DNA from: Lachnospiraceae bacterium
GTDB taxonomy: Bacteria; Bacillota; Clostridia; Lachnospirales; Lachnospiraceae
NCBI GenBank assembly: GCA_017550535.1
Contig: JAFZOS010000093.1
Span: 1 to 58,015, forward strand
Direction of reading: 5' to 3'
Length of the DNA: 58,015 nt
Of the stretch, positions 1-58,015 are shown piece after piece. Made by a program: the position numbers and the translations under genes. Under the pieces are notes generated by a model. It did not search any database and had not been told where the DNA came from. It was given only the letters and a program-made list of their open reading frames with translations. The number at the start of each line of letters is the position of its first letter. The stretch's first letter is position 1.

Positions 1-47
1 AGGGAAGTTTGATTCTTAAGGGATCAGTGAGGGAGAAGAGTCACAGT

Positions 48-1931
48 ATGAAGATTGCTTTGTTTGTAGGTCAGATCTATATATACACCCAGCGTGAGAT
101 CATAAAAGGTGTATATGAGGAATGCAAAAAAAACAATGATGAGCTGCATCTGTTCTCATTTTATGTATCGAACGATGAAGGCTTCGATGTAGGTGAATAC
201 GAGTATATCAAGCGTATGGATCTGTCCGGTTTTGACGGGTTTATATTGTATGCGAGCGCATTCTACAATCCATACATAAGGGGCGTGCTTGCAAAAAGGT
301 TAAAGGAATCCGGCAAACCCTGTGTTTCCTTAGACAGTTATGACAAGGACTTTTTCAACATCTTAAGCTGCAACGGCGAGGCAATGGAGGAACTCGTTGA
401 GCATGTAATATCAAAGCACGATGTTAAGACGGTTAATTTTGTGGGCGGTCCCGCGGACAGTATCGATGCCCAGTACCGGCTTGATGCGTGTAAAAAGGTA
501 ATGAATAAGCATGGCCTTAAGCTGCCGGGGGAGCGGATATATGCAGGTAACTATTATGTTGACAGCGGATATAAGGCATATGAGTATTTTAAAGAGCATG
601 ATCTGATGGATGCGGATGCGTTCATCTGCGTAAATGACCAGAGCGCCATGGGTGTGTTCTACAGGCTTACCGAGGACGGGTACAGGGTTCCGGAGGATTA
701 TATAATCACGGGCTTTGACAATATCCCTCAGGCGGCATACAACCAGCCGTCGATAACATCCATTAAGAGGTTTGAAAATAAAATAGGAAATACGGCATAT
801 AATATGCTTCACTCAAAGAAGAGTGAAACGGTAAAGATAACTCCCCGGCTTGAGATAGGGACGAGCTGCTGTGCCGACTGTGCGGTAGACAGTGCCAAAA
901 GGGAAGGCTACTTAAGGGAGTGCATCAAGCTGTCAATGGATAATTCGCGGTACGCAGGCTATGTCAGCGACTGTAGTGCCGATTTCATGGCATACCGTTC
1001 ATCCGGTGAGATGTATGATATGCTTCCGGATTACCAGAAAAAATTCAATATACCGATAATGAGCATTATACTTGATAACGGCGGAAAGCATTTGGAGATG
1101 CCGTATCATTACAACATCGAGGAGAACGAAAGAGTATCGAAGCAGCTTAAACGGAATGAGGTATACAACAATCCGGGCGAAGGAAACCTGTATATATATT
1201 CGTCGCTGCATTACGGTTCATCCTATTTCGGATATGCGATAACGACCAATTATGGTGCCGCACTTGAAACAGAGCTTTATCATATGTTCATCAACAATAT
1301 CTCCAACATGCTTGAATCGGCAAGGAAATACAATGCCCAGGAGAATTATATCGACAGGCTTAAGGACTTAAGCTATTATGATCCGCTCACAAAGCTTTAC
1401 AACCGCCTCGGATTCTTTAACAAAGCAGAGGTTGATTTTGAGATAGGCCGGCAGACAGACAGGGAAATGTATATCATCTTTGCGGATATGGACCGTCTCA
1501 AAGTGATCAATGATACGATGGGCCATAAGATGGGTGATGAGTATATCGTTGATTTCGCAAATATCCTGTCCTCAAACATCGATGATAATGAACTTGTGAT
1601 GAGGTTCGGCGGAGATGAGTTTGTAGTATTCGGCAAAGCACAGTCATCGGATGAGGTAAAGGACAAGATAAAAAATATTCAGGAATCGATCAGGGCCTTC
1701 AATGAGAAGGGCAAATACTCGCCTTACATTCTCGGGGCTAGCATGGGTTATACGATGATAGCGCCGGATACGGACAAGACACTGTTCAGCTTCATTGAGG
1801 CTGCGGACAGCAAGATGTATATGGCCAAACAGGAGAAGAGGGATCAACGTTCCGGTAAGGACCGCAGGTCGGGACGCGACCGCAGGGTCAATGACCGCCG
1901 CGCATTGAACGATCCGCTTGACCTTAATTAG
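48..1931 (+). CDS. LacI-like sensor domain fused to GGDEF diguanylate cyclase
   Basis: Predicted cytoplasmic diguanylate cyclase of 627 residues that makes c-di-GMP from GTP under control of a small-molecule sensor. Residues about 3-285 resemble the periplasmic-binding-protein-like sensor of LacI/GalR regulators (FICVNDQSAMG, then ITGFDNIP), but there is no helix-turn-helix, signal peptide or membrane segment. A middle region (about 290-440) is unassigned. The GGDEF domain carries DMDRLKVINDTMGH and an intact RFGGDEF (motif at about 521-525). The inhibitory RxxD position reads DDNE, so product inhibition is probably absent. The C-terminus is an Arg/Asp-rich tail (repeats of DRR). I chose ATG 48 over the upstream TTG at 9 because GGGAGAAG lies just before it. 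A palindromic repeat follows. The domain calls are firm; the ligand is unknown. Confidence 0.85.
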   Translation: MKIALFVGQIYIYTQREIIKGVYEECKKNNDELHLFSFYVSNDEGFDVGEYEYIKRMDLSGFDGFILYASAFYNPYIRGVLAKRLKESGKPCVSLDSYDKDFFNILSCNGEAMEELVEHVISKHDVKTVNFVGGPADSIDAQYRLDACKKVMNKHGLKLPGERIYAGNYYVDSGYKAYEYFKEHDLMDADAFICVNDQSAMGVFYRLTEDGYRVPEDYIITGFDNIPQAAYNQPSITSIKRFENKIGNTAYNMLHSKKSETVKITPRLEIGTSCCADCAVDSAKREGYLRECIKLSMDNSRYAGYVSDCSADFMAYRSSGEMYDMLPDYQKKFNIPIMSIILDNGGKHLEMPYHYNIEENERVSKQLKRNEVYNNPGEGNLYIYSSLHYGSSYFGYAITTNYGAALETELYHMFINNISNMLESARKYNAQENYIDRLKDLSYYDPLTKLYNRLGFFNKAEVDFEIGRQTDREMYIIFADMDRLKVINDTMGHKMGDEYIVDFANILSSNIDDNELVMRFGGDEFVVFGKAQSSDEVKDKIKNIQESIRAFNEKGKYSPYILGASMGYTMIAPDTDKTLFSFIEAADSKMYMAKQEKRDQRSGKDRRSGRDRRVNDRRALNDPLDLN

Positions 1932-1942
1932 GAAACGGTATT

Positions 1943-2008
1943 CAGACACGGGGACGGTTCTTCCGTCTGGTTTTTGAAAACCAGACGGAAGAACCGTCCC
2001 CGTGTCTG
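1943..2008. repeat. Long palindromic repeat, copy 1 (perfect 28-bp arms)
   Basis: The arms at 1943-1970 and 1981-2008 are exact reverse complements containing GGGGACGGTTCTTCCGTC. The loop TTTTTGAAAA can extend the stem further. The same core recurs at 6329-6392 and 21957-22052, and a shortened form at 22485-22510. It sits between two same-strand genes and could fold as a very stable RNA hairpin. It looks like a dispersed, mobilised REP/MITE-like element; no transposase for it is visible here. Confidence 0.9.
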
Positions 2009-2109
2009 GTATCTTTTAATGTGATTTTAACGTTTTGCCAAGGACACATTAAGATTATGATGATATATTGACTAATGTAAATCAATTTAGTTCAACAGGG
2101 AGAAAAGCC

Positions 2110-4143
2110 ATGGCCAGTAAAAGCGAAAAGAAATACAGAAAGATAAAACGTTCACATGTATGGGGGTCGTTGATACAGTTTGTTTTATTTGCGGTTGTAT
2201 CCGCTGTTCTTGTGGCAGCAGCGATACAGCTGATACTCGCATACATTATAGATACCAAGATCGCCGCGGAATATAAATCAATACAGTATATGGCAAAGCT
2301 ATATGAATTAAGGACCGGCGATGATGATATTTATGATGTCCTGAATGAAGAAGGGCACGGATACATAGTAACCGATGCGGCCGGGAATGTGGTATATGCA
2401 AACGGTGAAAATACATGCGGGATTGAAGGAGGTCTTATCACACTTCCCGCACAGACCGAAAAGATACTGGTTTACCGGGATACGGAAAGAGGCTATGTTT
2501 ATCCGGGAAGCAACGGACGTCTGAATCTTGAATTTGAGGCGTTCCGCAAATGGCTGGGTGCCGAAGGTGATGAGGCGGAGAAGGACTTTGACCTTGTAAG
2601 TGAGCATTCGAGTATGTTCAACCTTCCCATATGGATATCGGTTGATGCGGGCGGCGGTGAACATTTGGTAGGTAAAGCGCTGTTTAAGGCAAACAAGAGG
2701 GATGTATATATGTTTTCCGCGCTTATTGCAGCCATAGCGGTCCTTATTGTTGTCATCCTGGTTTCGATGCTCATAGGTGCCATAAAGAGTTTTGTAAGGC
2801 AGCGGCGCATGCTCGACCTGTTCTTTAATGATATGGTTACGGGCGGCCGTAACTGGACCTGGTTCCTGGTAAAGGGTGAGCAGCTTCTTAAAAAGCGGGT
2901 ACGTTCAAACGATAGATTTGCCGTAGTGAATCTTGTACTTGTAAATTACAGGAATTACTGTATGTGCCATTCCGTGGCAGAGGGTGAAAAGCTTCTGCTC
3001 AATGTCTACAGGAAGATAAACTCATCGATAGGCAGGAAGGAGATCTGCGCCCATACCACATCATCCAATTTTGCGCTTCTTATAAAATGCAGCGATGAAC
3101 TTGAGGCAAGAGAACGCATTGAAAAGCTTATCGGAACCCTTGAAACAACAGGTACTGATCACAAGTTCAGCTTCCATGCGGGAGTGTTTATCCTTGATAT
3201 GGAAAAGGGCAACAACGGTCAGCGGTTTAAACGCGATGATATCGATATCGATACGGCTTACAACAATGCCTCTACCGCAAGGGCAACACTTGATGATAAT
3301 GATGATTCGGGAATCGCATTCTTTGACGAGAAGCTTAAGGATGAGCATAAGTGGATCGATACCGTACAGGAGCGGCAGCAGGCGGCGCTTGATAACGAGG
3401 AGTTCCTTGTTTATTACCAGCCAAAGTACGATCCGCGAACCAATGAGCTTAAAGGTGCCGAGGCACTTATCAGGTGGAATTCTCCCGAGTTCGGACTTAT
3501 CCCTCCCGGAAGGTTCATACCTATATTTGAGAAGAACGGGTTCATAACGAGCATCGATCATTACATGATAAGGCACGTGGCACGGGATCAGAAGGCATGG
3601 CTTGATAAGGGATGCAGATGTGTGCCTGTGTCCGTAAACGTATCAAGAGCACACTTTGTCGAGGACGATCTTGCCGAGCAGATAAGGGATATGGTCGATG
3701 AGATCGGAACACCTCATGAATTCATCGAGATAGAGCTTACCGAAAGCGCATTCTTTGACGACAAACGGGCAATGCTGCGCACGATAAGCAGGCTTAAGGA
3801 GTATGGCTTTGCTGTATCGATGGATGATTTCGGTTCGGGATATTCATCGCTTAATTCGCTTAAGGATATGCCGCTTGATGTGCTAAAGCTCGATGCCGAA
3901 TTTTTCAGGGATGAGTCGGCGGGCAAACGTGGACAGATCGTCGTTTCCGAAGCGATCAAGCTTGCAAAGAACCTGAACATGCGCATAGTAGCCGAGGGTG
4001 TCGAAGTGCGCGAGCAGGTGGATTTCCTTGCGGGCGAGGGCTGTGATATGATCCAGGGTTACTTCTTTGCAAAACCCATGCCGGGAAATGAGTATGAGGA
4101 CAGGATGGCATTGGGGACAGCACCTAAAGATCAGCCTAACTGA
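2110..4143 (+). CDS. Membrane EAL c-di-GMP phosphodiesterase with degenerate GGDEF
   Basis: Predicted membrane-bound phosphodiesterase (677 residues) that linearises c-di-GMP. A first membrane segment near residues 25-45, an extracytoplasmic region of about 160 residues and a second membrane segment near 200-225 form a sensor module. A degenerate GGDEF domain follows, where the signature reads TTSSNF, so it should not cyclise GTP. The EAL domain (about 425-665) keeps the catalytic set: EALIRW (E about 451), SVNVSR, EIELTES, MDDFGSGYSS, LKLD, AEGVE and IQGYFFAKP. The start at ATG 2110 is preceded by GGGAGAAAA; the upstream TTG at 2068 has no such site. The 3' end overlaps the convergent gene by 13 nt. 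High confidence in an active PDE fold; the external signal is unknown. Confidence 0.9.
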   Translation: MASKSEKKYRKIKRSHVWGSLIQFVLFAVVSAVLVAAAIQLILAYIIDTKIAAEYKSIQYMAKLYELRTGDDDIYDVLNEEGHGYIVTDAAGNVVYANGENTCGIEGGLITLPAQTEKILVYRDTERGYVYPGSNGRLNLEFEAFRKWLGAEGDEAEKDFDLVSEHSSMFNLPIWISVDAGGGEHLVGKALFKANKRDVYMFSALIAAIAVLIVVILVSMLIGAIKSFVRQRRMLDLFFNDMVTGGRNWTWFLVKGEQLLKKRVRSNDRFAVVNLVLVNYRNYCMCHSVAEGEKLLLNVYRKINSSIGRKEICAHTTSSNFALLIKCSDELEARERIEKLIGTLETTGTDHKFSFHAGVFILDMEKGNNGQRFKRDDIDIDTAYNNASTARATLDDNDDSGIAFFDEKLKDEHKWIDTVQERQQAALDNEEFLVYYQPKYDPRTNELKGAEALIRWNSPEFGLIPPGRFIPIFEKNGFITSIDHYMIRHVARDQKAWLDKGCRCVPVSVNVSRAHFVEDDLAEQIRDMVDEIGTPHEFIEIELTESAFFDDKRAMLRTISRLKEYGFAVSMDDFGSGYSSLNSLKDMPLDVLKLDAEFFRDESAGKRGQIVVSEAIKLAKNLNMRIVAEGVEVREQVDFLAGEGCDMIQGYFFAKPMPGNEYEDRMALGTAPKDQPN

Positions 4144-6263
4144 AGCTGTTTTATCTGACCTTTTATCTTATCGGGGACTGAGTGCCCCGATTTTTCTATC
4201 TTTGAAACAAGGTTCGTAAGCAGCTTTTCACGCTGCTTTAGCTCCATTTCGCGCTTGCTTATGAGCTGGGTATACTGCGGGTTGTCGCCAAATGCGCTTA
4301 TAACGCTCTTTGAAAGCGGACAGAAGGAAAACAGTATGCCCCTTGCGAATTTATTAAGCCGCAGTGCCCCTTGGGATTCGTATTTTATATATGCATAGTA
4401 ATCGGCAACAAACACTTTTTTGAAATTGTTGGCATTGTTCTTAAGTGATATCTGGATCTTTTCCTTGACTTCGGGAGATATCGCCGAATTCTTCCTGTAG
4501 AACTGCAGATAATCGCAGTACATCGCCGTAAGCGACGGATCGGTAACGTCGTTCCAGTGCACGCCCTGTTCTGTTTTGCACATTTCCCACCTGAATTCGC
4601 CGACAAGGCGGATCATCGTATCCTCAAGTGTTTCGGTATGGAATATCGAAATGATCATCCTGGCAGGTGTATTTCTCTTTTTAGAATCGATCTCCTGCCA
4701 CAGCGAGGCACGCGAACCGATATTGGGCATAAGGATGACAAAAGGCAGGACCTCGTCATTTGTAAAGAATGAATTGACGCCTGCTTCGGGCATGGTGAAT
4801 ACGCCCTGACGGCAGAACGCGCCGTGGTCGATGCTGCGTATCCGATTTATCTCGTTGTTTATCGTTTCGGCATTTAAGTAACTTAACTCAAGCGGTTTTG
4901 TGATGTTATCCTTATCAAATATGGGAGTAAAAGTGGTTATGCGCCCGAAGGTCACCCGGTTCCCAATCATGAAGATGTTTTTCATCTCAAACCTTAAGCG
5001 GTCGATATCACTGTTTAAGAGCCGCTTCTCATCGGCCTCTTTTATGGAGCCTTCCCTGCGAAGTTCCTTAAGATATGCCGGGTAATCAAGATCAAATTCA
5101 TTTTTTGAAGGCATTATCTTGCCGCCGTATACAAGCAGCAGCCATTCAAAGACCGTAAATACCCTGCGGTCACTGCAGGGTTCGAGCGAGTCGGCGATGG
5201 CTATAAGCTTTGAGGTGTTTTCTTTTCCTGCAAGGCCTTCGTCCACAAAACCGAATAAGAGAAACAGCTTAATCCCCATCGGGATCTCTTCCCAGTCGGA
5301 ATTGACGGCCTTTAAAAATACATTAAGATACAGCTCGTAAAAATCAGCCGACATGTCGCGCCGCAGCTTTCGCACTTCATCTGTGCTTCCGTAGCGGTCG
5401 CTGCATTTTTTGAATTTGGCGAGTTCAAGTGAAAAGCGGTCGAACAGTTCGTGATCGGGAGATGAGAAACTCATTATCGCCTTTAAGCAACCGCTGACGG
5501 ACTCGTCGGTCGTACCGCTGCTTTCGCTTCCTTCCTTAGATGCCGATTCCGCGGCCGCATCACGTTCCTTGATCGCCTGGAAATGATTTAAGAAACCGCG
5601 GCTTCCCGCTATGAAAGAATCAAGATATTCGATTACTTCGGCCATGAAATCCCTTGACTCAAGGGCATACATATTGACGGTAAGTCCTATCCCTAAGCCT
5701 ATACTGGGTATTGAATAGAATTCCTTGCGGAACTTAGCTTCATTAGCCTGAAGATCCTCGACAAAATCACGGTGCCAGCCCCTTGCCTTGTCAAGCATGT
5801 CGGGTGCCGCGAGTGCTTTGACATCGTCAAACTGCTGTGGTGTTATGCCTGCCGAAATGGCAAGTGACGGATATTCATCAAGGGCCTTGTTAACGCGGGC
5901 ATATTCAGCCCTTGCAAATTCCATGGTATCAAGGACTGCGGCCTGCATCTTATGCGCAAACCTTATACACCCTGCCACCAATGTTGACAGGAGCTTTGCA
6001 TTGTTTTTAAACAGGGCTACCAAAGATGCTTCAGAATCATAAGGATATGAATACAGGCTGACCGGTTCCACAACCTCATATGTGAATATATACTCGGATT
6101 TCGGGAATTCACCGATACCTATTATGCTTCCGGCCGGAAGATCTATCGTACAGTAGTCACTTGAAGCACGGATCACACCTTTGGCGACTATGTCAAGTGA
6201 AGCCACAATGTCCTTGCCGCCTTCGTATATGATGGTTCCCGCCTCAACCGTTCTGTTTGTCAT
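4131..6263 (-). CDS. Large protein with N-terminal cyclic-nucleotide-binding-like domain
   Basis: Protein of 710 residues. The first 110 or so residues read like a cNMP-binding/CRP-type beta barrel (an AGTIIYEGG opening, then LPAGSIIGIGEF, then a YEV...VSLYSYP strand pair). The remaining 600 residues are mostly helical and I do not recognise a family. There is no HTH, membrane segment or catalytic motif. The start is supported by AAGGAGC before ATG 6263. It converges on the EAL gene with a 13-nt overlap, and the divergent neighbour is another sensor protein. A role as nucleotide-second-messenger effector is inferred from context and from the fold of the N-terminus only. Confidence 0.6.
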   Translation of the reverse strand: MTNRTVEAGTIIYEGGKDIVASLDIVAKGVIRASSDYCTIDLPAGSIIGIGEFPKSEYIFTYEVVEPVSLYSYPYDSEASLVALFKNNAKLLSTLVAGCIRFAHKMQAAVLDTMEFARAEYARVNKALDEYPSLAISAGITPQQFDDVKALAAPDMLDKARGWHRDFVEDLQANEAKFRKEFYSIPSIGLGIGLTVNMYALESRDFMAEVIEYLDSFIAGSRGFLNHFQAIKERDAAAESASKEGSESSGTTDESVSGCLKAIMSFSSPDHELFDRFSLELAKFKKCSDRYGSTDEVRKLRRDMSADFYELYLNVFLKAVNSDWEEIPMGIKLFLLFGFVDEGLAGKENTSKLIAIADSLEPCSDRRVFTVFEWLLLVYGGKIMPSKNEFDLDYPAYLKELRREGSIKEADEKRLLNSDIDRLRFEMKNIFMIGNRVTFGRITTFTPIFDKDNITKPLELSYLNAETINNEINRIRSIDHGAFCRQGVFTMPEAGVNSFFTNDEVLPFVILMPNIGSRASLWQEIDSKKRNTPARMIISIFHTETLEDTMIRLVGEFRWEMCKTEQGVHWNDVTDPSLTAMYCDYLQFYRKNSAISPEVKEKIQISLKNNANNFKKVFVADYYAYIKYESQGALRLNKFARGILFSFCPLSKSVISAFGDNPQYTQLISKREMELKQREKLLTNLVSKIEKSGHSVPDKIKGQIKQLQLG

Positions 6264-6328
6264 AACTGCTCCTTGATAAACTCCCCGCGTAAAAAATATT
6301 ATACCGCTGAAACTGCCTTAACACAATA

Positions 6329-6392
6329 CCAGACACGGGGACGGTTCTTCCGTCTGGTAAAAAAAAAGACGGAAGAACCGTCCCCGTGGCTG
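6329..6392. repeat. Long palindromic repeat, copy 2
   Basis: The left arm is 6329-6357 and the right arm 6368-6392, separated by an A-rich loop. The arms carry the same GGGGACGGTTCTTCCGTC core as copy 1. The right arm has lost the inner CCA and has one extra G near its outer end, so it is slightly eroded. It lies in the divergent promoter region between 4131-6263 and the gene starting at 6468. Together with copy 1 it brackets the EAL and cNMP-like genes. Confidence 0.85.
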
Positions 6393-6467
6393 TGCGTGAT
6401 AAAATATCGTCCAAAAAGTATAATAATTATTAAATATGTAAATATGTCTTTTTACGAAAGGTATACC

Positions 6468-8201
6468 ATGAGTGATTCCGGATCAAAGAAAATAATAGGC
6501 CTTGTTATAGAGGATATATTCAGCGATTTTTCCAAGGAGATCATACACAGCGTTGTATATGCTGTCGGCAACAGGGATGATATGCAGCTTATTGTTGTTG
6601 CGGGGCGCCAGGTCGGGATTGGCAGCGGGGATGATAACCGCCATTATTACAGGGCTGTGTCAAATTCCATATACAGTATGGTGGAGCGGTGTAAGTTTGA
6701 CGGCCTCATCATCGCATTGCCAAACATGAAGGGTATTCACTACGAGTATTATAAGGATGTGCCCAAGGTATTCATCGCATCGGATGAAAAGAAGGAGCTT
6801 ACCGTCAATTACAATGACGAGATGGGCCTTCGGGAAGCCATGGATTATCTGTTCAGGGTCAAGGGCGTCACGAATTTCTGCATGCTCGGCGGAAGGGATG
6901 ATAATGCGGATGCCCAGAAGCGCAAGAAGCTGTTCATGGATTACCTTAAAGGCAAGGGGCTTGATTATTCCGAGGATAAGTATGAGCCTTCGGAAATGAG
7001 CATCCAGTCGGAAGCATCGGCAACGAGGCTCCTTGACAGGAATCCCGAAGCGCAGGCGATATTCTGTGTTAATGACCAGGTGGCTTACGGACTTTACAAG
7101 GTGATGAAGGCGAGGAACTTAACGCCCGGCAGGGATATGGACGTGTTCGGGTTTGACAATACAAGGCTTGCGACTGATATGATACCGGCGCTTTCGTCGA
7201 TCGGTGCCGATGCGGCGAGCCTGGGGCAGAATGCGCTGGATCTTCTTATAAAGCGGATGAATGACGATTATGCCGATTCGGTGACTATACCTACCTGCCT
7301 GTTCGGAAGAGAGTCGATGGATTACAGGCTCGAGGGATATAATGCAAAGGAACTGGCATCGGCAGACGATGCTTTCATAAACAGGATGTTTGATGACTGC
7401 TTTTACCGGTACAGAAACGAGATAATCGACAGCCGTGCCATCGATCTAAGGAGGCTGTTCTATGCGTACATATCGGAAATGCTTGCATGTATTAAGAAGC
7501 GCCGCATGAATGATAAGCAGTTTGAAGAACTGCACAGGCTCATCGATATCTTTTTTGACAATGATGCGATGAAATATACCGATATGAGCAGGTTTGTGAC
7601 CTGTATAGGTGCCCTGCAGGGTGCCATGCAGGCTGTGCCGCACTCCGGTTCCGTGAATGAGAAGAACGCTGTCCTGTTTTCTCATATGCGTGACAAGGCC
7701 CTGCTCGCACAGGCATCATGGTGGAATTCAAAGAGCCTTGACTATAATGATGAACGTATCAGGATACGCGATTATATCGCCGAGACCATGAAGTTTACGG
7801 ATAAGACCGAAGATATGCTTAAGCATGCGATAAAGCATTTTGATATGCTGGGCTTTAAGGGTGCCGCGTTTTATATGTACGATGCACAGGTTAAGTACAG
7901 CCCCGATGCGCCGGCTGCATTTCCCGAAGATATCTACCTTAAGTGCACGGTTGTATCCGGCAGGCTGAATGTAATAGATGAAGGATCACAGGCAAGGAAA
8001 GCCTGCGACATTTTCAAAGTGGACGGCCTTACCGGCACGGGAAAGGGACTTATTGCCTTCCCGGTTTTCAGTGGGGCTTATGTTTACGGACTCATTGTAT
8101 GCACCCTTAACAGGGATATCGCAGAGAAGGGAGAATATCTGGCGTGCCAGCTCGGCCGTGTGATAGCCATGTGCCCTGAGGGCGGCGGAAAACCTTTATG
8201 A
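6468..8201 (+). CDS. LacI-like sensor protein without DNA-binding or GGDEF output
   Basis: Protein of 577 residues. The first 290 or so residues are a LacI/GalR-type sugar-binding-like sensor, paralogous to that of the protein at 48-1931 (IFCVNDQVAYG matches FICVNDQSAMG; then VFGFDNT). The C-terminal half is helical and ends in a GAF-like stretch (GLIAFPVFSGAYVYGLIVC). I see no HTH, GGDEF, EAL or kinase motif. The start ATG 6468 follows GAAAGG at a 6-nt gap; the longer open frame from 6273 runs through the palindromic repeat and is unlikely to be translated. The stop overlaps the start of sua5 (ATGA). It may work by protein-protein contact; function unknown. Confidence 0.75.
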   Translation: MSDSGSKKIIGLVIEDIFSDFSKEIIHSVVYAVGNRDDMQLIVVAGRQVGIGSGDDNRHYYRAVSNSIYSMVERCKFDGLIIALPNMKGIHYEYYKDVPKVFIASDEKKELTVNYNDEMGLREAMDYLFRVKGVTNFCMLGGRDDNADAQKRKKLFMDYLKGKGLDYSEDKYEPSEMSIQSEASATRLLDRNPEAQAIFCVNDQVAYGLYKVMKARNLTPGRDMDVFGFDNTRLATDMIPALSSIGADAASLGQNALDLLIKRMNDDYADSVTIPTCLFGRESMDYRLEGYNAKELASADDAFINRMFDDCFYRYRNEIIDSRAIDLRRLFYAYISEMLACIKKRRMNDKQFEELHRLIDIFFDNDAMKYTDMSRFVTCIGALQGAMQAVPHSGSVNEKNAVLFSHMRDKALLAQASWWNSKSLDYNDERIRIRDYIAETMKFTDKTEDMLKHAIKHFDMLGFKGAAFYMYDAQVKYSPDAPAAFPEDIYLKCTVVSGRLNVIDEGSQARKACDIFKVDGLTGTGKGLIAFPVFSGAYVYGLIVCTLNRDIAEKGEYLACQLGRVIAMCPEGGGKPL

Positions 8202-9253
8202 AAACAACGATAATCCGGATGGATAATGAAAACATCGATCATAAAGCCCTTGAGGCCGCCGGAAAAGTAATAAGGTCGGGCGGTCTTGTTGCGTTTCCCA
8301 CGGAAACCGTTTACGGACTCGGAGGCGATGCCTTAAATCCCGAGGCTTCGGGGAAGATATATGCGGCCAAGGGGCGGCCGAGCGACAATCCTCTCATCGT
8401 GCATATCTGCCGTGTTGAAGATCTGTTTAAGGTGGCCGGGGATGTGAATGAGGCTGCGGTAAAGCTTGCCGAAAAGTACTGGCCGGGTCCGCTTACGATG
8501 ATCTTTAAAAAGAAAGACATAGTTCCGTTTAAAACAACGGGTGGTCTTGATACTGTTGCGGTCAGGATGCCGGATAACGGGATAGCAGCCGGTTTCATCA
8601 AGGCTTCCGGCGGATTTATCGCTGCGCCGTCAGCAAACCTTTCGGGCAGGCCCAGTCCCACCGATGCCGATCATGTGATAAAGGACTTGGACGGGCGAAT
8701 TGATATGATAATAGACGGGGGCCCCTGCATTATAGGACTGGAGTCCACGATAGTAGATATGACGGGCAGTGTGCCGATGATACTGCGCCCCGGATACATT
8801 ACGGGCGATATGATAAAGGCTGTTACCGGAAGCGTTGAATACGATCCCGCAGTCATCTCGGACGTACCGGAAGACATAAGGCCGAAGGCTCCCGGCATGA
8901 AGTACAGGCATTATGCCCCCAAAGGGGAGCTTGTGATCGTACGCGGAGGGCGGGATGAGGTAAGGTCATATATCTGTGCGGGGATAGATGAGGATTTAAA
9001 ATCAGGCAGGCGCTCGGCAGTACTGTCAGCCGATGAGACGAAGGATGATTATAAGGTGGCTGCGCTTGTTATAAGTGTAGGGGCTAGGGATGATGAGGAT
9101 ATGATAGCAAGGCACCTTTATGCGGCGCTCAGAAGATGCGACGATGAGAACATAGAAGCCATATATTCCGAGGATTTCAGCACTCCACGCATTGGCCAGG
9201 CTATTATGAACAGGCTTATAAAGGCTGCCGGCCACAGGATCGTTGAGGTTTGA
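8198..9253 (+). CDS. sua5: L-threonylcarbamoyladenylate synthase (Sua5/YwlC)
   Basis: Makes threonylcarbamoyl-AMP from threonine, bicarbonate and ATP, the first step of the t6A37 tRNA modification. The 351-residue length, the N-terminal YrdC core (FPTETVYGLGGDA, KGRPSDNPLI, SANLSGRPSPT) and the C-terminal extension after the KAPGMKYRHYAP linker place it in the two-domain Sua5/YwlC class rather than short TsaC. The start overlaps the previous stop by 4 nt (ATGA), implying translational coupling to an unrelated sensor gene. It is followed after 147 nt by rpiB; ywlC, rpiB (ywlF) and the atp operon are also close together in Bacillus subtilis. Confidence 0.93.
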   Translation: MKTTIIRMDNENIDHKALEAAGKVIRSGGLVAFPTETVYGLGGDALNPEASGKIYAAKGRPSDNPLIVHICRVEDLFKVAGDVNEAAVKLAEKYWPGPLTMIFKKKDIVPFKTTGGLDTVAVRMPDNGIAAGFIKASGGFIAAPSANLSGRPSPTDADHVIKDLDGRIDMIIDGGPCIIGLESTIVDMTGSVPMILRPGYITGDMIKAVTGSVEYDPAVISDVPEDIRPKAPGMKYRHYAPKGELVIVRGGRDEVRSYICAGIDEDLKSGRRSAVLSADETKDDYKVAALVISVGARDDEDMIARHLYAALRRCDDENIEAIYSEDFSTPRIGQAIMNRLIKAAGHRIVEV

Positions 9254-9282
9254 CAAATCATCTGTTATTTAGCATTTCATAC

Positions 9283-9311
9283 TTGCATGTGAACAGGATT
9301 TCCTTTATATT
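9283..9311 (+). promoter_or_regulatory. Candidate sigma-A promoter for rpiB
   Basis: TTGCAT, a 17-nt spacer, then TATATT in the 147-nt gap before rpiB. Downstream, at about 9353-9376, a small inverted repeat (GATATAGTG / CACTATATA) precedes the ribosome site. Read by eye only. Confidence 0.4.
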
Positions 9312-9400
9312 ATATAGGGCATATTGTGGTTATACAGTTATGTCAACACAAGATATAGTGGTTGCGACACTATATATAGATGATATAAAGGAGAATGGCA

Positions 9401-9853
9401 ATGAAGATAGCAATAGGCTGCGATCACGGTGCTTTTGATATGAAATGCCTGATCATCGAGCATCTTAAGGAGCAGGGACACGAGATAAAGGATTTCGGAA
9501 GCTACGATAAGAATTCAATTGATTATCCGGCTATAGGGCTTGCCACGGCGGAGGCGGTTGCAAACGGTGAGTGCGATAAGGGTATAGTATTGTGCACGAC
9601 CGGCATCGGGATATCGATCGTCGCAAACAAGGTAAAGGGCGTAAGGGCGGCACTGTGCAACGACTGTACCAGCGCAAGGCTTACCAGGATGCATAATGAC
9701 GCCAATGTGCTGGCGCTTGGCGGCGGAGTGATCGGCCCCAACCTTGCGCTTGATATAGTGGACATCTTTTTCTCTACGGAGTTTTCGGGTGAGGAGAAGC
9801 ATGTACGCAGGCTTTCGCAGGTAGCTGCGATCGAGGAAGCAGCATACAGGTAA
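9401..9853 (+). CDS. rpiB: Ribose-5-phosphate isomerase B (RpiB/LacAB family)
   Basis: Interconverts ribose-5-phosphate and ribulose-5-phosphate in the non-oxidative pentose phosphate pathway. It has the family opening IAIGCDHGAF, the active-site CTTGIGISIVANK with its catalytic cysteine, and the CNDCTSARLTRMHNDANVL and LGGGVIG signatures. The length of 151 residues is typical. AAAGGAG at 9387-9393 lies 7 nt before ATG 9401 but only 1 nt before ATG 9395, so I take 9401. A galactose-6-phosphate isomerase subunit cannot be fully excluded, but a single gene without a lac context favours RpiB. Confidence 0.92.
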   Translation: MKIAIGCDHGAFDMKCLIIEHLKEQGHEIKDFGSYDKNSIDYPAIGLATAEAVANGECDKGIVLCTTGIGISIVANKVKGVRAALCNDCTSARLTRMHNDANVLALGGGVIGPNLALDIVDIFFSTEFSGEEKHVRRLSQVAAIEEAAYR

Positions 9854-9901
9854 GCACGGATAGAATGCTTAGTTTGCGTTATTATAAAGGATAAGGGATT
9901 T

Positions 9902-10387
9902 ATGAGCGAAAAAAGAGAAGATTATATTTCATGGGACGAATACTTTATGGGTGTGGCCAAACTGTCGGGTTTAAGGAGCAAGGATCCAAACACCCAGGTA
10001 GGAGCCTGTATAGTAAGTCCCGATAATAAGATACTTTCAATGGGCTACAACGGATTTCCGATAGGCTGCTCCGATGATGATTTTCCATGGTGCAGGGTAG
10101 GAGATCCGCTCGATAATAAGTATTTCTATACGGTCCACAGTGAACTTAATGCGATCCTCAATTATCGCGGGGGCACGCTGGAGGGCGCCAGGCTTTATGT
10201 GACTCTTTTTCCCTGCAATGAATGCGCAAAGGCCATCATACAGTCGGGTATAAAGACAATAGTTTATGACTGCAACAAATATGAAAACGAACCCAGCACC
10301 ATTGCCTCCAGGCGGATGCTGGATGCGGCAGGCGTCAGGTATTATCAGTATAAACGTACGGACAGAAAGGTTGAGCTGACACTTTGA
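9902..10387 (+). CDS. comEB: dCMP deaminase (ComEB-like)
   Basis: Deaminates dCMP to dUMP, feeding dTMP synthesis. The 161-residue protein carries the zinc site HSELNAI and PCNECAKAI of the cytidine/deoxycytidylate deaminase family, preceded by DPNTQVGACIV and GYNGFP typical of dCMP deaminases. The stop TGA overlaps the possible TTG start of the next gene. Separation from rpiB is 48 nt, so they probably share a transcript. Confidence 0.9.
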   Translation: MSEKREDYISWDEYFMGVAKLSGLRSKDPNTQVGACIVSPDNKILSMGYNGFPIGCSDDDFPWCRVGDPLDNKYFYTVHSELNAILNYRGGTLEGARLYVTLFPCNECAKAIIQSGIKTIVYDCNKYENEPSTIASRRMLDAAGVRYYQYKRTDRKVELTL

Positions 10388-11547
10388 AGGCATTAAAACA
10401 GATGACTAAAAAGTTAATATGTGTGATCGTTGCAGCGTCCGTGTGCCTGTCACTTACGTATGTGCCGGCTTACGCCGAGACTACATCCGAGAAGATAAAG
10501 AAGGCCGAGGAGCTTAAGAAGGCCACCGAGCAGCAGAAAAAGGCGGTCGATGATAAACGTGAGGACCTTGAAGATACCAAGCAGCAGCTGCAGGAGTATT
10601 TAAGGAAGTTAAACGGCGAGCTTGAGCAGATAAGCGATAACCTTGCCGAGATCGAGGAGCGTATCGGTGAGAAGGAATCCGAGATCGAGCAGACCAAGGT
10701 CGATATCGAGGATGCGAAGAAAGAGGAAGCGCATCAGTATGACCTTATGAAAAGGCACCTGCGCGCTGTATATGAGAAGGGCAACAGCACGGTGTTCCAG
10801 ACCTTTATCCAGACCGAGAATTATGCCGATTTCCTTAACAAGGCCGAATATGTGGGCAAGCTTGAGGATTACGATAAGAAGATGTTCGATGTCCTGGTGG
10901 AACAGCGTAAGGCGGTCGAGGAGAAGGAGCAGGTTCTCGAAGAAGAGGTTGAGCAGTTAAATGAGCTCATGGATGAAGCTAAGGCCGAGAAGAACAAGGT
11001 CAGTACGCTCGTAAATTCCACTTCGGGAACGATAGCAGCCACGAACGGTGCGATAAGCGCTGCCGAGCTTGAGCAGAAGGCATACGAAAACGAGATAAAA
11101 GAGCAGGAGGCCAATCTTGTAGCTCTCAAGAAACAGCTTGAGGAGGAAAAGGCCTTAAGTGAGCGTGCAAACCGGATGGCATGGAGCAATACGGGCGATC
11201 TTTCATTTGATGTAAGCGACAGGGAGCTCCTTGCCTGCCTTATACACTGCGAGGCGGGAAATCAGCCGTATATCGGCCAGGTTGCCGTTGGATCGGTGGT
11301 AATAAACAGGATGAGAAGTGCTGCATTTCCGAATACGATGGTCGGAGTCATATATCAGAAGAGGCAGTTCACGCCGGCAGGGAGCGGACGCCTTGCAACG
11401 AGGCTTTCACTCGGTGCAAACGAATCATGCTACCGTGCGGCTGATGAAGCGATGGCGGGCGTACAGCCCGTGGGCAACTGCCTGTTTTTCAGGACGGTCA
11501 TTCCCCAGATACAGGGTACGGTCATAGGGGGACATGTTTTTTATTAA
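10384..11547 (+). CDS. Secreted coiled-coil cell wall hydrolase, SleB-type
   Basis: Exported peptidoglycan hydrolase of up to 387 residues. A signal peptide (KKLICVIVAASVCLSLTYVPAYA) is followed by a long Glu/Lys-rich coiled coil (about 35-265) and a C-terminal Hydrolase_2/SleB domain (about 275-387: IHCEAGNQPYIGQVAVGSVV, QFTPAGSGR). SleB-type enzymes act as lytic transglycosylases on glycan strands. The coiled coil resembles that of the FtsEX-linked M23 protein at 36968-38194 (LMK..., VYEKG, AEYV, YD.KM.D in the same order). The start is uncertain: TTG 10384 overlaps the upstream stop, while ATG 10402 lies 11 nt after GAAGG; both keep the signal peptide. A terminator follows directly. Confidence 0.85.
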   Translation: MKALKQMTKKLICVIVAASVCLSLTYVPAYAETTSEKIKKAEELKKATEQQKKAVDDKREDLEDTKQQLQEYLRKLNGELEQISDNLAEIEERIGEKESEIEQTKVDIEDAKKEEAHQYDLMKRHLRAVYEKGNSTVFQTFIQTENYADFLNKAEYVGKLEDYDKKMFDVLVEQRKAVEEKEQVLEEEVEQLNELMDEAKAEKNKVSTLVNSTSGTIAATNGAISAAELEQKAYENEIKEQEANLVALKKQLEEEKALSERANRMAWSNTGDLSFDVSDRELLACLIHCEAGNQPYIGQVAVGSVVINRMRSAAFPNTMVGVIYQKRQFTPAGSGRLATRLSLGANESCYRAADEAMAGVQPVGNCLFFRTVIPQIQGTVIGGHVFY

Positions 11548-11550
11548 AGA

Positions 11551-11580
11551 AAATAAGGATCCGTCAGGATCCTTATTTTA
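11551..11580. terminator. Bidirectional intrinsic terminator
   Basis: AAATAAGGATCC, loop GTCA, GGATCCTTATTT forms a perfect 12-bp hairpin, with A-run and T-run flanks. It sits between the convergent SleB-type and DUF402 genes and should stop transcripts from both sides. Confidence 0.9.
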
Positions 11581-11582
11581 TC

Positions 11583-12068
11583 TCATTTTTCCAGCGCATA
11601 CTCATTTATCATATGCTTATACTTTTCGAAATCCTCGCTGTATACGATCTTTAACAGCTTATCGAGGCTTGTCAGCAGCGATATGACATCTTCCGGCGGG
11701 AGCTTGCCTGATTTTAACGCTTCGGCTATCTCGTCTATATCGACCACCTTGACGAACCCGTCGGGGTACATGATCACATCGGCAAGAAGGTCGGTGAACA
11801 CATAGGTGTTCGTGCTGCTGTCGTAGTCGGTCTTTATTATGTCGCAGTACCAGTAGAGCAGCGAATTATCCTCCCTTAAGAACTTGCTTACCTTGTAGCC
11901 TTCCTTTAAAAAGTAGCATGAATAGCCGTGGTGCATGTTCTTTTTCGGACGCAGGGTATTCCACTTGGTGATGATGATGTCATCGGTCATTTTGAGGATA
12001 ATATCATCCTTTAAGGGAATGCATTCCTCAGGGATGATCCTTTTGCGGTAGAAGTGCGGTTTTTCCAT
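11583..12068 (-). CDS. DUF402 family protein
   Basis: Cytoplasmic protein of 161 residues matching the DUF402 (YgaC-like) pattern: a beta-rich N-terminal half, then LLADVIMYPDGFVKVVDIDE followed by a helical tail. Characterised relatives are nucleoside tri/diphosphatases, so an NTP/NDP phosphatase role is possible but is inference here. GGGGGAATTAT precedes ATG 12068. It is divergent from the ATP synthase operon. Confidence 0.75.
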   Translation of the reverse strand: MEKPHFYRKRIIPEECIPLKDDIILKMTDDIIITKWNTLRPKKNMHHGYSCYFLKEGYKVSKFLREDNSLLYWYCDIIKTDYDSSTNTYVFTDLLADVIMYPDGFVKVVDIDEIAEALKSGKLPPEDVISLLTSLDKLLKIVYSEDFEKYKHMINEYALEK

Positions 12069-12097
12069 ATAATTCCCCCAACATAGAATATATGCTC

Positions 12098-12103
12098 AGT
12101 ATA
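12098..12103 (-). promoter_or_regulatory. Candidate extended -10 element for the DUF402 gene
   Basis: On the minus strand TGCTATACT gives an extended -10 (TGN plus TATACT) about 30 nt before the DUF402 start. No good -35 is seen, as is acceptable for extended -10 promoters. Confidence 0.3.
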
Positions 12104-12121
12104 GCAATATATTGGAGTATT

Positions 12122-12150
12122 TTGTAGACTTTTTTGAAAAAAACTGTTAT
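12122..12150 (+). promoter_or_regulatory. Candidate promoter of the ATP synthase operon
   Basis: TTGTAG, 17 nt, TGTTAT, with A/T tracts in the spacer, placed 34 nt before the GTG of the first operon gene. It is a weak match to consensus, but it is the only spaced pair in this gap. Confidence 0.35.
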
Positions 12151-12183
12151 ATTTATATGGATAACCATGAAAGGGGCGGACGC

Positions 12184-12483
12184 GTGAAGTACGATAACGG
12201 TGTATACCGCTCAATGACACAGATAATCCAATTCGGGATCAATATGCTTGTGCCTATCATGTTGTGTACTTTTCTCGGGATATTCCTCGACAGGTATCTG
12301 GGTACGTCCTTTCTTGTGATAATACTGTTTTTCGTAGGTGCCGCTGCAGGCGGGCGAAATGTATACATTTTCGCCAAAAAGATATATTCAAGGCCGCCGG
12401 TACACGATGAGGTCAGGGTGCGTAAAAGCAACTTTGACGATACGAAGAAGATCGGTGGCGATGATGGATCAGCTTCGAAATAA
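12184..12483 (+). CDS. atpZ: AtpZ/AtpI-like small membrane protein
   Basis: First gene of the atp operon: 99 residues, with two hydrophobic helices (LVPIMLCTFLGIFLDRYLG and FLVIILFFVGAAAGGRNVY) matching the F0F1-ATPase gene-1/AtpZ family. It is thought to assist c-ring assembly or Mg2+ supply. I prefer GTG 12184 because GAAAGGGGCGG precedes it; ATG 12157 lacks a ribosome site. The end overlaps atpI by 23 nt. Confidence 0.75.
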   Translation: MKYDNGVYRSMTQIIQFGINMLVPIMLCTFLGIFLDRYLGTSFLVIILFFVGAAAGGRNVYIFAKKIYSRPPVHDEVRVRKSNFDDTKKIGGDDGSASK

Positions 12484-12874
12484 TTCTACCTTAAGGGAAC
12501 TGATTCTCGGTGCTGCCGTGTATTGCATATTATGGGAGGCAGCGCTTCTCATATTTGCGGACAGGAAGCTTTACTGCTCCGTCGGACTTGTTCTGGGATT
12601 TGTAATATGCCTTGTACTTGCCGTGAGCATGGCCGGTTCGATCGCCGTGGCCGTGACTCTTGATGAAAAGGGCGCAAGGGCATTTACGCAGAGGAAGGCG
12701 GCTATCCGCTACCTTTTGGCATGTGCGGTTATCATATTACTGGCGGTGACCGGTTTCGGAAGCCCCCTGACCTGTTTTGCGGGTCTTATGGGATTAAAGA
12801 TCGGGGCTTACATCCAGCCGTTTACGCACAGGCTTATCGAAAAGATCAAAGGAGTTAATCAGGAAAATGTTTAA
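12461..12874 (+). CDS. atpI: ATP synthase subunit I
   Basis: Membrane protein of about 138 residues with four hydrophobic segments, in the position of AtpI between atpZ and atpB. AtpI acts as a chaperone for c-ring assembly. The true start is one of the tandem ATGs (12461/12464) after GGTGG; the longer frame from 12338 overlaps atpZ out of frame and is spurious. The stop overlaps atpB by 8 nt. Family assignment rests on topology and position, as the sequence is poorly conserved. Confidence 0.7.
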   Translation: MMDQLRNNSTLRELILGAAVYCILWEAALLIFADRKLYCSVGLVLGFVICLVLAVSMAGSIAVAVTLDEKGARAFTQRKAAIRYLLACAVIILLAVTGFGSPLTCFAGLMGLKIGAYIQPFTHRLIEKIKGVNQENV

Positions 12875-13592
12875 TTATCCGGTGCTGTTATCAGGCGATG
12901 TCGATTTCATGATAAAGGGGATCTTCTCCTATAATTGCTTTGGCAATGAGGTATGGATCACGACCACGCATGTCTGTACATTGATCGTAATGCTGCTCCT
13001 TATAGTTTTTGCGCTGTTTGCAAACCGGGCGGTAAAGAAGGCCAATACGGACGAGGCTCCGGGTACTTTTCTTAACATAGTCGAGCTGCTCATTGATTTC
13101 CTTGACGGCATCGTAAACAGCGTTATGGGTAAGAATGCAGCCAAGTTCGCAAACTACATCTTTACCTTATTCCTTTTCATTTTCTTAAGCAATATTTCGG
13201 GCCTTATGGGACTTAGGCCGCCGACAGCCGATTACGGCGTTACCTTCCCCATGGGTGTCATTACATTCGGTCTTATCACATTTAATAAGTTCAAACATCA
13301 GAAGGTCAGCGGAGTCATAAAGGGTCTGTGCGATCCGTGGGTATTCTGGATCCCGATAAATCTTATCGGTGATTTTGCCGTACCGATCTCGTTGTCGCTG
13401 CGTCTTTTTGCAAACGTCTTATCGGGAACCGTCATGATGGCGCTTTACTACGGACTGCTTCCGATATTTGTAAAGATAGGTATACCGTCGTTCCTTCACA
13501 TCTACTTCGATCTGTTCAGCGGTGCGATACAGACGTACGTATTCTGTATGCTGACGATGACGTATGTGAGCGATGCGATAGGTGCCGAGTAA
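12867..13592 (+). CDS. atpB: F0 subunit a
   Basis: Membrane stator subunit (241 residues) forming the ion half-channels against the c-ring. The essential arginine is in SLRLFANVLSGT, and the GLRPPTADYGVTF loop and C-terminal helices are typical. It overlaps atpI by 8 nt, consistent with coupled translation. Confidence 0.95.
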   Translation: MFNYPVLLSGDVDFMIKGIFSYNCFGNEVWITTTHVCTLIVMLLLIVFALFANRAVKKANTDEAPGTFLNIVELLIDFLDGIVNSVMGKNAAKFANYIFTLFLFIFLSNISGLMGLRPPTADYGVTFPMGVITFGLITFNKFKHQKVSGVIKGLCDPWVFWIPINLIGDFAVPISLSLRLFANVLSGTVMMALYYGLLPIFVKIGIPSFLHIYFDLFSGAIQTYVFCMLTMTYVSDAIGAE

Positions 13593-13619
13593 ACATTGGT
13601 CATAATTTATTGAATATAA

Positions 13620-13898
<279 letters not shown>

Positions 13899-13934
13899 TG
13901 ATCATTAGTAGACCGAAAGGAGGCAATTAGCCGG

Positions 13935-14450
13935 ATGGAAAGATTATTTGATCTTGATTTCCAGCTGCTGCATGATGCGATCCTGACTGCGGTTTCGGTA
14001 TTCTTCCTGTTTTTGTTCCTGTCTTATCTTCTGTTCAATCCCGTAAGGGATATGCTTAATAAGCGCAGGGAAAAGATACAGGATGATATTGATTCTGCAA
14101 AAAAGGATAAGGAAGCCGCGGATGCGATGCGTGCCGAGTACGAGGATAAGTTAAGGAACGCGGATGCCGAAGCGGATACGATACTTGCGGATGCAAGGAA
14201 GCGTGCGACAGCCAATGAAAATCACATAATCGCCGAAGCCAAGGAGGAGGCCGCAAGGATCATCAAACAGGCTCATGTCGAGGCTGAGCTTGAGAAGGAA
14301 AAGGCAAAGGATGAGATCAAGAACGAGATGATACAGATCGCGTCACTCATGGCAGGCAAGGTCGTAGGAAACAGGATGGACACTACCGTACAGGATGCTC
14401 TCGTTGAAGAGACGTTAAAAGAAGTAGGTGATGATACATGGCGAAGCTAG
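13935..14450 (+). CDS. atpF: F0 subunit b
   Basis: Peripheral stalk subunit (171 residues): one N-terminal membrane helix (about 15-35), then a long charged coiled coil (NKRREKIQDDIDSAKKDKEA onward). It joins F0 to F1 through delta. It overlaps atpH by 13 nt. Confidence 0.93.
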   Translation: MERLFDLDFQLLHDAILTAVSVFFLFLFLSYLLFNPVRDMLNKRREKIQDDIDSAKKDKEAADAMRAEYEDKLRNADAEADTILADARKRATANENHIIAEAKEEAARIIKQAHVEAELEKEKAKDEIKNEMIQIASLMAGKVVGNRMDTTVQDALVEETLKEVGDDTWRS

Positions 14451-14992
14451 CTGCCGCTACCTACTCTGAGGCACTGTTTGAAACGGGTATCGAAGACGGA
14501 ACGCTTGACACCCTGTATGAGGAAGCCCTCACAGTGCGGCAGATACTTGAGGACAATCCTGATTTTTCAAGGCTTATGAATCATCCCAAGATCTTAAGGG
14601 AGGAGAAAGAGCAGATCATCGAGTCCGTTTTCAAGGGACGTATAAGCGATGAATTTGCGGGTTTCCTTAAGCTCATCGTTACCAACAAAAGGTACCCTGA
14701 GGTTGATTCTATCCTTGACAGCTTTGTGCTTAAGGTTAAGGAGCATAAAAAGATCGGCATTGCATATGTGACAACGCCGCTTGAGCTTTCGGATGCGCAG
14801 AAGGAGGCCGTTAAGAAAAGGCTTCTTGACACAACGGATTATGTTTCCATGGAAATGAACTATATGCTGGATAAGTCGCTTATCGGAGGCATGGTCATAA
14901 GGATAGGGGACAGGGTTGTGGATTCGAGCATCAGGACGAAGCTTGAAGGCATTGAGAAGGAACTTAAGTCCATTCAGTTGAAAAGGGCGTAA
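14438..14992 (+). CDS. atpH: F1 subunit delta
   Basis: Stalk connector of 184 residues in the OSCP/delta family, with an N-terminal helical bundle ([11 protein letters not shown]) and a C-terminal signature ([20 protein letters not shown]). The start lies inside the end of atpF, in another frame. Confidence 0.94.
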
Positions 14993-15018
14993 AATATAAG
15001 AAAGGTGCGTATAGATCC

Positions 15019-16527
15019 ATGAATTTAAGACCGGAAGAAATAAGTTCTGTAATTAAGGATCAGATCAAGAGATATGCCGGTGAGCTGGAGGTATCCGAGG
15101 TAGGTACCGTTATCCAGGTCGCAGACGGTATCGCACGTGTTCACGGACTTGAAAAGGCCATGATGAACGAGCTGCTCGAATTCCCGGGTGGAGTATTCGG
15201 CATGGTGCTTAACCTCGAGGAGGATAATGTCGGTGCGGTTCTTCTTGGAGCCGACAAGAACATAAACGAAGGCGATACGGTAAAGACCACGGGCAGGGTT
15301 GTTGAGGTTCCCGTCGGTGATGCGATGCTCGGGCGTGTCGTTAATGCGCTTGGTCAGCCGATAGACGGCAAGGGTCCGGTACAGACCGATAAATATCGTC
15401 AGATCGAACGTGTTGCTTCGGGCGTTATCACGAGGAAGTCGGTTGATACACCGCTGCAGACGGGTATCAAGGCCATCGACTCCATGATCCCTATAGGAAG
15501 GGGACAGCGTGAGCTCATAATCGGTGACCGTCAGACAGGTAAGACGGCTATCGCGATCGACACGATCATAAACCAGAAGGGTCAGGGCGTTAAATGTATC
15601 TACGTTGCGATCGGACAGAAGGCATCCACGGTTGCCTCGATCGTAAAGACGCTTGAGGAATACAACGCCATGGCATATACAACCGTCGTTGCGGCAACAG
15701 CCAGTGAAATGGCACCTCTCCAGTACATAGCTCCCTATGCGGGCTGCGCTATCGGTGAGGAATGGATGGAAGCGGGACAGGACGTGCTTGTTATCTATGA
15801 TGATCTTTCAAAGCACGCCGTTGCATACCGTACACTGTCATTGCTGCTCCGTCGTCCGCCGGGACGTGAGGCATATCCCGGTGATGTATTCTATCTCCAT
15901 TCAAGGCTGCTTGAACGTGCGGCAAGGATGAGCGAGGAATACGGCGGAGGTTCGCTTACGGCGCTTCCCATAATCGAAACACAGGCGGGAGACGTTTCCG
16001 CTTACATCCCGACCAACGTAATTTCAATTACGGACGGTCAGATATATCTCGAGACCGAAATGTTCAACTCGGGCTTCAGGCCTGCCGTTAATGCCGGTCT
16101 GTCGGTATCGCGTGTCGGCGGTGCTGCTCAGATCAAGGCCATGAAAAAGATCGCGGCGCCCATCCGTACGGAGCTTGCTCAGTACAGGGAGCTTGCTGCA
16201 TTCGCACAGTTCGGTTCCGAGCTTGATGCCGATACCAAGGAAAAGCTTGCACAGGGCGAACGTATCAAGGAGATACTTAAGCAGCCGCAGTACAAGCCCA
16301 TGCCGGTCGAGTATCAGGTAATGATCATCTTTGTTGCGGTAAACAAATATCTTCTGGATATCCCCGTAGCAAGGATAGTCGAGTTCGAGGAAAGCTTTTT
16401 CGAATATGTTAAAACGAACATACCCGAGGTTCCCGCTTCTATCAAGGAAACCAAGGTAATTTCGGATGAAGCCGAGAGCAAGCTGCGCAAGGCAGTTGAG
16501 GATTTCAAGGAAGAATTTCTGAAGTAG
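15019..16527 (+). CDS. atpA: F1 subunit alpha
   Basis: Regulatory nucleotide-binding subunit of the F1 hexamer, 502 residues. Walker A is GDRQTGKT (about 170-177), Walker B is [12 protein letters not shown], and the family signature [20 protein letters not shown] is present. Normal length with no anomalies. Confidence 0.97.
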
Positions 16528-16537
16528 GAGAATCATT

Positions 16538-18932
<2,395 letters not shown>

Positions 18933-18941
18933 GGAGCAGCG

Positions 18942-19352
18942 ATGGCGGACGAAAGAGCTTTTGCATTAAAGATCATAACACCCGACCGTGTATTTTATGA
19001 GGGTGAGGCCATAATGGTGGAGCTTAGGACGACGGAAGGCGAAATAGGAGTCCTTAAGAATCACATACCGTTAACCTGTGTTATCGCCCCGGGACTGTTA
19101 AGGATAAGGGAAACGGATACTGAGGTAAAAACGGCGGCTTTGATAAGCGGCTTTGTCGAGATCCTTCAGGACAGTGTTACCATACTTGCGGAGGTTATCG
19201 AGTGGCCTGACGAAATAGATGTAAAGCGTGCCGAGGAGGCGCGTGTCCGTGCCGAACGGCGTCTCGCCGAGAAGGCTGACACGACCAACCTTAAGCGTGC
19301 CGAGCTGGCGTTGCAGCGGTCGGTGGCACGTATCGAGGCTGCGAAGAAGTAA
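18942..19352 (+). CDS. atpC: F1 subunit epsilon
   Basis: Small rotor subunit (136 residues): N-terminal beta sandwich (TTEGEIGVLKNHIPLTC) and C-terminal helical hairpin (AEEARVRAERRLAEK) that can inhibit ATP hydrolysis. Its stop codon directly abuts the GTG start of the next gene. Confidence 0.95.
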   Translation: MADERAFALKIITPDRVFYEGEAIMVELRTTEGEIGVLKNHIPLTCVIAPGLLRIRETDTEVKTAALISGFVEILQDSVTILAEVIEWPDEIDVKRAEEARVRAERRLAEKADTTNLKRAELALQRSVARIEAAKK

Positions 19353-21959
19353 GTGAGAAAAAAGCTATTAAAGGCGATGGGCCGCCTTTCCATAATGTTC
19401 GTGTTCTTCGTTATTACCGTTATCATCACATCCAAGGTGGTGAACCAGGGCAATACCGATCTCACGGCGGATATGAAGGGCGCTACCCTGCCTGTCATAC
19501 ATGTCAATGTAAACGGTGAATATGTTAACTGCCTCCATGGCTATTTAAGCCAGATGGAAGGCAGTTATCTGCGCGGGACGATAACTCCCATGTCTGCAGA
19601 CCGGACAATTCCCATAAGAGTAAAAACGTTTGACAGTGTAGTAACGAACGTTGATTATGAAGTAAGGACTATGGATATGCAGCGGCTTCTGGAAAACGGA
19701 GCCGTTACCGATCCTGCGTATAACGGTGATGAGATAACTGCCGTCATACCTGTCAAGGACCTTATTAAGGATGAGCAGGAGTATATGCTCATCGTCAAGC
19801 TGACACTGTCGGATGGCCGTGTCGCATCATATTACTGCAGGTTTATCGACAGGCCTGAGCTTTATCTTACCGAGAAGCTTGAGTTTGTCCACAATTTCAG
19901 TTCCAAGACCTTCGATAAGGAGGCTGCCCGTGAGCTTAAGCCATATATGGAGTCAAATTCAGAGGGCGACAATTCAAGTTACGGGTATGTAAACATCCAT
20001 TCAAGTTTTAATCAGCTTACTTGGGGCGATCTTCAGCCCGCGCTTGAGAGTGAAAGGGAACTCCGTATCCTTGACATTGACACTAAAAACGCCGCTATCA
20101 AGTTTAACTATACGGTATCGGCACGCGGTGAGATGTATGATGTCGAGGAGTATTTCTATATAACCCGCGGCTCGGACAGGATGTACCTGATGGATTACGA
20201 GCGTACCATGGATAAGATCATAAACGAGAATAACGTTGTCGTGGGAAACGGCAAGATCTTCCACGGTATATTGAGCGAACCGATCGATTACATGGAGAAT
20301 GAGGACGCCAAGGTTTTCTGTTTTGTGCAGTCGAGGAGCCTTTACAGTTATAATTCGGATACGGGAGCCCTGGCGCGTATCTTTTCCTTCAGGGATAAGA
20401 ATAATGATGATGTAAGGACGTCGTTTAAATCGCATAATATAAAGATCCTGTATATGGATACGCAGGGTAACATCACTTTTGCCGTGTACGGATATATGAA
20501 CCGTGGCATGCATGAGGGAGAAGCCGGTATAGGCATATGCTATTATGACGGCGTTTTCAATACTATAGAGGAGCTTATGTTCATACCGTATACCAAGTCG
20601 TATGAGATGCTTAAGCATGATGTGGAGGCTCTTTGTTATGTAAACCACAAGGATACCCTGTATCTTATGTTTAACGGAACGATATACAGCATCGATCTTA
20701 ACCTGAGCAAGGCCGAACTGCTGGCAAGCGGACTTAATGAGACCCGTTTCGTTTCATCCCGGGATAACAGTATGATAGGGTGGCAGCCGTCTGATATACT
20801 GTATGATTACAAAACCCTTAAATTCATGTCGCTTGATACGATGTCTCCGGTCAACATAGATGCCGAGCAGGGCCATATACTTATCCCGCTTGGATTCTTT
20901 AACAATGATTTCGTATACGGAAGCGTAAAGCTCAGTGATATGAGGCTTGATTCTACCGGAAGGAATATCCTCCCCATGGATTATATTTATATTCAGAATA
21001 TAAGCGGAGAAATACTCAAGTCATATCATCACGACGATATATACATCACTGATGTTGAGTTTAAGGATAACATGATGAACTTGACCAGGGTGGTCATTGA
21101 CCCCGATACCAACCTCATGTATAGGACAAGTGATGATCAGATAATGAACAATACCATATATGAGACCATGCAGAATCAGTACAGGAGCGTTGTCACCGAG
21201 GAGATGGAAACGACATGGCAGACTGAGCTTAAGAACAGCAATACAGGCGATAATCCCAAGATATTGACTTCTAAGGTCGTATTGTATGAAGGCGAGCGCT
21301 ACTTCCACTTAAATGTCAAGGATGTACTGGACCGCTATTATGTGTATTCGAAGGGTGAGATAGTTGCCATCTATACCGATGCTTCCGATGCGGTATACGA
21401 GGCTGAAAATACCTCGGGAACAGTTACCAACAAAGACTGCCGTTATATCTACAGGAACGGTGACAGGAAGGATAAATATACTATTGATACTATAGTGACC
21501 AGAAAGGTCAATGACAATACCGCACCTCAACCCGATGAAGAAGGCGAGGAAGGTAATGAAGTTCCGGCCGAAGATGAAGATGTATATGTTAATCCCAGGG
21601 AGACGACGGTATCGGTATGTCTTGATGAGATGTTAAAGACTGCCGGAGCATATGTTGATACGGTTGAGCTTCTTGCCGAAGGAAAAACATCGCTTGATAT
21701 AATGAAAGAGAGCTTAAGTGATGCGGTGCCGCTCGCACTGTCGGGCTGTTCCAGTGACGCAATGCTTTATTATGTGGGCAACGGCGCCCCTGTCATGGCA
21801 TTGGTGGAAAACGATATGGCAGTACTCATAACGGGATTTGATGAGAATAACCTGATGATTTATGATCCCCTTGAAGGTAAGATCGTAAAAAGGGGAAGGC
21901 GGGATGCTTCCGCATGGTTCGCACTTAACGGAAACCGGTTCTTAACTTACGCAAAATGA
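19353..21959 (+). CDS. Large exported protein with C39-like C-terminal domain
   Basis: Protein of 868 residues with no family I can name for most of its length. One membrane segment near residues 11-30 (LSIMFVFFVITVIITSKVV) suggests a signal anchor and an extracellular body rich in beta strands. The last 110 or so residues resemble a C39-like papain fold (VSVCLDEMLKTAG, then GCSSDAMLYYVGNGAPVMAL, then AVLITGFDENNLMIYDPLEG). The histidine normally before the VITG strand is replaced, so catalysis is doubtful. An acidic linker (PDEEGEEGNEVPAEDED) precedes this domain. The GTG start at 19353 follows atpC with no gap, so it is co-transcribed with the ATP synthase. Its TGA lies in the outer base pairs of palindrome copy 3. 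Confidence 0.7.
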   Translation: MRKKLLKAMGRLSIMFVFFVITVIITSKVVNQGNTDLTADMKGATLPVIHVNVNGEYVNCLHGYLSQMEGSYLRGTITPMSADRTIPIRVKTFDSVVTNVDYEVRTMDMQRLLENGAVTDPAYNGDEITAVIPVKDLIKDEQEYMLIVKLTLSDGRVASYYCRFIDRPELYLTEKLEFVHNFSSKTFDKEAARELKPYMESNSEGDNSSYGYVNIHSSFNQLTWGDLQPALESERELRILDIDTKNAAIKFNYTVSARGEMYDVEEYFYITRGSDRMYLMDYERTMDKIINENNVVVGNGKIFHGILSEPIDYMENEDAKVFCFVQSRSLYSYNSDTGALARIFSFRDKNNDDVRTSFKSHNIKILYMDTQGNITFAVYGYMNRGMHEGEAGIGICYYDGVFNTIEELMFIPYTKSYEMLKHDVEALCYVNHKDTLYLMFNGTIYSIDLNLSKAELLASGLNETRFVSSRDNSMIGWQPSDILYDYKTLKFMSLDTMSPVNIDAEQGHILIPLGFFNNDFVYGSVKLSDMRLDSTGRNILPMDYIYIQNISGEILKSYHHDDIYITDVEFKDNMMNLTRVVIDPDTNLMYRTSDDQIMNNTIYETMQNQYRSVVTEEMETTWQTELKNSNTGDNPKILTSKVVLYEGERYFHLNVKDVLDRYYVYSKGEIVAIYTDASDAVYEAENTSGTVTNKDCRYIYRNGDRKDKYTIDTIVTRKVNDNTAPQPDEEGEEGNEVPAEDEDVYVNPRETTVSVCLDEMLKTAGAYVDTVELLAEGKTSLDIMKESLSDAVPLALSGCSSDAMLYYVGNGAPVMALVENDMAVLITGFDENNLMIYDPLEGKIVKRGRRDASAWFALNGNRFLTYAK

Positions 21960-22052
21960 TCAGACACGGGCAGACACGGGGACGGTTCTTCCGTCTGGCT
22001 TAAGAAAAAACCAGACGGAAGAACCGTCCCCGTGTCTGCCCGTGTCTGATCA
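21957..22052. repeat. Long palindromic repeat, copy 3 (perfect 42-bp arms)
   Basis: The arms at 21957-21998 and 22011-22052 are exact reverse complements with a 12-nt loop. They contain the GGGGACGGTTCTTCCGTC core plus a duplicated CAGACACGGG unit. The outermost TGAT/ATCA pairs provide the stop codons of both convergent genes (TGA 21957-21959 on plus; TGA 22052-22050 on minus). It could act as a bidirectional transcription barrier, though no U-tract follows. Confidence 0.92.
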
Positions 22053-22259
22053 ACCACATCGCTTACATGCTTCAATATAAATATCAATATCTTCAACTAT
22101 AAATTTCGACTTGTGCTCCGCGAGCGGTTCGCAGGAGCTGTAGATGTACTCGAGCACGCCGTATTTTGAAAACAGATCCATGACCTGACGGCCGCTCATT
22201 GATTTTTCGAATTTATACTGTTCAACGCAGTATGTAAGGAAGTTGCCCTCTTTTGTCAT
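22050..22259 (-). CDS. DUF3791 family small protein
   Basis: Protein of 69 residues matching DUF3791 (NFLTYCVEQYKFEKSMSG, then VMDLFSKYGVLEYI, then VEDIDIYIE). Members are often found in small cassettes beside toxin-like DUF3990 genes, but none is present here; function unknown. It overlaps the upstream gene by 4 nt (ATGA on the minus strand), so translation is coupled. Its stop lies within palindrome copy 3. Confidence 0.75.
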   Translation of the reverse strand: MTKEGNFLTYCVEQYKFEKSMSGRQVMDLFSKYGVLEYIYSSCEPLAEHKSKFIVEDIDIYIEACKRCG

Positions 22260-22468
22260 TGGATCACCTCCTTGCGGAACAGTTCAAGCAGCTTGTATTC
22301 GCTGCAGGCCCACAGATCGTTCTCGTCCTGCTCAAGCTGCTCATTAAGTTTCGAATTGTAAAAGGCGGTGCAGGCCTTAACCTCATCCCAGCCGAATTCC
22401 TCGGCAATGAGCCCCACAACCTTTGGTATCAGTAATATCCTAATAACGCGATAGCTTTCTTTATTCAC
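22256..22468 (-). CDS. Small helical protein partnered with DUF3791
   Basis: Protein of 70 residues, hydrophilic and helical (VVGLIAEEFGWDEVKACTAF, then LWACSEYKLLELFRKE), with no firm family. The GTG start at 22468 is preceded by GGAGGAATT at a suitable distance. The 4-nt overlap with the DUF3791 gene suggests the two products work together or in a complex. A regulatory or toxin-antitoxin-like role is conjecture. Confidence 0.65.
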   Translation of the reverse strand: MNKESYRVIRILLIPKVVGLIAEEFGWDEVKACTAFYNSKLNEQLEQDENDLWACSEYKLLELFRKEVIQ

Positions 22469-22484
22469 AGATCAATTCCTCCAT

Positions 22485-22510
22485 GGGACACGGGGACGTT
22501 TTCTTGTCCC
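22485..22510. repeat. Short relative of the palindromic repeat
   Basis: GGGACA ... TGTCCC ends enclose CGGGGACG, giving a short stem related to the outer arm of the long palindromes. It sits between two genes of the small minus-strand cassette and looks like a truncated copy. Confidence 0.6.
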
Positions 22511-22512
22511 GG

Positions 22513-22812
22513 TCATTTTCCCTTGAGCAGTTTCCTTGCGGTAGATAATTCTTCCTTAAGTGACTTTATCATCAGCTCGACATGCTTGCGGTGTTCGATC
22601 TTTTCCGTAAGCTCCTCGAGATCTTCCTTATGTATGTAATCCGATACTATGCGGTCACCGTCACGGTATTTTAAATAGTAATAGGTCTGATTTCCCAGCT
22701 TTTTGGGCGCGATCGTACCCTTGGGAAGCGTGGCCTTTACCTCGCCGTAGCGCTTTATCATGTATTCTATCCGTTTGCTTTCCCGTGCTACCGTGTTTGC
22801 AAGAACTCCCAT
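22513..22812 (-). CDS. Small coiled-coil protein, first gene of the DUF3791 cassette
   Basis: Protein of 99 residues: an N-terminal basic region, a beta segment of the type YYYLKYRDGDRIVSDYI that recurs in several small accessory proteins of Firmicutes, and a C-terminal coiled coil (EELTEKIEHRKHVELMIKSL). No enzyme motif. GGGAGAAAG precedes ATG 22812. It is divergent from ahcY, and a 44-nt gap holding the short palindrome separates it from the next cassette gene. Confidence 0.65.
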   Translation of the reverse strand: MGVLANTVARESKRIEYMIKRYGEVKATLPKGTIAPKKLGNQTYYYLKYRDGDRIVSDYIHKEDLEELTEKIEHRKHVELMIKSLKEELSTARKLLKGK

Positions 22813-22897
22813 ATCTTTCTCCCTGACTTACTCAACTAAGACTATAATATATGGTAATAGTGCAAATTACAAGCAGATGTTGGGTAATTGAGACTGA

Positions 22898-22926
22898 TTG
22901 ATAAAAATTTAGATATGCTGTATTAT
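22898..22926 (+). promoter_or_regulatory. Sigma-A promoter of ahcY
   Basis: TTGATA (22898-22903), a 17-nt spacer and TATTAT (22921-22926), about 45 nt before the ahcY start. The 5' leader would be only about 35-40 nt, too short for an S-adenosylhomocysteine riboswitch. Confidence 0.7.
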
Positions 22927-22970
22927 ATAAAACTGTAGTAAGCGAAACATAAACATACGGAGGAATAAAC

Positions 22971-24218
22971 ATGGGCAGTGAGATCAGGGACATAAATCTG
23001 GCAGAATCAGGCAAGCGTAAGATCGAGTGGGTAAGCAGGAACTGTGATCTGCTCCGTACCCTTAAAGCCGAATTTGAAAGGGACAAGCCGTTTGCGGGCA
23101 AGAAGATAGCTCTTTCGGTACATCTTGAAGCAAAGACAGCGTACCTGTGCCTGGCACTCAAGGCAGGCGGAGCCGATATGTATGTTACGGGTTCCAATCC
23201 GCTTTCGACACAGGATGACGTTGCGGCAGCGCTTGTGAGCGAGGGACTTGAAGTACACGCATGGTATGATTCTACGCCTGAAGAATATAATGCCCATATA
23301 AGAGCGGTGCTTGAGCCGGGACCGAACATCATAATAGATGACGGCGGCGATCTTGTTCACATGATACATACGGAGCTTCCTCATCTTATACCGAATGTGA
23401 TCGGAGGATGTGAGGAGACAACAACAGGTATACTCCGTCTTATCGCGATGGACAGGGACGGAGATCTTAAGTTCCCGATGGTGCTCGTTAACAATGCAAA
23501 CTGCAAGCATTTCTTTGATAACAGATACGGCACGGGCCAATCGGTGTGGGACGGCATAAACAGGACCACGAACCTTATCGTAGCGGGCAAGTATGTGGTA
23601 GTTGCCGGCTACGGATGGTGCGGCAAGGGCGTTGCGATGAGGGCAAAGGGCCTTGGAGCAAAGGTCATAGTTACCGAGGTCGATCCTGTTAAAGCGATCG
23701 AAGCGGTAATGGACGGATTCGATGTAATGCCGATGAACGATGCGGCTAAGATCGGTGATTTCTTTGTTACGGTAACGGGCTGCGACAAGGTAATAGACGA
23801 GGAGGACTTCGCGGTCATTAAGGACGGAGCCATCCTTTGCAATGCGGGACACTTTGACTGCGAGATAGACATGGCATGGCTTAAGAAAAATGCCGTTGAG
23901 AATCGCGAGATGCGGAAGAACATAATGGGATACAAGCTTCCTACGGGCCAGTGGGTATATGTACTCGCCGAGGGACGTCTTGTAAACCTGGCAGCAGGCG
24001 ACGGACATCCTGCCGAGATAATGGATATGTCATTTGCGATCCAGGCATTGTCAGCAAAGTATCTTGTGGAGCACGAAGGGCAGCTTGATAAGATGATTAT
24101 CGATGTTCCGAAGGAAGTCGATGATGAGGTTGCGGTGCGCAAGCTTGCTTTCCTTGGAAAGAAGATTGATGTGCTTACCGAGGAGCAGGTGAAATATCTA
24201 AATTCGTCAGCGGTGTGA
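22971..24218 (+). CDS. ahcY: Adenosylhomocysteinase
   Basis: Reversibly hydrolyses S-adenosylhomocysteine to adenosine and homocysteine, recycling the methylation by-product. The 415 residues include the substrate-site sequences DDGGDLVH, EETTTG and NNANCKHFFDNRYGTGQS, and the NAD-binding GYGWCGKGVAMRAKGLGAKV. The length fits the short archaeal/Thermotoga-type enzyme rather than the roughly 470-residue form. GGAGGAATAAAC precedes ATG 22971. murC begins 3 nt after its stop, so they are co-transcribed. Confidence 0.93.
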   Translation: MGSEIRDINLAESGKRKIEWVSRNCDLLRTLKAEFERDKPFAGKKIALSVHLEAKTAYLCLALKAGGADMYVTGSNPLSTQDDVAAALVSEGLEVHAWYDSTPEEYNAHIRAVLEPGPNIIIDDGGDLVHMIHTELPHLIPNVIGGCEETTTGILRLIAMDRDGDLKFPMVLVNNANCKHFFDNRYGTGQSVWDGINRTTNLIVAGKYVVVAGYGWCGKGVAMRAKGLGAKVIVTEVDPVKAIEAVMDGFDVMPMNDAAKIGDFFVTVTGCDKVIDEEDFAVIKDGAILCNAGHFDCEIDMAWLKKNAVENREMRKNIMGYKLPTGQWVYVLAEGRLVNLAAGDGHPAEIMDMSFAIQALSAKYLVEHEGQLDKMIIDVPKEVDDEVAVRKLAFLGKKIDVLTEEQVKYLNSSAV

Positions 24219-24221
24219 TTT

Positions 24222-25637
24222 ATGTATAAGATAGACTACAACAACCCCGTGAGGGTGCATTTTATCGGAATAGGCGGGATAAGCATGAGCGGTCTGGCAG
24301 AAATATTGCTTGACCGCGGTTTTACGGTGTCGGGTTCGGACAGGGCCCCGTCGGAGCTTACGAAGATACTTGAAGACAAGGGGATAAAGGTTTACTACGG
24401 GCAGCGTAAGGAAAACATCACTGATGATATACGGCTCGTGGTATATACAGCCGCGATCCATGAGGATAATGAGGAATTCGCCGAGGCAAAGGGTCGGGGC
24501 ATCCCGATGCTGACCCGGGCTGAACTGCTCGGACAGATAATGACCAATTATGATGTAGCCGTGGCGGTGGCGGGAACGCATGGCAAGACGACTACCACAT
24601 CCATGATAACGGACATACTCATGGCCGGCGGACTCGATCCCACGATATCGGTTGGCGGTATGCTTAAGGAGATAGGCGGCAACATCCGTATCGGGCGTTC
24701 TGGGTATTTTGTTACGGAGGCCTGCGAGTACACAAACAGCTTCTTAAGCTTCAATCCTACGGCCGATATAATACTTAATATCGAAGAAGACCACATGGAT
24801 TTCTTCAAGGACCTTGAAGATATCCGTTCTTCTTTTAAAAGGTTTGCGGGACTGGTACCCGAAAACGGCATAGTTGTGATAAATGCTGACATTGAAAGGT
24901 ATGAGGAAATAACGGAAGGCCTTAAATGCAATGTTGCGACCGTATCGGTCAACGAGGATGCAAAGGCCGGATATACAGTAAAAGACGTAAGTTATGACGG
25001 ATTCGGCTGTGCTTCATTTAATGTGATCCGAAATGCCGGTGCGGCAAAGCTGTGCGGCAGGGCGGAAGGCGATGCGGGAAGGTATGCTCTTAAGGTTCCG
25101 GGAGCACATAACATAGGCAATGCGCTTGCGGCGATCGCGCTTGCCGAGTTTCTGGGAATTGATAACGATACGATTGCGAAGGGCTTCCTTGACTTTACGG
25201 GGACGGACAGGCGTTTCCAATATAAGGGCAAGCTCGGGGATGTGACCATAGTTGACGACTATGCCCATCATCCTACAGAGATAAGGGCAACGCTCGCAGC
25301 AGCCCGGAATTACCCTCATAAACGTATCGTATGTATTTTCCAGCCGCATACATACACAAGGACAAAGGCATTCTTCGATGATTTTGTAGATGCGCTGACA
25401 AATGCCGACGTTGTGATCCTGGCTCCGATATATGCTGCAAGGGAAACGGATACGCTGGGAATAAGCTCTGATATGATATGTGAGGCCCTTAAGAAGCGCG
25501 GAAAGGAAGCGTACAGTTTTTCCACATTTTCTGACATCGAAGATTTTGTCCGAAAAAAAAGTTTGAAGGATGATCTGTTGATAACTATGGGGGCCGGAGA
25601 TGTAGTAAAAATCGGCGAAGATCTGCTTTCAAAATAA
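24222..25637 (+). CDS. murC: UDP-N-acetylmuramate--L-alanine ligase
   Basis: Adds the first amino acid of the peptidoglycan stem peptide. The 471-residue protein has the N-terminal Rossmann motif HFIGIGGISMSGLA, the ATP loop AGTHGKTTTTSM, EACEYTNSFL and DDYAHHPTEI, all typical of MurC. The stop is followed at once by a DnaA-box-like sequence. Confidence 0.96.
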   Translation: MYKIDYNNPVRVHFIGIGGISMSGLAEILLDRGFTVSGSDRAPSELTKILEDKGIKVYYGQRKENITDDIRLVVYTAAIHEDNEEFAEAKGRGIPMLTRAELLGQIMTNYDVAVAVAGTHGKTTTTSMITDILMAGGLDPTISVGGMLKEIGGNIRIGRSGYFVTEACEYTNSFLSFNPTADIILNIEEDHMDFFKDLEDIRSSFKRFAGLVPENGIVVINADIERYEEITEGLKCNVATVSVNEDAKAGYTVKDVSYDGFGCASFNVIRNAGAAKLCGRAEGDAGRYALKVPGAHNIGNALAAIALAEFLGIDNDTIAKGFLDFTGTDRRFQYKGKLGDVTIVDDYAHHPTEIRATLAAARNYPHKRIVCIFQPHTYTRTKAFFDDFVDALTNADVVILAPIYAARETDTLGISSDMICEALKKRGKEAYSFSTFSDIEDFVRKKSLKDDLLITMGAGDVVKIGEDLLSK

Positions 25638-25799
25638 TTATCCACAATATCCACAGCAAGGTGGCGGGAGTTATCCCTAAACAGGCTGTGGATTTTTAAG
25701 TTAACGTAATAAGTTACCGCCAAAAATCAATACCCGCAATTTTGCACGCTGACCCTATTCACATAATTAAATCCGTACATAGTTTCTGTATTATCCACA
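25638..25799. promoter_or_regulatory. DnaA-box cluster upstream of primosome genes
   Basis: Two perfect TTATCCACA boxes (25638-25646 and 25791-25799), plus near matches ATATCCACA (25647-25655), CTATTCACA (25755-25763) and, on the minus strand, AAATCCACA (25687-25695). The 296-nt gap before the dnaD-like gene is otherwise non-coding. DnaA control of primosome genes is known in B. subtilis; here it is inferred. dnaA and dnaN are not present in the window, so this is not called oriC. Confidence 0.65.
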
Positions 25800-25845
25800 G
25801 TGGAAAAACCCTTGTATTTACGGGGTTATTGGGCATAAGATTTTG

Positions 25846-25874
25846 TTTTCAGACGGGGGCAACTGTGCTATAAT
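25846..25874 (+). promoter_or_regulatory. Promoter of the dnaD-like gene (extended -10)
   Basis: TTTTCA, 17 nt, TATAAT, with TGC directly before the -10 (TGCTATAAT, extended -10). It lies just downstream of the DnaA boxes, so DnaA bound there could affect initiation. Confidence 0.65.
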
Positions 25875-25933
25875 CATCGTCACCGGGAGATGAATTTTTA
25901 AATGGGGGAATAGTTAACGGCGGTGTATATTTA

Positions 25934-27070
25934 ATGGGAAATATTACTCTGTACAAAGATTATTCTTCGGAAGTCACGCTTATCAAAAATGACTTCATTG
26001 ACATATATATGACTGAGGCAAACGATGCCCAGATCAAGGTGTACCTGTATCTTTTAAGGAAGCTGTCCGGCGGAAGCCCGTTTTCGGTGGGTGATATCGC
26101 GGATCGGTTTAATTATACCGAGAAGGACGTACTGCGGGCACTTAAGTACTGGGATAAGTTAAAGCTTATATCCTTAAGCTTTAATTCGGGAGGAGAGCTT
26201 ACCTGTATCCAGATCCTTGACCCTCCGAAAGCCGATGCCGCGGGACAAACAGGACAAACAATAACCGCAGTACCCGCAGGGCACGCGGGGCACACATTAG
26301 TCACGGGGTATGCAGTACAGCCGGATATTCCGAATAAAACAACGGAAGACAGGATCAAAATGGTTGATTTTTCCAGGAAAACCGAATATACGGCTGAGGA
26401 ACTGGTTAAATTTAAGGATATACCGGAAATATCGCAGCTTTTGTTCATAACGGAGACTTACCTTAATAAGACGCTCCGTCCCGATGAGATATCTTCGATA
26501 CTGTTCATGTATGATTCTTACGGATTCAGTGCCGACCTTATCGAGTATCTTATCGAGTACTGTGCGAACAACAGGAAAAAGAGCATCAAATACATCGAGT
26601 CGGTCGCAAGGACGTGGGCCGAAACGGGAATAACAACGGTCGATGAGGCGCGGGCGCGTACCGGCAGGGCGCCGAGGGAGGTATATGAAGTATTTAAAGC
26701 CTTCGGTATAAGCGGCCGCGATCCCATCGAACCCGAGATATCGTATGTTGTCAAGTGGAACAGGGTGTACGGTTTTTCCATGGATATAATATGCGAGGCA
26801 TGCTCAAGGACTATAATGAAGATACACAGCGCAAGCTTCGAGTACGCCGATACGATCCTGACAAACTGGAAGGATGCGGGAGTGGCGGCTCTTAGCGACA
26901 TTGAAAAGCTTGATGCCATGCATGCAAAGGAAGCGGTAAAGTCACCCGGGAAAAAGAAGGGCGGAAAACCCGATGACAAACCCGGGCAGAGCAGCGGATT
27001 TAATGGCTTTAACCAGCGCAAGTACGATTACGACGAATTGGAAAAAGATGCATTGTATAATCAGGGATAG
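25934..27070 (+). CDS. DnaD-like primosomal protein with two DnaD/DnaB_2 domains
   Basis: Replication-restart/initiation protein of 378 residues. The N-terminal winged helix (residues about 25-85, SVGDIADRFNYTEKDVLRAL) is followed by a Gly/Thr/Ala-rich linker (about 95-130) and two tandem C-terminal DnaD (DnaB_2) domains of about 70 residues each, at about 165-240 (LRPDEISSILFMYDSYGFS ... TWAETG) and about 255-330 (ISYVVKWNRVYGFSMD ... NWKDAG). The tail is Lys/Gly rich. DnaD and DnaB of B. subtilis remodel origin DNA and help load helicase through DnaI, whose homologue is next. The ribosome site before ATG 25934 is weak. Confidence 0.85.
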   Translation: MGNITLYKDYSSEVTLIKNDFIDIYMTEANDAQIKVYLYLLRKLSGGSPFSVGDIADRFNYTEKDVLRALKYWDKLKLISLSFNSGGELTCIQILDPPKADAAGQTGQTITAVPAGHAGHTLVTGYAVQPDIPNKTTEDRIKMVDFSRKTEYTAEELVKFKDIPEISQLLFITETYLNKTLRPDEISSILFMYDSYGFSADLIEYLIEYCANNRKKSIKYIESVARTWAETGITTVDEARARTGRAPREVYEVFKAFGISGRDPIEPEISYVVKWNRVYGFSMDIICEACSRTIMKIHSASFEYADTILTNWKDAGVAALSDIEKLDAMHAKEAVKSPGKKKGGKPDDKPGQSSGFNGFNQRKYDYDELEKDALYNQG

Positions 27071-27082
27071 TAGTGTTATAAT
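27053..27082 (+). promoter_or_regulatory. Candidate internal promoter for the dnaI-like gene
   Basis: TTGTAT, 18 nt, TATAAT, spanning the 3' end of the dnaD-like gene. It would allow extra expression of the loader and of prs. Confidence 0.5.
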
Positions 27083-27112
27083 CTGAGGGGGTATTTCGGG
27101 TAAGGAGTGACA

Positions 27113-28087
27113 ATGTCGATTTCCAACGCACAGTACGACGAGATAATGCGTGCTTTCGAGAATAACCGCAACAATAACAGGCACCTCTTAATGCAGCGGC
27201 GTGATGAGGTGTATGATAAGATACCTGAATATAAGGCGCTTGATTCCAAGGTGGCTGACATTTCCCTGAAACTGGGGATGGAGCTGATCGACGGGGATGC
27301 AAGTGCCTTAGCTTCGTTAAGGGATGAAATAAAGGGCATTACGGAGAAGAAAAAGGAACTGCTGCGTGCAGGAGGCTTTTTGGAGGATTATCTCGAACCG
27401 ATATATACCTGCAATGAATGTAAGGATACGGGATACGTCGAAGGTGTTAAGTGCCGCTGCCTTAAGCAGGCGATAATCAGGCATCTTTATAAGCAGTCCA
27501 ATATTGAGAATATCCTTAAAAAGGAGAATTTCGATACCCTGACCTATGACCTTTACGATGATACCGAGATACCGGTCATGGAGGGTATCATTAAAAGCTG
27601 TAAGGATTACGTGCGTGATTTTAACGATGAATACGCAAACCTTCTGTTTTACGGCGGGGTGGGCGTCGGGAAAACGTTCCTTACAAACTGCATAGCCAAG
27701 GAACTGCTCGAGCAGGGTCACTCGGTACTCTACTTTACAGCATTTCAGTTATTTGATACACTTGCGAAGTATGCGTTTCGGAGCGGTGAAGTAAGCGAGA
27801 GCATCGACCGTGTCCATGAGGACATTTTCGACTGCGATCTGCTTATCATAGATGATCTGGGGACCGAACTTACGAATGCGTTTGTTTTGACGCAGCTGTT
27901 CCTTATCATAAACGAGCGCGACTTAAGGAACAGGTCCACGATCATATCGACAAACCTGTCGATCGAGGAGCTTTCGGAACGGTATTCCGAGAGGGTCTTT
28001 TCGAGAATATACGGTAAATACAGGATGATAAAGCCTGATATCAAGGATTTAAGAATCAAGATCAAGCGTTCTTTACACAGAAAGTGA
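27113..28087 (+). CDS. Helicase loader ATPase, DnaI/DnaC family
   Basis: AAA+ ATPase of 324 residues that loads replicative helicase. An N-terminal zinc-binding element (CNECKDTGYVEGVKCRC) precedes the AAA+ core with Walker A GGVGVGKT and Walker B LLIIDDLGTE, then sensor region IISTNLS and an arginine-finger region. The start is ATG 27113, 5 nt after AAGGAG; the GTG at 27107 lies inside the ribosome site. It overlaps the possible GTG start of prs by 4 nt. In B. subtilis the partner set is dnaB-dnaI. Confidence 0.88.
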   Translation: MSISNAQYDEIMRAFENNRNNNRHLLMQRRDEVYDKIPEYKALDSKVADISLKLGMELIDGDASALASLRDEIKGITEKKKELLRAGGFLEDYLEPIYTCNECKDTGYVEGVKCRCLKQAIIRHLYKQSNIENILKKENFDTLTYDLYDDTEIPVMEGIIKSCKDYVRDFNDEYANLLFYGGVGVGKTFLTNCIAKELLEQGHSVLYFTAFQLFDTLAKYAFRSGEVSESIDRVHEDIFDCDLLIIDDLGTELTNAFVLTQLFLIINERDLRNRSTIISTNLSIEELSERYSERVFSRIYGKYRMIKPDIKDLRIKIKRSLHRK

Positions 28088-28092
28088 GGAAA

Positions 28093-29283
28093 ATGATGCC
28101 TAATCGCGAAGAGAAGCGTAACCTTGAATCTATACCCGTTGGGTCGTTAAGGATGATCCCCCTTGAGGGATGCATTGACCTGGGACATAAGATCGACGAA
28201 TACCTTGTGCGCTGGAGGACCGAGCGGGAGAACGAGCATAAGAATTCACTCGCGTTTGCAGGGTACCAGCGTGATTCTTACATACTCGATGCCCAGATAA
28301 ACCGTTTCGGAACAGGTGAAGCCAAGGGTGTCATCAAGGAATCGGTCCGCGGTACCGACCTTTACATCCTGGTCGATATCACCAATTACAGCCTAACATA
28401 CAAGCTGTGCGGTCAGGAGAATCACATGTCCCCCGACGACCATTACCAGGATCTAAAAAGGATAATCGCAGCCGTCGGAGGTAAGGCAAGGCGCATTACG
28501 GTCATCATGCCCTTCCTTTATGAAAGCCGCCAGCATAAAAGGAGCGCGCGAGAGTCACTCGACTGTGCTCTGGCGCTGCAGGAAATGGTACGGATGGGCG
28601 TTGACAACATCATAACATTTGATGCTCATGATCCAAGGGTACAGAATGCGATACCGCTTTCGGGCTTTGAGACCGTAAGGCCTGCATATCAGTTTGTAAA
28701 GGGACTGCTCAACAGTGTACATGACTTAAAGATAGACTCCGAGCACATGATGATGATAAGCCCGGATGAAGGCGGTATGTCGCGTGCCATCTATCTTGCC
28801 AACATGCTCGGGCTTGATATGGGTATGTTCTATAAGAGGCGTGATTACACCCAGATAGTTGACGGACGAAATCCCATCATAAGCCATGAATTCCTGGGAA
28901 CATCGGTTGAAGGAAAGGATGTCATCGTTGTAGATGACATGATCTCGTCGGGAGAGAGCGTATTAGACGTTGCAAGGCAGCTTAAGAAGCGTAAGGCAAA
29001 CAGGATATTCATAGCGGCAACGTTTGGACTGTTTACCAAGGGCCTTAAGGTGTTTGATGAGGCATACGAGGAGGGAGTCATCAATAAGGTGCTCACGACA
29101 AACCTTGTTTACCAGATGCCGGAGCTCCTGAATAAGCCATATTATGTAAACTGTGATATGAGCAAATATATCGCATACATCATAGATACGCTCAATCATG
29201 ATACTTCGATCTCGGATCTTCTCAATCCTTTCGAACGTATACATAGCTTAGTTAATAAATATAATGCAGGATTAATGAATTAA
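28093..29283 (+). CDS. prs: Ribose-phosphate pyrophosphokinase, long form
   Basis: Makes PRPP from ribose-5-phosphate and ATP for nucleotide, His and Trp synthesis. The PRPP loop DVIVVDDMISSGESVLD and a flanking KKRKANRIFIAATFG are clear. At about 397 residues it is some 80 longer than standard Prs (about 315), with extra sequence at the N-terminus and around the flexible loop; this divergent class is seen in Clostridia. The start may be GTG 28084 (overlapping the upstream stop), ATG 28093 or ATG 28096; GAGGA lies close before the ATGs. Activity is likely but the class is less studied. Confidence 0.85.
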   Translation: MMPNREEKRNLESIPVGSLRMIPLEGCIDLGHKIDEYLVRWRTERENEHKNSLAFAGYQRDSYILDAQINRFGTGEAKGVIKESVRGTDLYILVDITNYSLTYKLCGQENHMSPDDHYQDLKRIIAAVGGKARRITVIMPFLYESRQHKRSARESLDCALALQEMVRMGVDNIITFDAHDPRVQNAIPLSGFETVRPAYQFVKGLLNSVHDLKIDSEHMMMISPDEGGMSRAIYLANMLGLDMGMFYKRRDYTQIVDGRNPIISHEFLGTSVEGKDVIVVDDMISSGESVLDVARQLKKRKANRIFIAATFGLFTKGLKVFDEAYEEGVINKVLTTNLVYQMPELLNKPYYVNCDMSKYIAYIIDTLNHDTSISDLLNPFERIHSLVNKYNAGLMN

Positions 29284-29542
29284 TTAGGGACAGAACAGTC
29301 GCGATGCAATATCCACACGCTCATGTTCCTCACCCATCGTTTCACTAAGGTTTGCCACGGAAGATATCTGCTCCGTACGGGACCGCCCGAAACTCAGCAT
29401 CCATGCTTCGATTTCGGTCTTGTTTCTCCATCCGGTCGAAACATCCCTGTTTGTAAGGCAAACCTAAGTGAAGCCTGATGTGCTCGTCAAAAGTCGCGTT
29501 GCGGACATTGCATCGTGCCTGTGCCCGAGTGGAGTATATAGT
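29284..29542. other. Non-coding gap with a possible coding relic on the minus strand
   Basis: No intact gene. On the minus strand a short stop-bounded stretch of about 58 codons reads like natural protein (EIEAWMLSFGRSRTEQ, then NLSETMGEEHERVDIASRLF), without a start codon I trust. It ends at the GGGACAGAAC sequence near 29286, which resembles a fragment of the palindromic repeat family. No promoter for the downstream cvfB was convincing. Confidence 0.25.
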
Positions 29543-30382
29543 ATGATCAAATTAGGTGAGATACAACGTCTTACAGTAGTTAAGTTAGCCGACCACGGTG
29601 CATATTTAGCCGAAGATCGGAGCGCGGATGCAGACCGCATCCTGCTTCCGAAAAAACAGGTACCCGACGGAACGCGTGTCGGCAGCGAGATCGAGGTTTT
29701 TGTATATAAAGACAGCAAGGACCGTCCGATCGCGACCGTTAACAGGCCGCTCATAACGCTTCATCATACAGCAGTCCTTAAGGTAAAGGAAACGGGCAGG
29801 ATCGGCGCTTTCGTTGACTGGGGCCTTGAAAAGGACCTGCTCCTCCCGTTTAAACAGCAGACGAAGAAACTGCATGAAGGCGAGGAATGCCTCGTTGCCC
29901 TGTATATAGATAAAAGCTCACGACTCTGCCTTACGATGAACGTATACGACTATTTAAGCACCGACCATAATTATAAAGCCGGTGATAAGGTCGAAGGCAG
30001 GGTTTATCTTATAAGCGATAACTTCGGAGCTTTTGTTGCGGTTGATGATGAGTATTCGGGCCTTATACCGAAAAGGGAGCTTTACGGCGAGTTAAAGGTA
30101 GGGCAGGTCATAACGGCGAGGGTTACGGAAGTTAAGGAGGACGGCAAGCTGACTCTCGGAATAAGGGAGAAGGCATATATCCAGATGGATGAGGATGCGG
30201 AGCGTGTCATGAAGGTCATTGAAGCCTTCGACGGAGTGCTCCCGTTTAATGATAAGGCAAGCCCGGAGACCATAAAGCGCGAGTTCAATATGAGCAAGAA
30301 TGAATTCAAGCGCGCGGTAGGTCGTTTGTATAAGGAACGCAGGATTGAGATCCTTGATAAGGCGATAAGAAAAATAAAATAG
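29543..30382 (+). CDS. cvfB: CvfB-like S1 RNA-binding protein
   Basis: Protein of 280 residues in the CvfB/YitL family: tandem S1-type domains (IGAFVDWGLEKDLLLPF and GDKVEGRVYLISDNFGAFVA, then GLIPKREL) and a C-terminal winged helix (MSKNEFKRAVGRLYKERRIE). CvfB affects virulence and RNA-linked regulation in staphylococci; its molecular role is not settled. ATG 29543 has GTGGAG 8 nt before it; the open frame from 29468 has no ribosome site. Confidence 0.85.
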   Translation: MIKLGEIQRLTVVKLADHGAYLAEDRSADADRILLPKKQVPDGTRVGSEIEVFVYKDSKDRPIATVNRPLITLHHTAVLKVKETGRIGAFVDWGLEKDLLLPFKQQTKKLHEGEECLVALYIDKSSRLCLTMNVYDYLSTDHNYKAGDKVEGRVYLISDNFGAFVAVDDEYSGLIPKRELYGELKVGQVITARVTEVKEDGKLTLGIREKAYIQMDEDAERVMKVIEAFDGVLPFNDKASPETIKREFNMSKNEFKRAVGRLYKERRIEILDKAIRKIK

Positions 30383-30410
30383 TTTACAATTACCGATTTT
30401 CTGTTATAAT
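30383..30410 (+). promoter_or_regulatory. Sigma-A promoter of ridA
   Basis: TTTACA, 16 nt, TATAAT, 24 nt before the ridA start. The -35 begins just after the cvfB stop codon. A very good match to consensus. Confidence 0.75.
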
Positions 30411-30433
30411 CAGTCTTTGAATTGGAGGAAGCC

Positions 30434-30811
30434 ATGGAAAAGAAGATAATAAGCACCGATAAAGCACCGGCGGCGATAGGGCCGTACTCACAGGCTGTTG
30501 AAGTAAACGGACTTATATATACCTCGGGTATGATACCGGTGATACCGGAAACCGGTGAGATAGTTAAGGGTATCGAGGCGCAGGCCAGGCAGGCGCTTAC
30601 AAATGTAAAGTCGCTTCTTGAAGCAGCCGGGAGCGGTATGGACAAGGTAATAAAGACAACGGTGTTCATTAAGGACATGAATGATTTTGCCAAAGTGAAT
30701 GAGGTGTATGCATCCTTCTTTACGGGTGACTTTCCCGCAAGGAGCTGTGTGGAGGTTGCAAGGCTTCCGAAGGATGTGCTGATCGAAATGGAAGCGGTAG
30801 CACTGAAGTAG
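30434..30811 (+). CDS. ridA: RidA-family imine deaminase
   Basis: Hydrolyses reactive enamine/imine intermediates produced by PLP enzymes such as threonine dehydratase. The 125-residue protein has GPYSQAVEVNGLIYTSG and FPARSCVEVARLPKDVLIEME, where the arginine of PARS is the catalytic residue, so it belongs to the active RidA group. The start is ATG 30434 after GGAGG; the upstream TTG lies in the ribosome site region. Confidence 0.93.
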   Translation: MEKKIISTDKAPAAIGPYSQAVEVNGLIYTSGMIPVIPETGEIVKGIEAQARQALTNVKSLLEAAGSGMDKVIKTTVFIKDMNDFAKVNEVYASFFTGDFPARSCVEVARLPKDVLIEMEAVALK

Positions 30812-30836
30812 TTGTTGATATAGAAAGGAGAGTATT

Positions 30837-31070
30837 ATGAAAGTAACTAATATCCATGACATTGAAAAGTTTTTCAAGGTAGTTGATGAGTGCAAGGGCA
30901 AGGTTGAGCTCGTTACCGGCGAAGGCGACAGGCTTAATCTTAAGTCAAAGCTGTCACAGTATGTTTCGCTTGCGAACATTTTCTCTGACGGAACAATAGA
31001 AGAGCTTGAGATCGTTGCTTATGAGCCCGAGGATATTGATAAGCTCTTAAACTTTATGGTTAATTCATAA
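30837..31070 (+). CDS. Conserved small protein of unknown function
   Basis: Protein of 77 residues with strong AAAGGAGAG before its ATG. It is acidic and alpha/beta (VVDECKGKVELVTGEGDRLN, then LEIVAYEPEDIDKLLNFM). I recall similar small proteins in Lachnospiraceae but know of no function. It sits 25 nt after ridA and 1 nt before the CPBP protease gene, so it is likely in the same operon. Confidence 0.75.
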   Translation: MKVTNIHDIEKFFKVVDECKGKVELVTGEGDRLNLKSKLSQYVSLANIFSDGTIEELEIVAYEPEDIDKLLNFMVNS

Positions 31071-31071
31071 G

Positions 31072-32052
31072 ATGAATAAGACCAATAAAAGAGTCAATGC
31101 ATTTTTCTTAAGTATTTTATTGATCAACCTGGGTGCGCCGGTACTTTTATCATTTCTGGCCTCGGGTGGTGTAAAGATGGGAACCATGATGTCGCTTGTG
31201 CTGACGCAGCTGCTGATTCTGGTTCCCTCTTTGGTATTTCTGCTCATTTTCAGATGCGACATAAGCGAATGGATCCCGTTTAAGAAACTTAAGGCGGGAA
31301 CCGTGCTTCTTATAATCCTTTTTACGTTTCTTATAATGCCGTTCATCAGCCTTATCAATGTGATATCCCAGCTTTTTACGGAAAATGAGGTAATAGGGAT
31401 AAGCGAGGGTTTTGTAGGCATATCGCCCGTTATTGTAATAGTGATGGTCGGATTTATCGGCCCGTTCTGTGAGGAGTTTACATTCAGGGGCCTGATTTTC
31501 GGAGGGCTTAAAAGATCGGGCTATGTTTTTGCAGCCGCTGTGATAAGCGCCATATTTTTCGGCCTTATGCATCTTAATTTAAACCAGATGTGTTATGCAC
31601 TGGTCATGGGAGTGCTGTTTTCAATGCTTGTCGAAGCGTCGGGAAGCATATGGGCTTCGATCATTGCCCACGCGGTGATAAACACATGGAATATCGCGCA
31701 GCTGTATATCGTTGAGAATGTATATTCAAAACTGGGTATGGATGTGTTTGATATGGTTGAAGATACGTTTGATACGGATATGAAACTTGGGATGATAGGG
31801 ATCCTTGCTGCGGTTTCGGCGGTGACAATGCTGCTTGCCGCAGGTGCTTTTATCGGTATTTACGAGCATGAGGGAAGGAAGGAGCAGGTGACTGCCATGT
31901 TCTGCCGGCCCGAAGTCAGCGTTGATGATGATGAAAAAGGGAGTACGCCGCTTGTGACATTCTGCGGATACGTTGCCATGCTCATATGCCTGTTCGTCAT
32001 CTTTTTCCTTGATAAGGCGGTAGCATATTACAATACGGTTATGGGGAAATAG
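31072..32052 (+). CDS. CPBP-family intramembrane metalloprotease
   Basis: Polytopic membrane protein of 326 residues with the CPBP (Rce1-like) glutamate/histidine motifs: EEFTFRG, then FGLMHLN, then HAVINTW near the end of the core. Members process prenylated proteins or bacteriocin-related peptides, or have unknown substrates; none is indicated here. The start follows the upstream stop by one base. The C-terminus adds a further membrane segment (VAMLICLFVIFFLDKAVAYY). A terminator follows. Confidence 0.87.
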   Translation: MNKTNKRVNAFFLSILLINLGAPVLLSFLASGGVKMGTMMSLVLTQLLILVPSLVFLLIFRCDISEWIPFKKLKAGTVLLIILFTFLIMPFISLINVISQLFTENEVIGISEGFVGISPVIVIVMVGFIGPFCEEFTFRGLIFGGLKRSGYVFAAAVISAIFFGLMHLNLNQMCYALVMGVLFSMLVEASGSIWASIIAHAVINTWNIAQLYIVENVYSKLGMDVFDMVEDTFDTDMKLGMIGILAAVSAVTMLLAAGAFIGIYEHEGRKEQVTAMFCRPEVSVDDDEKGSTPLVTFCGYVAMLICLFVIFFLDKAVAYYNTVMGK

Positions 32053-32084
32053 CGCCTTTTAGGATCACATAAACAGAATCACAT

Positions 32085-32122
32085 AAATATAAGACCCGGC
32101 TTGCCTGCCGGGCCCTATATTT
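32085..32122. terminator. Bidirectional intrinsic terminator
   Basis: The GACCCGGC / GCCGGGCC stem is extended by AAATATA / TATATTT flanks, with loop TTGCCT. It lies between the convergent CPBP and YjfB-like genes and can serve both. Confidence 0.85.
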
Positions 32123-32156
32123 TACAGGATGATGAGAAGCATATCGTTCGGTAATC

Positions 32157-32351
32157 CTATACGGAAATATCAATGTTTCCGCCGAGGTTTGGATTAACCG
32201 ACTGCTCCATTAATTTTGTCATCGAGTCACCCATATCCTGGAAGGTATCAAGCGATTTGTCGAGCATCGCTACGCTGAAATCACTCATTACCTTGTTCTG
32301 CGACATTGCCATCGATAATGCGGGAATGTCAAGCATAGGTGTTATTTCCAT
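32157..32351 (-). CDS. YjfB-like putative motility protein
   Basis: Protein of 64 residues matching the YjfB family (DIPALSMAMSQNKVMSDFSV, then MLDKSLDTFQDMGDSM). The family is annotated as putative motility proteins in Firmicutes, though its mechanism is unknown. GGAGGTGAG lies directly before the ATG. It is a lone gene with its own promoter candidate and terminator. Its presence supports a flagellated host. Confidence 0.8.
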   Translation of the reverse strand: MEITPMLDIPALSMAMSQNKVMSDFSVAMLDKSLDTFQDMGDSMTKLMEQSVNPNLGGNIDISV

Positions 32352-32429
32352 AAGCTCACCTCCGTTTGCAAATGCATTGCCCCTTCATTTGGAGACAATA
32401 CGACAGGATCCATCCATATCACGTATATG

Positions 32430-32458
32430 ATAACACACTTTCTCACATATGGCTACAA
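32430..32458 (-). promoter_or_regulatory. Candidate promoter of the YjfB-like gene
   Basis: On the minus strand TTGTAG (32458-32453), 17 nt, TGTTAT (32435-32430). A sigma-D-type flagellar promoter was looked for and not seen. Confidence 0.35.
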
Positions 32459-32526
32459 TTGTGACATGAAATATTCTCTGAAAAATTACCGAAATTTCAT
32501 GTGCTGTTTTGTGCACTATTTAGCTG

Positions 32527-34041
32527 TCACTTCACCAGCCGGTACATCCTGAACATATATCTGTCAAAACGGAATGCCCCCACATATTCCCGGGAATATC
32601 CCTTTTCGTCTATCTCGTCCATATATCCGTTATATTCATCGGTCTTATCATAACCTTCAAGTACGGCAAGCCATATATTGTTATCACCCGCGGCATCTGC
32701 GGCACCTTCAAGGGTTTCGAAGTTTTTGAGGTTCGGGTCATAGAATGTCAGGCAGTAAGCAAGTTCCTCGTATTCTTCGAGTGTATACAGTGAATCTCCG
32801 GGCGAAACGTTCTGCTTGAGCCATCTGATGGTCTCGTCCGATCCGGGTGCGTATTCGCTCGAGAATGCCTGCACATAGGAAAATATCCCGACTGTTATTT
32901 CAAAAAGGATTATGAAATAAATAAATATCTTCTTAAGTTTTCCCGCTTCGACAGCAAAGAAAAACCAGATAAGCCCGAGTGAGAAAAACAGATATCTGTC
33001 GACGAAGATATTTGCGGTCATTACCTTGCTTATCGCGGTACCGAACAGGAGGACCAGATAGAATACGGCAAAACAGTATAACGGGTAAACGTCATGTATC
33101 GTTTTTTCCTTTCGGATGAACGTGCGCATCAGAAGAAAACCGCATAAGGTGATAAGCAGGGCGCTTAAGATCGTTAAGCCGACGGTGTAAGGATAACGGC
33201 AGTACTTAATGAAAACGCTCATTGTTATCTCAGGCATGGAAAAATAACCGCTGACACTTAAAAACTGCTTTATCGTAACGAGCAGACAGGGAAGATACAG
33301 TATGAAAGTCGCAAGAAGGCATATGAGAAAGTCCTTTATTTTGACGGGGTGTTCTTCCTGTTTAAGATCCGGCTTTTCCGCATCAAGATCTTCGGGTGTA
33401 TCTTTATCGGTATTTTCGTCATTTTTCTTAAGCCCCATGCATGCATATATGAGAAGGAAAAGATATATAAATCCCACGGTCACAAACGCAAAATGATGAG
33501 AATACCCCGCAAGAACGCTTGAAAGTGTAAACAGGCACCAGTTAATCTTACAGGGCTTGCATATGATCTCGTAAGCGAATACCGCCGATGCCGTGGCAAA
33601 CAGAAATCCCAGGCTGTACATGCGTATCTCAAGTCCGAAAAAGAGCATCTGCGGCATGACCGTCACTGCCAGCATAAAAATGCATGCGGTCGGAGCACCG
33701 AAACGCTTCCGCACGACGGAGGCTCCCAGTATGAGGGTAAGGATCATTGGAACGACACTGGTTAATTTCATGACAGGTATCGTGTATCCGAATGCATCCG
33801 TCGTAAGCTTGAGTATTATGTTATAAAGCGGTGGAAGGGTATCCTGCATGGAGCGGCTTATAACGCCCGCCATGTCGGTACGTACCAAAGATGCCGTAAA
33901 AGCTTCATCCAGCCATACATTGCTGTTGTAAGTCAGTGAAATGAACACCGCACTGAGAAGAGGTACCAAAAGCCAGGTTATCACTGCACCCGCATATTTA
34001 TCCGCTGCAGGAACTTTATTGTTTTCGTTAAGGTTTTCCAT
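32527..34041 (-). CDS. GT39-like polytopic glycosyltransferase
   Basis: Membrane protein of 504 residues with about a dozen hydrophobic helices. The first loop has the acidic pair typical of GT-C enzymes (NVWLDEAFTAS), followed by TLPPLYNIILKL and EIRMYSLGFLFA, as in the glycosyltransferase family 39/ArnT-like group. These transfer a sugar from a polyprenyl-phosphate donor to a lipid or surface polymer outside the membrane. A charged cytoplasmic loop (DENTDKDTPEDLDAEKPDLK) lies near the middle. The donor and acceptor are unknown. It is monocistronic and divergent from the regulator at 34188; AGGAAAA precedes its ATG. Confidence 0.75.
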   Translation of the reverse strand: MENLNENNKVPAADKYAGAVITWLLVPLLSAVFISLTYNSNVWLDEAFTASLVRTDMAGVISRSMQDTLPPLYNIILKLTTDAFGYTIPVMKLTSVVPMILTLILGASVVRKRFGAPTACIFMLAVTVMPQMLFFGLEIRMYSLGFLFATASAVFAYEIICKPCKINWCLFTLSSVLAGYSHHFAFVTVGFIYLFLLIYACMGLKKNDENTDKDTPEDLDAEKPDLKQEEHPVKIKDFLICLLATFILYLPCLLVTIKQFLSVSGYFSMPEITMSVFIKYCRYPYTVGLTILSALLITLCGFLLMRTFIRKEKTIHDVYPLYCFAVFYLVLLFGTAISKVMTANIFVDRYLFFSLGLIWFFFAVEAGKLKKIFIYFIILFEITVGIFSYVQAFSSEYAPGSDETIRWLKQNVSPGDSLYTLEEYEELAYCLTFYDPNLKNFETLEGAADAAGDNNIWLAVLEGYDKTDEYNGYMDEIDEKGYSREYVGAFRFDRYMFRMYRLVK

Positions 34042-34187
34042 TGTCTGCTTTTCCTGTTTTGATCGTACTTTAACAAAAAGATTGTAACTTCTTTCCGCAC
34101 GATTTTCAACGCAACTTTTTCTTTATTTTTTTATGTGAATGTATTAGAATATATCTGTATGGGGAATTCTGCCGAAGGAGAGGTATT

Positions 34188-35276
34188 ATGATATCTAACC
34201 AAATCCTTCAGACCACTATCGACGGTCTGAAGAACATAACCAAGATGGAACTGGGGGTAATAGATACAGAGGGGAAAGTACTGGCGGCAACATTTAAGGA
34301 GCCATATGATTTCAAGGCGGCAGCAGGAAGTTTCACACAGTCGCCCGCTGACAGCCAGGAGATACAGGGGCATCAATTCTTTAAGGTATTCGATGAACTT
34401 CAGCTTGAGTACATAGTAGTGGCTCAGGGCGGTACCGAGAATGCATATACGGTCGGCAAGATCGCCGCTTTCCAGATACAGAATCTATTAGTAGCATACA
34501 AGGAGCGCTTTGATAAGGATAATTTTATCAAGAACCTCCTGCTTGACAATCTGCTCCTCGTCGATATCTACAACCGTTCCCAGAAGCTCCGCATCGATAC
34601 GGATGTAAGGAGGGTTGCGATAGTTGCCGAGGCAGTCAATGACAAGGATAACAATTTCCTTGAAGCGGTACGCAGCCTGTTCACGGGCAGGACCAAGGAT
34701 TTTATCACCGCGGTTGATGAAGACAATATCATTGTTATAAGGGAAATGGGGCCGAATGAAGGCTATCCCGAAGCGGCAGCGATGGCCGGACAGATATATG
34801 ATATGTTTGTTTCGAAGGGCCTTAAAAACCTGCACGTATCCTACGGTACGATCGTAAACGAGATCCGCGAGGTCAGCCGCTCCTACAAGGAAGCCAAGAT
34901 GGCACTTGATGTCGGCAAGATATTCTTCGACGAGCGCAATATAATCGCTTACAGCGAGCTTGGCATCGGCCGCCTTATCTACCAGCTTCCGATACCGCTG
35001 TGCAAGATGTTCATAAAGGAGATATTCGACGGTAAGTCGCCGGATGATTTTGATGACGAAACTATCACTACGATAAACAAGTTTTTTGAAAACAGCCTTA
35101 ATGTTTCCGAAACGAGCCGGCAGCTTTATATACACCGGAACACACTTGTTTACCGGCTTGACAAACTTCAGAAAACAACGGGCCTCGACCTGCGTGTTTT
35201 CGAAGACGCGATAACCTTCAAAATAGCCTTAATGGTTGTAAAATATATGAAGTATATGGAGGACTTCGATTTTTAA
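34188..35276 (+). CDS. CdaR/PucR-type transcriptional regulator
   Basis: Regulator of 362 residues. The N-terminus resembles the sugar-diacid recognition/PAS-like domain of CdaR (about 1-110), the centre a GGDEF-like CdaR fold, and the C-terminus is a PucR-type helix-turn-helix (SETSRQLYIHRNTLVYRLDKL). GAAGGAGAGG is a strong ribosome site. It lies 37 nt before ftsE, so it may share a transcript with the division genes; its effector and targets are unknown. Confidence 0.8.
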   Translation: MISNQILQTTIDGLKNITKMELGVIDTEGKVLAATFKEPYDFKAAAGSFTQSPADSQEIQGHQFFKVFDELQLEYIVVAQGGTENAYTVGKIAAFQIQNLLVAYKERFDKDNFIKNLLLDNLLLVDIYNRSQKLRIDTDVRRVAIVAEAVNDKDNNFLEAVRSLFTGRTKDFITAVDEDNIIVIREMGPNEGYPEAAAMAGQIYDMFVSKGLKNLHVSYGTIVNEIREVSRSYKEAKMALDVGKIFFDERNIIAYSELGIGRLIYQLPIPLCKMFIKEIFDGKSPDDFDDETITTINKFFENSLNVSETSRQLYIHRNTLVYRLDKLQKTTGLDLRVFEDAITFKIALMVVKYMKYMEDFDF

Positions 35277-35313
35277 TTCCATATAATTTTTTATTATTCA
35301 AGGGGAGGATAAT

Positions 35314-36003
35314 ATGATAACGTTAGAAAATGTCAGCAAGAGCTATACCAATGACGGTATGCCCGCTCTCAATAATGTCAGCCTGCATATCGACCGCGGT
35401 GAGTTCGTATTCATAGTAGGCGATTCGGGTTCGGGCAAGTCTACGATGATCAAGCTTCTGCTTCGTGAGCTCACACCCACGAGCGGCAGGATCATCGTCA
35501 ACAACTTCGATCTTTCAAGGCTCAAAAGGCGTAAGATACCCAAATACAGAAGGAATATAGGCGTTGTGTTCCAGGACTTCAGGCTCCTTAAGGACAGGAA
35601 CGTTTATGAGAATGTTGCCTTTGCGCAAAGGGTCATCGAAGTGCCTACGAGGCAGATAAAGAAAAATGTTCCGGCAATGCTTTCGCTTGTCGGGTTGCCT
35701 GAAAAATACAGGAGTAAAACAAAGGAATTATCAGGTGGTGAGCAGCAGAGGGTTGCCCTTGCAAGGGCACTTGTAAACAATCCGCCGATCCTCCTTGCGG
35801 ACGAGCCGACGGGTAACCTTGATCCCAGGAATTCGTGGGAGATAATGAAGCTGCTTGAGGAGATAAACCGAAGGGGTACGACGGTCGTAGTCGTTACACA
35901 TAACCGTGAGATAGTCAATGCGATGCGCAAGCGTGTCATCACGGTAAAGAAGGGCATAATAGTTAGTGATGAGGAGAAGGGTGAGTATATAGATGAAGAT
36001 TAG
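35314..36003 (+). CDS. ftsE: Cell division ATP-binding protein FtsE
   Basis: ABC-type ATPase (229 residues) partnering FtsX to switch on extracellular peptidoglycan hydrolases at the division site. Walker A GDSGSGKST, signature LSGGEQQR and Walker B ILLADEPTG are present, as is the FtsE feature VVFQDFRLL. It overlaps ftsX by 11 nt. Confidence 0.95.
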   Translation: MITLENVSKSYTNDGMPALNNVSLHIDRGEFVFIVGDSGSGKSTMIKLLLRELTPTSGRIIVNNFDLSRLKRRKIPKYRRNIGVVFQDFRLLKDRNVYENVAFAQRVIEVPTRQIKKNVPAMLSLVGLPEKYRSKTKELSGGEQQRVALARALVNNPPILLADEPTGNLDPRNSWEIMKLLEEINRRGTTVVVVTHNREIVNAMRKRVITVKKGIIVSDEEKGEYIDED

Positions 36004-36892
36004 TACTTTTGTCTTTACCTTTAAACAGGGATTCAAAAACATATTCAGGAACAAGATTTTCTCGCTGGCAACGATAGCTACCATCGCAGCATGTATCTTC
36101 CTTTTCGGACTGTGCTATTCGGTCATTGAAAATGTCAGGTACAGCATCCAGAAAGCCGAGACAAATGTGGCTGTTACGGTATTCTTCGATGAAGGCATTT
36201 CCGAGGCAAGGATCCAGGAGATAGGCGATGCCATAAGGGGAAGGTCCGAGGTCGCATCGGTGCAGTTCGTATCGGCTGCTGAAGCATGGGAAGCATTCAA
36301 GGTTGATTACCTCGGTGAGTATGCGGACGGTTATGAAGGCGATAACCCGCTTGAAGGAAGTGAGAACTTCGAGATATATCTTAACGACGTATCAAAGCAG
36401 CAGCAGCTGGTAAGCTACCTTGAAACAGTCGACGGCGTAAGGGAGATAAACCACTCCGATGTTACCGCAAATATCCTGACTCAGTTTAACAGGCTGTTAA
36501 GCTATGTATCACTGGGTATCATCGGGATCCTGCTTGCCGTATCACTGTTCCTTATAAGCAACACGGTTGCGATGGGTATTGCGGTAAGGCGCGAGGAGAT
36601 AGGCATCATGAAGCTTATCGGCGCGACCGATTTCGTGGTGCGCTCACCTTTCCTTATCGAGGGTATCCTTCTTGGAGTTATCGGAGCATCGATACCCCTT
36701 ATCGCGGTATATTTTATCTACAACAAGATCATTGTATATGCAGCGGATCAGTTCGCCATATTAAATGATATATTGCAGTTCAAAACGGCAAGGGATGTTT
36801 TCTCCGTACTCATACCGGTCGCACTTGTGATGGGCGTGGGTCTGGGATTCTTCGGAAGCCTCATAACGGTAAGGAAACATTTGAGGGTTTGA
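35993..36892 (+). CDS. ftsX: Cell division protein FtsX
   Basis: Polytopic partner of FtsE, 299 residues. One N-terminal membrane helix, an extracellular domain (about 50-165) that contacts a coiled-coil hydrolase, then three C-terminal helices with EEIGIMKLIGATDFVVRSPF. The likely client gene follows 75 nt downstream. Confidence 0.94.
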   Translation: MKISTFVFTFKQGFKNIFRNKIFSLATIATIAACIFLFGLCYSVIENVRYSIQKAETNVAVTVFFDEGISEARIQEIGDAIRGRSEVASVQFVSAAEAWEAFKVDYLGEYADGYEGDNPLEGSENFEIYLNDVSKQQQLVSYLETVDGVREINHSDVTANILTQFNRLLSYVSLGIIGILLAVSLFLISNTVAMGIAVRREEIGIMKLIGATDFVVRSPFLIEGILLGVIGASIPLIAVYFIYNKIIVYAADQFAILNDILQFKTARDVFSVLIPVALVMGVGLGFFGSLITVRKHLRV

Positions 36893-36967
36893 CCCTTACC
36901 GAGGGGAAACGTAAAGTTATGTTTAAGGCGTTAGGGAGCGCCTGAAGGGGAAATAAGGGGAATGCGT

Positions 36968-38194
36968 ATGAAGTATCGGATGTGTGTTAAGAGGGTAACC
37001 GCATTTGTGATGACTGCAGCTTTGGGGATAACGGCTTTTATGCCGGTTGACCTGTATGCGGAAACGCTTACAAATGATGTCATCAAGCAGAGCGAGGAGG
37101 AGAAAAAAAGCGCCGAGAGCAGTAAGGCAGCGCTTAAGAAGGGGTTAACGGATGTCAAACAGCTGATAGCCGACCTGCAGAGTGCAAAGGGTGAGCTTGA
37201 GAATTATATCATTAAGCTTGATGAAGACCTCTCAATGGTTGAAGATAACATCAAGGTGCTCGAGGAGCAGCTTGCGTTCAAACAGGAGGAAATAGAAAAG
37301 ACCAAGCTTGCGCTGGAGGATGCCATCTGGCAGGGCCAGCAGCAGTACGGACTGATGAAAAAAAGGATCCAGTTCGTATACGAAAAGGGTCAGACATCCA
37401 ACATAGATAAGATACTCAGTTCTTCCTCTTTCGTTGAGTTTTTAAACCGCGCCGAATACGTAAGCCAGTTGTCCGAGTATGACCGGAAGATGCTCGATAA
37501 ATATATCGAGACAACGCAGAACATAACGGACATAAAGGCTGAGCTTGAAGTAGAGGAAAAGGAGCTTGACGAAGCGCATAAGGATCTTGAATCCGAACAG
37601 GAAGCGCTTGAGGAGCTGATAGCCGCCAAGGAGAATCAGATAGTCGCATATCAGACCGATATCAACAACAAGGAGGCGGCGATAAAGGAATACGAAGCGG
37701 AAATAGCGGCGCAGGATGAGATAATCAAAACGCTGGAAAACCGCATTGCCGAGGAAAGAAGAAAGCTTCAGGAACAGAATAAATCCACAAGGACTTATGA
37801 CGGCGGAATGTTTAAGTTCCCATGTCCCAATTATACAAGAATCTCAGATGATTACGGGATGCGTATGCACCCTATCCTGAAAGTTGAAAAGTTCCATAAC
37901 GGCGTGGATCTTGCGGCACCGTCAGGCTCGCCCATTCTGGCTGCCTACGACGGGGATGTCGTATCTGCAGGTTATTCCTCAAGTATGGGAAATTACATAA
38001 TGATAGATCACGGTGACAGCCTGATCACCATATACATGCATGCATCTTCCCTTAATGTATCAACGGGGCAGAGTGTCAGCAAGGGCCAGAAAATAGGAGC
38101 TGTAGGTTCAACAGGCAGGAGTACCGGTCCTCACCTTCATTTTTCGGTCAGGAAGGACGGGAATTATGTCAGTCCGTGGAATTACATCAAATAA
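36968..38194 (+). CDS. PcsB/EnvC-like coiled-coil M23 endopeptidase
   Basis: Secreted peptidoglycan hydrolase of 408 residues and probable FtsX client. Signal peptide (VTAFVMTAALGITAFMP...YA), a long coiled coil (about 35-265) and a C-terminal LytM/M23 domain with all zinc ligands: HNGVDLAAP (H, D) and HLHFSV, plus the upstream histidine in YMHASSL. The coiled coil shares motifs with the SleB-type hydrolase at 10384. ATG 36968 is 7 nt after AAGGGG; ATG 36962 is too close. The adjacency to ftsEX matches pcsB/cwlO/envC logic. Confidence 0.9.
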   Translation: MKYRMCVKRVTAFVMTAALGITAFMPVDLYAETLTNDVIKQSEEEKKSAESSKAALKKGLTDVKQLIADLQSAKGELENYIIKLDEDLSMVEDNIKVLEEQLAFKQEEIEKTKLALEDAIWQGQQQYGLMKKRIQFVYEKGQTSNIDKILSSSSFVEFLNRAEYVSQLSEYDRKMLDKYIETTQNITDIKAELEVEEKELDEAHKDLESEQEALEELIAAKENQIVAYQTDINNKEAAIKEYEAEIAAQDEIIKTLENRIAEERRKLQEQNKSTRTYDGGMFKFPCPNYTRISDDYGMRMHPILKVEKFHNGVDLAAPSGSPILAAYDGDVVSAGYSSSMGNYIMIDHGDSLITIYMHASSLNVSTGQSVSKGQKIGAVGSTGRSTGPHLHFSVRKDGNYVSPWNYIK

Positions 38195-38210
38195 ACTTTT
38201 GGAGTTATAA

Positions 38211-39452
38211 ATGGAAACAGAAGAAAAAAAGCTCATTAGAAAAGGCCGCCTTCAGGGCTTCCTTATAACCTTTATCATCATGTCCGTATTGGGAGCGGTG
38301 ATAATCTTTGCAACGGGAGTCTTACTGTTAAGTGAGGGCAGCCTTGATTATTCGTTTATATACGGCTCGCCGGGTAAGTCCGTGCTTGATAAAAAAGCTG
38401 AGCACAAGATCGAAACCCTGCAGGCGATAATCGAAAAAAACTATTTAAATGATTACACGGAGGAGGATCTTAAGGACGGCCTGTACAAGGGCATGATGGA
38501 AGGCCTTAACGATCCTTATTCGGTGTATTACACAAAAGAGGAGTACGATGAACTGACCGAGGATTCCGAGGGCGTGTTCGAAGGCATAGGGGCATATCTG
38601 TCCCAAAACCCGGACACAATGGTAGTGACCGTTACGCGTCCGATACCTGATTCTCCGGCCGAGAAGGCAGGCATACTTGCCGGTGATATCCTCGTTGAAG
38701 TGGATGGTGAAAATGTTGAAGGCGATGATCTTAATGTGACCGTGGCAAAGATCCGCGGCAAGGCGGGTACCAAGGTTAACATCGGCGTTAAACGCGAAGG
38801 CCGTGACGGTGTTATAAGGTTTGATATCACAAGGGCAAGCGTGGAATCCATGACTGTCGATTCCGAAATGCTTGATGACAGTATAGGATATATCCAGATA
38901 ATGGAATTTGACGACGTAACGTATTCGCAGTTCATGAAGGCATACAAGGCTCTTCAGCGTGAGGAGATGACAGGCCTTATCATTGATCTTAGAGACAATC
39001 CGGGCGGAAGCGTCCAGACCTGTGTCGAGATAGCGGACGAGCTGCTTCCCGAGGGACTTATCGTATATACTGAGGAGAAGGACGGCAAACGGGAGGAGTA
39101 CAAATCTGACGGAAGCAGTTTCTACGACGGCCCTCTTGTACTGCTGGTAAACGGAAACAGCGCCAGCGCTGCCGAGATATTAACGGGTGCGGTCAAGGAT
39201 TATGAATTAGGTACGGTACTGGGGACCACGACTTACGGAAAGGGAATAGTTCAGCAAATCCTTCCCTTAGGCGACGGTACGGGTGTAAAGGTTACGATAG
39301 CCAATTATTTCTCGCCCAAGGGCAATAACATACACGGTGTCGGGATAGTGCCCGACGAGGAACTTGAGCTTGATGTTGATGCTTACCTTGATGACGGCGT
39401 CGATAACCAGCTTGACAGGGCAGTTGAGATCATTAAGGAAAAGAAGAAATAA
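38211..39452 (+). CDS. CtpA-type S41 carboxyl-terminal protease
   Basis: Membrane-anchored protease of 413 residues: N-terminal helix (about 15-45), PDZ domain (about 120-205, GIGAYLSQNPDTMVV), and S41 core with the catalytic serine in NGNSASAAEIL and lysine in TTYGKGIVQ. It probably processes or degrades extracellular proteins; placement after the M23 hydrolase suggests control of wall enzymes, as CtpA-type proteases do elsewhere. Spacing from the upstream gene is 16 nt. Confidence 0.92.
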   Translation: METEEKKLIRKGRLQGFLITFIIMSVLGAVIIFATGVLLLSEGSLDYSFIYGSPGKSVLDKKAEHKIETLQAIIEKNYLNDYTEEDLKDGLYKGMMEGLNDPYSVYYTKEEYDELTEDSEGVFEGIGAYLSQNPDTMVVTVTRPIPDSPAEKAGILAGDILVEVDGENVEGDDLNVTVAKIRGKAGTKVNIGVKREGRDGVIRFDITRASVESMTVDSEMLDDSIGYIQIMEFDDVTYSQFMKAYKALQREEMTGLIIDLRDNPGGSVQTCVEIADELLPEGLIVYTEEKDGKREEYKSDGSSFYDGPLVLLVNGNSASAAEILTGAVKDYELGTVLGTTTYGKGIVQQILPLGDGTGVKVTIANYFSPKGNNIHGVGIVPDEELELDVDAYLDDGVDNQLDRAVEIIKEKKK

Positions 39453-39468
39453 CGGGTACTTTAAATAA

Positions 39469-41076
39469 ATGAGTGAAATGATTGAAAACAAGGGACGGAG
39501 CGGCGCACCGGGTTATGCGCTCGGAAGGCTGTTCGTTTACGAACGCGGATCGTATCGCCCGCCTCATATCAGGATAAAGGATACGGATATTGAGCTTGAG
39601 AGGTTTGAATCGGCCAAGGAAGCTGCCATAGAAAGCCTTAAGGAGGCCTCTGAGCGAACCGGAAAGCGTGCGGGAGCAGCAAATGCCGAGATATTCAAGG
39701 CACAGCAGATGATCCTCCTTGACGAGGATTACAATGTTCGCATCGGGGTCAATATCGTGTCCGGTCATATGAATGCCGAGTGGGCTGTCAGTGAGGCAAG
39801 CCGTTATTTTTATGAGCGTTTTTCCGGCATGAGGGATGAAGGTGTACGAGCCAAGGCGATGGATATAAAGGATGTCGCAAACAGGCTGATACGTATCCTT
39901 ACGGGAACCGAATTTGTTTTTGACATAAAGGAGCCGGTCATATTGGCAGCCTCATACTTAAGTCCTTCCGAGCTGGTTCAGATCGACAGCGAAATGATAA
40001 AGGCGCTCGTTCTCCTTGAGGGTTCGGCATATTCACATGTAGTCATCCTGGCAAAGACCATAGGCATACCCGTTGTCCTCGGAGTTGACGTATGTTCCGG
40101 AAGCAATGGTCATGAGGCAGTTATCGACGGAAATACCGGGCAGGTATTCATAGATCCTGATGATGGATTAAAGGACAGATACAGGTCGTTGATCGATGAG
40201 GAAAAGGTACACAGCCTTAAACTCAGGGATTACATAGGTCGGGATGCGGTAACAAAAAGCGGGCGCAAGGTATCCGTGTATGCCAACATCAGCGGCATTA
40301 GCGGCGCAGATATGGCGCTTGAGAACGGTTGCGAAGGAATAGGGCTTACAAGGACCGAGTTCATGTTCCTTGACCGAAAGACCATGCCTTCCGAGGAAGA
40401 GCATTTTAATGCCTATAAAGATATAGTTTTAAAGTGCAGCGGTAAGCGGGTGGTATTTCGGACACTCGATCTTGGCGCAGACAAGGGATTCGGTGAAATT
40501 GAGGAGAATCCGGCACTCGGCAGGCGAGCTATAAGGATATGCCTTACAAACAGTGAGATATTCATTCCCCAGTTAAAGGGGCTGCTTCGGGCTGCCGTAT
40601 ACGGGGATGTCGCGATACTGTATCCAATGATTACTTCCGTTGACGAGATGCGTTGTATAGCCGATCTTTTGAACGAGGCAGATGACGAACTGACCCGGGC
40701 CGGCGTTATGCATGACAGTGTTAAGCAGGGCATAATGATAGAAACTCCCGCAGCGGCGATGATATCGGATGAGCTTGCGCATATGGCCGACTTTTTCAGT
40801 ATCGGTACAAATGACTTAACACAGTTTTCTTTAGCGATAGACCGGCAGAACAAGGATCTTGCAAGGTTTTATAACCCGTATCATGAGGGCGTCTTAAAGA
40901 TGATCGCCCTGACTATAGAGAATGCGCACAAGGCAGGCATTGAAGTTACCATATGCGGTGAACTTGCAGCCGATTTAAGTATCACTAAGCGGCTTATCGA
41001 CATGGGCGTGGATGCCCTTTCGGTTTCACCTGCATCTATACTTCAGCTTAAGGAATTGATCTGCTCATTGGATTAA
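39469..41076 (+). CDS. ptsI: PTS enzyme I, divergent
   Basis: Phosphoenolpyruvate-protein phosphotransferase, 535 residues (usual about 570). The phospho-histidine is in SAYSHVVILAKTIGIPVVLG, replacing the usual GG-TSH context, while the PEP-binding C-terminal half is standard (GIGLTRTEFMFLDR, FFSIGTNDLTQFSLAIDR, VTICGELAAD). It passes phosphate from PEP to HPr. No ptsH or EII gene is near. The ribosome site is weak, and ATG 39478 is an alternative start. It is followed by pgi, forming a sugar-entry/glycolysis pair. Confidence 0.87.
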   Translation: MSEMIENKGRSGAPGYALGRLFVYERGSYRPPHIRIKDTDIELERFESAKEAAIESLKEASERTGKRAGAANAEIFKAQQMILLDEDYNVRIGVNIVSGHMNAEWAVSEASRYFYERFSGMRDEGVRAKAMDIKDVANRLIRILTGTEFVFDIKEPVILAASYLSPSELVQIDSEMIKALVLLEGSAYSHVVILAKTIGIPVVLGVDVCSGSNGHEAVIDGNTGQVFIDPDDGLKDRYRSLIDEEKVHSLKLRDYIGRDAVTKSGRKVSVYANISGISGADMALENGCEGIGLTRTEFMFLDRKTMPSEEEHFNAYKDIVLKCSGKRVVFRTLDLGADKGFGEIEENPALGRRAIRICLTNSEIFIPQLKGLLRAAVYGDVAILYPMITSVDEMRCIADLLNEADDELTRAGVMHDSVKQGIMIETPAAAMISDELAHMADFFSIGTNDLTQFSLAIDRQNKDLARFYNPYHEGVLKMIALTIENAHKAGIEVTICGELAADLSITKRLIDMGVDALSVSPASILQLKELICSLD

Positions 41077-41115
41077 TGAAAAATAAATATATATTTTATT
41101 ACGGAGGAAAAAGCT

Positions 41116-42696
41116 ATGATCTCATGGAATAATCTTGATACGCTTGAGAGCTTTAAGGAGCTCGGCACGGTAAAAAAGGTGTCGGTAAAGACAGCTCTTG
41201 GCGGTGCAGGCGGAGCTGAAAGGGTAAAAAAATACAGTGTGCCCATGGCCTGTGGTATGTCGTTTAATTATGCAGCAAAGGCAGTTGACGATGATGTTTT
41301 GAGCGCTCTTGCCAAACTGGCCTCTGAAGCACAGCTTGCCGATAAGTTTGCCGCCCTTTATAACGGCGAGGTTATAAACACGGGCGAGAAGCGCCTTGTA
41401 CTCCATCAGCTCACACGCGGTCAGCTTGGTGATGATGTTGTAGCAGACGGAGTAAACAAGAGAGAGTTTTATGTAAACCAGCAGAAAAGAATCGCCGAAT
41501 TTGCAGCAAAGGTACATGACGGTACAATAGCAAACGGAAACGGCGAGAAGTTCACAACGGTCGTACAGATCGGCATAGGCGGTTCCGATCTGGGCCCCCG
41601 GGCTATATATATTGCACTTGAGAACTGGGCTAAGAAGACAGGTAATTTCAAGCTTGAAGCCAGGTTTATAAGCAATGTGGATCCCGATGATGCGGCAGCA
41701 GTGCTTAACGGGATAGATGTCGCTCATTCATTGTTTGTGCTTGTGTCAAAATCAGGTACGACACTCGAAACGCTCACAAATGAAAGCTTTGTAAAGGATG
41801 CGCTTAAAAAGGCAGGACTTGACGCTTCAAAGCATATGATAGCCGTAACAAGCGAAACATCACCTCTTGCAAAGAGCAGTGATTATCTGGCGGCCTTCTT
41901 TATGGACGATTATATCGGCGGACGATTCTCATCATGTTCGGCAGTTGGCGGTGCGATCCTCTCACTTGCATTCGGAGCCGATGTATTTGCGAAGTTCCTT
42001 GAGGGCGCTGCGGCGGAAGATAAGCTTGCGGCTGAAAAAGATGCCCTTAAAAATCCCGCAATGCTCGATGCCCTGATCGGGGTATATGAGAGGAATATCT
42101 TAGGTTACGACTGTACCGCCGTACTTCCCTATTCTCAGGCATTGTCAAGGTTCCCGGCGCATCTGCAGCAGGCTGATATGGAATCAAACGGAAAGTCGGT
42201 AAACAGGTTTGGCGAGCCGGTCAGCTATAAGACGGGTCCCGTTATCTTTGGTGAGCCCGGTACGAACGGTCAGCATTCGTTCTATCAGCTCCTGCATCAG
42301 GGGACGGACATCATACCGCTTCAGTTCATCGGGTTTAAGAACAGCCAGATAGGGACCGATGTGGATATCCAGGGCAGCACCAGCCAGCAGAAGCTGTGTG
42401 CAAACGTGGCAGCACAGATCGTTGCATTTGCCTGCGGCAAGGATGATGATAACAACAACAAAAGGTTTGAGGGCGAACGTCCTTCGAGCATCATAATAGG
42501 CGATGAGCTGACGCCCGAAGCAATGGGTGCACTGCTCTCGCATTTTGAGAATAAGATCATGTTCCAGGGCTTTTTGTGGAATGTCAACAGCTTCGACCAG
42601 GAAGGCGTGCAGCTTGGTAAGGTACTTGCAAAGAAGGTCCTTGCGCACGAAACGGACGGAGCGCTTAAGGTATACAGCGATCTGTTTGGGATTTAA
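41116..42696 (+). CDS. pgi: Glucose-6-phosphate isomerase
   Basis: Interconverts glucose-6-phosphate and fructose-6-phosphate. It has IGIGGSDLGPRAIY, VSKSGTTLET, and EPGTNGQHSFYQLLHQGTD with the active-site histidine region. At 526 residues it is the longer bacterial form rather than the roughly 450-residue Bacillus type. ACGGAGGAAAAAGCT precedes the ATG. Next to ptsI. Confidence 0.95.
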   Translation: MISWNNLDTLESFKELGTVKKVSVKTALGGAGGAERVKKYSVPMACGMSFNYAAKAVDDDVLSALAKLASEAQLADKFAALYNGEVINTGEKRLVLHQLTRGQLGDDVVADGVNKREFYVNQQKRIAEFAAKVHDGTIANGNGEKFTTVVQIGIGGSDLGPRAIYIALENWAKKTGNFKLEARFISNVDPDDAAAVLNGIDVAHSLFVLVSKSGTTLETLTNESFVKDALKKAGLDASKHMIAVTSETSPLAKSSDYLAAFFMDDYIGGRFSSCSAVGGAILSLAFGADVFAKFLEGAAAEDKLAAEKDALKNPAMLDALIGVYERNILGYDCTAVLPYSQALSRFPAHLQQADMESNGKSVNRFGEPVSYKTGPVIFGEPGTNGQHSFYQLLHQGTDIIPLQFIGFKNSQIGTDVDIQGSTSQQKLCANVAAQIVAFACGKDDDNNNKRFEGERPSSIIIGDELTPEAMGALLSHFENKIMFQGFLWNVNSFDQEGVQLGKVLAKKVLAHETDGALKVYSDLFGI

Positions 42697-42743
42697 TTAC
42701 CGGACGCAGGAGTAAGCAGCAGCTTGCGGAACAGGCGGGGAAA

Positions 42744-43814
42744 ATGAACAAATTTGAATGCGATGAAAGCTATAAGGCTGACATGAAGGAATACATGGAG
42801 AAGATCGTTGAAAAATACGGAATCTCATCCCAATCCGCCGAGCGCGAGATCATGTGCATGGCTGACATGGGTAACAAGGTTGCGGCGAAGCTGTATGCGG
42901 ATATGGTCTTCTATAAAAAGATATTAAGGCGCAATCCTTATAAGGAGGCCTTTGCGCTGTATTTAAGATCTGCGGACATTAAAATATCCGATAACGGAAG
43001 TTTTATAAGCAGCGTAAAATCATACCCGCTTTCATTTTGGAACATAGCTTATTATCTTATCAATTACAGGAAGGCATCTTTTCTTGAAAAGTGTGAGAGC
43101 ATTGAGATAATAGATGCCATGTCCTATACGGAGCGTTTAAAGGCGGCAATCGAGCTTTCTTCGGCCTGCATAACCTATGTAGATGCTCCCGGCGCCGTAA
43201 ACCTTATCGGAAGGATACTGCTCGAGGCGGGAAACGATGAGGATAAGTATACAGCCTTAAAACCGGTGCTGCAAAGATGTATCACGGAACGCGAGTTTGA
43301 CAGGATATCGTTGCGTACCGGAGATATAAGCTGCAGGGAAGACTGCCTAAGGGAAGCCGACAACTTCTTCACCGTGGCGGCTGCGGCAGGCTATGTATAT
43401 GCCTGCAATAACCTTGCGGCCAGGGAGGCCGGAAATATCATAAGGCTTGATGCAGCTGGCGGCGATAAGGAGGAGATCGGGGAAGCCGTTGAAAGGTATA
43501 AGGAATACTTAAGGCTTAGTGCGGATAAATACGAACCTTACGCGGCCAATCGGCTCGGCCTGTTTTACATGACGGGGGATATAGAGGCGAACGGGCAAAA
43601 GGTCACATACAGGGATCATATAGACCAGGCCCTTGCCAAGGAGTATTTTAAGAAGGCAACCCAGTACCCGGATGCGAATTCCGCATGGGCATTTTTCAAT
43701 CTCATTAAATACTTCCATAAGGATTATGATACAAACATTGAACTCATGAACGAGCACATGGATTATATCAAGATGCTCAATGGTAAGGTCTATGACCTTG
43801 CAATGGAACTTTAA
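42744..43814 (+). CDS. Sel1/TPR-like helical repeat protein
   Basis: Soluble protein of 356 residues made of alpha-helical hairpins. The C-terminal part has Sel1-like features (AANRLGLFYMTGDIE, then ALAKEYFKKATQYPDANSAW). No catalytic motif or signal peptide. It begins 47 nt after pgi and ends in a terminator, so it closes that operon. It probably acts as an interaction scaffold; function unknown. Confidence 0.7.
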   Translation: MNKFECDESYKADMKEYMEKIVEKYGISSQSAEREIMCMADMGNKVAAKLYADMVFYKKILRRNPYKEAFALYLRSADIKISDNGSFISSVKSYPLSFWNIAYYLINYRKASFLEKCESIEIIDAMSYTERLKAAIELSSACITYVDAPGAVNLIGRILLEAGNDEDKYTALKPVLQRCITEREFDRISLRTGDISCREDCLREADNFFTVAAAAGYVYACNNLAAREAGNIIRLDAAGGDKEEIGEAVERYKEYLRLSADKYEPYAANRLGLFYMTGDIEANGQKVTYRDHIDQALAKEYFKKATQYPDANSAWAFFNLIKYFHKDYDTNIELMNEHMDYIKMLNGKVYDLAMEL

Positions 43815-43835
43815 ACCGCTTCGGCGGTTTTTTGT
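43813..43835 (+). terminator. Intrinsic terminator with UUCG tetraloop
   Basis: AACCGC, TTCG, GCGGTT and a T-run directly after the stop of the Sel1-like gene. It separates the ptsI-pgi operon from the c-di-GMP block. Confidence 0.93.
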
Positions 43836-43864
43836 GTATAAACAGGCTTATAAGGAGTGTGTGT

Positions 43865-46800
43865 ATGGATTTTAAAAAACTGGCTGACAGCATGACGGCG
43901 ATGACCTGTATCGTATCGGTCGAGAAGCTTCCTGACGGAAAGCGCGGGAAGTTCCGCATTGTTGCCGGGAATAAGGCTTATATCGATTCTATAGAGCATC
44001 CCGCTCCCGGCACGGAAATGCTTTCGGATAAGTTTGTTCCGGGTTCGGAGTATACCGACTATCTTACAAGGGATTTAAACTTTGAAGACTATTGCTACAA
44101 CGCAGCCGTCTTGAAAAAATGCCTGCACTCCTATGCGCATCCGGACAGGATGAATGTCTGGTTTAACATGATGTTCATTCCGCTTGATGCGGATACGGAT
44201 GATCTCTGTTACTGCATGTATTTGATGGAGATAAATTTCGAGGCAAGCTCGGAACGCTTATCGAGCATATCGGGCGAAACCGCTTCGGCGGTCCTTGATA
44301 CGTGTATCAAACTCAGGGGCACAAATGATTTTAAGGCAACCATGCAGGATGTGGTTGTCGGCATACGCGAACTTTGTGATGCTGAGCACTGCTGTGTTCT
44401 GGTACTTAATGATATCGACAGGACCTGCCATGTTTTGGGAGAATCATTCAGGGAAGGTTCCGCGATGCTTCCGATGGAAACATATCTCGACAGTGATTTT
44501 TATGATATAGCGGAATCGTGGACCGGCACCATAGCGGGAAGCAACTGCCTTATAGTAAAAAATGAGCAGGACATGGATGTCATTAAGGATCGCAATCCAA
44601 TATGGCATGCATCCCTTATGTCGGCAGGAGTAAATAATATCGTATTGTTCCCGTTAAAATCACGCAATCAGCTGCTCGGCTATATATGGTCGATAAACTA
44701 TGATGAGAAACTTGCGATCAAGATAAAGGATACACTTGAAGTTACCACGTTCATACTGGGATCGGAGCTCGGTAACTATATGCTTCTTGACAGGCTCCGT
44801 TTCATCGGCTCCAAGGACATGCTTACGGGAGTAATGAACCGTAATGAGATGAACAATTACGTTGACGAATTAAGTCACGGAAGCCGTGACGGTGCGTCTG
44901 TCGGTGTTGTATTTGCCGACCTTAACGGACTTAAGACGGTCAATGATCTTGACGGGCACAATGCGGGAGACCTTCTCCTTAAAAATGCAGCCAATGTCCT
45001 TAGGACGGTATTTGCGGAAAAGGAGATATTCAGGGCAGGCGGCGATGAATTTGCGATAATCGTTACCGGTGTGACAAAGGATGAACTCAATGAGCGGATA
45101 GACAGGGTAAGGGAAGCTAGCCAAAATTATGATAATCTGTCATTTGCGATCGGCGGCTGTGTTGAAGATAACGGCAGTAATGTCCGTATGGCCCTGCGGC
45201 GCGCCGATGAGAAAATGTATGAGGACAAACGAAAGTTTTATGAACAGTTCCCGGAGATGGCGGGGACAGATCGAAGGCGCAGGGGCATACCTCAGAACGT
45301 AAACGGTGATGATACGGCGAAGAAAGAACATGAGCGGACGATCTTCAGCGAGATGAATTATGATTTCCTGACAGGGCTTCCGAGCATGACATATTTCTTC
45401 AAGCTTGCGGAAAGCGGGCGTAACAGCATGCATGAACAGAATATTCCGTCCGCGCTCGTGTTCATTAACCTTAACGGGATGAAGTTCTTTAATAAAAAAT
45501 ACGGATTTGCCGAGGGCGACATTCTCATTAAGGAGTTTGCGAGGATAATATCAAAGCAGTTCGGTGACGAGTGCTGCAGCCGTTTCGGACAGGATCATTT
45601 TGCCGTTTTTACACAGGCGGAGGATATCGACCGTAAGCTTAAACGCATATTTAAGGAAATGAAGACCGCAAACGGAGGAAAAACACTTCCCGTAAGGGCA
45701 GGTATCTATCCCGATTCAATGGGCATAGTCGAAACATCCCTTGCGTGTGACAGGGCAAAATATGCCTGTGATGCGATCAGGGATGATCATAATTCTTACT
45801 TTAACTACTTTGATAAAGATATGCTCGCTCGCGAGCTTAACAGGCAGTATGTTGTCGATAATCTGGACCGTGCTATTTCGGAAGGCTGGATCGTCGCATT
45901 TTACCAGCCGATAGTGCGCGCTGTCGGGGGAAAGGTCTGCGACGAGGAGGCACTGGCAAGGTGGATCGATCCCGTAAAGGGAATGCTTTCTCCGGCTGAT
46001 TTTATCCCGATCCTTGAAGATACGAGGCTTATATACAAGGTCGATCTTCATATCGTGGATGTGATCATTGAGAGGATAAACAGGCAGAAAAAGTCGGGAC
46101 TTCCGATCGTCCCGATATCCATTAATCTTTCGAGGACGGATTTCGAATGCTGTGATATCGTTGAAGAGATATGCAACCGTTTCGATGCGGCAGGTGTATC
46201 AAGGGATCTGATAACCGTTGAGATAACGGAAAGCGTTATAGGTGAAAACCTTGATTTCATGAAGACCCAGATATCCCGTTTTCAGGAGCTTGGGTTCAAG
46301 GTATGGATGGATGATTTCGGAAGCGGATATTCTTCCCTTGATCTTCTTAAGGAGGTGCAGTTCGACCTTATCAAGTTTGATATGCGTTTTATGAGGCAGT
46401 TTGACAGCAGTCCCAAATCAAAGGTATTGCTCACCGAACTCATGCGCATGGCGATAAGCCTTAATACGGAAACTATCACCGAGGGCGTTGAGACTGAAGA
46501 GCAGGTTGCGTTCTTAAGAGAGATCGGATGCTCAAAGATGCAGGGATATTATTTCTGTAAACCCATTCCATATGAACAGATAATAGAAAGATATGAGAAA
46601 GGAATGCAGATAGGTTTTGAAAATCCAAAAGAAACGGAATACTTTAAGGCGATGGGCGCGATCAACCTTTATGACCTGGCTGCGGTATCCAATGAGGAGG
46701 GTGAATCTATAAAGCATTATTTCAATACGACTCCCATGGCGGTCATCGAATCTGACGGAGTTAACGTCATACCTTCAAGGGTGAATAAATCTTATCGCGA

Positions 46801-47827
46801 TTTTGTAAAGGATTATATTGAACACTCGGATGATAAAAAGATAAGCGCCTCGTTCCTTGAAGCGGTAAGGGAGTGCAAAAATGTCGGCCAGAAGGTATTC
46901 ATAAACGAAGAGCGGTCCGATGGTGTGACCATCAATGCTCTCATAAGAAAGATAGCGACAAATCCCGCAAGCGGTCTCGGGGCATATGCGGTCGCAGTGC
47001 TTAATGTAAATCGCAGCAGCGGCCGGGAACTGACATATACCGCCGTTGCCAAAGCACTGTCGACAGATTACATGTTCCTGTATCATGTTGATCTTGAGAC
47101 AGGGGATTTTACACAGTATTTCCCGGATCCGGAAAAGGCCGACGTTACCGTTGAGCGAAAAGGCAGGTCTTTCTTTGAACAGAGTCACAGAGATGCGCTT
47201 GTATATCTGCATGAAAATGACCGGGATCAGTTTATAAGTACATTTACAAAGGAGAATGTAATAAAAGCTCTTGACGAGCGAGGAGCATTTACCTTAACGT
47301 TCAGACAGCTGATAGACGGTGAGCCTAAGTATGTCAATCTGAAGGCCGTAAGGATGGATGATAAGCGCTATATAATAATAGGTGTCAACAATGTGGACTT
47401 ACAGCTCAGGCAGCAGGAAGCGTACGAACGCCTTGAAGCTGAGAACGTAACGTATTCCAGGATATCGGCTCTTATGGGCGATTTTATAGCCATATATACC
47501 GTTGATCCCGAAACGTTAAGTTATTTACAGTACAGCGCCTCAAATGAATATTCCGATATGGGCTCATCGACGGCAGGTCTTGACTTCTTCAAAAATTCAG
47601 TAAGAGAGGGGACACCCCTCCTTCATCCGGACGATGTAGACCGGTTCGTATCGGAGTTTACAAAAGAAAAAGTATTTGAAAAAGTTGAAAAAGGCGAAGT
47701 ATATATCTTAAATTACAGGCTTAAGCTTGGCACTGATTATACAAATATCAACCTAAGGGCGGGTCTTGTCAGGGAAAAGGACGGACCGAGGCTTATAGTA
47801 GGCGTCAGGCGTGCGGATATGATATAA
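43865..47827 (+). CDS. GGDEF-GGDEF(degenerate)-EAL protein with C-terminal PAS-like domains
   Basis: Cytoplasmic c-di-GMP protein of 1320 residues. The N-terminal region is PAS-like (1-140), then GAF-like (about 145-310). The first GGDEF is intact (ADLNGLKTVNDLDGH, RAGGDEF at about 390) with no RxxD inhibitory site. The second is degenerate (RFGQDHF at about 572). EAL (about 670-910) keeps EALARW, ISINLSR, VEITES, MDDFGSGYSS, TEGVE and MQGYYFCKP. Then comes a region of unknown type and two repeated PAS-like units (about 1050-1190 and 1200-1320: DYMFLYHVDLETGDFTQY versus DFIAIYTVDPETLSYLQY). It may both make and degrade c-di-GMP. ATG 43865 lies 7 nt after AAGGAG. Likely co-transcribed with the HD-GYP gene. 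Confidence 0.9.
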   Translation: MDFKKLADSMTAMTCIVSVEKLPDGKRGKFRIVAGNKAYIDSIEHPAPGTEMLSDKFVPGSEYTDYLTRDLNFEDYCYNAAVLKKCLHSYAHPDRMNVWFNMMFIPLDADTDDLCYCMYLMEINFEASSERLSSISGETASAVLDTCIKLRGTNDFKATMQDVVVGIRELCDAEHCCVLVLNDIDRTCHVLGESFREGSAMLPMETYLDSDFYDIAESWTGTIAGSNCLIVKNEQDMDVIKDRNPIWHASLMSAGVNNIVLFPLKSRNQLLGYIWSINYDEKLAIKIKDTLEVTTFILGSELGNYMLLDRLRFIGSKDMLTGVMNRNEMNNYVDELSHGSRDGASVGVVFADLNGLKTVNDLDGHNAGDLLLKNAANVLRTVFAEKEIFRAGGDEFAIIVTGVTKDELNERIDRVREASQNYDNLSFAIGGCVEDNGSNVRMALRRADEKMYEDKRKFYEQFPEMAGTDRRRRGIPQNVNGDDTAKKEHERTIFSEMNYDFLTGLPSMTYFFKLAESGRNSMHEQNIPSALVFINLNGMKFFNKKYGFAEGDILIKEFARIISKQFGDECCSRFGQDHFAVFTQAEDIDRKLKRIFKEMKTANGGKTLPVRAGIYPDSMGIVETSLACDRAKYACDAIRDDHNSYFNYFDKDMLARELNRQYVVDNLDRAISEGWIVAFYQPIVRAVGGKVCDEEALARWIDPVKGMLSPADFIPILEDTRLIYKVDLHIVDVIIERINRQKKSGLPIVPISINLSRTDFECCDIVEEICNRFDAAGVSRDLITVEITESVIGENLDFMKTQISRFQELGFKVWMDDFGSGYSSLDLLKEVQFDLIKFDMRFMRQFDSSPKSKVLLTELMRMAISLNTETITEGVETEEQVAFLREIGCSKMQGYYFCKPIPYEQIIERYEKGMQIGFENPKETEYFKAMGAINLYDLAAVSNEEGESIKHYFNTTPMAVIESDGVNVIPSRVNKSYRDFVKDYIEHSDDKKISASFLEAVRECKNVGQKVFINEERSDGVTINALIRKIATNPASGLGAYAVAVLNVNRSSGRELTYTAVAKALSTDYMFLYHVDLETGDFTQYFPDPEKADVTVERKGRSFFEQSHRDALVYLHENDRDQFISTFTKENVIKALDERGAFTLTFRQLIDGEPKYVNLKAVRMDDKRYIIIGVNNVDLQLRQQEAYERLEAENVTYSRISALMGDFIAIYTVDPETLSYLQYSASNEYSDMGSSTAGLDFFKNSVREGTPLLHPDDVDRFVSEFTKEKVFEKVEKGEVYILNYRLKLGTDYTNINLRAGLVREKDGPRLIVGVRRADMI

Positions 47828-47850
47828 TTGTTCCGGGAAGAAGGATTCGT

Positions 47851-50800
47851 ATGAAAGATTGGAAGCTTTGGAAGATAGTTCTGTTTATTATAACCTGTGT
47901 TTGCTTAAACGTTGGCTTGAAGCTCCTGGCCGTATGGCTTGAACTTCCGCTGTGGGCCGATTCGTTTGGGACGGCACTCTGCGCCTGTATCGGAGGCCCG
48001 GTCTGCGGTGTGATGGTAGCGATCACCGGCAACCTTGCATACTGTGTGGTCAACCATCTTTCCGCGGCTTATGCCATAACAAATGTTGCACTGGGTATTA
48101 TAGTGGGAATTGCGGCTCATAATAAGTGGTTCGATGAGTTTTTCGGTTTTATGAAGGCTGCAACATTGACGGTATTAGCTTCACTTATCATTTCCGTGCC
48201 GATAGATCTTATACTTGATAAGGGGTATACGGGAAATAAATGGGGGAACGGCGTTGTGGATTATTTTTTAAAAGCCGGATGGGCTCCTTTCCTGTGTACC
48301 GTAATGGGCCAGCTTGCCCTCGAGTTTGCCGATAAGGTGCTTACGATAGCACTGGTGTACCTGATCGTGATCTTAAGGCGTATGAAGCACAGCCATAATG
48401 ATGACAGATCCATACGAAGCGGCAGTAATGTGTCTGCCGTTATCATACTGTTTTTGACTCTCGGAGCTTCTCTGTTTATGCCTGCAAGGGTAAATGCCGC
48501 AACAGCGGTCGAAACGCCTGATTATAACGATTATGTCCAAAGTGTTTACAGCAGCAGCAACGGCCTGCCCTGCGGCGAGGCAAATGATATCGCGCAGACC
48601 AGCGACGGTGTTCTGTGGATAGGAACCTATGCGGGTCTTTATCGCTACAACGGGCGCGAGTTCCGCTGGGTGGATGAATATGAATCGGTTAAAAACGTAA
48701 ACTGCCTTTATGTGGATGAGGAAGGCAGGCTGTGGATCGGTACCAATGACAACGGTCTGTCCATCGTGATCCGCGAAAAGGTCGTAAATGTACTCGACCA
48801 GTCAAGCGGTCTTCCTTCGAATTCGGTGCGATGCATTCTCCGCGCGTCGGACGGGTATTATTATGTCGGTACAACCGACAGCCTGCAGGTGCTTGAGATG
48901 AACAACGGCCTGAAGGCAGTCAATACCCTGGATGAAGTCAACTATGCAGTGGGCATCACTGCGGATGAGGCCGGACACGTGGCGGCCATTTCCTCGGACG
49001 GGCGGCTTTTCCTGATGAATAAGGGTAATATCCAATGCTCACTCAAACTGCCGGAAGAGCAGGAAGTGTTTAACTGCTGTGCTTTTTCGCCTGCAGGAAC
49101 ATTGATGGTGGGTACTTCAACAAATCATATCTACTGTTATGATGTTTCCGGTGACGATTTTAAAGAGACCAAAGTAATAACGTGTGAGGATGTAAACTGC
49201 ATCAATAACCTTAACTATATAAGCGACGGTACACTGTTCATCTCTACGGACAGCGGTATTTCCTATATAGACGGCCGCGGTTATCATCGGATGAATACTA
49301 ATGAGTTTAACAATTCGATCGATAATATGCTTTATGACTATCAGGGGAACCTTTGGTTCACCTCATCAAGGCTGGGCCTCTTAAGGCTGGCAAAATCGCC
49401 GTTCAAGGATGTTTACGGTGCTGTGGGCATGGAACGCAGGGTCGTAAATGCAATTGTCTCGTGGAAGGACAGCTATTACATCGGAACGGACACGGGACTT
49501 GATGTGGTGGATAAGGCATGCCGGAACAGGCTTGATAATGACCTGACCCGGGAACTTGCCGGCAAGCGCATCCGCTGTATGTACGTGGACAGTAATGATC
49601 ATTTATGGGTGTGCACCTACGGAAGCGGTCTTATGGAGTATACAAAAGACGGTGAATCCTGGGCGTACAATGCCGATAACGGCAGTTTCGGAAACCGCGC
49701 GCGTATCGTAACGGGGCTTTCGGACGGGACTATACTGGCAGCCGGTGATACGGGGATAAGCTATATAAAGGATCATAAGGTCTTACGCACTATCGGTAAT
49801 GAGAACGGCCTTATCAATTCAATGATCCTTACAGCGACAGAGCTTAGTGACGGTACGATCTTAGCAGGAACGGACGGCGATGGAATGGCCGTCATCAAAG
49901 ACGGAAAAGTGACAAAAATGCTTACACGTGAGGACGGGCTTTCAAGCGGTGTCATTCTTCGAACCGTCAAGGATACCAAGTCCGAGGGTGTGTTCATAGT
50001 TACAAGCAACAGCCTGTGTTATCTTGACACGGATGGTCAGATCCGTGTATTTGATAAATTCCCGTATTTTAATAACTATGATATCTGGGTTAAGGATGAG
50101 GATACGCTTTTTGTCATGTCCAGTGCGGGAATTTACGTCGTGGAACGCGATGAGCTGGTTGATGGCGGTGATTTTTCCTGGGAGCTGCTGGATGCAAGGC
50201 GGGGCCTCGGTACTTCACTGACCGCCAATTCCTGGAACTATTTTAACGGCAGCAATGAATTGTTCCTTCCGTGTGACACGGGAGTTTATATCATAGATGT
50301 TGACAAATATAATACCGATGTCCGTTCATACAGGATGCAGCTGGCTTCGGTCAGGCTGGACGGAGTGCTTCAGCCTCCCGTGCGTACGGGCGCGGTTACT
50401 ATAAACCAGGGTGTGAGCCGTGTCGAGTTAAGCCCCGAGATCCTTAATTATACGATTCAGGAGCCTAATGTAGGTTATTTTCTTGAGGGCTATGATACAC
50501 AGTGGACGATCGTTCCGCAGAATAACCTTAACAACATAATATACGGAAATCTGCCCGCAGGTAATTATGTCTTCCATCTGGCCATTTTGGACAGCGCCGG
50601 AGAGCATGTGCTCGAGGAGCGTAAGTTTGAGATCGTAAAAGAGGGTGAACTGTATGAGCAGAAAAGCTTTACAATATATCTGCTTGTGCTGCTTGCCCTG
50701 CTCATCATCTGGTTTACCTGGTTTGTTGTACAGCGGCAGCTTCATCAGCAGCAGATAAAGCTTAATATGGCAAATGAAACGGTAAAGGCTATAGCAAATG

Positions 50801-51504
50801 CCGTCGATGCCAAGGACGTGCGTACCAACGAGCATTCCCAGCGTGTTGCGGATTACTCTGTGCTTATCGCGCAGGAAATGAATTGTTACAAATGGTGGCA
50901 GCGCCGTAAATTCTTATCAAGCCTGCGGGGAGCCGCACAGATGCATGATATAGGCAAGATCGGCATTCGGGACAGTGTGCTTAATAAGGTAGGGCGGCTT
51001 GATGATGACGAATACGCTGAAATGAGGTCCCATGTTGAAAGGGGAGCAGATATCCTTAAGGATTTCACGCTGGTTGAGCATGTTGAGGAGGGAACCCGCT
51101 ATCATCATGAGCGATATGACGGAAAAGGATATCCTGACGGCCTTAAGGGTGATGAGATACCTCTTTTTGCAAGGATCATAGGCGTTGCCGATGCGTTTGA
51201 TGCCATGACGAGCAATCGTGTATACCGCAGTTCAATGGATACCGATTACGTCATGAATGAAATGAAGCGTGGGCGGGGTACCCAGTTTGATCCGGTTGTA
51301 CTTGACGCATTCCTTCGTCTTGTCGAAAAAGGCGTGATCAATGTTGATGCTCTCTACTCACAGAGAAGTGCCGAGATACAGCAGGCTGATAAAGATGCTC
51401 AGGAAGAACTTAAGCGCCGCGTTGAAGAGGATAAAAAGATCCAGGAGGCCGAGATGGATAAGGATAAGGCTGAGGAAACCGGTGAGAAAGGAGCCGAAGG
51501 ATGA
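47851..51504 (+). CDS. ECF-S-like membrane domain + two-component-type propeller + HD-GYP receptor
   Basis: Receptor of 1217 residues. Residues 1-180 form about six membrane helices resembling the substrate-binding S component of ECF vitamin transporters (LWADSFGTALCACIGGPVCG). A further membrane segment near 195-210 precedes a long extracellular beta propeller built of Reg_prop repeats (DGVLWIGTYAGLYRYNG, GRLWIGTNDNGL, HLWVCTYGSGL and others, about 12-14), then a Y_Y_Y domain (about 850-930, GYDTQWT), a membrane helix (about 941-965) and a cytoplasmic HD-GYP domain. HD-GYP residues are complete: NEHSQRV, HDIGKIG (about 1031), HHERYDGKGYPDG and ADAFDAMTSNR, so c-di-GMP hydrolysis is likely. 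The tail is highly charged. The stop overlaps the BMP gene by 4 nt. Confidence 0.88.
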   Translation: MKDWKLWKIVLFIITCVCLNVGLKLLAVWLELPLWADSFGTALCACIGGPVCGVMVAITGNLAYCVVNHLSAAYAITNVALGIIVGIAAHNKWFDEFFGFMKAATLTVLASLIISVPIDLILDKGYTGNKWGNGVVDYFLKAGWAPFLCTVMGQLALEFADKVLTIALVYLIVILRRMKHSHNDDRSIRSGSNVSAVIILFLTLGASLFMPARVNAATAVETPDYNDYVQSVYSSSNGLPCGEANDIAQTSDGVLWIGTYAGLYRYNGREFRWVDEYESVKNVNCLYVDEEGRLWIGTNDNGLSIVIREKVVNVLDQSSGLPSNSVRCILRASDGYYYVGTTDSLQVLEMNNGLKAVNTLDEVNYAVGITADEAGHVAAISSDGRLFLMNKGNIQCSLKLPEEQEVFNCCAFSPAGTLMVGTSTNHIYCYDVSGDDFKETKVITCEDVNCINNLNYISDGTLFISTDSGISYIDGRGYHRMNTNEFNNSIDNMLYDYQGNLWFTSSRLGLLRLAKSPFKDVYGAVGMERRVVNAIVSWKDSYYIGTDTGLDVVDKACRNRLDNDLTRELAGKRIRCMYVDSNDHLWVCTYGSGLMEYTKDGESWAYNADNGSFGNRARIVTGLSDGTILAAGDTGISYIKDHKVLRTIGNENGLINSMILTATELSDGTILAGTDGDGMAVIKDGKVTKMLTREDGLSSGVILRTVKDTKSEGVFIVTSNSLCYLDTDGQIRVFDKFPYFNNYDIWVKDEDTLFVMSSAGIYVVERDELVDGGDFSWELLDARRGLGTSLTANSWNYFNGSNELFLPCDTGVYIIDVDKYNTDVRSYRMQLASVRLDGVLQPPVRTGAVTINQGVSRVELSPEILNYTIQEPNVGYFLEGYDTQWTIVPQNNLNNIIYGNLPAGNYVFHLAILDSAGEHVLEERKFEIVKEGELYEQKSFTIYLLVLLALLIIWFTWFVVQRQLHQQQIKLNMANETVKAIANAVDAKDVRTNEHSQRVADYSVLIAQEMNCYKWWQRRKFLSSLRGAAQMHDIGKIGIRDSVLNKVGRLDDDEYAEMRSHVERGADILKDFTLVEHVEEGTRYHHERYDGKGYPDGLKGDEIPLFARIIGVADAFDAMTSNRVYRSSMDTDYVMNEMKRGRGTQFDPVVLDAFLRLVEKGVINVDALYSQRSAEIQQADKDAQEELKRRVEEDKKIQEAEMDKDKAEETGEKGAEG

Positions 51505-52694
51505 AGCGGATATATATAACAACTGCATTGACCTGTCTGGTCATCATGGCTGCTTTCATAGGTATTTTCAGGGTTTTGAACATTAACGGCGGGAAGGATC
51601 ATTTGAAAGTAGGATTTATATACGATAATGATGAGAGTACTCCATATACGTATAACTTTTCACTTGCCAAAGACGCGGTTGAGAAGAAATACGGTGACAG
51701 GGTTGAAATATTAACGTGCAGCAACGTGCTGGATGAAGAGATGGAAGAACCGCTGCGTGAACTGGCGGGGGAAGGCTGTGACATCATATTCTTCAACGGT
51801 TACAGTGAGCTTGTAAGGGAACTTGCTCCGGAATATCCGAATATCCAGTTTTGCCAGACATCCTATATGGACATGAGTGATCAGACGGTACCCGAAAATT
51901 ATCATACATTTAAGGGTGAGGCATATCAGGGAAGATATTTGAGCGGTATCGTGGCAGGTATGAAGATACAGCAGATGATCGATGAGGGTTTGATAACCGA
52001 GGATCAGGCAATAGTCGGGTTTGTTGCGGCGTTTCCCACTTCGGAAGTCATTTCGGGCTACACCGCATTCCTTCTCGGCGTCCGTAACGTGGTACCGGAG
52101 GCCGTAATGCGCGTATGTTATACGCACACATGGAGCAGTTATGCCGAGGAACGGAGCGCGGCAGGTAAGCTTTTAAACGACGGTTGTGTGATCATTTCCC
52201 AGTATACGGATACAATAGGTCCGGCTATAGCCTGTGAAGAGGAAGCCGAGAGCCGTCCCGTATATTTCGTCGGATGGAATCAGAGCATGTCGGAGGTTGC
52301 TCCCGTGTCTTCGCTTGTTACATCAAGGGTATGTTGGGAACCCTATGTGCTCGCAGCTGTGGATGCGGTCATGACAGACAGGAAGATAGAAAAGGTTGTT
52401 TCCGGTCATATCCACGGAAATGATGTATCTGCCGGATTTGAGAAGGGTTGGATAGAACTTGATGATCTTAACCTGCGAAATGCCGCCCCGGGGACCCAGG
52501 AAGCCATAAACAGCGCCATAGAACAGTTTAAGCGCGGGAAGATCGATTTTGTGTTCAAATGCGGTTATATCGGTGTAAATCCGGATGATTCTTCGGATAT
52601 AATCGATCTGCATGCAGGATATATCGAAAACGAAAACACGTCATATCCAACATATCATTATGTCCTTTTGGACATCATTACCATCGTGGAGTAA
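51501..52694 (+). CDS. BMP-family (nucleoside-type) binding protein, membrane anchored
   Basis: Extracellular ligand-binding protein of 397 residues in the BMP/Med family, whose characterised members bind purine nucleosides. Core features are HLKVGFIYDNDESTPYTYNF, FNGYSELV, FKGEAYQGRYLSGIVAGM and FVAAFPTSEVISGYTAFLLG. The N-terminus is a hydrophobic anchor (ALTCLVIMAAFIGIFRVL) without a proper lipobox. There are no ABC permease or ATPase genes nearby, so it is probably a sensor rather than a transporter part. It is coupled to the HD-GYP receptor by an ATGA overlap. Confidence 0.85.
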   Translation: MKRIYITTALTCLVIMAAFIGIFRVLNINGGKDHLKVGFIYDNDESTPYTYNFSLAKDAVEKKYGDRVEILTCSNVLDEEMEEPLRELAGEGCDIIFFNGYSELVRELAPEYPNIQFCQTSYMDMSDQTVPENYHTFKGEAYQGRYLSGIVAGMKIQQMIDEGLITEDQAIVGFVAAFPTSEVISGYTAFLLGVRNVVPEAVMRVCYTHTWSSYAEERSAAGKLLNDGCVIISQYTDTIGPAIACEEEAESRPVYFVGWNQSMSEVAPVSSLVTSRVCWEPYVLAAVDAVMTDRKIEKVVSGHIHGNDVSAGFEKGWIELDDLNLRNAAPGTQEAINSAIEQFKRGKIDFVFKCGYIGVNPDDSSDIIDLHAGYIENENTSYPTYHYVLLDIITIVE

Positions 52695-52696
52695 AC

Positions 52697-53818
52697 ATGG
52701 GAAAGAAAGTCATTGTTGCAGGGCATGTCTGCCTTGATATAACTCCGGCTTTTCCGGAAACGGGAAAAAGGATGATATCGGAAATCTTAAAGCCCGGGAA
52801 GCTTATTGAAACAAAGGGTGTATCCGTGTCTGCCGGAGGGGCGGTTGCGAATACCGGACTTGCCATGAAGTTTTTCGGCGCCGATGTAAGGCTTATGGGC
52901 AAGGTCGGATGCGATGAGTTCGGTGAAATGATATGCAACATCCTGAAAAAGCATGGCGCGGATGAGTATATGATACATGCGGGGAATGAGACGTCATCAT
53001 ATTCCGTTGTTATCGCGGTGCCGGGAATTGACAGGATCTTCCTTCATTGTCCCGGAACCAATAATACATTTAAGGCATCGGACATTCCGGATGACATTCT
53101 TAAGGATACTGTTCTTTTCCACTTCGGCTACCCATCCCTGATGAGAGAAATGTATACAGATAACGGGGAGGAACTCGTAAGGCTGTTTAAGAAAGTAAAG
53201 GAGTCAGGATGCGCAACATCCCTTGATCTTGCGGCTGTAGATCCGAATTCGGAAGCGGGCAGGACAGACTGGAAAGTGATCCTTAAAAAGATCCTGCCAT
53301 ATACGGATTTCTTTGTTCCGAGTATAGAGGAACTGTGCTTTATGATAGACAGGGGCAGGTTTGAAAGCTGGCAGGAAAGGGCAAAGGGCGGAGACATCAC
53401 GGAGGTGCTTGATCCCGAAAAAGATATAAGTCCCCTTGCGGATATGTGCATGGATTTAGGATGCGGGGTGCTTCTTTTAAAATGCGGTGCTCCCGGGATG
53501 TATTACAGAACAGGAAATGCCGACAGGCTTAAAGGACTGCCCGGAAAACTTGGGCTTGATACAGAAGCATGGTCGGATAAAGTGGGCTTTGAAAGGTCAT
53601 ATAAACCGGATGCGGTGCTTTCGGGAACAGGAGCAGGTGATACAAGTATCGCAGCCTTCCTGACAGCAATGCTTGAGGGCGGCAGACCGGAGGAATGCAT
53701 AAAGCTTGCCGCGGCAGCAGGCGCATGCTGTGTGTCTGCTTATGATGCCCTGTCGGGACTTAAGCCCTTAAATGAACTGAGGGAAAAGATCGGCGCAGGA
53801 TGGGAAAAAACCGCTTAA
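52697..53818 (+). CDS. PfkB-family sugar/nucleoside kinase
   Basis: Ribokinase-fold kinase of 373 residues. The N-terminal signature region reads SAGGAVANTGLAMKFFGADV, and the C-terminal PfkB signature has the catalytic aspartate in SGTGAGDTSIAAFL. The substrate cannot be told from sequence. Two nt after the BMP gene stop, it is probably in the same operon, which makes ribose or a nucleoside a reasonable guess. A regulatory insert (about 215-245) is unusual for ribokinases. Confidence 0.85.
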   Translation: MGKKVIVAGHVCLDITPAFPETGKRMISEILKPGKLIETKGVSVSAGGAVANTGLAMKFFGADVRLMGKVGCDEFGEMICNILKKHGADEYMIHAGNETSSYSVVIAVPGIDRIFLHCPGTNNTFKASDIPDDILKDTVLFHFGYPSLMREMYTDNGEELVRLFKKVKESGCATSLDLAAVDPNSEAGRTDWKVILKKILPYTDFFVPSIEELCFMIDRGRFESWQERAKGGDITEVLDPEKDISPLADMCMDLGCGVLLLKCGAPGMYYRTGNADRLKGLPGKLGLDTEAWSDKVGFERSYKPDAVLSGTGAGDTSIAAFLTAMLEGGRPEECIKLAAAAGACCVSAYDALSGLKPLNELREKIGAGWEKTA

Positions 53819-53866
53819 AGCAGAAGGAAAAAGTATATATGTCCGATCACGGTATTTTTAAAACCC

Positions 53867-54049
53867 ATGAGCTATTTTTCGCTGACCAGGATAAAGTGTG
53901 ACAAGAGTAAGTGTATTTCCTGTGGGAAATGCGAACGGGTATGCCCCATGAGCGTAAAGATCACGGATAATTCAAGAAAACGTGAGAATGGAACGGAATG
54001 TATACTCTGTATGGAATGTAAAAGAGCCTGTCCAAAGGATGCATTGTAA
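53867..54049 (+). CDS. Orphan 2x[4Fe-4S] ferredoxin-like fragment
   Basis: Sixty residues with two cluster motifs, CISCGKCERVCP and CILCMECKRACP. The opening FSLTRIKCDKSKC resembles the end of membrane NapH/YccM-type iron-sulfur proteins rather than a free ferredoxin. No ribosome site precedes ATG 53867. It is either a small ferredoxin or the remaining C-terminal piece of a decayed gene; I favour a relic. Confidence 0.5.
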   Translation: MSYFSLTRIKCDKSKCISCGKCERVCPMSVKITDNSRKRENGTECILCMECKRACPKDAL

Positions 54050-54058
54050 TGGGTCATA

Positions 54059-54093
54059 GGTGGCCCATGGGGACGGGGTTAGTGGTTCATTTG
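54059..54093. repeat. Possible second-type GGGGACGG repeat
   Basis: GGGGACGGGGTTAGTGGTTC followed by a GGGGGACA end. It resembles the palindromic repeats elsewhere in the window in its GGGGACGG core but not in its arms. It lies immediately before the ribosome site of the DinB-DUF3795 gene. Confidence 0.35.
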
Positions 54094-54103
54094 GGGGACA
54101 AAT

Positions 54104-55174
54104 ATGAATAAAGAATGGTCGGATAAAAACAAAAAGATGCAGGCGCTTATCGGTAAGGAAGTTACCTTTACCGAGGGTATCAATGTGCTGATCGACTTAA
54201 GAAACGATCTGTTTTCGCAAATATCATTCATAGTGAACAATTATCCGGAGGATGCCTTTTTTAAGATGCCGTTTGCCGGAGCCGACGGTTATCACAGTAA
54301 GACGCTTGCATATTCCATGTGGCACATTTTTAGGATTGAAGATATTGTGGCACATACGCTTATAGCCGGTGATGAACAGATCCTTTTTGAAGGAGACTGG
54401 CAGAAAAAAATAAACAGTCCGATCATCACGACCGGAAATGAGCTTAATGGTGAAAAGATTGCAGATTTTTCAAAACAGCTTAATGTGAAGGACTTGTATG
54501 AATACTGCAAGGCAGTAATGGATTCAACAAACAGATTGCTGCAAGGTCTGGCATACAAGGATATGAAAAGAAAGTTTTTCGAAAATGATAGGGCCAGGGT
54601 AGTGAAAAGTAATTCCGTAAGTAAGGATGAAAATGCTTTTTGGCTGGTCGATTACTGGTGTAAAAAGGATATCCGCGGACTCATTAAAATGCCTTTTTCG
54701 AGACACTGGATCATGCATATAGAAGCCATGTGTCGGATCGGTAATAAGCTGTGTCAGAAAGCAAGAAAAGGTGCAGATCCGATCGCTCGCTGCGGATTGT
54801 CATGTAACCATTGTTTCTTGAAGGAATGGTGCGGAGGCTGCAGAACTGCCTACAATACCTGCTCCGATGCATGCCGTTATCCGGGGAAAATGTGCCCTAA
54901 CACTTCGTGCTGCATGGAGAAAGGCATAGACGGCTGTTATGAATGTGACTCTCTTATAGAATGCAAAAAAGGATTTTATGAATACGATGATGTGAATGCC
55001 GTAAAGGCTATGGCGCTGTTCATTCACAAGTATGGGAAGAAAGAACTGCTGAAAACCATGGATCAGCTTCACAAAGAATACAACTTTGAGAAGATTCAGG
55101 AGGTTCTCGGAAACGATCTTAATGAGGGACTTAAGATCCTGGAGGGCATGACACGAATCGTATCGCCTGTGTGA
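54104..55174 (+). CDS. DinB-like / DUF3795 fusion protein
   Basis: Protein of 356 residues. The N-terminal 220 or so residues form a DinB-like four-helix bundle with histidines in YSMWHIFRIEDIV and FSRHWIMHIEAM that could hold a metal. The C-terminus (about 225-300) is cysteine rich and matches DUF3795 (ARCGLSCNHCFLKEWCGGCR, then CPNTSCCMEKG, then CYECDSLIECKKGF). DinB-fold proteins in Firmicutes include thiol transferases; the DUF3795 function is unknown but probably zinc-binding. Activity is not known. Weak GGGGGACAAAT ribosome site. Confidence 0.75.
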   Translation: MNKEWSDKNKKMQALIGKEVTFTEGINVLIDLRNDLFSQISFIVNNYPEDAFFKMPFAGADGYHSKTLAYSMWHIFRIEDIVAHTLIAGDEQILFEGDWQKKINSPIITTGNELNGEKIADFSKQLNVKDLYEYCKAVMDSTNRLLQGLAYKDMKRKFFENDRARVVKSNSVSKDENAFWLVDYWCKKDIRGLIKMPFSRHWIMHIEAMCRIGNKLCQKARKGADPIARCGLSCNHCFLKEWCGGCRTAYNTCSDACRYPGKMCPNTSCCMEKGIDGCYECDSLIECKKGFYEYDDVNAVKAMALFIHKYGKKELLKTMDQLHKEYNFEKIQEVLGNDLNEGLKILEGMTRIVSPV

Positions 55175-55276
55175 CGATACAGCCGTATGCAGGGATCATA
55201 TATCTGGCTATTCTTGTTGTAAAGGGGTTGCTGATTGGAAAAGGAAAGAGTTTTATATAAGGAGAACAATTAAGAG

Positions 55277-55672
55277 ATGAATGATTATACAATTCGTTTA
55301 GAAGAAAAGAAAGATTACAGAGAAGTTGAGAATCTGGTCAGGGAAGCGTTTTGGAATGTGTATCGTCCGGGATGCAGCGAGCACTATGTGATCCATGTGC
55401 TCAGAGATGATCCGGCGTTTGTTCCGGAGCTTGATTTTGTTATGGAACAGGATGGGATACTGATCGGACAGAATATGTTCATGAAGACGATCATCGAAGC
55501 AGATGACGGAAGGACGATCGATGTTCTTACCATGGGACCGATCGGCATTACCCCGGAGCTTAAGCGTAAGGGCTATGGAAAGGCTATACTGGATTATTCA
55601 TTGGAAAATGCTGCCAAGATGGGATTCGCGCCGAAGGAAAAGCTTAAGCTTCCGGGACAGATATTTGGGTAG
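55277..55672 (+). pseudogene. GNAT acetyltransferase with probable internal deletion
   Basis: The 131-residue frame starts as a normal GNAT (REVENLVREAFWNVY, then VLTMGPIGITPELKRKGYGK) through the acetyl-CoA loop, then jumps from ENAAKMGF straight to APKEKLKLPGQIFG. The latter looks like the extreme C-terminus of longer GNATs (about 200 residues). About 70 residues, including the last core strands, seem to be missing in frame. Probably inactive, though still open. Confidence 0.6.
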
Positions 55673-55749
55673 AATTTAACTTGTTAAACGTTAAGGAATA
55701 AGCATATGTCAAACAAGTGGATTCCGAAACGGGAATTGAGAAAGGATTT

Positions 55750-56955
55750 ATGATCGCGATAACAAAGCGTCAGGCCAGACAGTTTATTTTGGCAAAACAA
55801 GGACTTGCAGGTAAATATCGATTTGCAGGAAAGTCCGGGGCATATGATTATGTGCGACAAGCCGGATGCATTCAGTATGATCCTGTTGATGTTTGCGGGA
55901 AAAATGCTGAATTGACGCTGCAATCCCGTGTCAAGGGTTTCAGGAAGCCGATGCTTCAGGATTTACTGTACAAGGACCGATTGCTGACAGATTATGCCGA
56001 CAAGGAATTATCCATATGGCCGACAGAAGACTGGCCGTATTTCTCTTCATACAGGGAGAGAAGTCTTGCGCTCGGTGAAACTTTTGAGGGTCTTGAAGAA
56101 CTCAAAGAACAAGCCATAACATATATAGATGGACACGGAGCGGTCTGCAGCAATTCGCTTCCGATAGAGGGAGATATTTTCTGGCATTCTTCGATGCATT
56201 GGAGCGGAAACTGGGATAAGAAATCACCGGCTGCCAGATCGGTCCTGGAACAGTTATATACAGACGGAGTGCTTGTGATCCACCACAAGAAGGGAAGCCG
56301 GAAGTATTATGACCTTGCAAAGAATCATATACCGGCAGAAATCCTGGAAGCCGAAAACCCATGCAAAGATGAAGATAGTTTTATGGCATGGCGCGTGCTG
56401 CGCAGGATTGGCGCCGTAGGACTTCTATGGGATAAAAACAGCACTGCGTTTCTTGGTATTAACATTAATGCCGGGAAGCGTAAAAAGATATTGAAGGATC
56501 TGGAAGATCTCGGAAAAGTAAACACTGTAGTGGTAGAAGGCATAAAACAGGTTTTCTATTATCGTTCGGAGGATGAGCCCCTTATGCAGGCAGTGCTTAA
56601 AGGAAGCGCAGATCTAAACCCCCGTATGTCCTTCCTGGCTCCGCTGGATCCTCTTATGTGGGATAAAACCCTGGTGTTGGCTATATGGGACTTTCAGTAT
56701 TCATGGGAAATATACACACCGGCGATAAAGCGAAAGTATGGTTATTATACTCTGCCCATACTCTATGGAGAAAAGTTCGTCGGAAGGATCGAAGCGATTC
56801 CGGATCGTACGGAACACATTCTTCAGGTAAAAGGATTGTGGTGGGAAGATGGAGTGCGCCTGACGAAAAAGCTGAACGCTGATCTGAATAAAACACTTAT
56901 GAATTTTTGCAGATTTAACGAATGCGAAAGCTATGCGCCATGCTGCTTCATATGA
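55750..56955 (+). CDS. YcaQ/AlkX-family DNA glycosylase-like protein
   Basis: Winged-helix (HTH_42) protein of 401 residues. The N-terminal GCIQYDPVDVCGKNAELTLQ holds a Q-Y-D triad matching the catalytic QxD motif of the YcaQ group, which unhooks DNA interstrand crosslinks, as opposed to the QxQ of AlkZ. Other family features: WPYFSSYRERSLALG and LAPLDPLMWDKTL. ATG 55750 follows GAAAGGA; the GTG at 55717 has no site. The 3' end overlaps the convergent iron repressor by 25 nt. Confidence 0.83.
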   Translation: MIAITKRQARQFILAKQGLAGKYRFAGKSGAYDYVRQAGCIQYDPVDVCGKNAELTLQSRVKGFRKPMLQDLLYKDRLLTDYADKELSIWPTEDWPYFSSYRERSLALGETFEGLEELKEQAITYIDGHGAVCSNSLPIEGDIFWHSSMHWSGNWDKKSPAARSVLEQLYTDGVLVIHHKKGSRKYYDLAKNHIPAEILEAENPCKDEDSFMAWRVLRRIGAVGLLWDKNSTAFLGININAGKRKKILKDLEDLGKVNTVVVEGIKQVFYYRSEDEPLMQAVLKGSADLNPRMSFLAPLDPLMWDKTLVLAIWDFQYSWEIYTPAIKRKYGYYTLPILYGEKFVGRIEAIPDRTEHILQVKGLWWEDGVRLTKKLNADLNKTLMNFCRFNECESYAPCCFI

Positions 56956-57302
56956 GCCTTGATCGCGTCAAATGTCTTATCGCTAATGTAGTGTTCGATG
57001 CGGCATGCATCTTCGGAAGCAGTTTTCTCATCAACCCCGAGGTTAATAAAAAGAGTTGTAAGTACTGTGTGGCGTTCGTATATTCTTTTGGCCATTATCT
57101 CACCGGCTTCGGTCAGTTTATAATATCCATTGTCATCTTTTTTAACAAGACCCTCGTCCTTGAGCAATCCAATAGCTCGGCTGACTGACGGCTTTGAATA
57201 TCCCAAATGATCTGCGATATCGATTCCGCGGACGGCATTCGATGTCTGCGACAGCACATATATTGTTTCAAGATACATTTCCCCAGATTCCTGTAATGCC
57301 AT
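56931..57302 (-). CDS. DtxR/IdeR-type iron-dependent repressor
   Basis: Metal-sensing repressor of 123 residues: winged helix (residues 1-65, GIDIADHLGYSKPSVSRAIG) and dimerisation/metal domain. Met9, Cys100, Glu103 and His104 (in ACRIEHYIS) match the DtxR/IdeR Fe2+ site, rather than MntR, which has Glu at the Cys position; His78 fits the second site. The SH3-like third domain of DtxR is absent. AGGAGG lies 8 nt before ATG 57302. It is divergent from the feoA genes, whose promoter carries matching palindromes. Confidence 0.88.
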   Translation of the reverse strand: MALQESGEMYLETIYVLSQTSNAVRGIDIADHLGYSKPSVSRAIGLLKDEGLVKKDDNGYYKLTEAGEIMAKRIYERHTVLTTLFINLGVDEKTASEDACRIEHYISDKTFDAIKAHMKQHGA

Positions 57303-57449
57303 ATATAAAGCCTCCTGTTTGCTTGTGGTAACCTTGTGCTAATCGGATAAACAGTCAAAAATACTGTGTTAGCGTAAGTTTACCATATAATAACAAGGCA
57401 TTCAAGAAGATAATTCATGAAAATCTTGAAATAGTTATCAAAAAAATAT

Positions 57450-57478
57450 TTGACATATTAGCATATGCTAATTATACT
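57450..57478 (+). promoter_or_regulatory. feoA promoter with operator 1 filling the spacer
   Basis: TTGACA (57450-57455), 17 nt, TATACT (57473-57478). The spacer is almost entirely the perfect palindrome ATTAGCATATGCTAAT (57457-57472). A repressor bound there would occlude RNA polymerase directly. Confidence 0.85.
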
Positions 57479-57486
57479 TGTATTGG

Positions 57487-57504
57487 TTAGGGTTAGCTAA
57501 CTTA
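57487..57504. promoter_or_regulatory. Operator 2, DtxR-box-like
   Basis: TTAGGGTTAGCTAACTTA, centred on GTTAGCTAAC, close to the known IdeR/DtxR box (TTAGGTTAG-CTAACCTAA type). It lies just downstream of the expected transcription start, 32 nt centre-to-centre from operator 1. Confidence 0.75.
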
Positions 57505-57520
57505 TATTTTTGCCGAATGG

Positions 57521-57534
57521 TTAGCGGATGCTAA
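57521..57534. promoter_or_regulatory. Operator 3, DtxR-box-like
   Basis: TTAGCGGATGCTAA shares TTAGCNNATGCTAA with operator 1 and is centred 31 nt after operator 2, so the three sites lie on nearly the same helix face. It falls within the feoA leader. Confidence 0.7.
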
Positions 57535-57560
57535 TTAGATAGATAAGCGGGAGGATATAT

Positions 57561-57773
57561 ATGATGCCATTGGTTTATGCAGAAACAGGAGAACCTCAGA
57601 TCATAAGAAAGATCGGAGGAAGTCCGGAGGTTAAGAAACATCTTGAGGATCTGGGATTTACAGTCGGAGGAGAGGCGAGCGTAATAAGCTCACTTGGTGA
57701 AAACCTGATCGTAAAGGTTAAAGAAAGCAGAGTAGCCGTCAGTGAAGAACTGGCAAGAAAAATAATGGTCTAA
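57561..57773 (+). CDS. feoA: FeoA-family SH3-like protein, first copy
   Basis: Small cytoplasmic protein of 70 residues with the FeoA pattern (KKHLEDLGFTVGGEASVISS, then LIVKVKESRVAVSEELARKI). It assists the FeoB ferrous iron transporter. The start is ATG 57561 or 57564 after GGGAGG. The next gene is a second FeoA. Confidence 0.88.
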   Translation: MMPLVYAETGEPQIIRKIGGSPEVKKHLEDLGFTVGGEASVISSLGENLIVKVKESRVAVSEELARKIMV

Positions 57774-57789
57774 GCAGGAGGAAGAAAAA

Positions 57790-58015
57790 GTGAAAACACT
57801 ACGGGATGTAAAGATTGGAGAAAAAGTAAAAGTTGTAAAGCTCCATGGAGAGGGTGCTGTAAAACGCAGGATCATGGATATGGGCATAACAAAGGGGACA
57901 TCAGTTTATGTTCGTAAGGTAGCACCGCTTGGTGACCCGATCGAGGTGACGGTCAGGAACTATGAGTTGTCGCTCCGTAAAGCGGATGCAGAAATGATAG
58001 AGGTCGAACATCATA
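57790..58015 (+). CDS. feoA: FeoA-family protein, second copy (runs to window edge)
   Basis: Open from GTG 57790 to the window end (75 codons seen) after GGAGGAAG. FeoA pattern: AVKRRIMDMGITKGTSVYVR, then APLGDPIEVTVRNYELSLRK. It is closer to classical FeoA than the first copy. feoB is expected just beyond the edge. The frame may be nearly complete, as FeoA is about 75 residues. Confidence 0.88.
   Translation, partial: MKTLRDVKIGEKVKVVKLHGEGAVKRRIMDMGITKGTSVYVRKVAPLGDPIEVTVRNYELSLRKADAEMIEVEHH

Follow-up and report, generated by a model that had tools for sequence, protein, structure and literature searches.

A conserved Lachnospiraceae receptor joining an S-component-like membrane domain and propellers to an HD-GYP domain, with a possible link to extracellular purines

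What would a bacterial receptor sense if its membrane domain resembled a transporter component, its ectodomain a glycan sensor and its output a cyclic-dinucleotide phosphodiesterase? Such a protein is encoded in the window, the whole stretch of 58,015 nucleotides analysed here, which comes from a Lachnospiraceae genome of 2.74 Mb in 103 contigs. The first-pass annotation had described a multi-domain receptor at 47851-51504; the open reading frame is uninterrupted and contains the claimed parts. We call its domain order, S-component-like domain (S-domain), propeller, Y_Y_Y and HD-GYP, type A. The locus is laid out as follows.

43832..47827, + strand: GGDEF-EAL protein, 23 bases upstream of the receptor; GAF match under cut-off
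47851..51504, + strand: receptor coding sequence, type A, 1217 aa (open reading frame list, Pfam, 78 other distinct full-length sequences)
47863..48387, + strand: membrane domain of S-component fold, residues about 5-179 (sequence and predicted fold)
48427..48498, + strand: TM7 (residues 193-216), which may act as an internal signal peptide; candidate cut after A216 (VNA, then A)
48535..50394, + strand: Reg_prop region outside the cytoplasm (residues about 229-848), probably forming two 7-bladed propellers (Pfam, blade motifs)
50476..50634, + strand: Y_Y_Y domain, residues 876-928 (Pfam E 2e-07, whole-genome search)
50668..50730, + strand: TM8, residues about 940-960 (hydrophobic stretch)
50788..51300, + strand: HD-GYP phosphodiesterase domain, residues 980-1150 (HD_5 E 3.2e-34; catalytic residues complete)
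51501..52694, + strand: BMP/PnrA-like binding protein (BMP), 397 aa (Pfam Bmp E 3.9e-24)

The receptor is real, conserved and functional-looking, and it is almost certainly a genuine multi-domain cyclic-dinucleotide receptor. From 132 BLAST rows, 79 full-length sequences (78 distinct) were retained, the 53 left out being fragments or other proteins, and the best 80 named relatives, out of 222 candidates, are labelled mostly Lachnospiraceae, Clostridia or Butyrivibrio, many of them from the rumen. Identity between the window receptor and a second copy in the same genome (contig C46; locus L103) is 82% for the ectodomain, 79% for HD-GYP, 69% for the S-domain and 22% for the TM7 region. Mean conservation among the orthologs is 0.90 in HD-GYP, 0.86 in the propellers, 0.78 in TM8 (residues 940-968) and 0.77 in the S-domain, and is lowest in the linker before TM7 (0.29), then in TM7 (0.44). 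A plasmid search returned 612 records with a match, none of which spans 80% of the query at a single site.

The N-terminal domain had been taken for an ECF S-component-like element, and sequence similarity and predicted fold both agree with this. It resembles CD3073-type ECF S-components in sequence over the whole domain length, matching the CD3073 S-component family NF045596 at 59.4 bits / 64.1 bits against a cut-off of 180. The predicted model shows the six-helix S-component fold rather than the generic membrane anchor that would have spoken against the original claim, and its top 20 fold matches, RibU and ThiT among them, are 6-15% identical. The fold rests on prediction, because comparing the S-domain sequence with solved structures gave a sole, unrelated row (E 1.6). 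The first helix of the model (residues 6-30) begins where solved S-components do, with the top 20 aligned ranges starting at model residues 1-7; the extra N-terminal helix H0 of 5TMR-LYT is absent from the model, and the receptor's Pfam score for 5TMR-LYT (PF07694) is 11.6 bits, below the cut-off of 24.6. Linker 176-193, with five Lys or Arg residues, fits inside, and loop 123-145, outside in this topology, has three, so the positive-inside pattern is not clean. Apart from the start Met, residues 1-178 include 23 positions that are the same in all 77 sequences compared. Small residues are kept at C16 (78/79) and C18 (54/79), with the placement of the AXXXA motif (helix 1, EcfT docking) unsure here.

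Relatives of this domain bear on its origin. A CD3073-type match was found at E<=0.001 in 90 of 295 genomes of the order, four of which exceed the curated cut-off, and at E<=1e-8 in 38 of 398 genomes of the phylum; in the latter set, S-matching open reading frames longer than 550 aa occur in four genomes of the window's family and one other (G674, 596 aa). Fused and stand-alone S genes were classed from 53 loci. Stand-alone genes, mostly the best-scoring ones, account for 24 loci, and the fused forms include, besides type A, a propeller form with a receiver (four loci), type B, an S-Cache-like-HD-GYP protein of about 720 aa ("Cache-like" being our label for a segment in which Pfam names no domain), short forms (564-598 aa) and a single protein, L154, of 1048 aa that has a receiver. 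In a tree of 65 S-domains, the propeller-type receptors form one group (98/95) adjoining six transporters that carry the motif TGNxW(G/V)D (branch of only 90/72), and the Cache-type receptors, lying across a 91/89 branch, cluster separately (98/93). Recruitment of the S-domain from transporters on two occasions is favoured; for a single origin of all S-domain receptors, p-AU is 0.0504. Long branches in this tree warn of artefacts. Residues W35, S115, P117, N129 and W131 of type A are also present in all six adjoining transporters. Forty-five positions are conserved in 95% or more of type A; on average, divergent type-A proteins keep a share of 0.68 of them and the six transporters 0.65, compared with 0.45 for other transporters, 0.41 for receiver forms and 0.37 for type B.

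The junction between S-domain and ectodomain has a pattern of its own. TM7 carries basic residues, a hydrophobic core, often a Pro (position 211, 57/79) and then [AV]xA, with small residues at -3 and -1 after the h-region as in signal peptidase I substrates. By the [AV]xA criterion, a rule devised for this analysis, 71 of 79 sequences have the motif at the end of TM7 and eight fail, compared with 0/79 in the TM8 control. It also occurs in seven of nine type-A proteins of a wider set (of which L103, L110 and L148 are also among the 79), in 4/4 propeller-receiver proteins and in 3/18 receptors of the Cache-like set, which takes in the short forms and L154. TM7 thus resembles an internal signal peptide, so the receptor chain may be cut in two, and from these sequence patterns we would give cleavage at the junction an even chance. 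Four propeller receptors that lack an S-domain (L105, L114, L157, L161) start, by eye, with a signal-peptide-like stretch. The simplest history is that an S gene became fused ahead of a signal peptide of this kind on a propeller receptor, whose cut site was retained.

These same features would suit an S-domain that is a mere inherited membrane anchor or export leader, leaving the propeller/Y_Y_Y region, with the BMP, as sole sensor: TM7 is poorly conserved and signal-peptide-like, which could mean that the S-domain is cleaved away, and the four S-less receptors have a signal-peptide-like start of their own. However, a mere leader would drift, whereas the S-domain has 23 invariant positions, several common to real transporters, and two S-domain clades have been retained in different receptor types, which makes a mere leader unlikely.

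Downstream of the junction, the double propeller and Y_Y_Y of the first-pass annotation are upheld by Pfam (Reg_prop and Y_Y_Y) and blade motifs, and its intact HD-GYP by a complete catalytic set, with 12 positions, metal-binding His/Asp included, invariant in 79/79. Among the solved HD-GYP relatives that were aligned, the cGAMP-specific enzyme 5z7c ranks first on whole-sequence E (1.8e-40) and 4mcw on its best single stretch (116.8 vs 105.2 bits); judged by homology, c-di-GMP and 3'3'-cGAMP are both candidate substrates. All 79 sequences have Arg991 where 4mcw has a Glu, which we take to be its third-metal ligand, and this exchange suggests a two-metal site. Among Pfam families at E<=1, neither histidine kinase nor receiver matched the receptor.

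The gene that follows gives a first indication of the ligand; the first-pass annotation had passed over it, as it had the signal-peptide-like junction and the published use of S-component folds in receptors. The BMP gene shares 4 bases (ATGA) with the end of the receptor gene, and its product passes the Pfam Bmp cut-off (85.6 bits vs 24.1) and begins with a hydrophobic stretch that looks by eye like a membrane anchor. Of the 78 other full-length sequences, 75 had enough flank for the check, and all 75 carry the BMP gene immediately after the receptor gene, 66 of them with an identical 4-base overlap; strong S-domain (E<=7.2e-57) and strong BMP (E<=2.0e-183) matches occur in the same 23 of 61 related genomes, at cut-offs chosen after inspecting the match lists. 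Four loci from other genera (L146, L148, L150, L153) have the BMP gene and two (L149, L151) end at a contig edge; it is absent beside the receptor at the divergent type-A locus L147 and at four propeller-receiver loci. The best solved relatives of the BMP are AtzT (E 6.6e-24) and 3s99 (E 6.1e-23). In excerpts of the AtzT paper, AtzT binds guanine with a KD of 110 nM and 3s99 has adenine, the guanine being sandwiched by Tyr45 and Trp194 with Glu165, Ser97, Asn218 and Asn220 in addition (PMC6834077). In an alignment of 76 BMP sequences (75 of 83 rows kept), with AtzT residues mapped by eye, Tyr45 corresponds to Y51 (75/76), Glu165 to E182 (76/76), Trp194 to W211 (76/76) and Asn220 to D237 (76/76), where 3s99 also has Asp; the Ser97/Phe98 loop has no matching segment in this alignment. 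At position 235 the window BMP has Y and 74/76 have H. With pocket residues partly conserved, the BMP is likely to bind a purine, and since the receptor is nearly always encoded beside this likely purine-binding protein, it probably reports outside purines to the cell. No ABC importer gene was found among the Pfam-scanned neighbours of the receptor.

Other neighbours are less constant. The upstream GGDEF-EAL gene is a possible operon mate of the receptor at this locus; as a conserved operon the pair was rejected, with GGDEF/EAL neighbours in 5/78 orthologs (E<=1e-20; some loci with short flanks). A PfkB sugar kinase gene starts at 52697, after the BMP gene, and 4.9 kb downstream of the other receptor copy (L103:13722) there is a PfkB-like piece. 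These would fit a receptor that reads a glycan or other carbohydrate via its propeller, with BMP and S-domain tuning the response. Bacteroides hybrid two-component sensors read glycans or other carbohydrates through a propeller, and the propeller here, whose solved relatives are 4a2l, 3v9f and 3ott, best matches the hybrid-sensor proteins 4a2l and 3v9f. Yet PfkB, the carbohydrate gene searched, was found within 4 kb downstream in 0/78 orthologs (E<=1e-20) and was dropped as a conserved partner, against 75/75 testable for BMP, and carbohydrate reading thus appears quite improbable.

The transporter relatives of the S-domain offer a second line of evidence on the ligand. A nucleoside hydrolase or phosphorylase homologue is encoded on the same strand in 17 of 24 stand-alone S loci versus 0 of 29 receptor loci; it lies within 700 bases in 13 of the 24 and 1.7-4.3 kb off in the rest of the 17. 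Pfam identified IU_nuc_hydro at two of these loci (L108, L112) and IU_nuc_hydro or PNP_UDP_1 in eight further neighbours scanned, and a phosphorylase is adjacent in 3/6 loci of the transporter group next to type A. Seven of the 24 stand-alone loci are without such an enzyme, and the loci are not mutually independent. Because stand-alone S relatives share loci with nucleoside enzymes, a purine base or nucleoside is a likelier ligand than a vitamin or polymer; the receptor loci themselves have none, so this assignment is carried over by homology. Thus, the vitamin or polymer signal first proposed gives way, on genomic context from BMP relatives and nucleoside-enzyme neighbours, to a purine-type ligand (base or nucleoside), which we consider probable. 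That BMP and S-domain are instead B6- or riboflavin-type vitamin binders is hinted at by a weak match of the BMP to NCBIfam ABC_BMP_B6 (E 8.5e-4, 18.6 bits, cut-off 400) and by the RibU and ThiT fold matches. However, the top 20 fold matches share so little identity, and S-components so vary in ligand, that vitamin binding is very improbable when the sequence relatives adjoin nucleoside enzymes and the best solved matches of the BMP hold purines.

With moderate confidence, we therefore read the protein as a "transceptor"-type purine (nucleoside/nucleobase) receptor that regulates a cyclic dinucleotide. Its S-component-like domain, in the predicted fold, would keep an outward-facing ligand pocket, and the BMP encoded next to it would bind purine outside and dock on the propeller/Y_Y_Y ectodomain or on the S-domain. 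The ectodomain would then shift TM8 and switch the cytoplasmic HD-GYP, presumably active given its residues, up or down, the one-step lowering of c-di-GMP first proposed being one candidate outcome, and the S-domain, fused ahead of a signal peptide, would probably be cut off by signal peptidase I and stay in a 1:1 complex. If true, extracellular purine sensing would be added to cyclic-dinucleotide control in rumen Lachnospiraceae. Transporter relatives and partner protein together yield a concrete purine guess, making the idea of a transporter fold turned sensor testable by binding.

A further reading, which we hold decidedly unlikely, treats the chain as a polyprotein from which signal peptidase I frees an S-component and a propeller-HD-GYP receptor 1:1; the S-component would topple, borrow a shared ECF module and import BMP-delivered purine, and the receptor would read its loaded or docked state. 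Uptake itself would then set the cyclic-dinucleotide level. No ECF module adjoins the S-domain, and EcfT (CbiQ) matches in the genome are confined to contigs C50 and C73, with none on C12, the contig of the window; the EcfA-EcfA-EcfT set of contig C50, judged by eye to adjoin ribosomal genes, has the look of a shared ECF module. The conserved signal-peptide-like junction raises the question of whether bacteria build receptor complexes as cut polyproteins.

Among known systems, NspS-MbaA of Vibrio cholerae has a GGDEF-EAL output and other folds. In excerpts of its literature, it likewise pairs a separate periplasmic binding protein with a membrane c-di-GMP receptor, and its ligand is a polyamine, unlike that proposed here (PMC8967002, PMC5646818). 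Xanthomonas GdpX2/GdpX3 likewise tie Reg_prop and Y_Y_Y to c-di-GMP turnover but, going by their name, with a GGDEF output, and without an S-domain or BMP partner in the excerpted text (PMC6637768). The S-component fold is itself already described in receptors (5TMR-LYT, "transceptors"), with outputs including GGDEF and EAL, and serves a receptor in 5TMR-LYT histidine kinases as it does here; the published case, as excerpted, rests on fold, and neither "HD-GYP" nor "propeller" appears in the main text (PMC11109136). In contrast, the window S-domain is CD3073-like by sequence, shows no H0 in its model and precedes a propeller outside the cytoplasm and an HD-GYP domain, providing a sequence link between true ECF S-components and receptors. 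It shares its predicted fold with CD3073-family S-components (NF045596) but falls below their cut-off, is fused to a receptor and has no EcfT beside it. The BMP belongs to the family of AtzT and 3s99 and keeps the Tyr-Trp sandwich and the Glu, whereas its gene is tied to a receptor gene and not, among the Pfam-scanned neighbours, to an ABC importer. Receptors of S-component fold, and propeller receptors that carry GGDEF, are thus already known; the present domain order, earlier claimed as undescribed, appeared in none of the papers listed by a literature search that was mostly open-access and without bioRxiv. Reg_prop/Y_Y_Y hybrid two-component sensors (4a2l, 3v9f, 3ott) share the propeller followed by a transmembrane segment, with Y_Y_Y in classical ones, but the window receptor has an S-domain in front and HD-GYP in place of histidine kinase and receiver. 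The window's own genome also encodes a propeller hybrid kinase (L105:623-4294) with HisKA, HATPase and a receiver.

A second family of large receptors, about 720 aa long, joins a CD3073-type S-domain (ECF S-component-like) to HD-GYP through a part that Pfam left unnamed and that we call Cache-like. The loci listed below are examples, and further ones exist; the window's own genome holds three matching ORFs of 710-726 aa, two of which were read.

Examples of S-Cache-like-HD-GYP receptors (locus:coordinates)
L104:2780-4945, S-Cache-like-HD-GYP receptor
L105:4313-6469, S-Cache-like-HD-GYP receptor
L109:5057-7210, S-Cache-like-HD-GYP receptor
L110:2768-5023, S-Cache-like-HD-GYP receptor

At two loci (L105:623-6469 and L161:5331-11747), the gene of this family is directly followed by a separate propeller protein gene, whose product begins with a signal-peptide-like stretch of its own, carries a receiver and, at L105, is a full hybrid kinase, as if the parts of the fused receptors were here encoded apart. 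Elsewhere, EAL-like and HD-GYP domains are encoded in overlapping genes that precede an S-propeller-receiver receptor (L106:1594-8649 and L107:2192-9280), the enzymes being proteins separate from the receptor. Within the window, a GGDEF-EAL protein gene (43832-47827) ends 23 bases upstream of the main receptor gene; its product contains two stretches of GGDEF type, of which the second looks degenerate by eye.

At L165, L177, L180, L182, L183 and L184, a stand-alone CD3073-type S gene and a nucleoside hydrolase gene either overlap or are separated by no more than 20 bases; no EcfT was found within these loci. From this adjacency, our guess is that nucleosides are the substrate of the CD3073 ECF family, whose NCBIfam name states none. 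Upstream of a CD3073-type ECF operon, a single 685-aa ORF (L172:3866-5923) carries a uroporphyrinogen-decarboxylase-like domain followed by a nucleoside hydrolase.

Among the related genomes searched, distant matches to the BMP partner protein fall within ORFs of 641-691 aa (G019, G034, G037, G043, G049, G057 and G059), exceeding binding-protein length. Another genome, outside the window's family, has a CD3073-type domain inside a 596-aa ORF (G674:C1:2300208-2300723).
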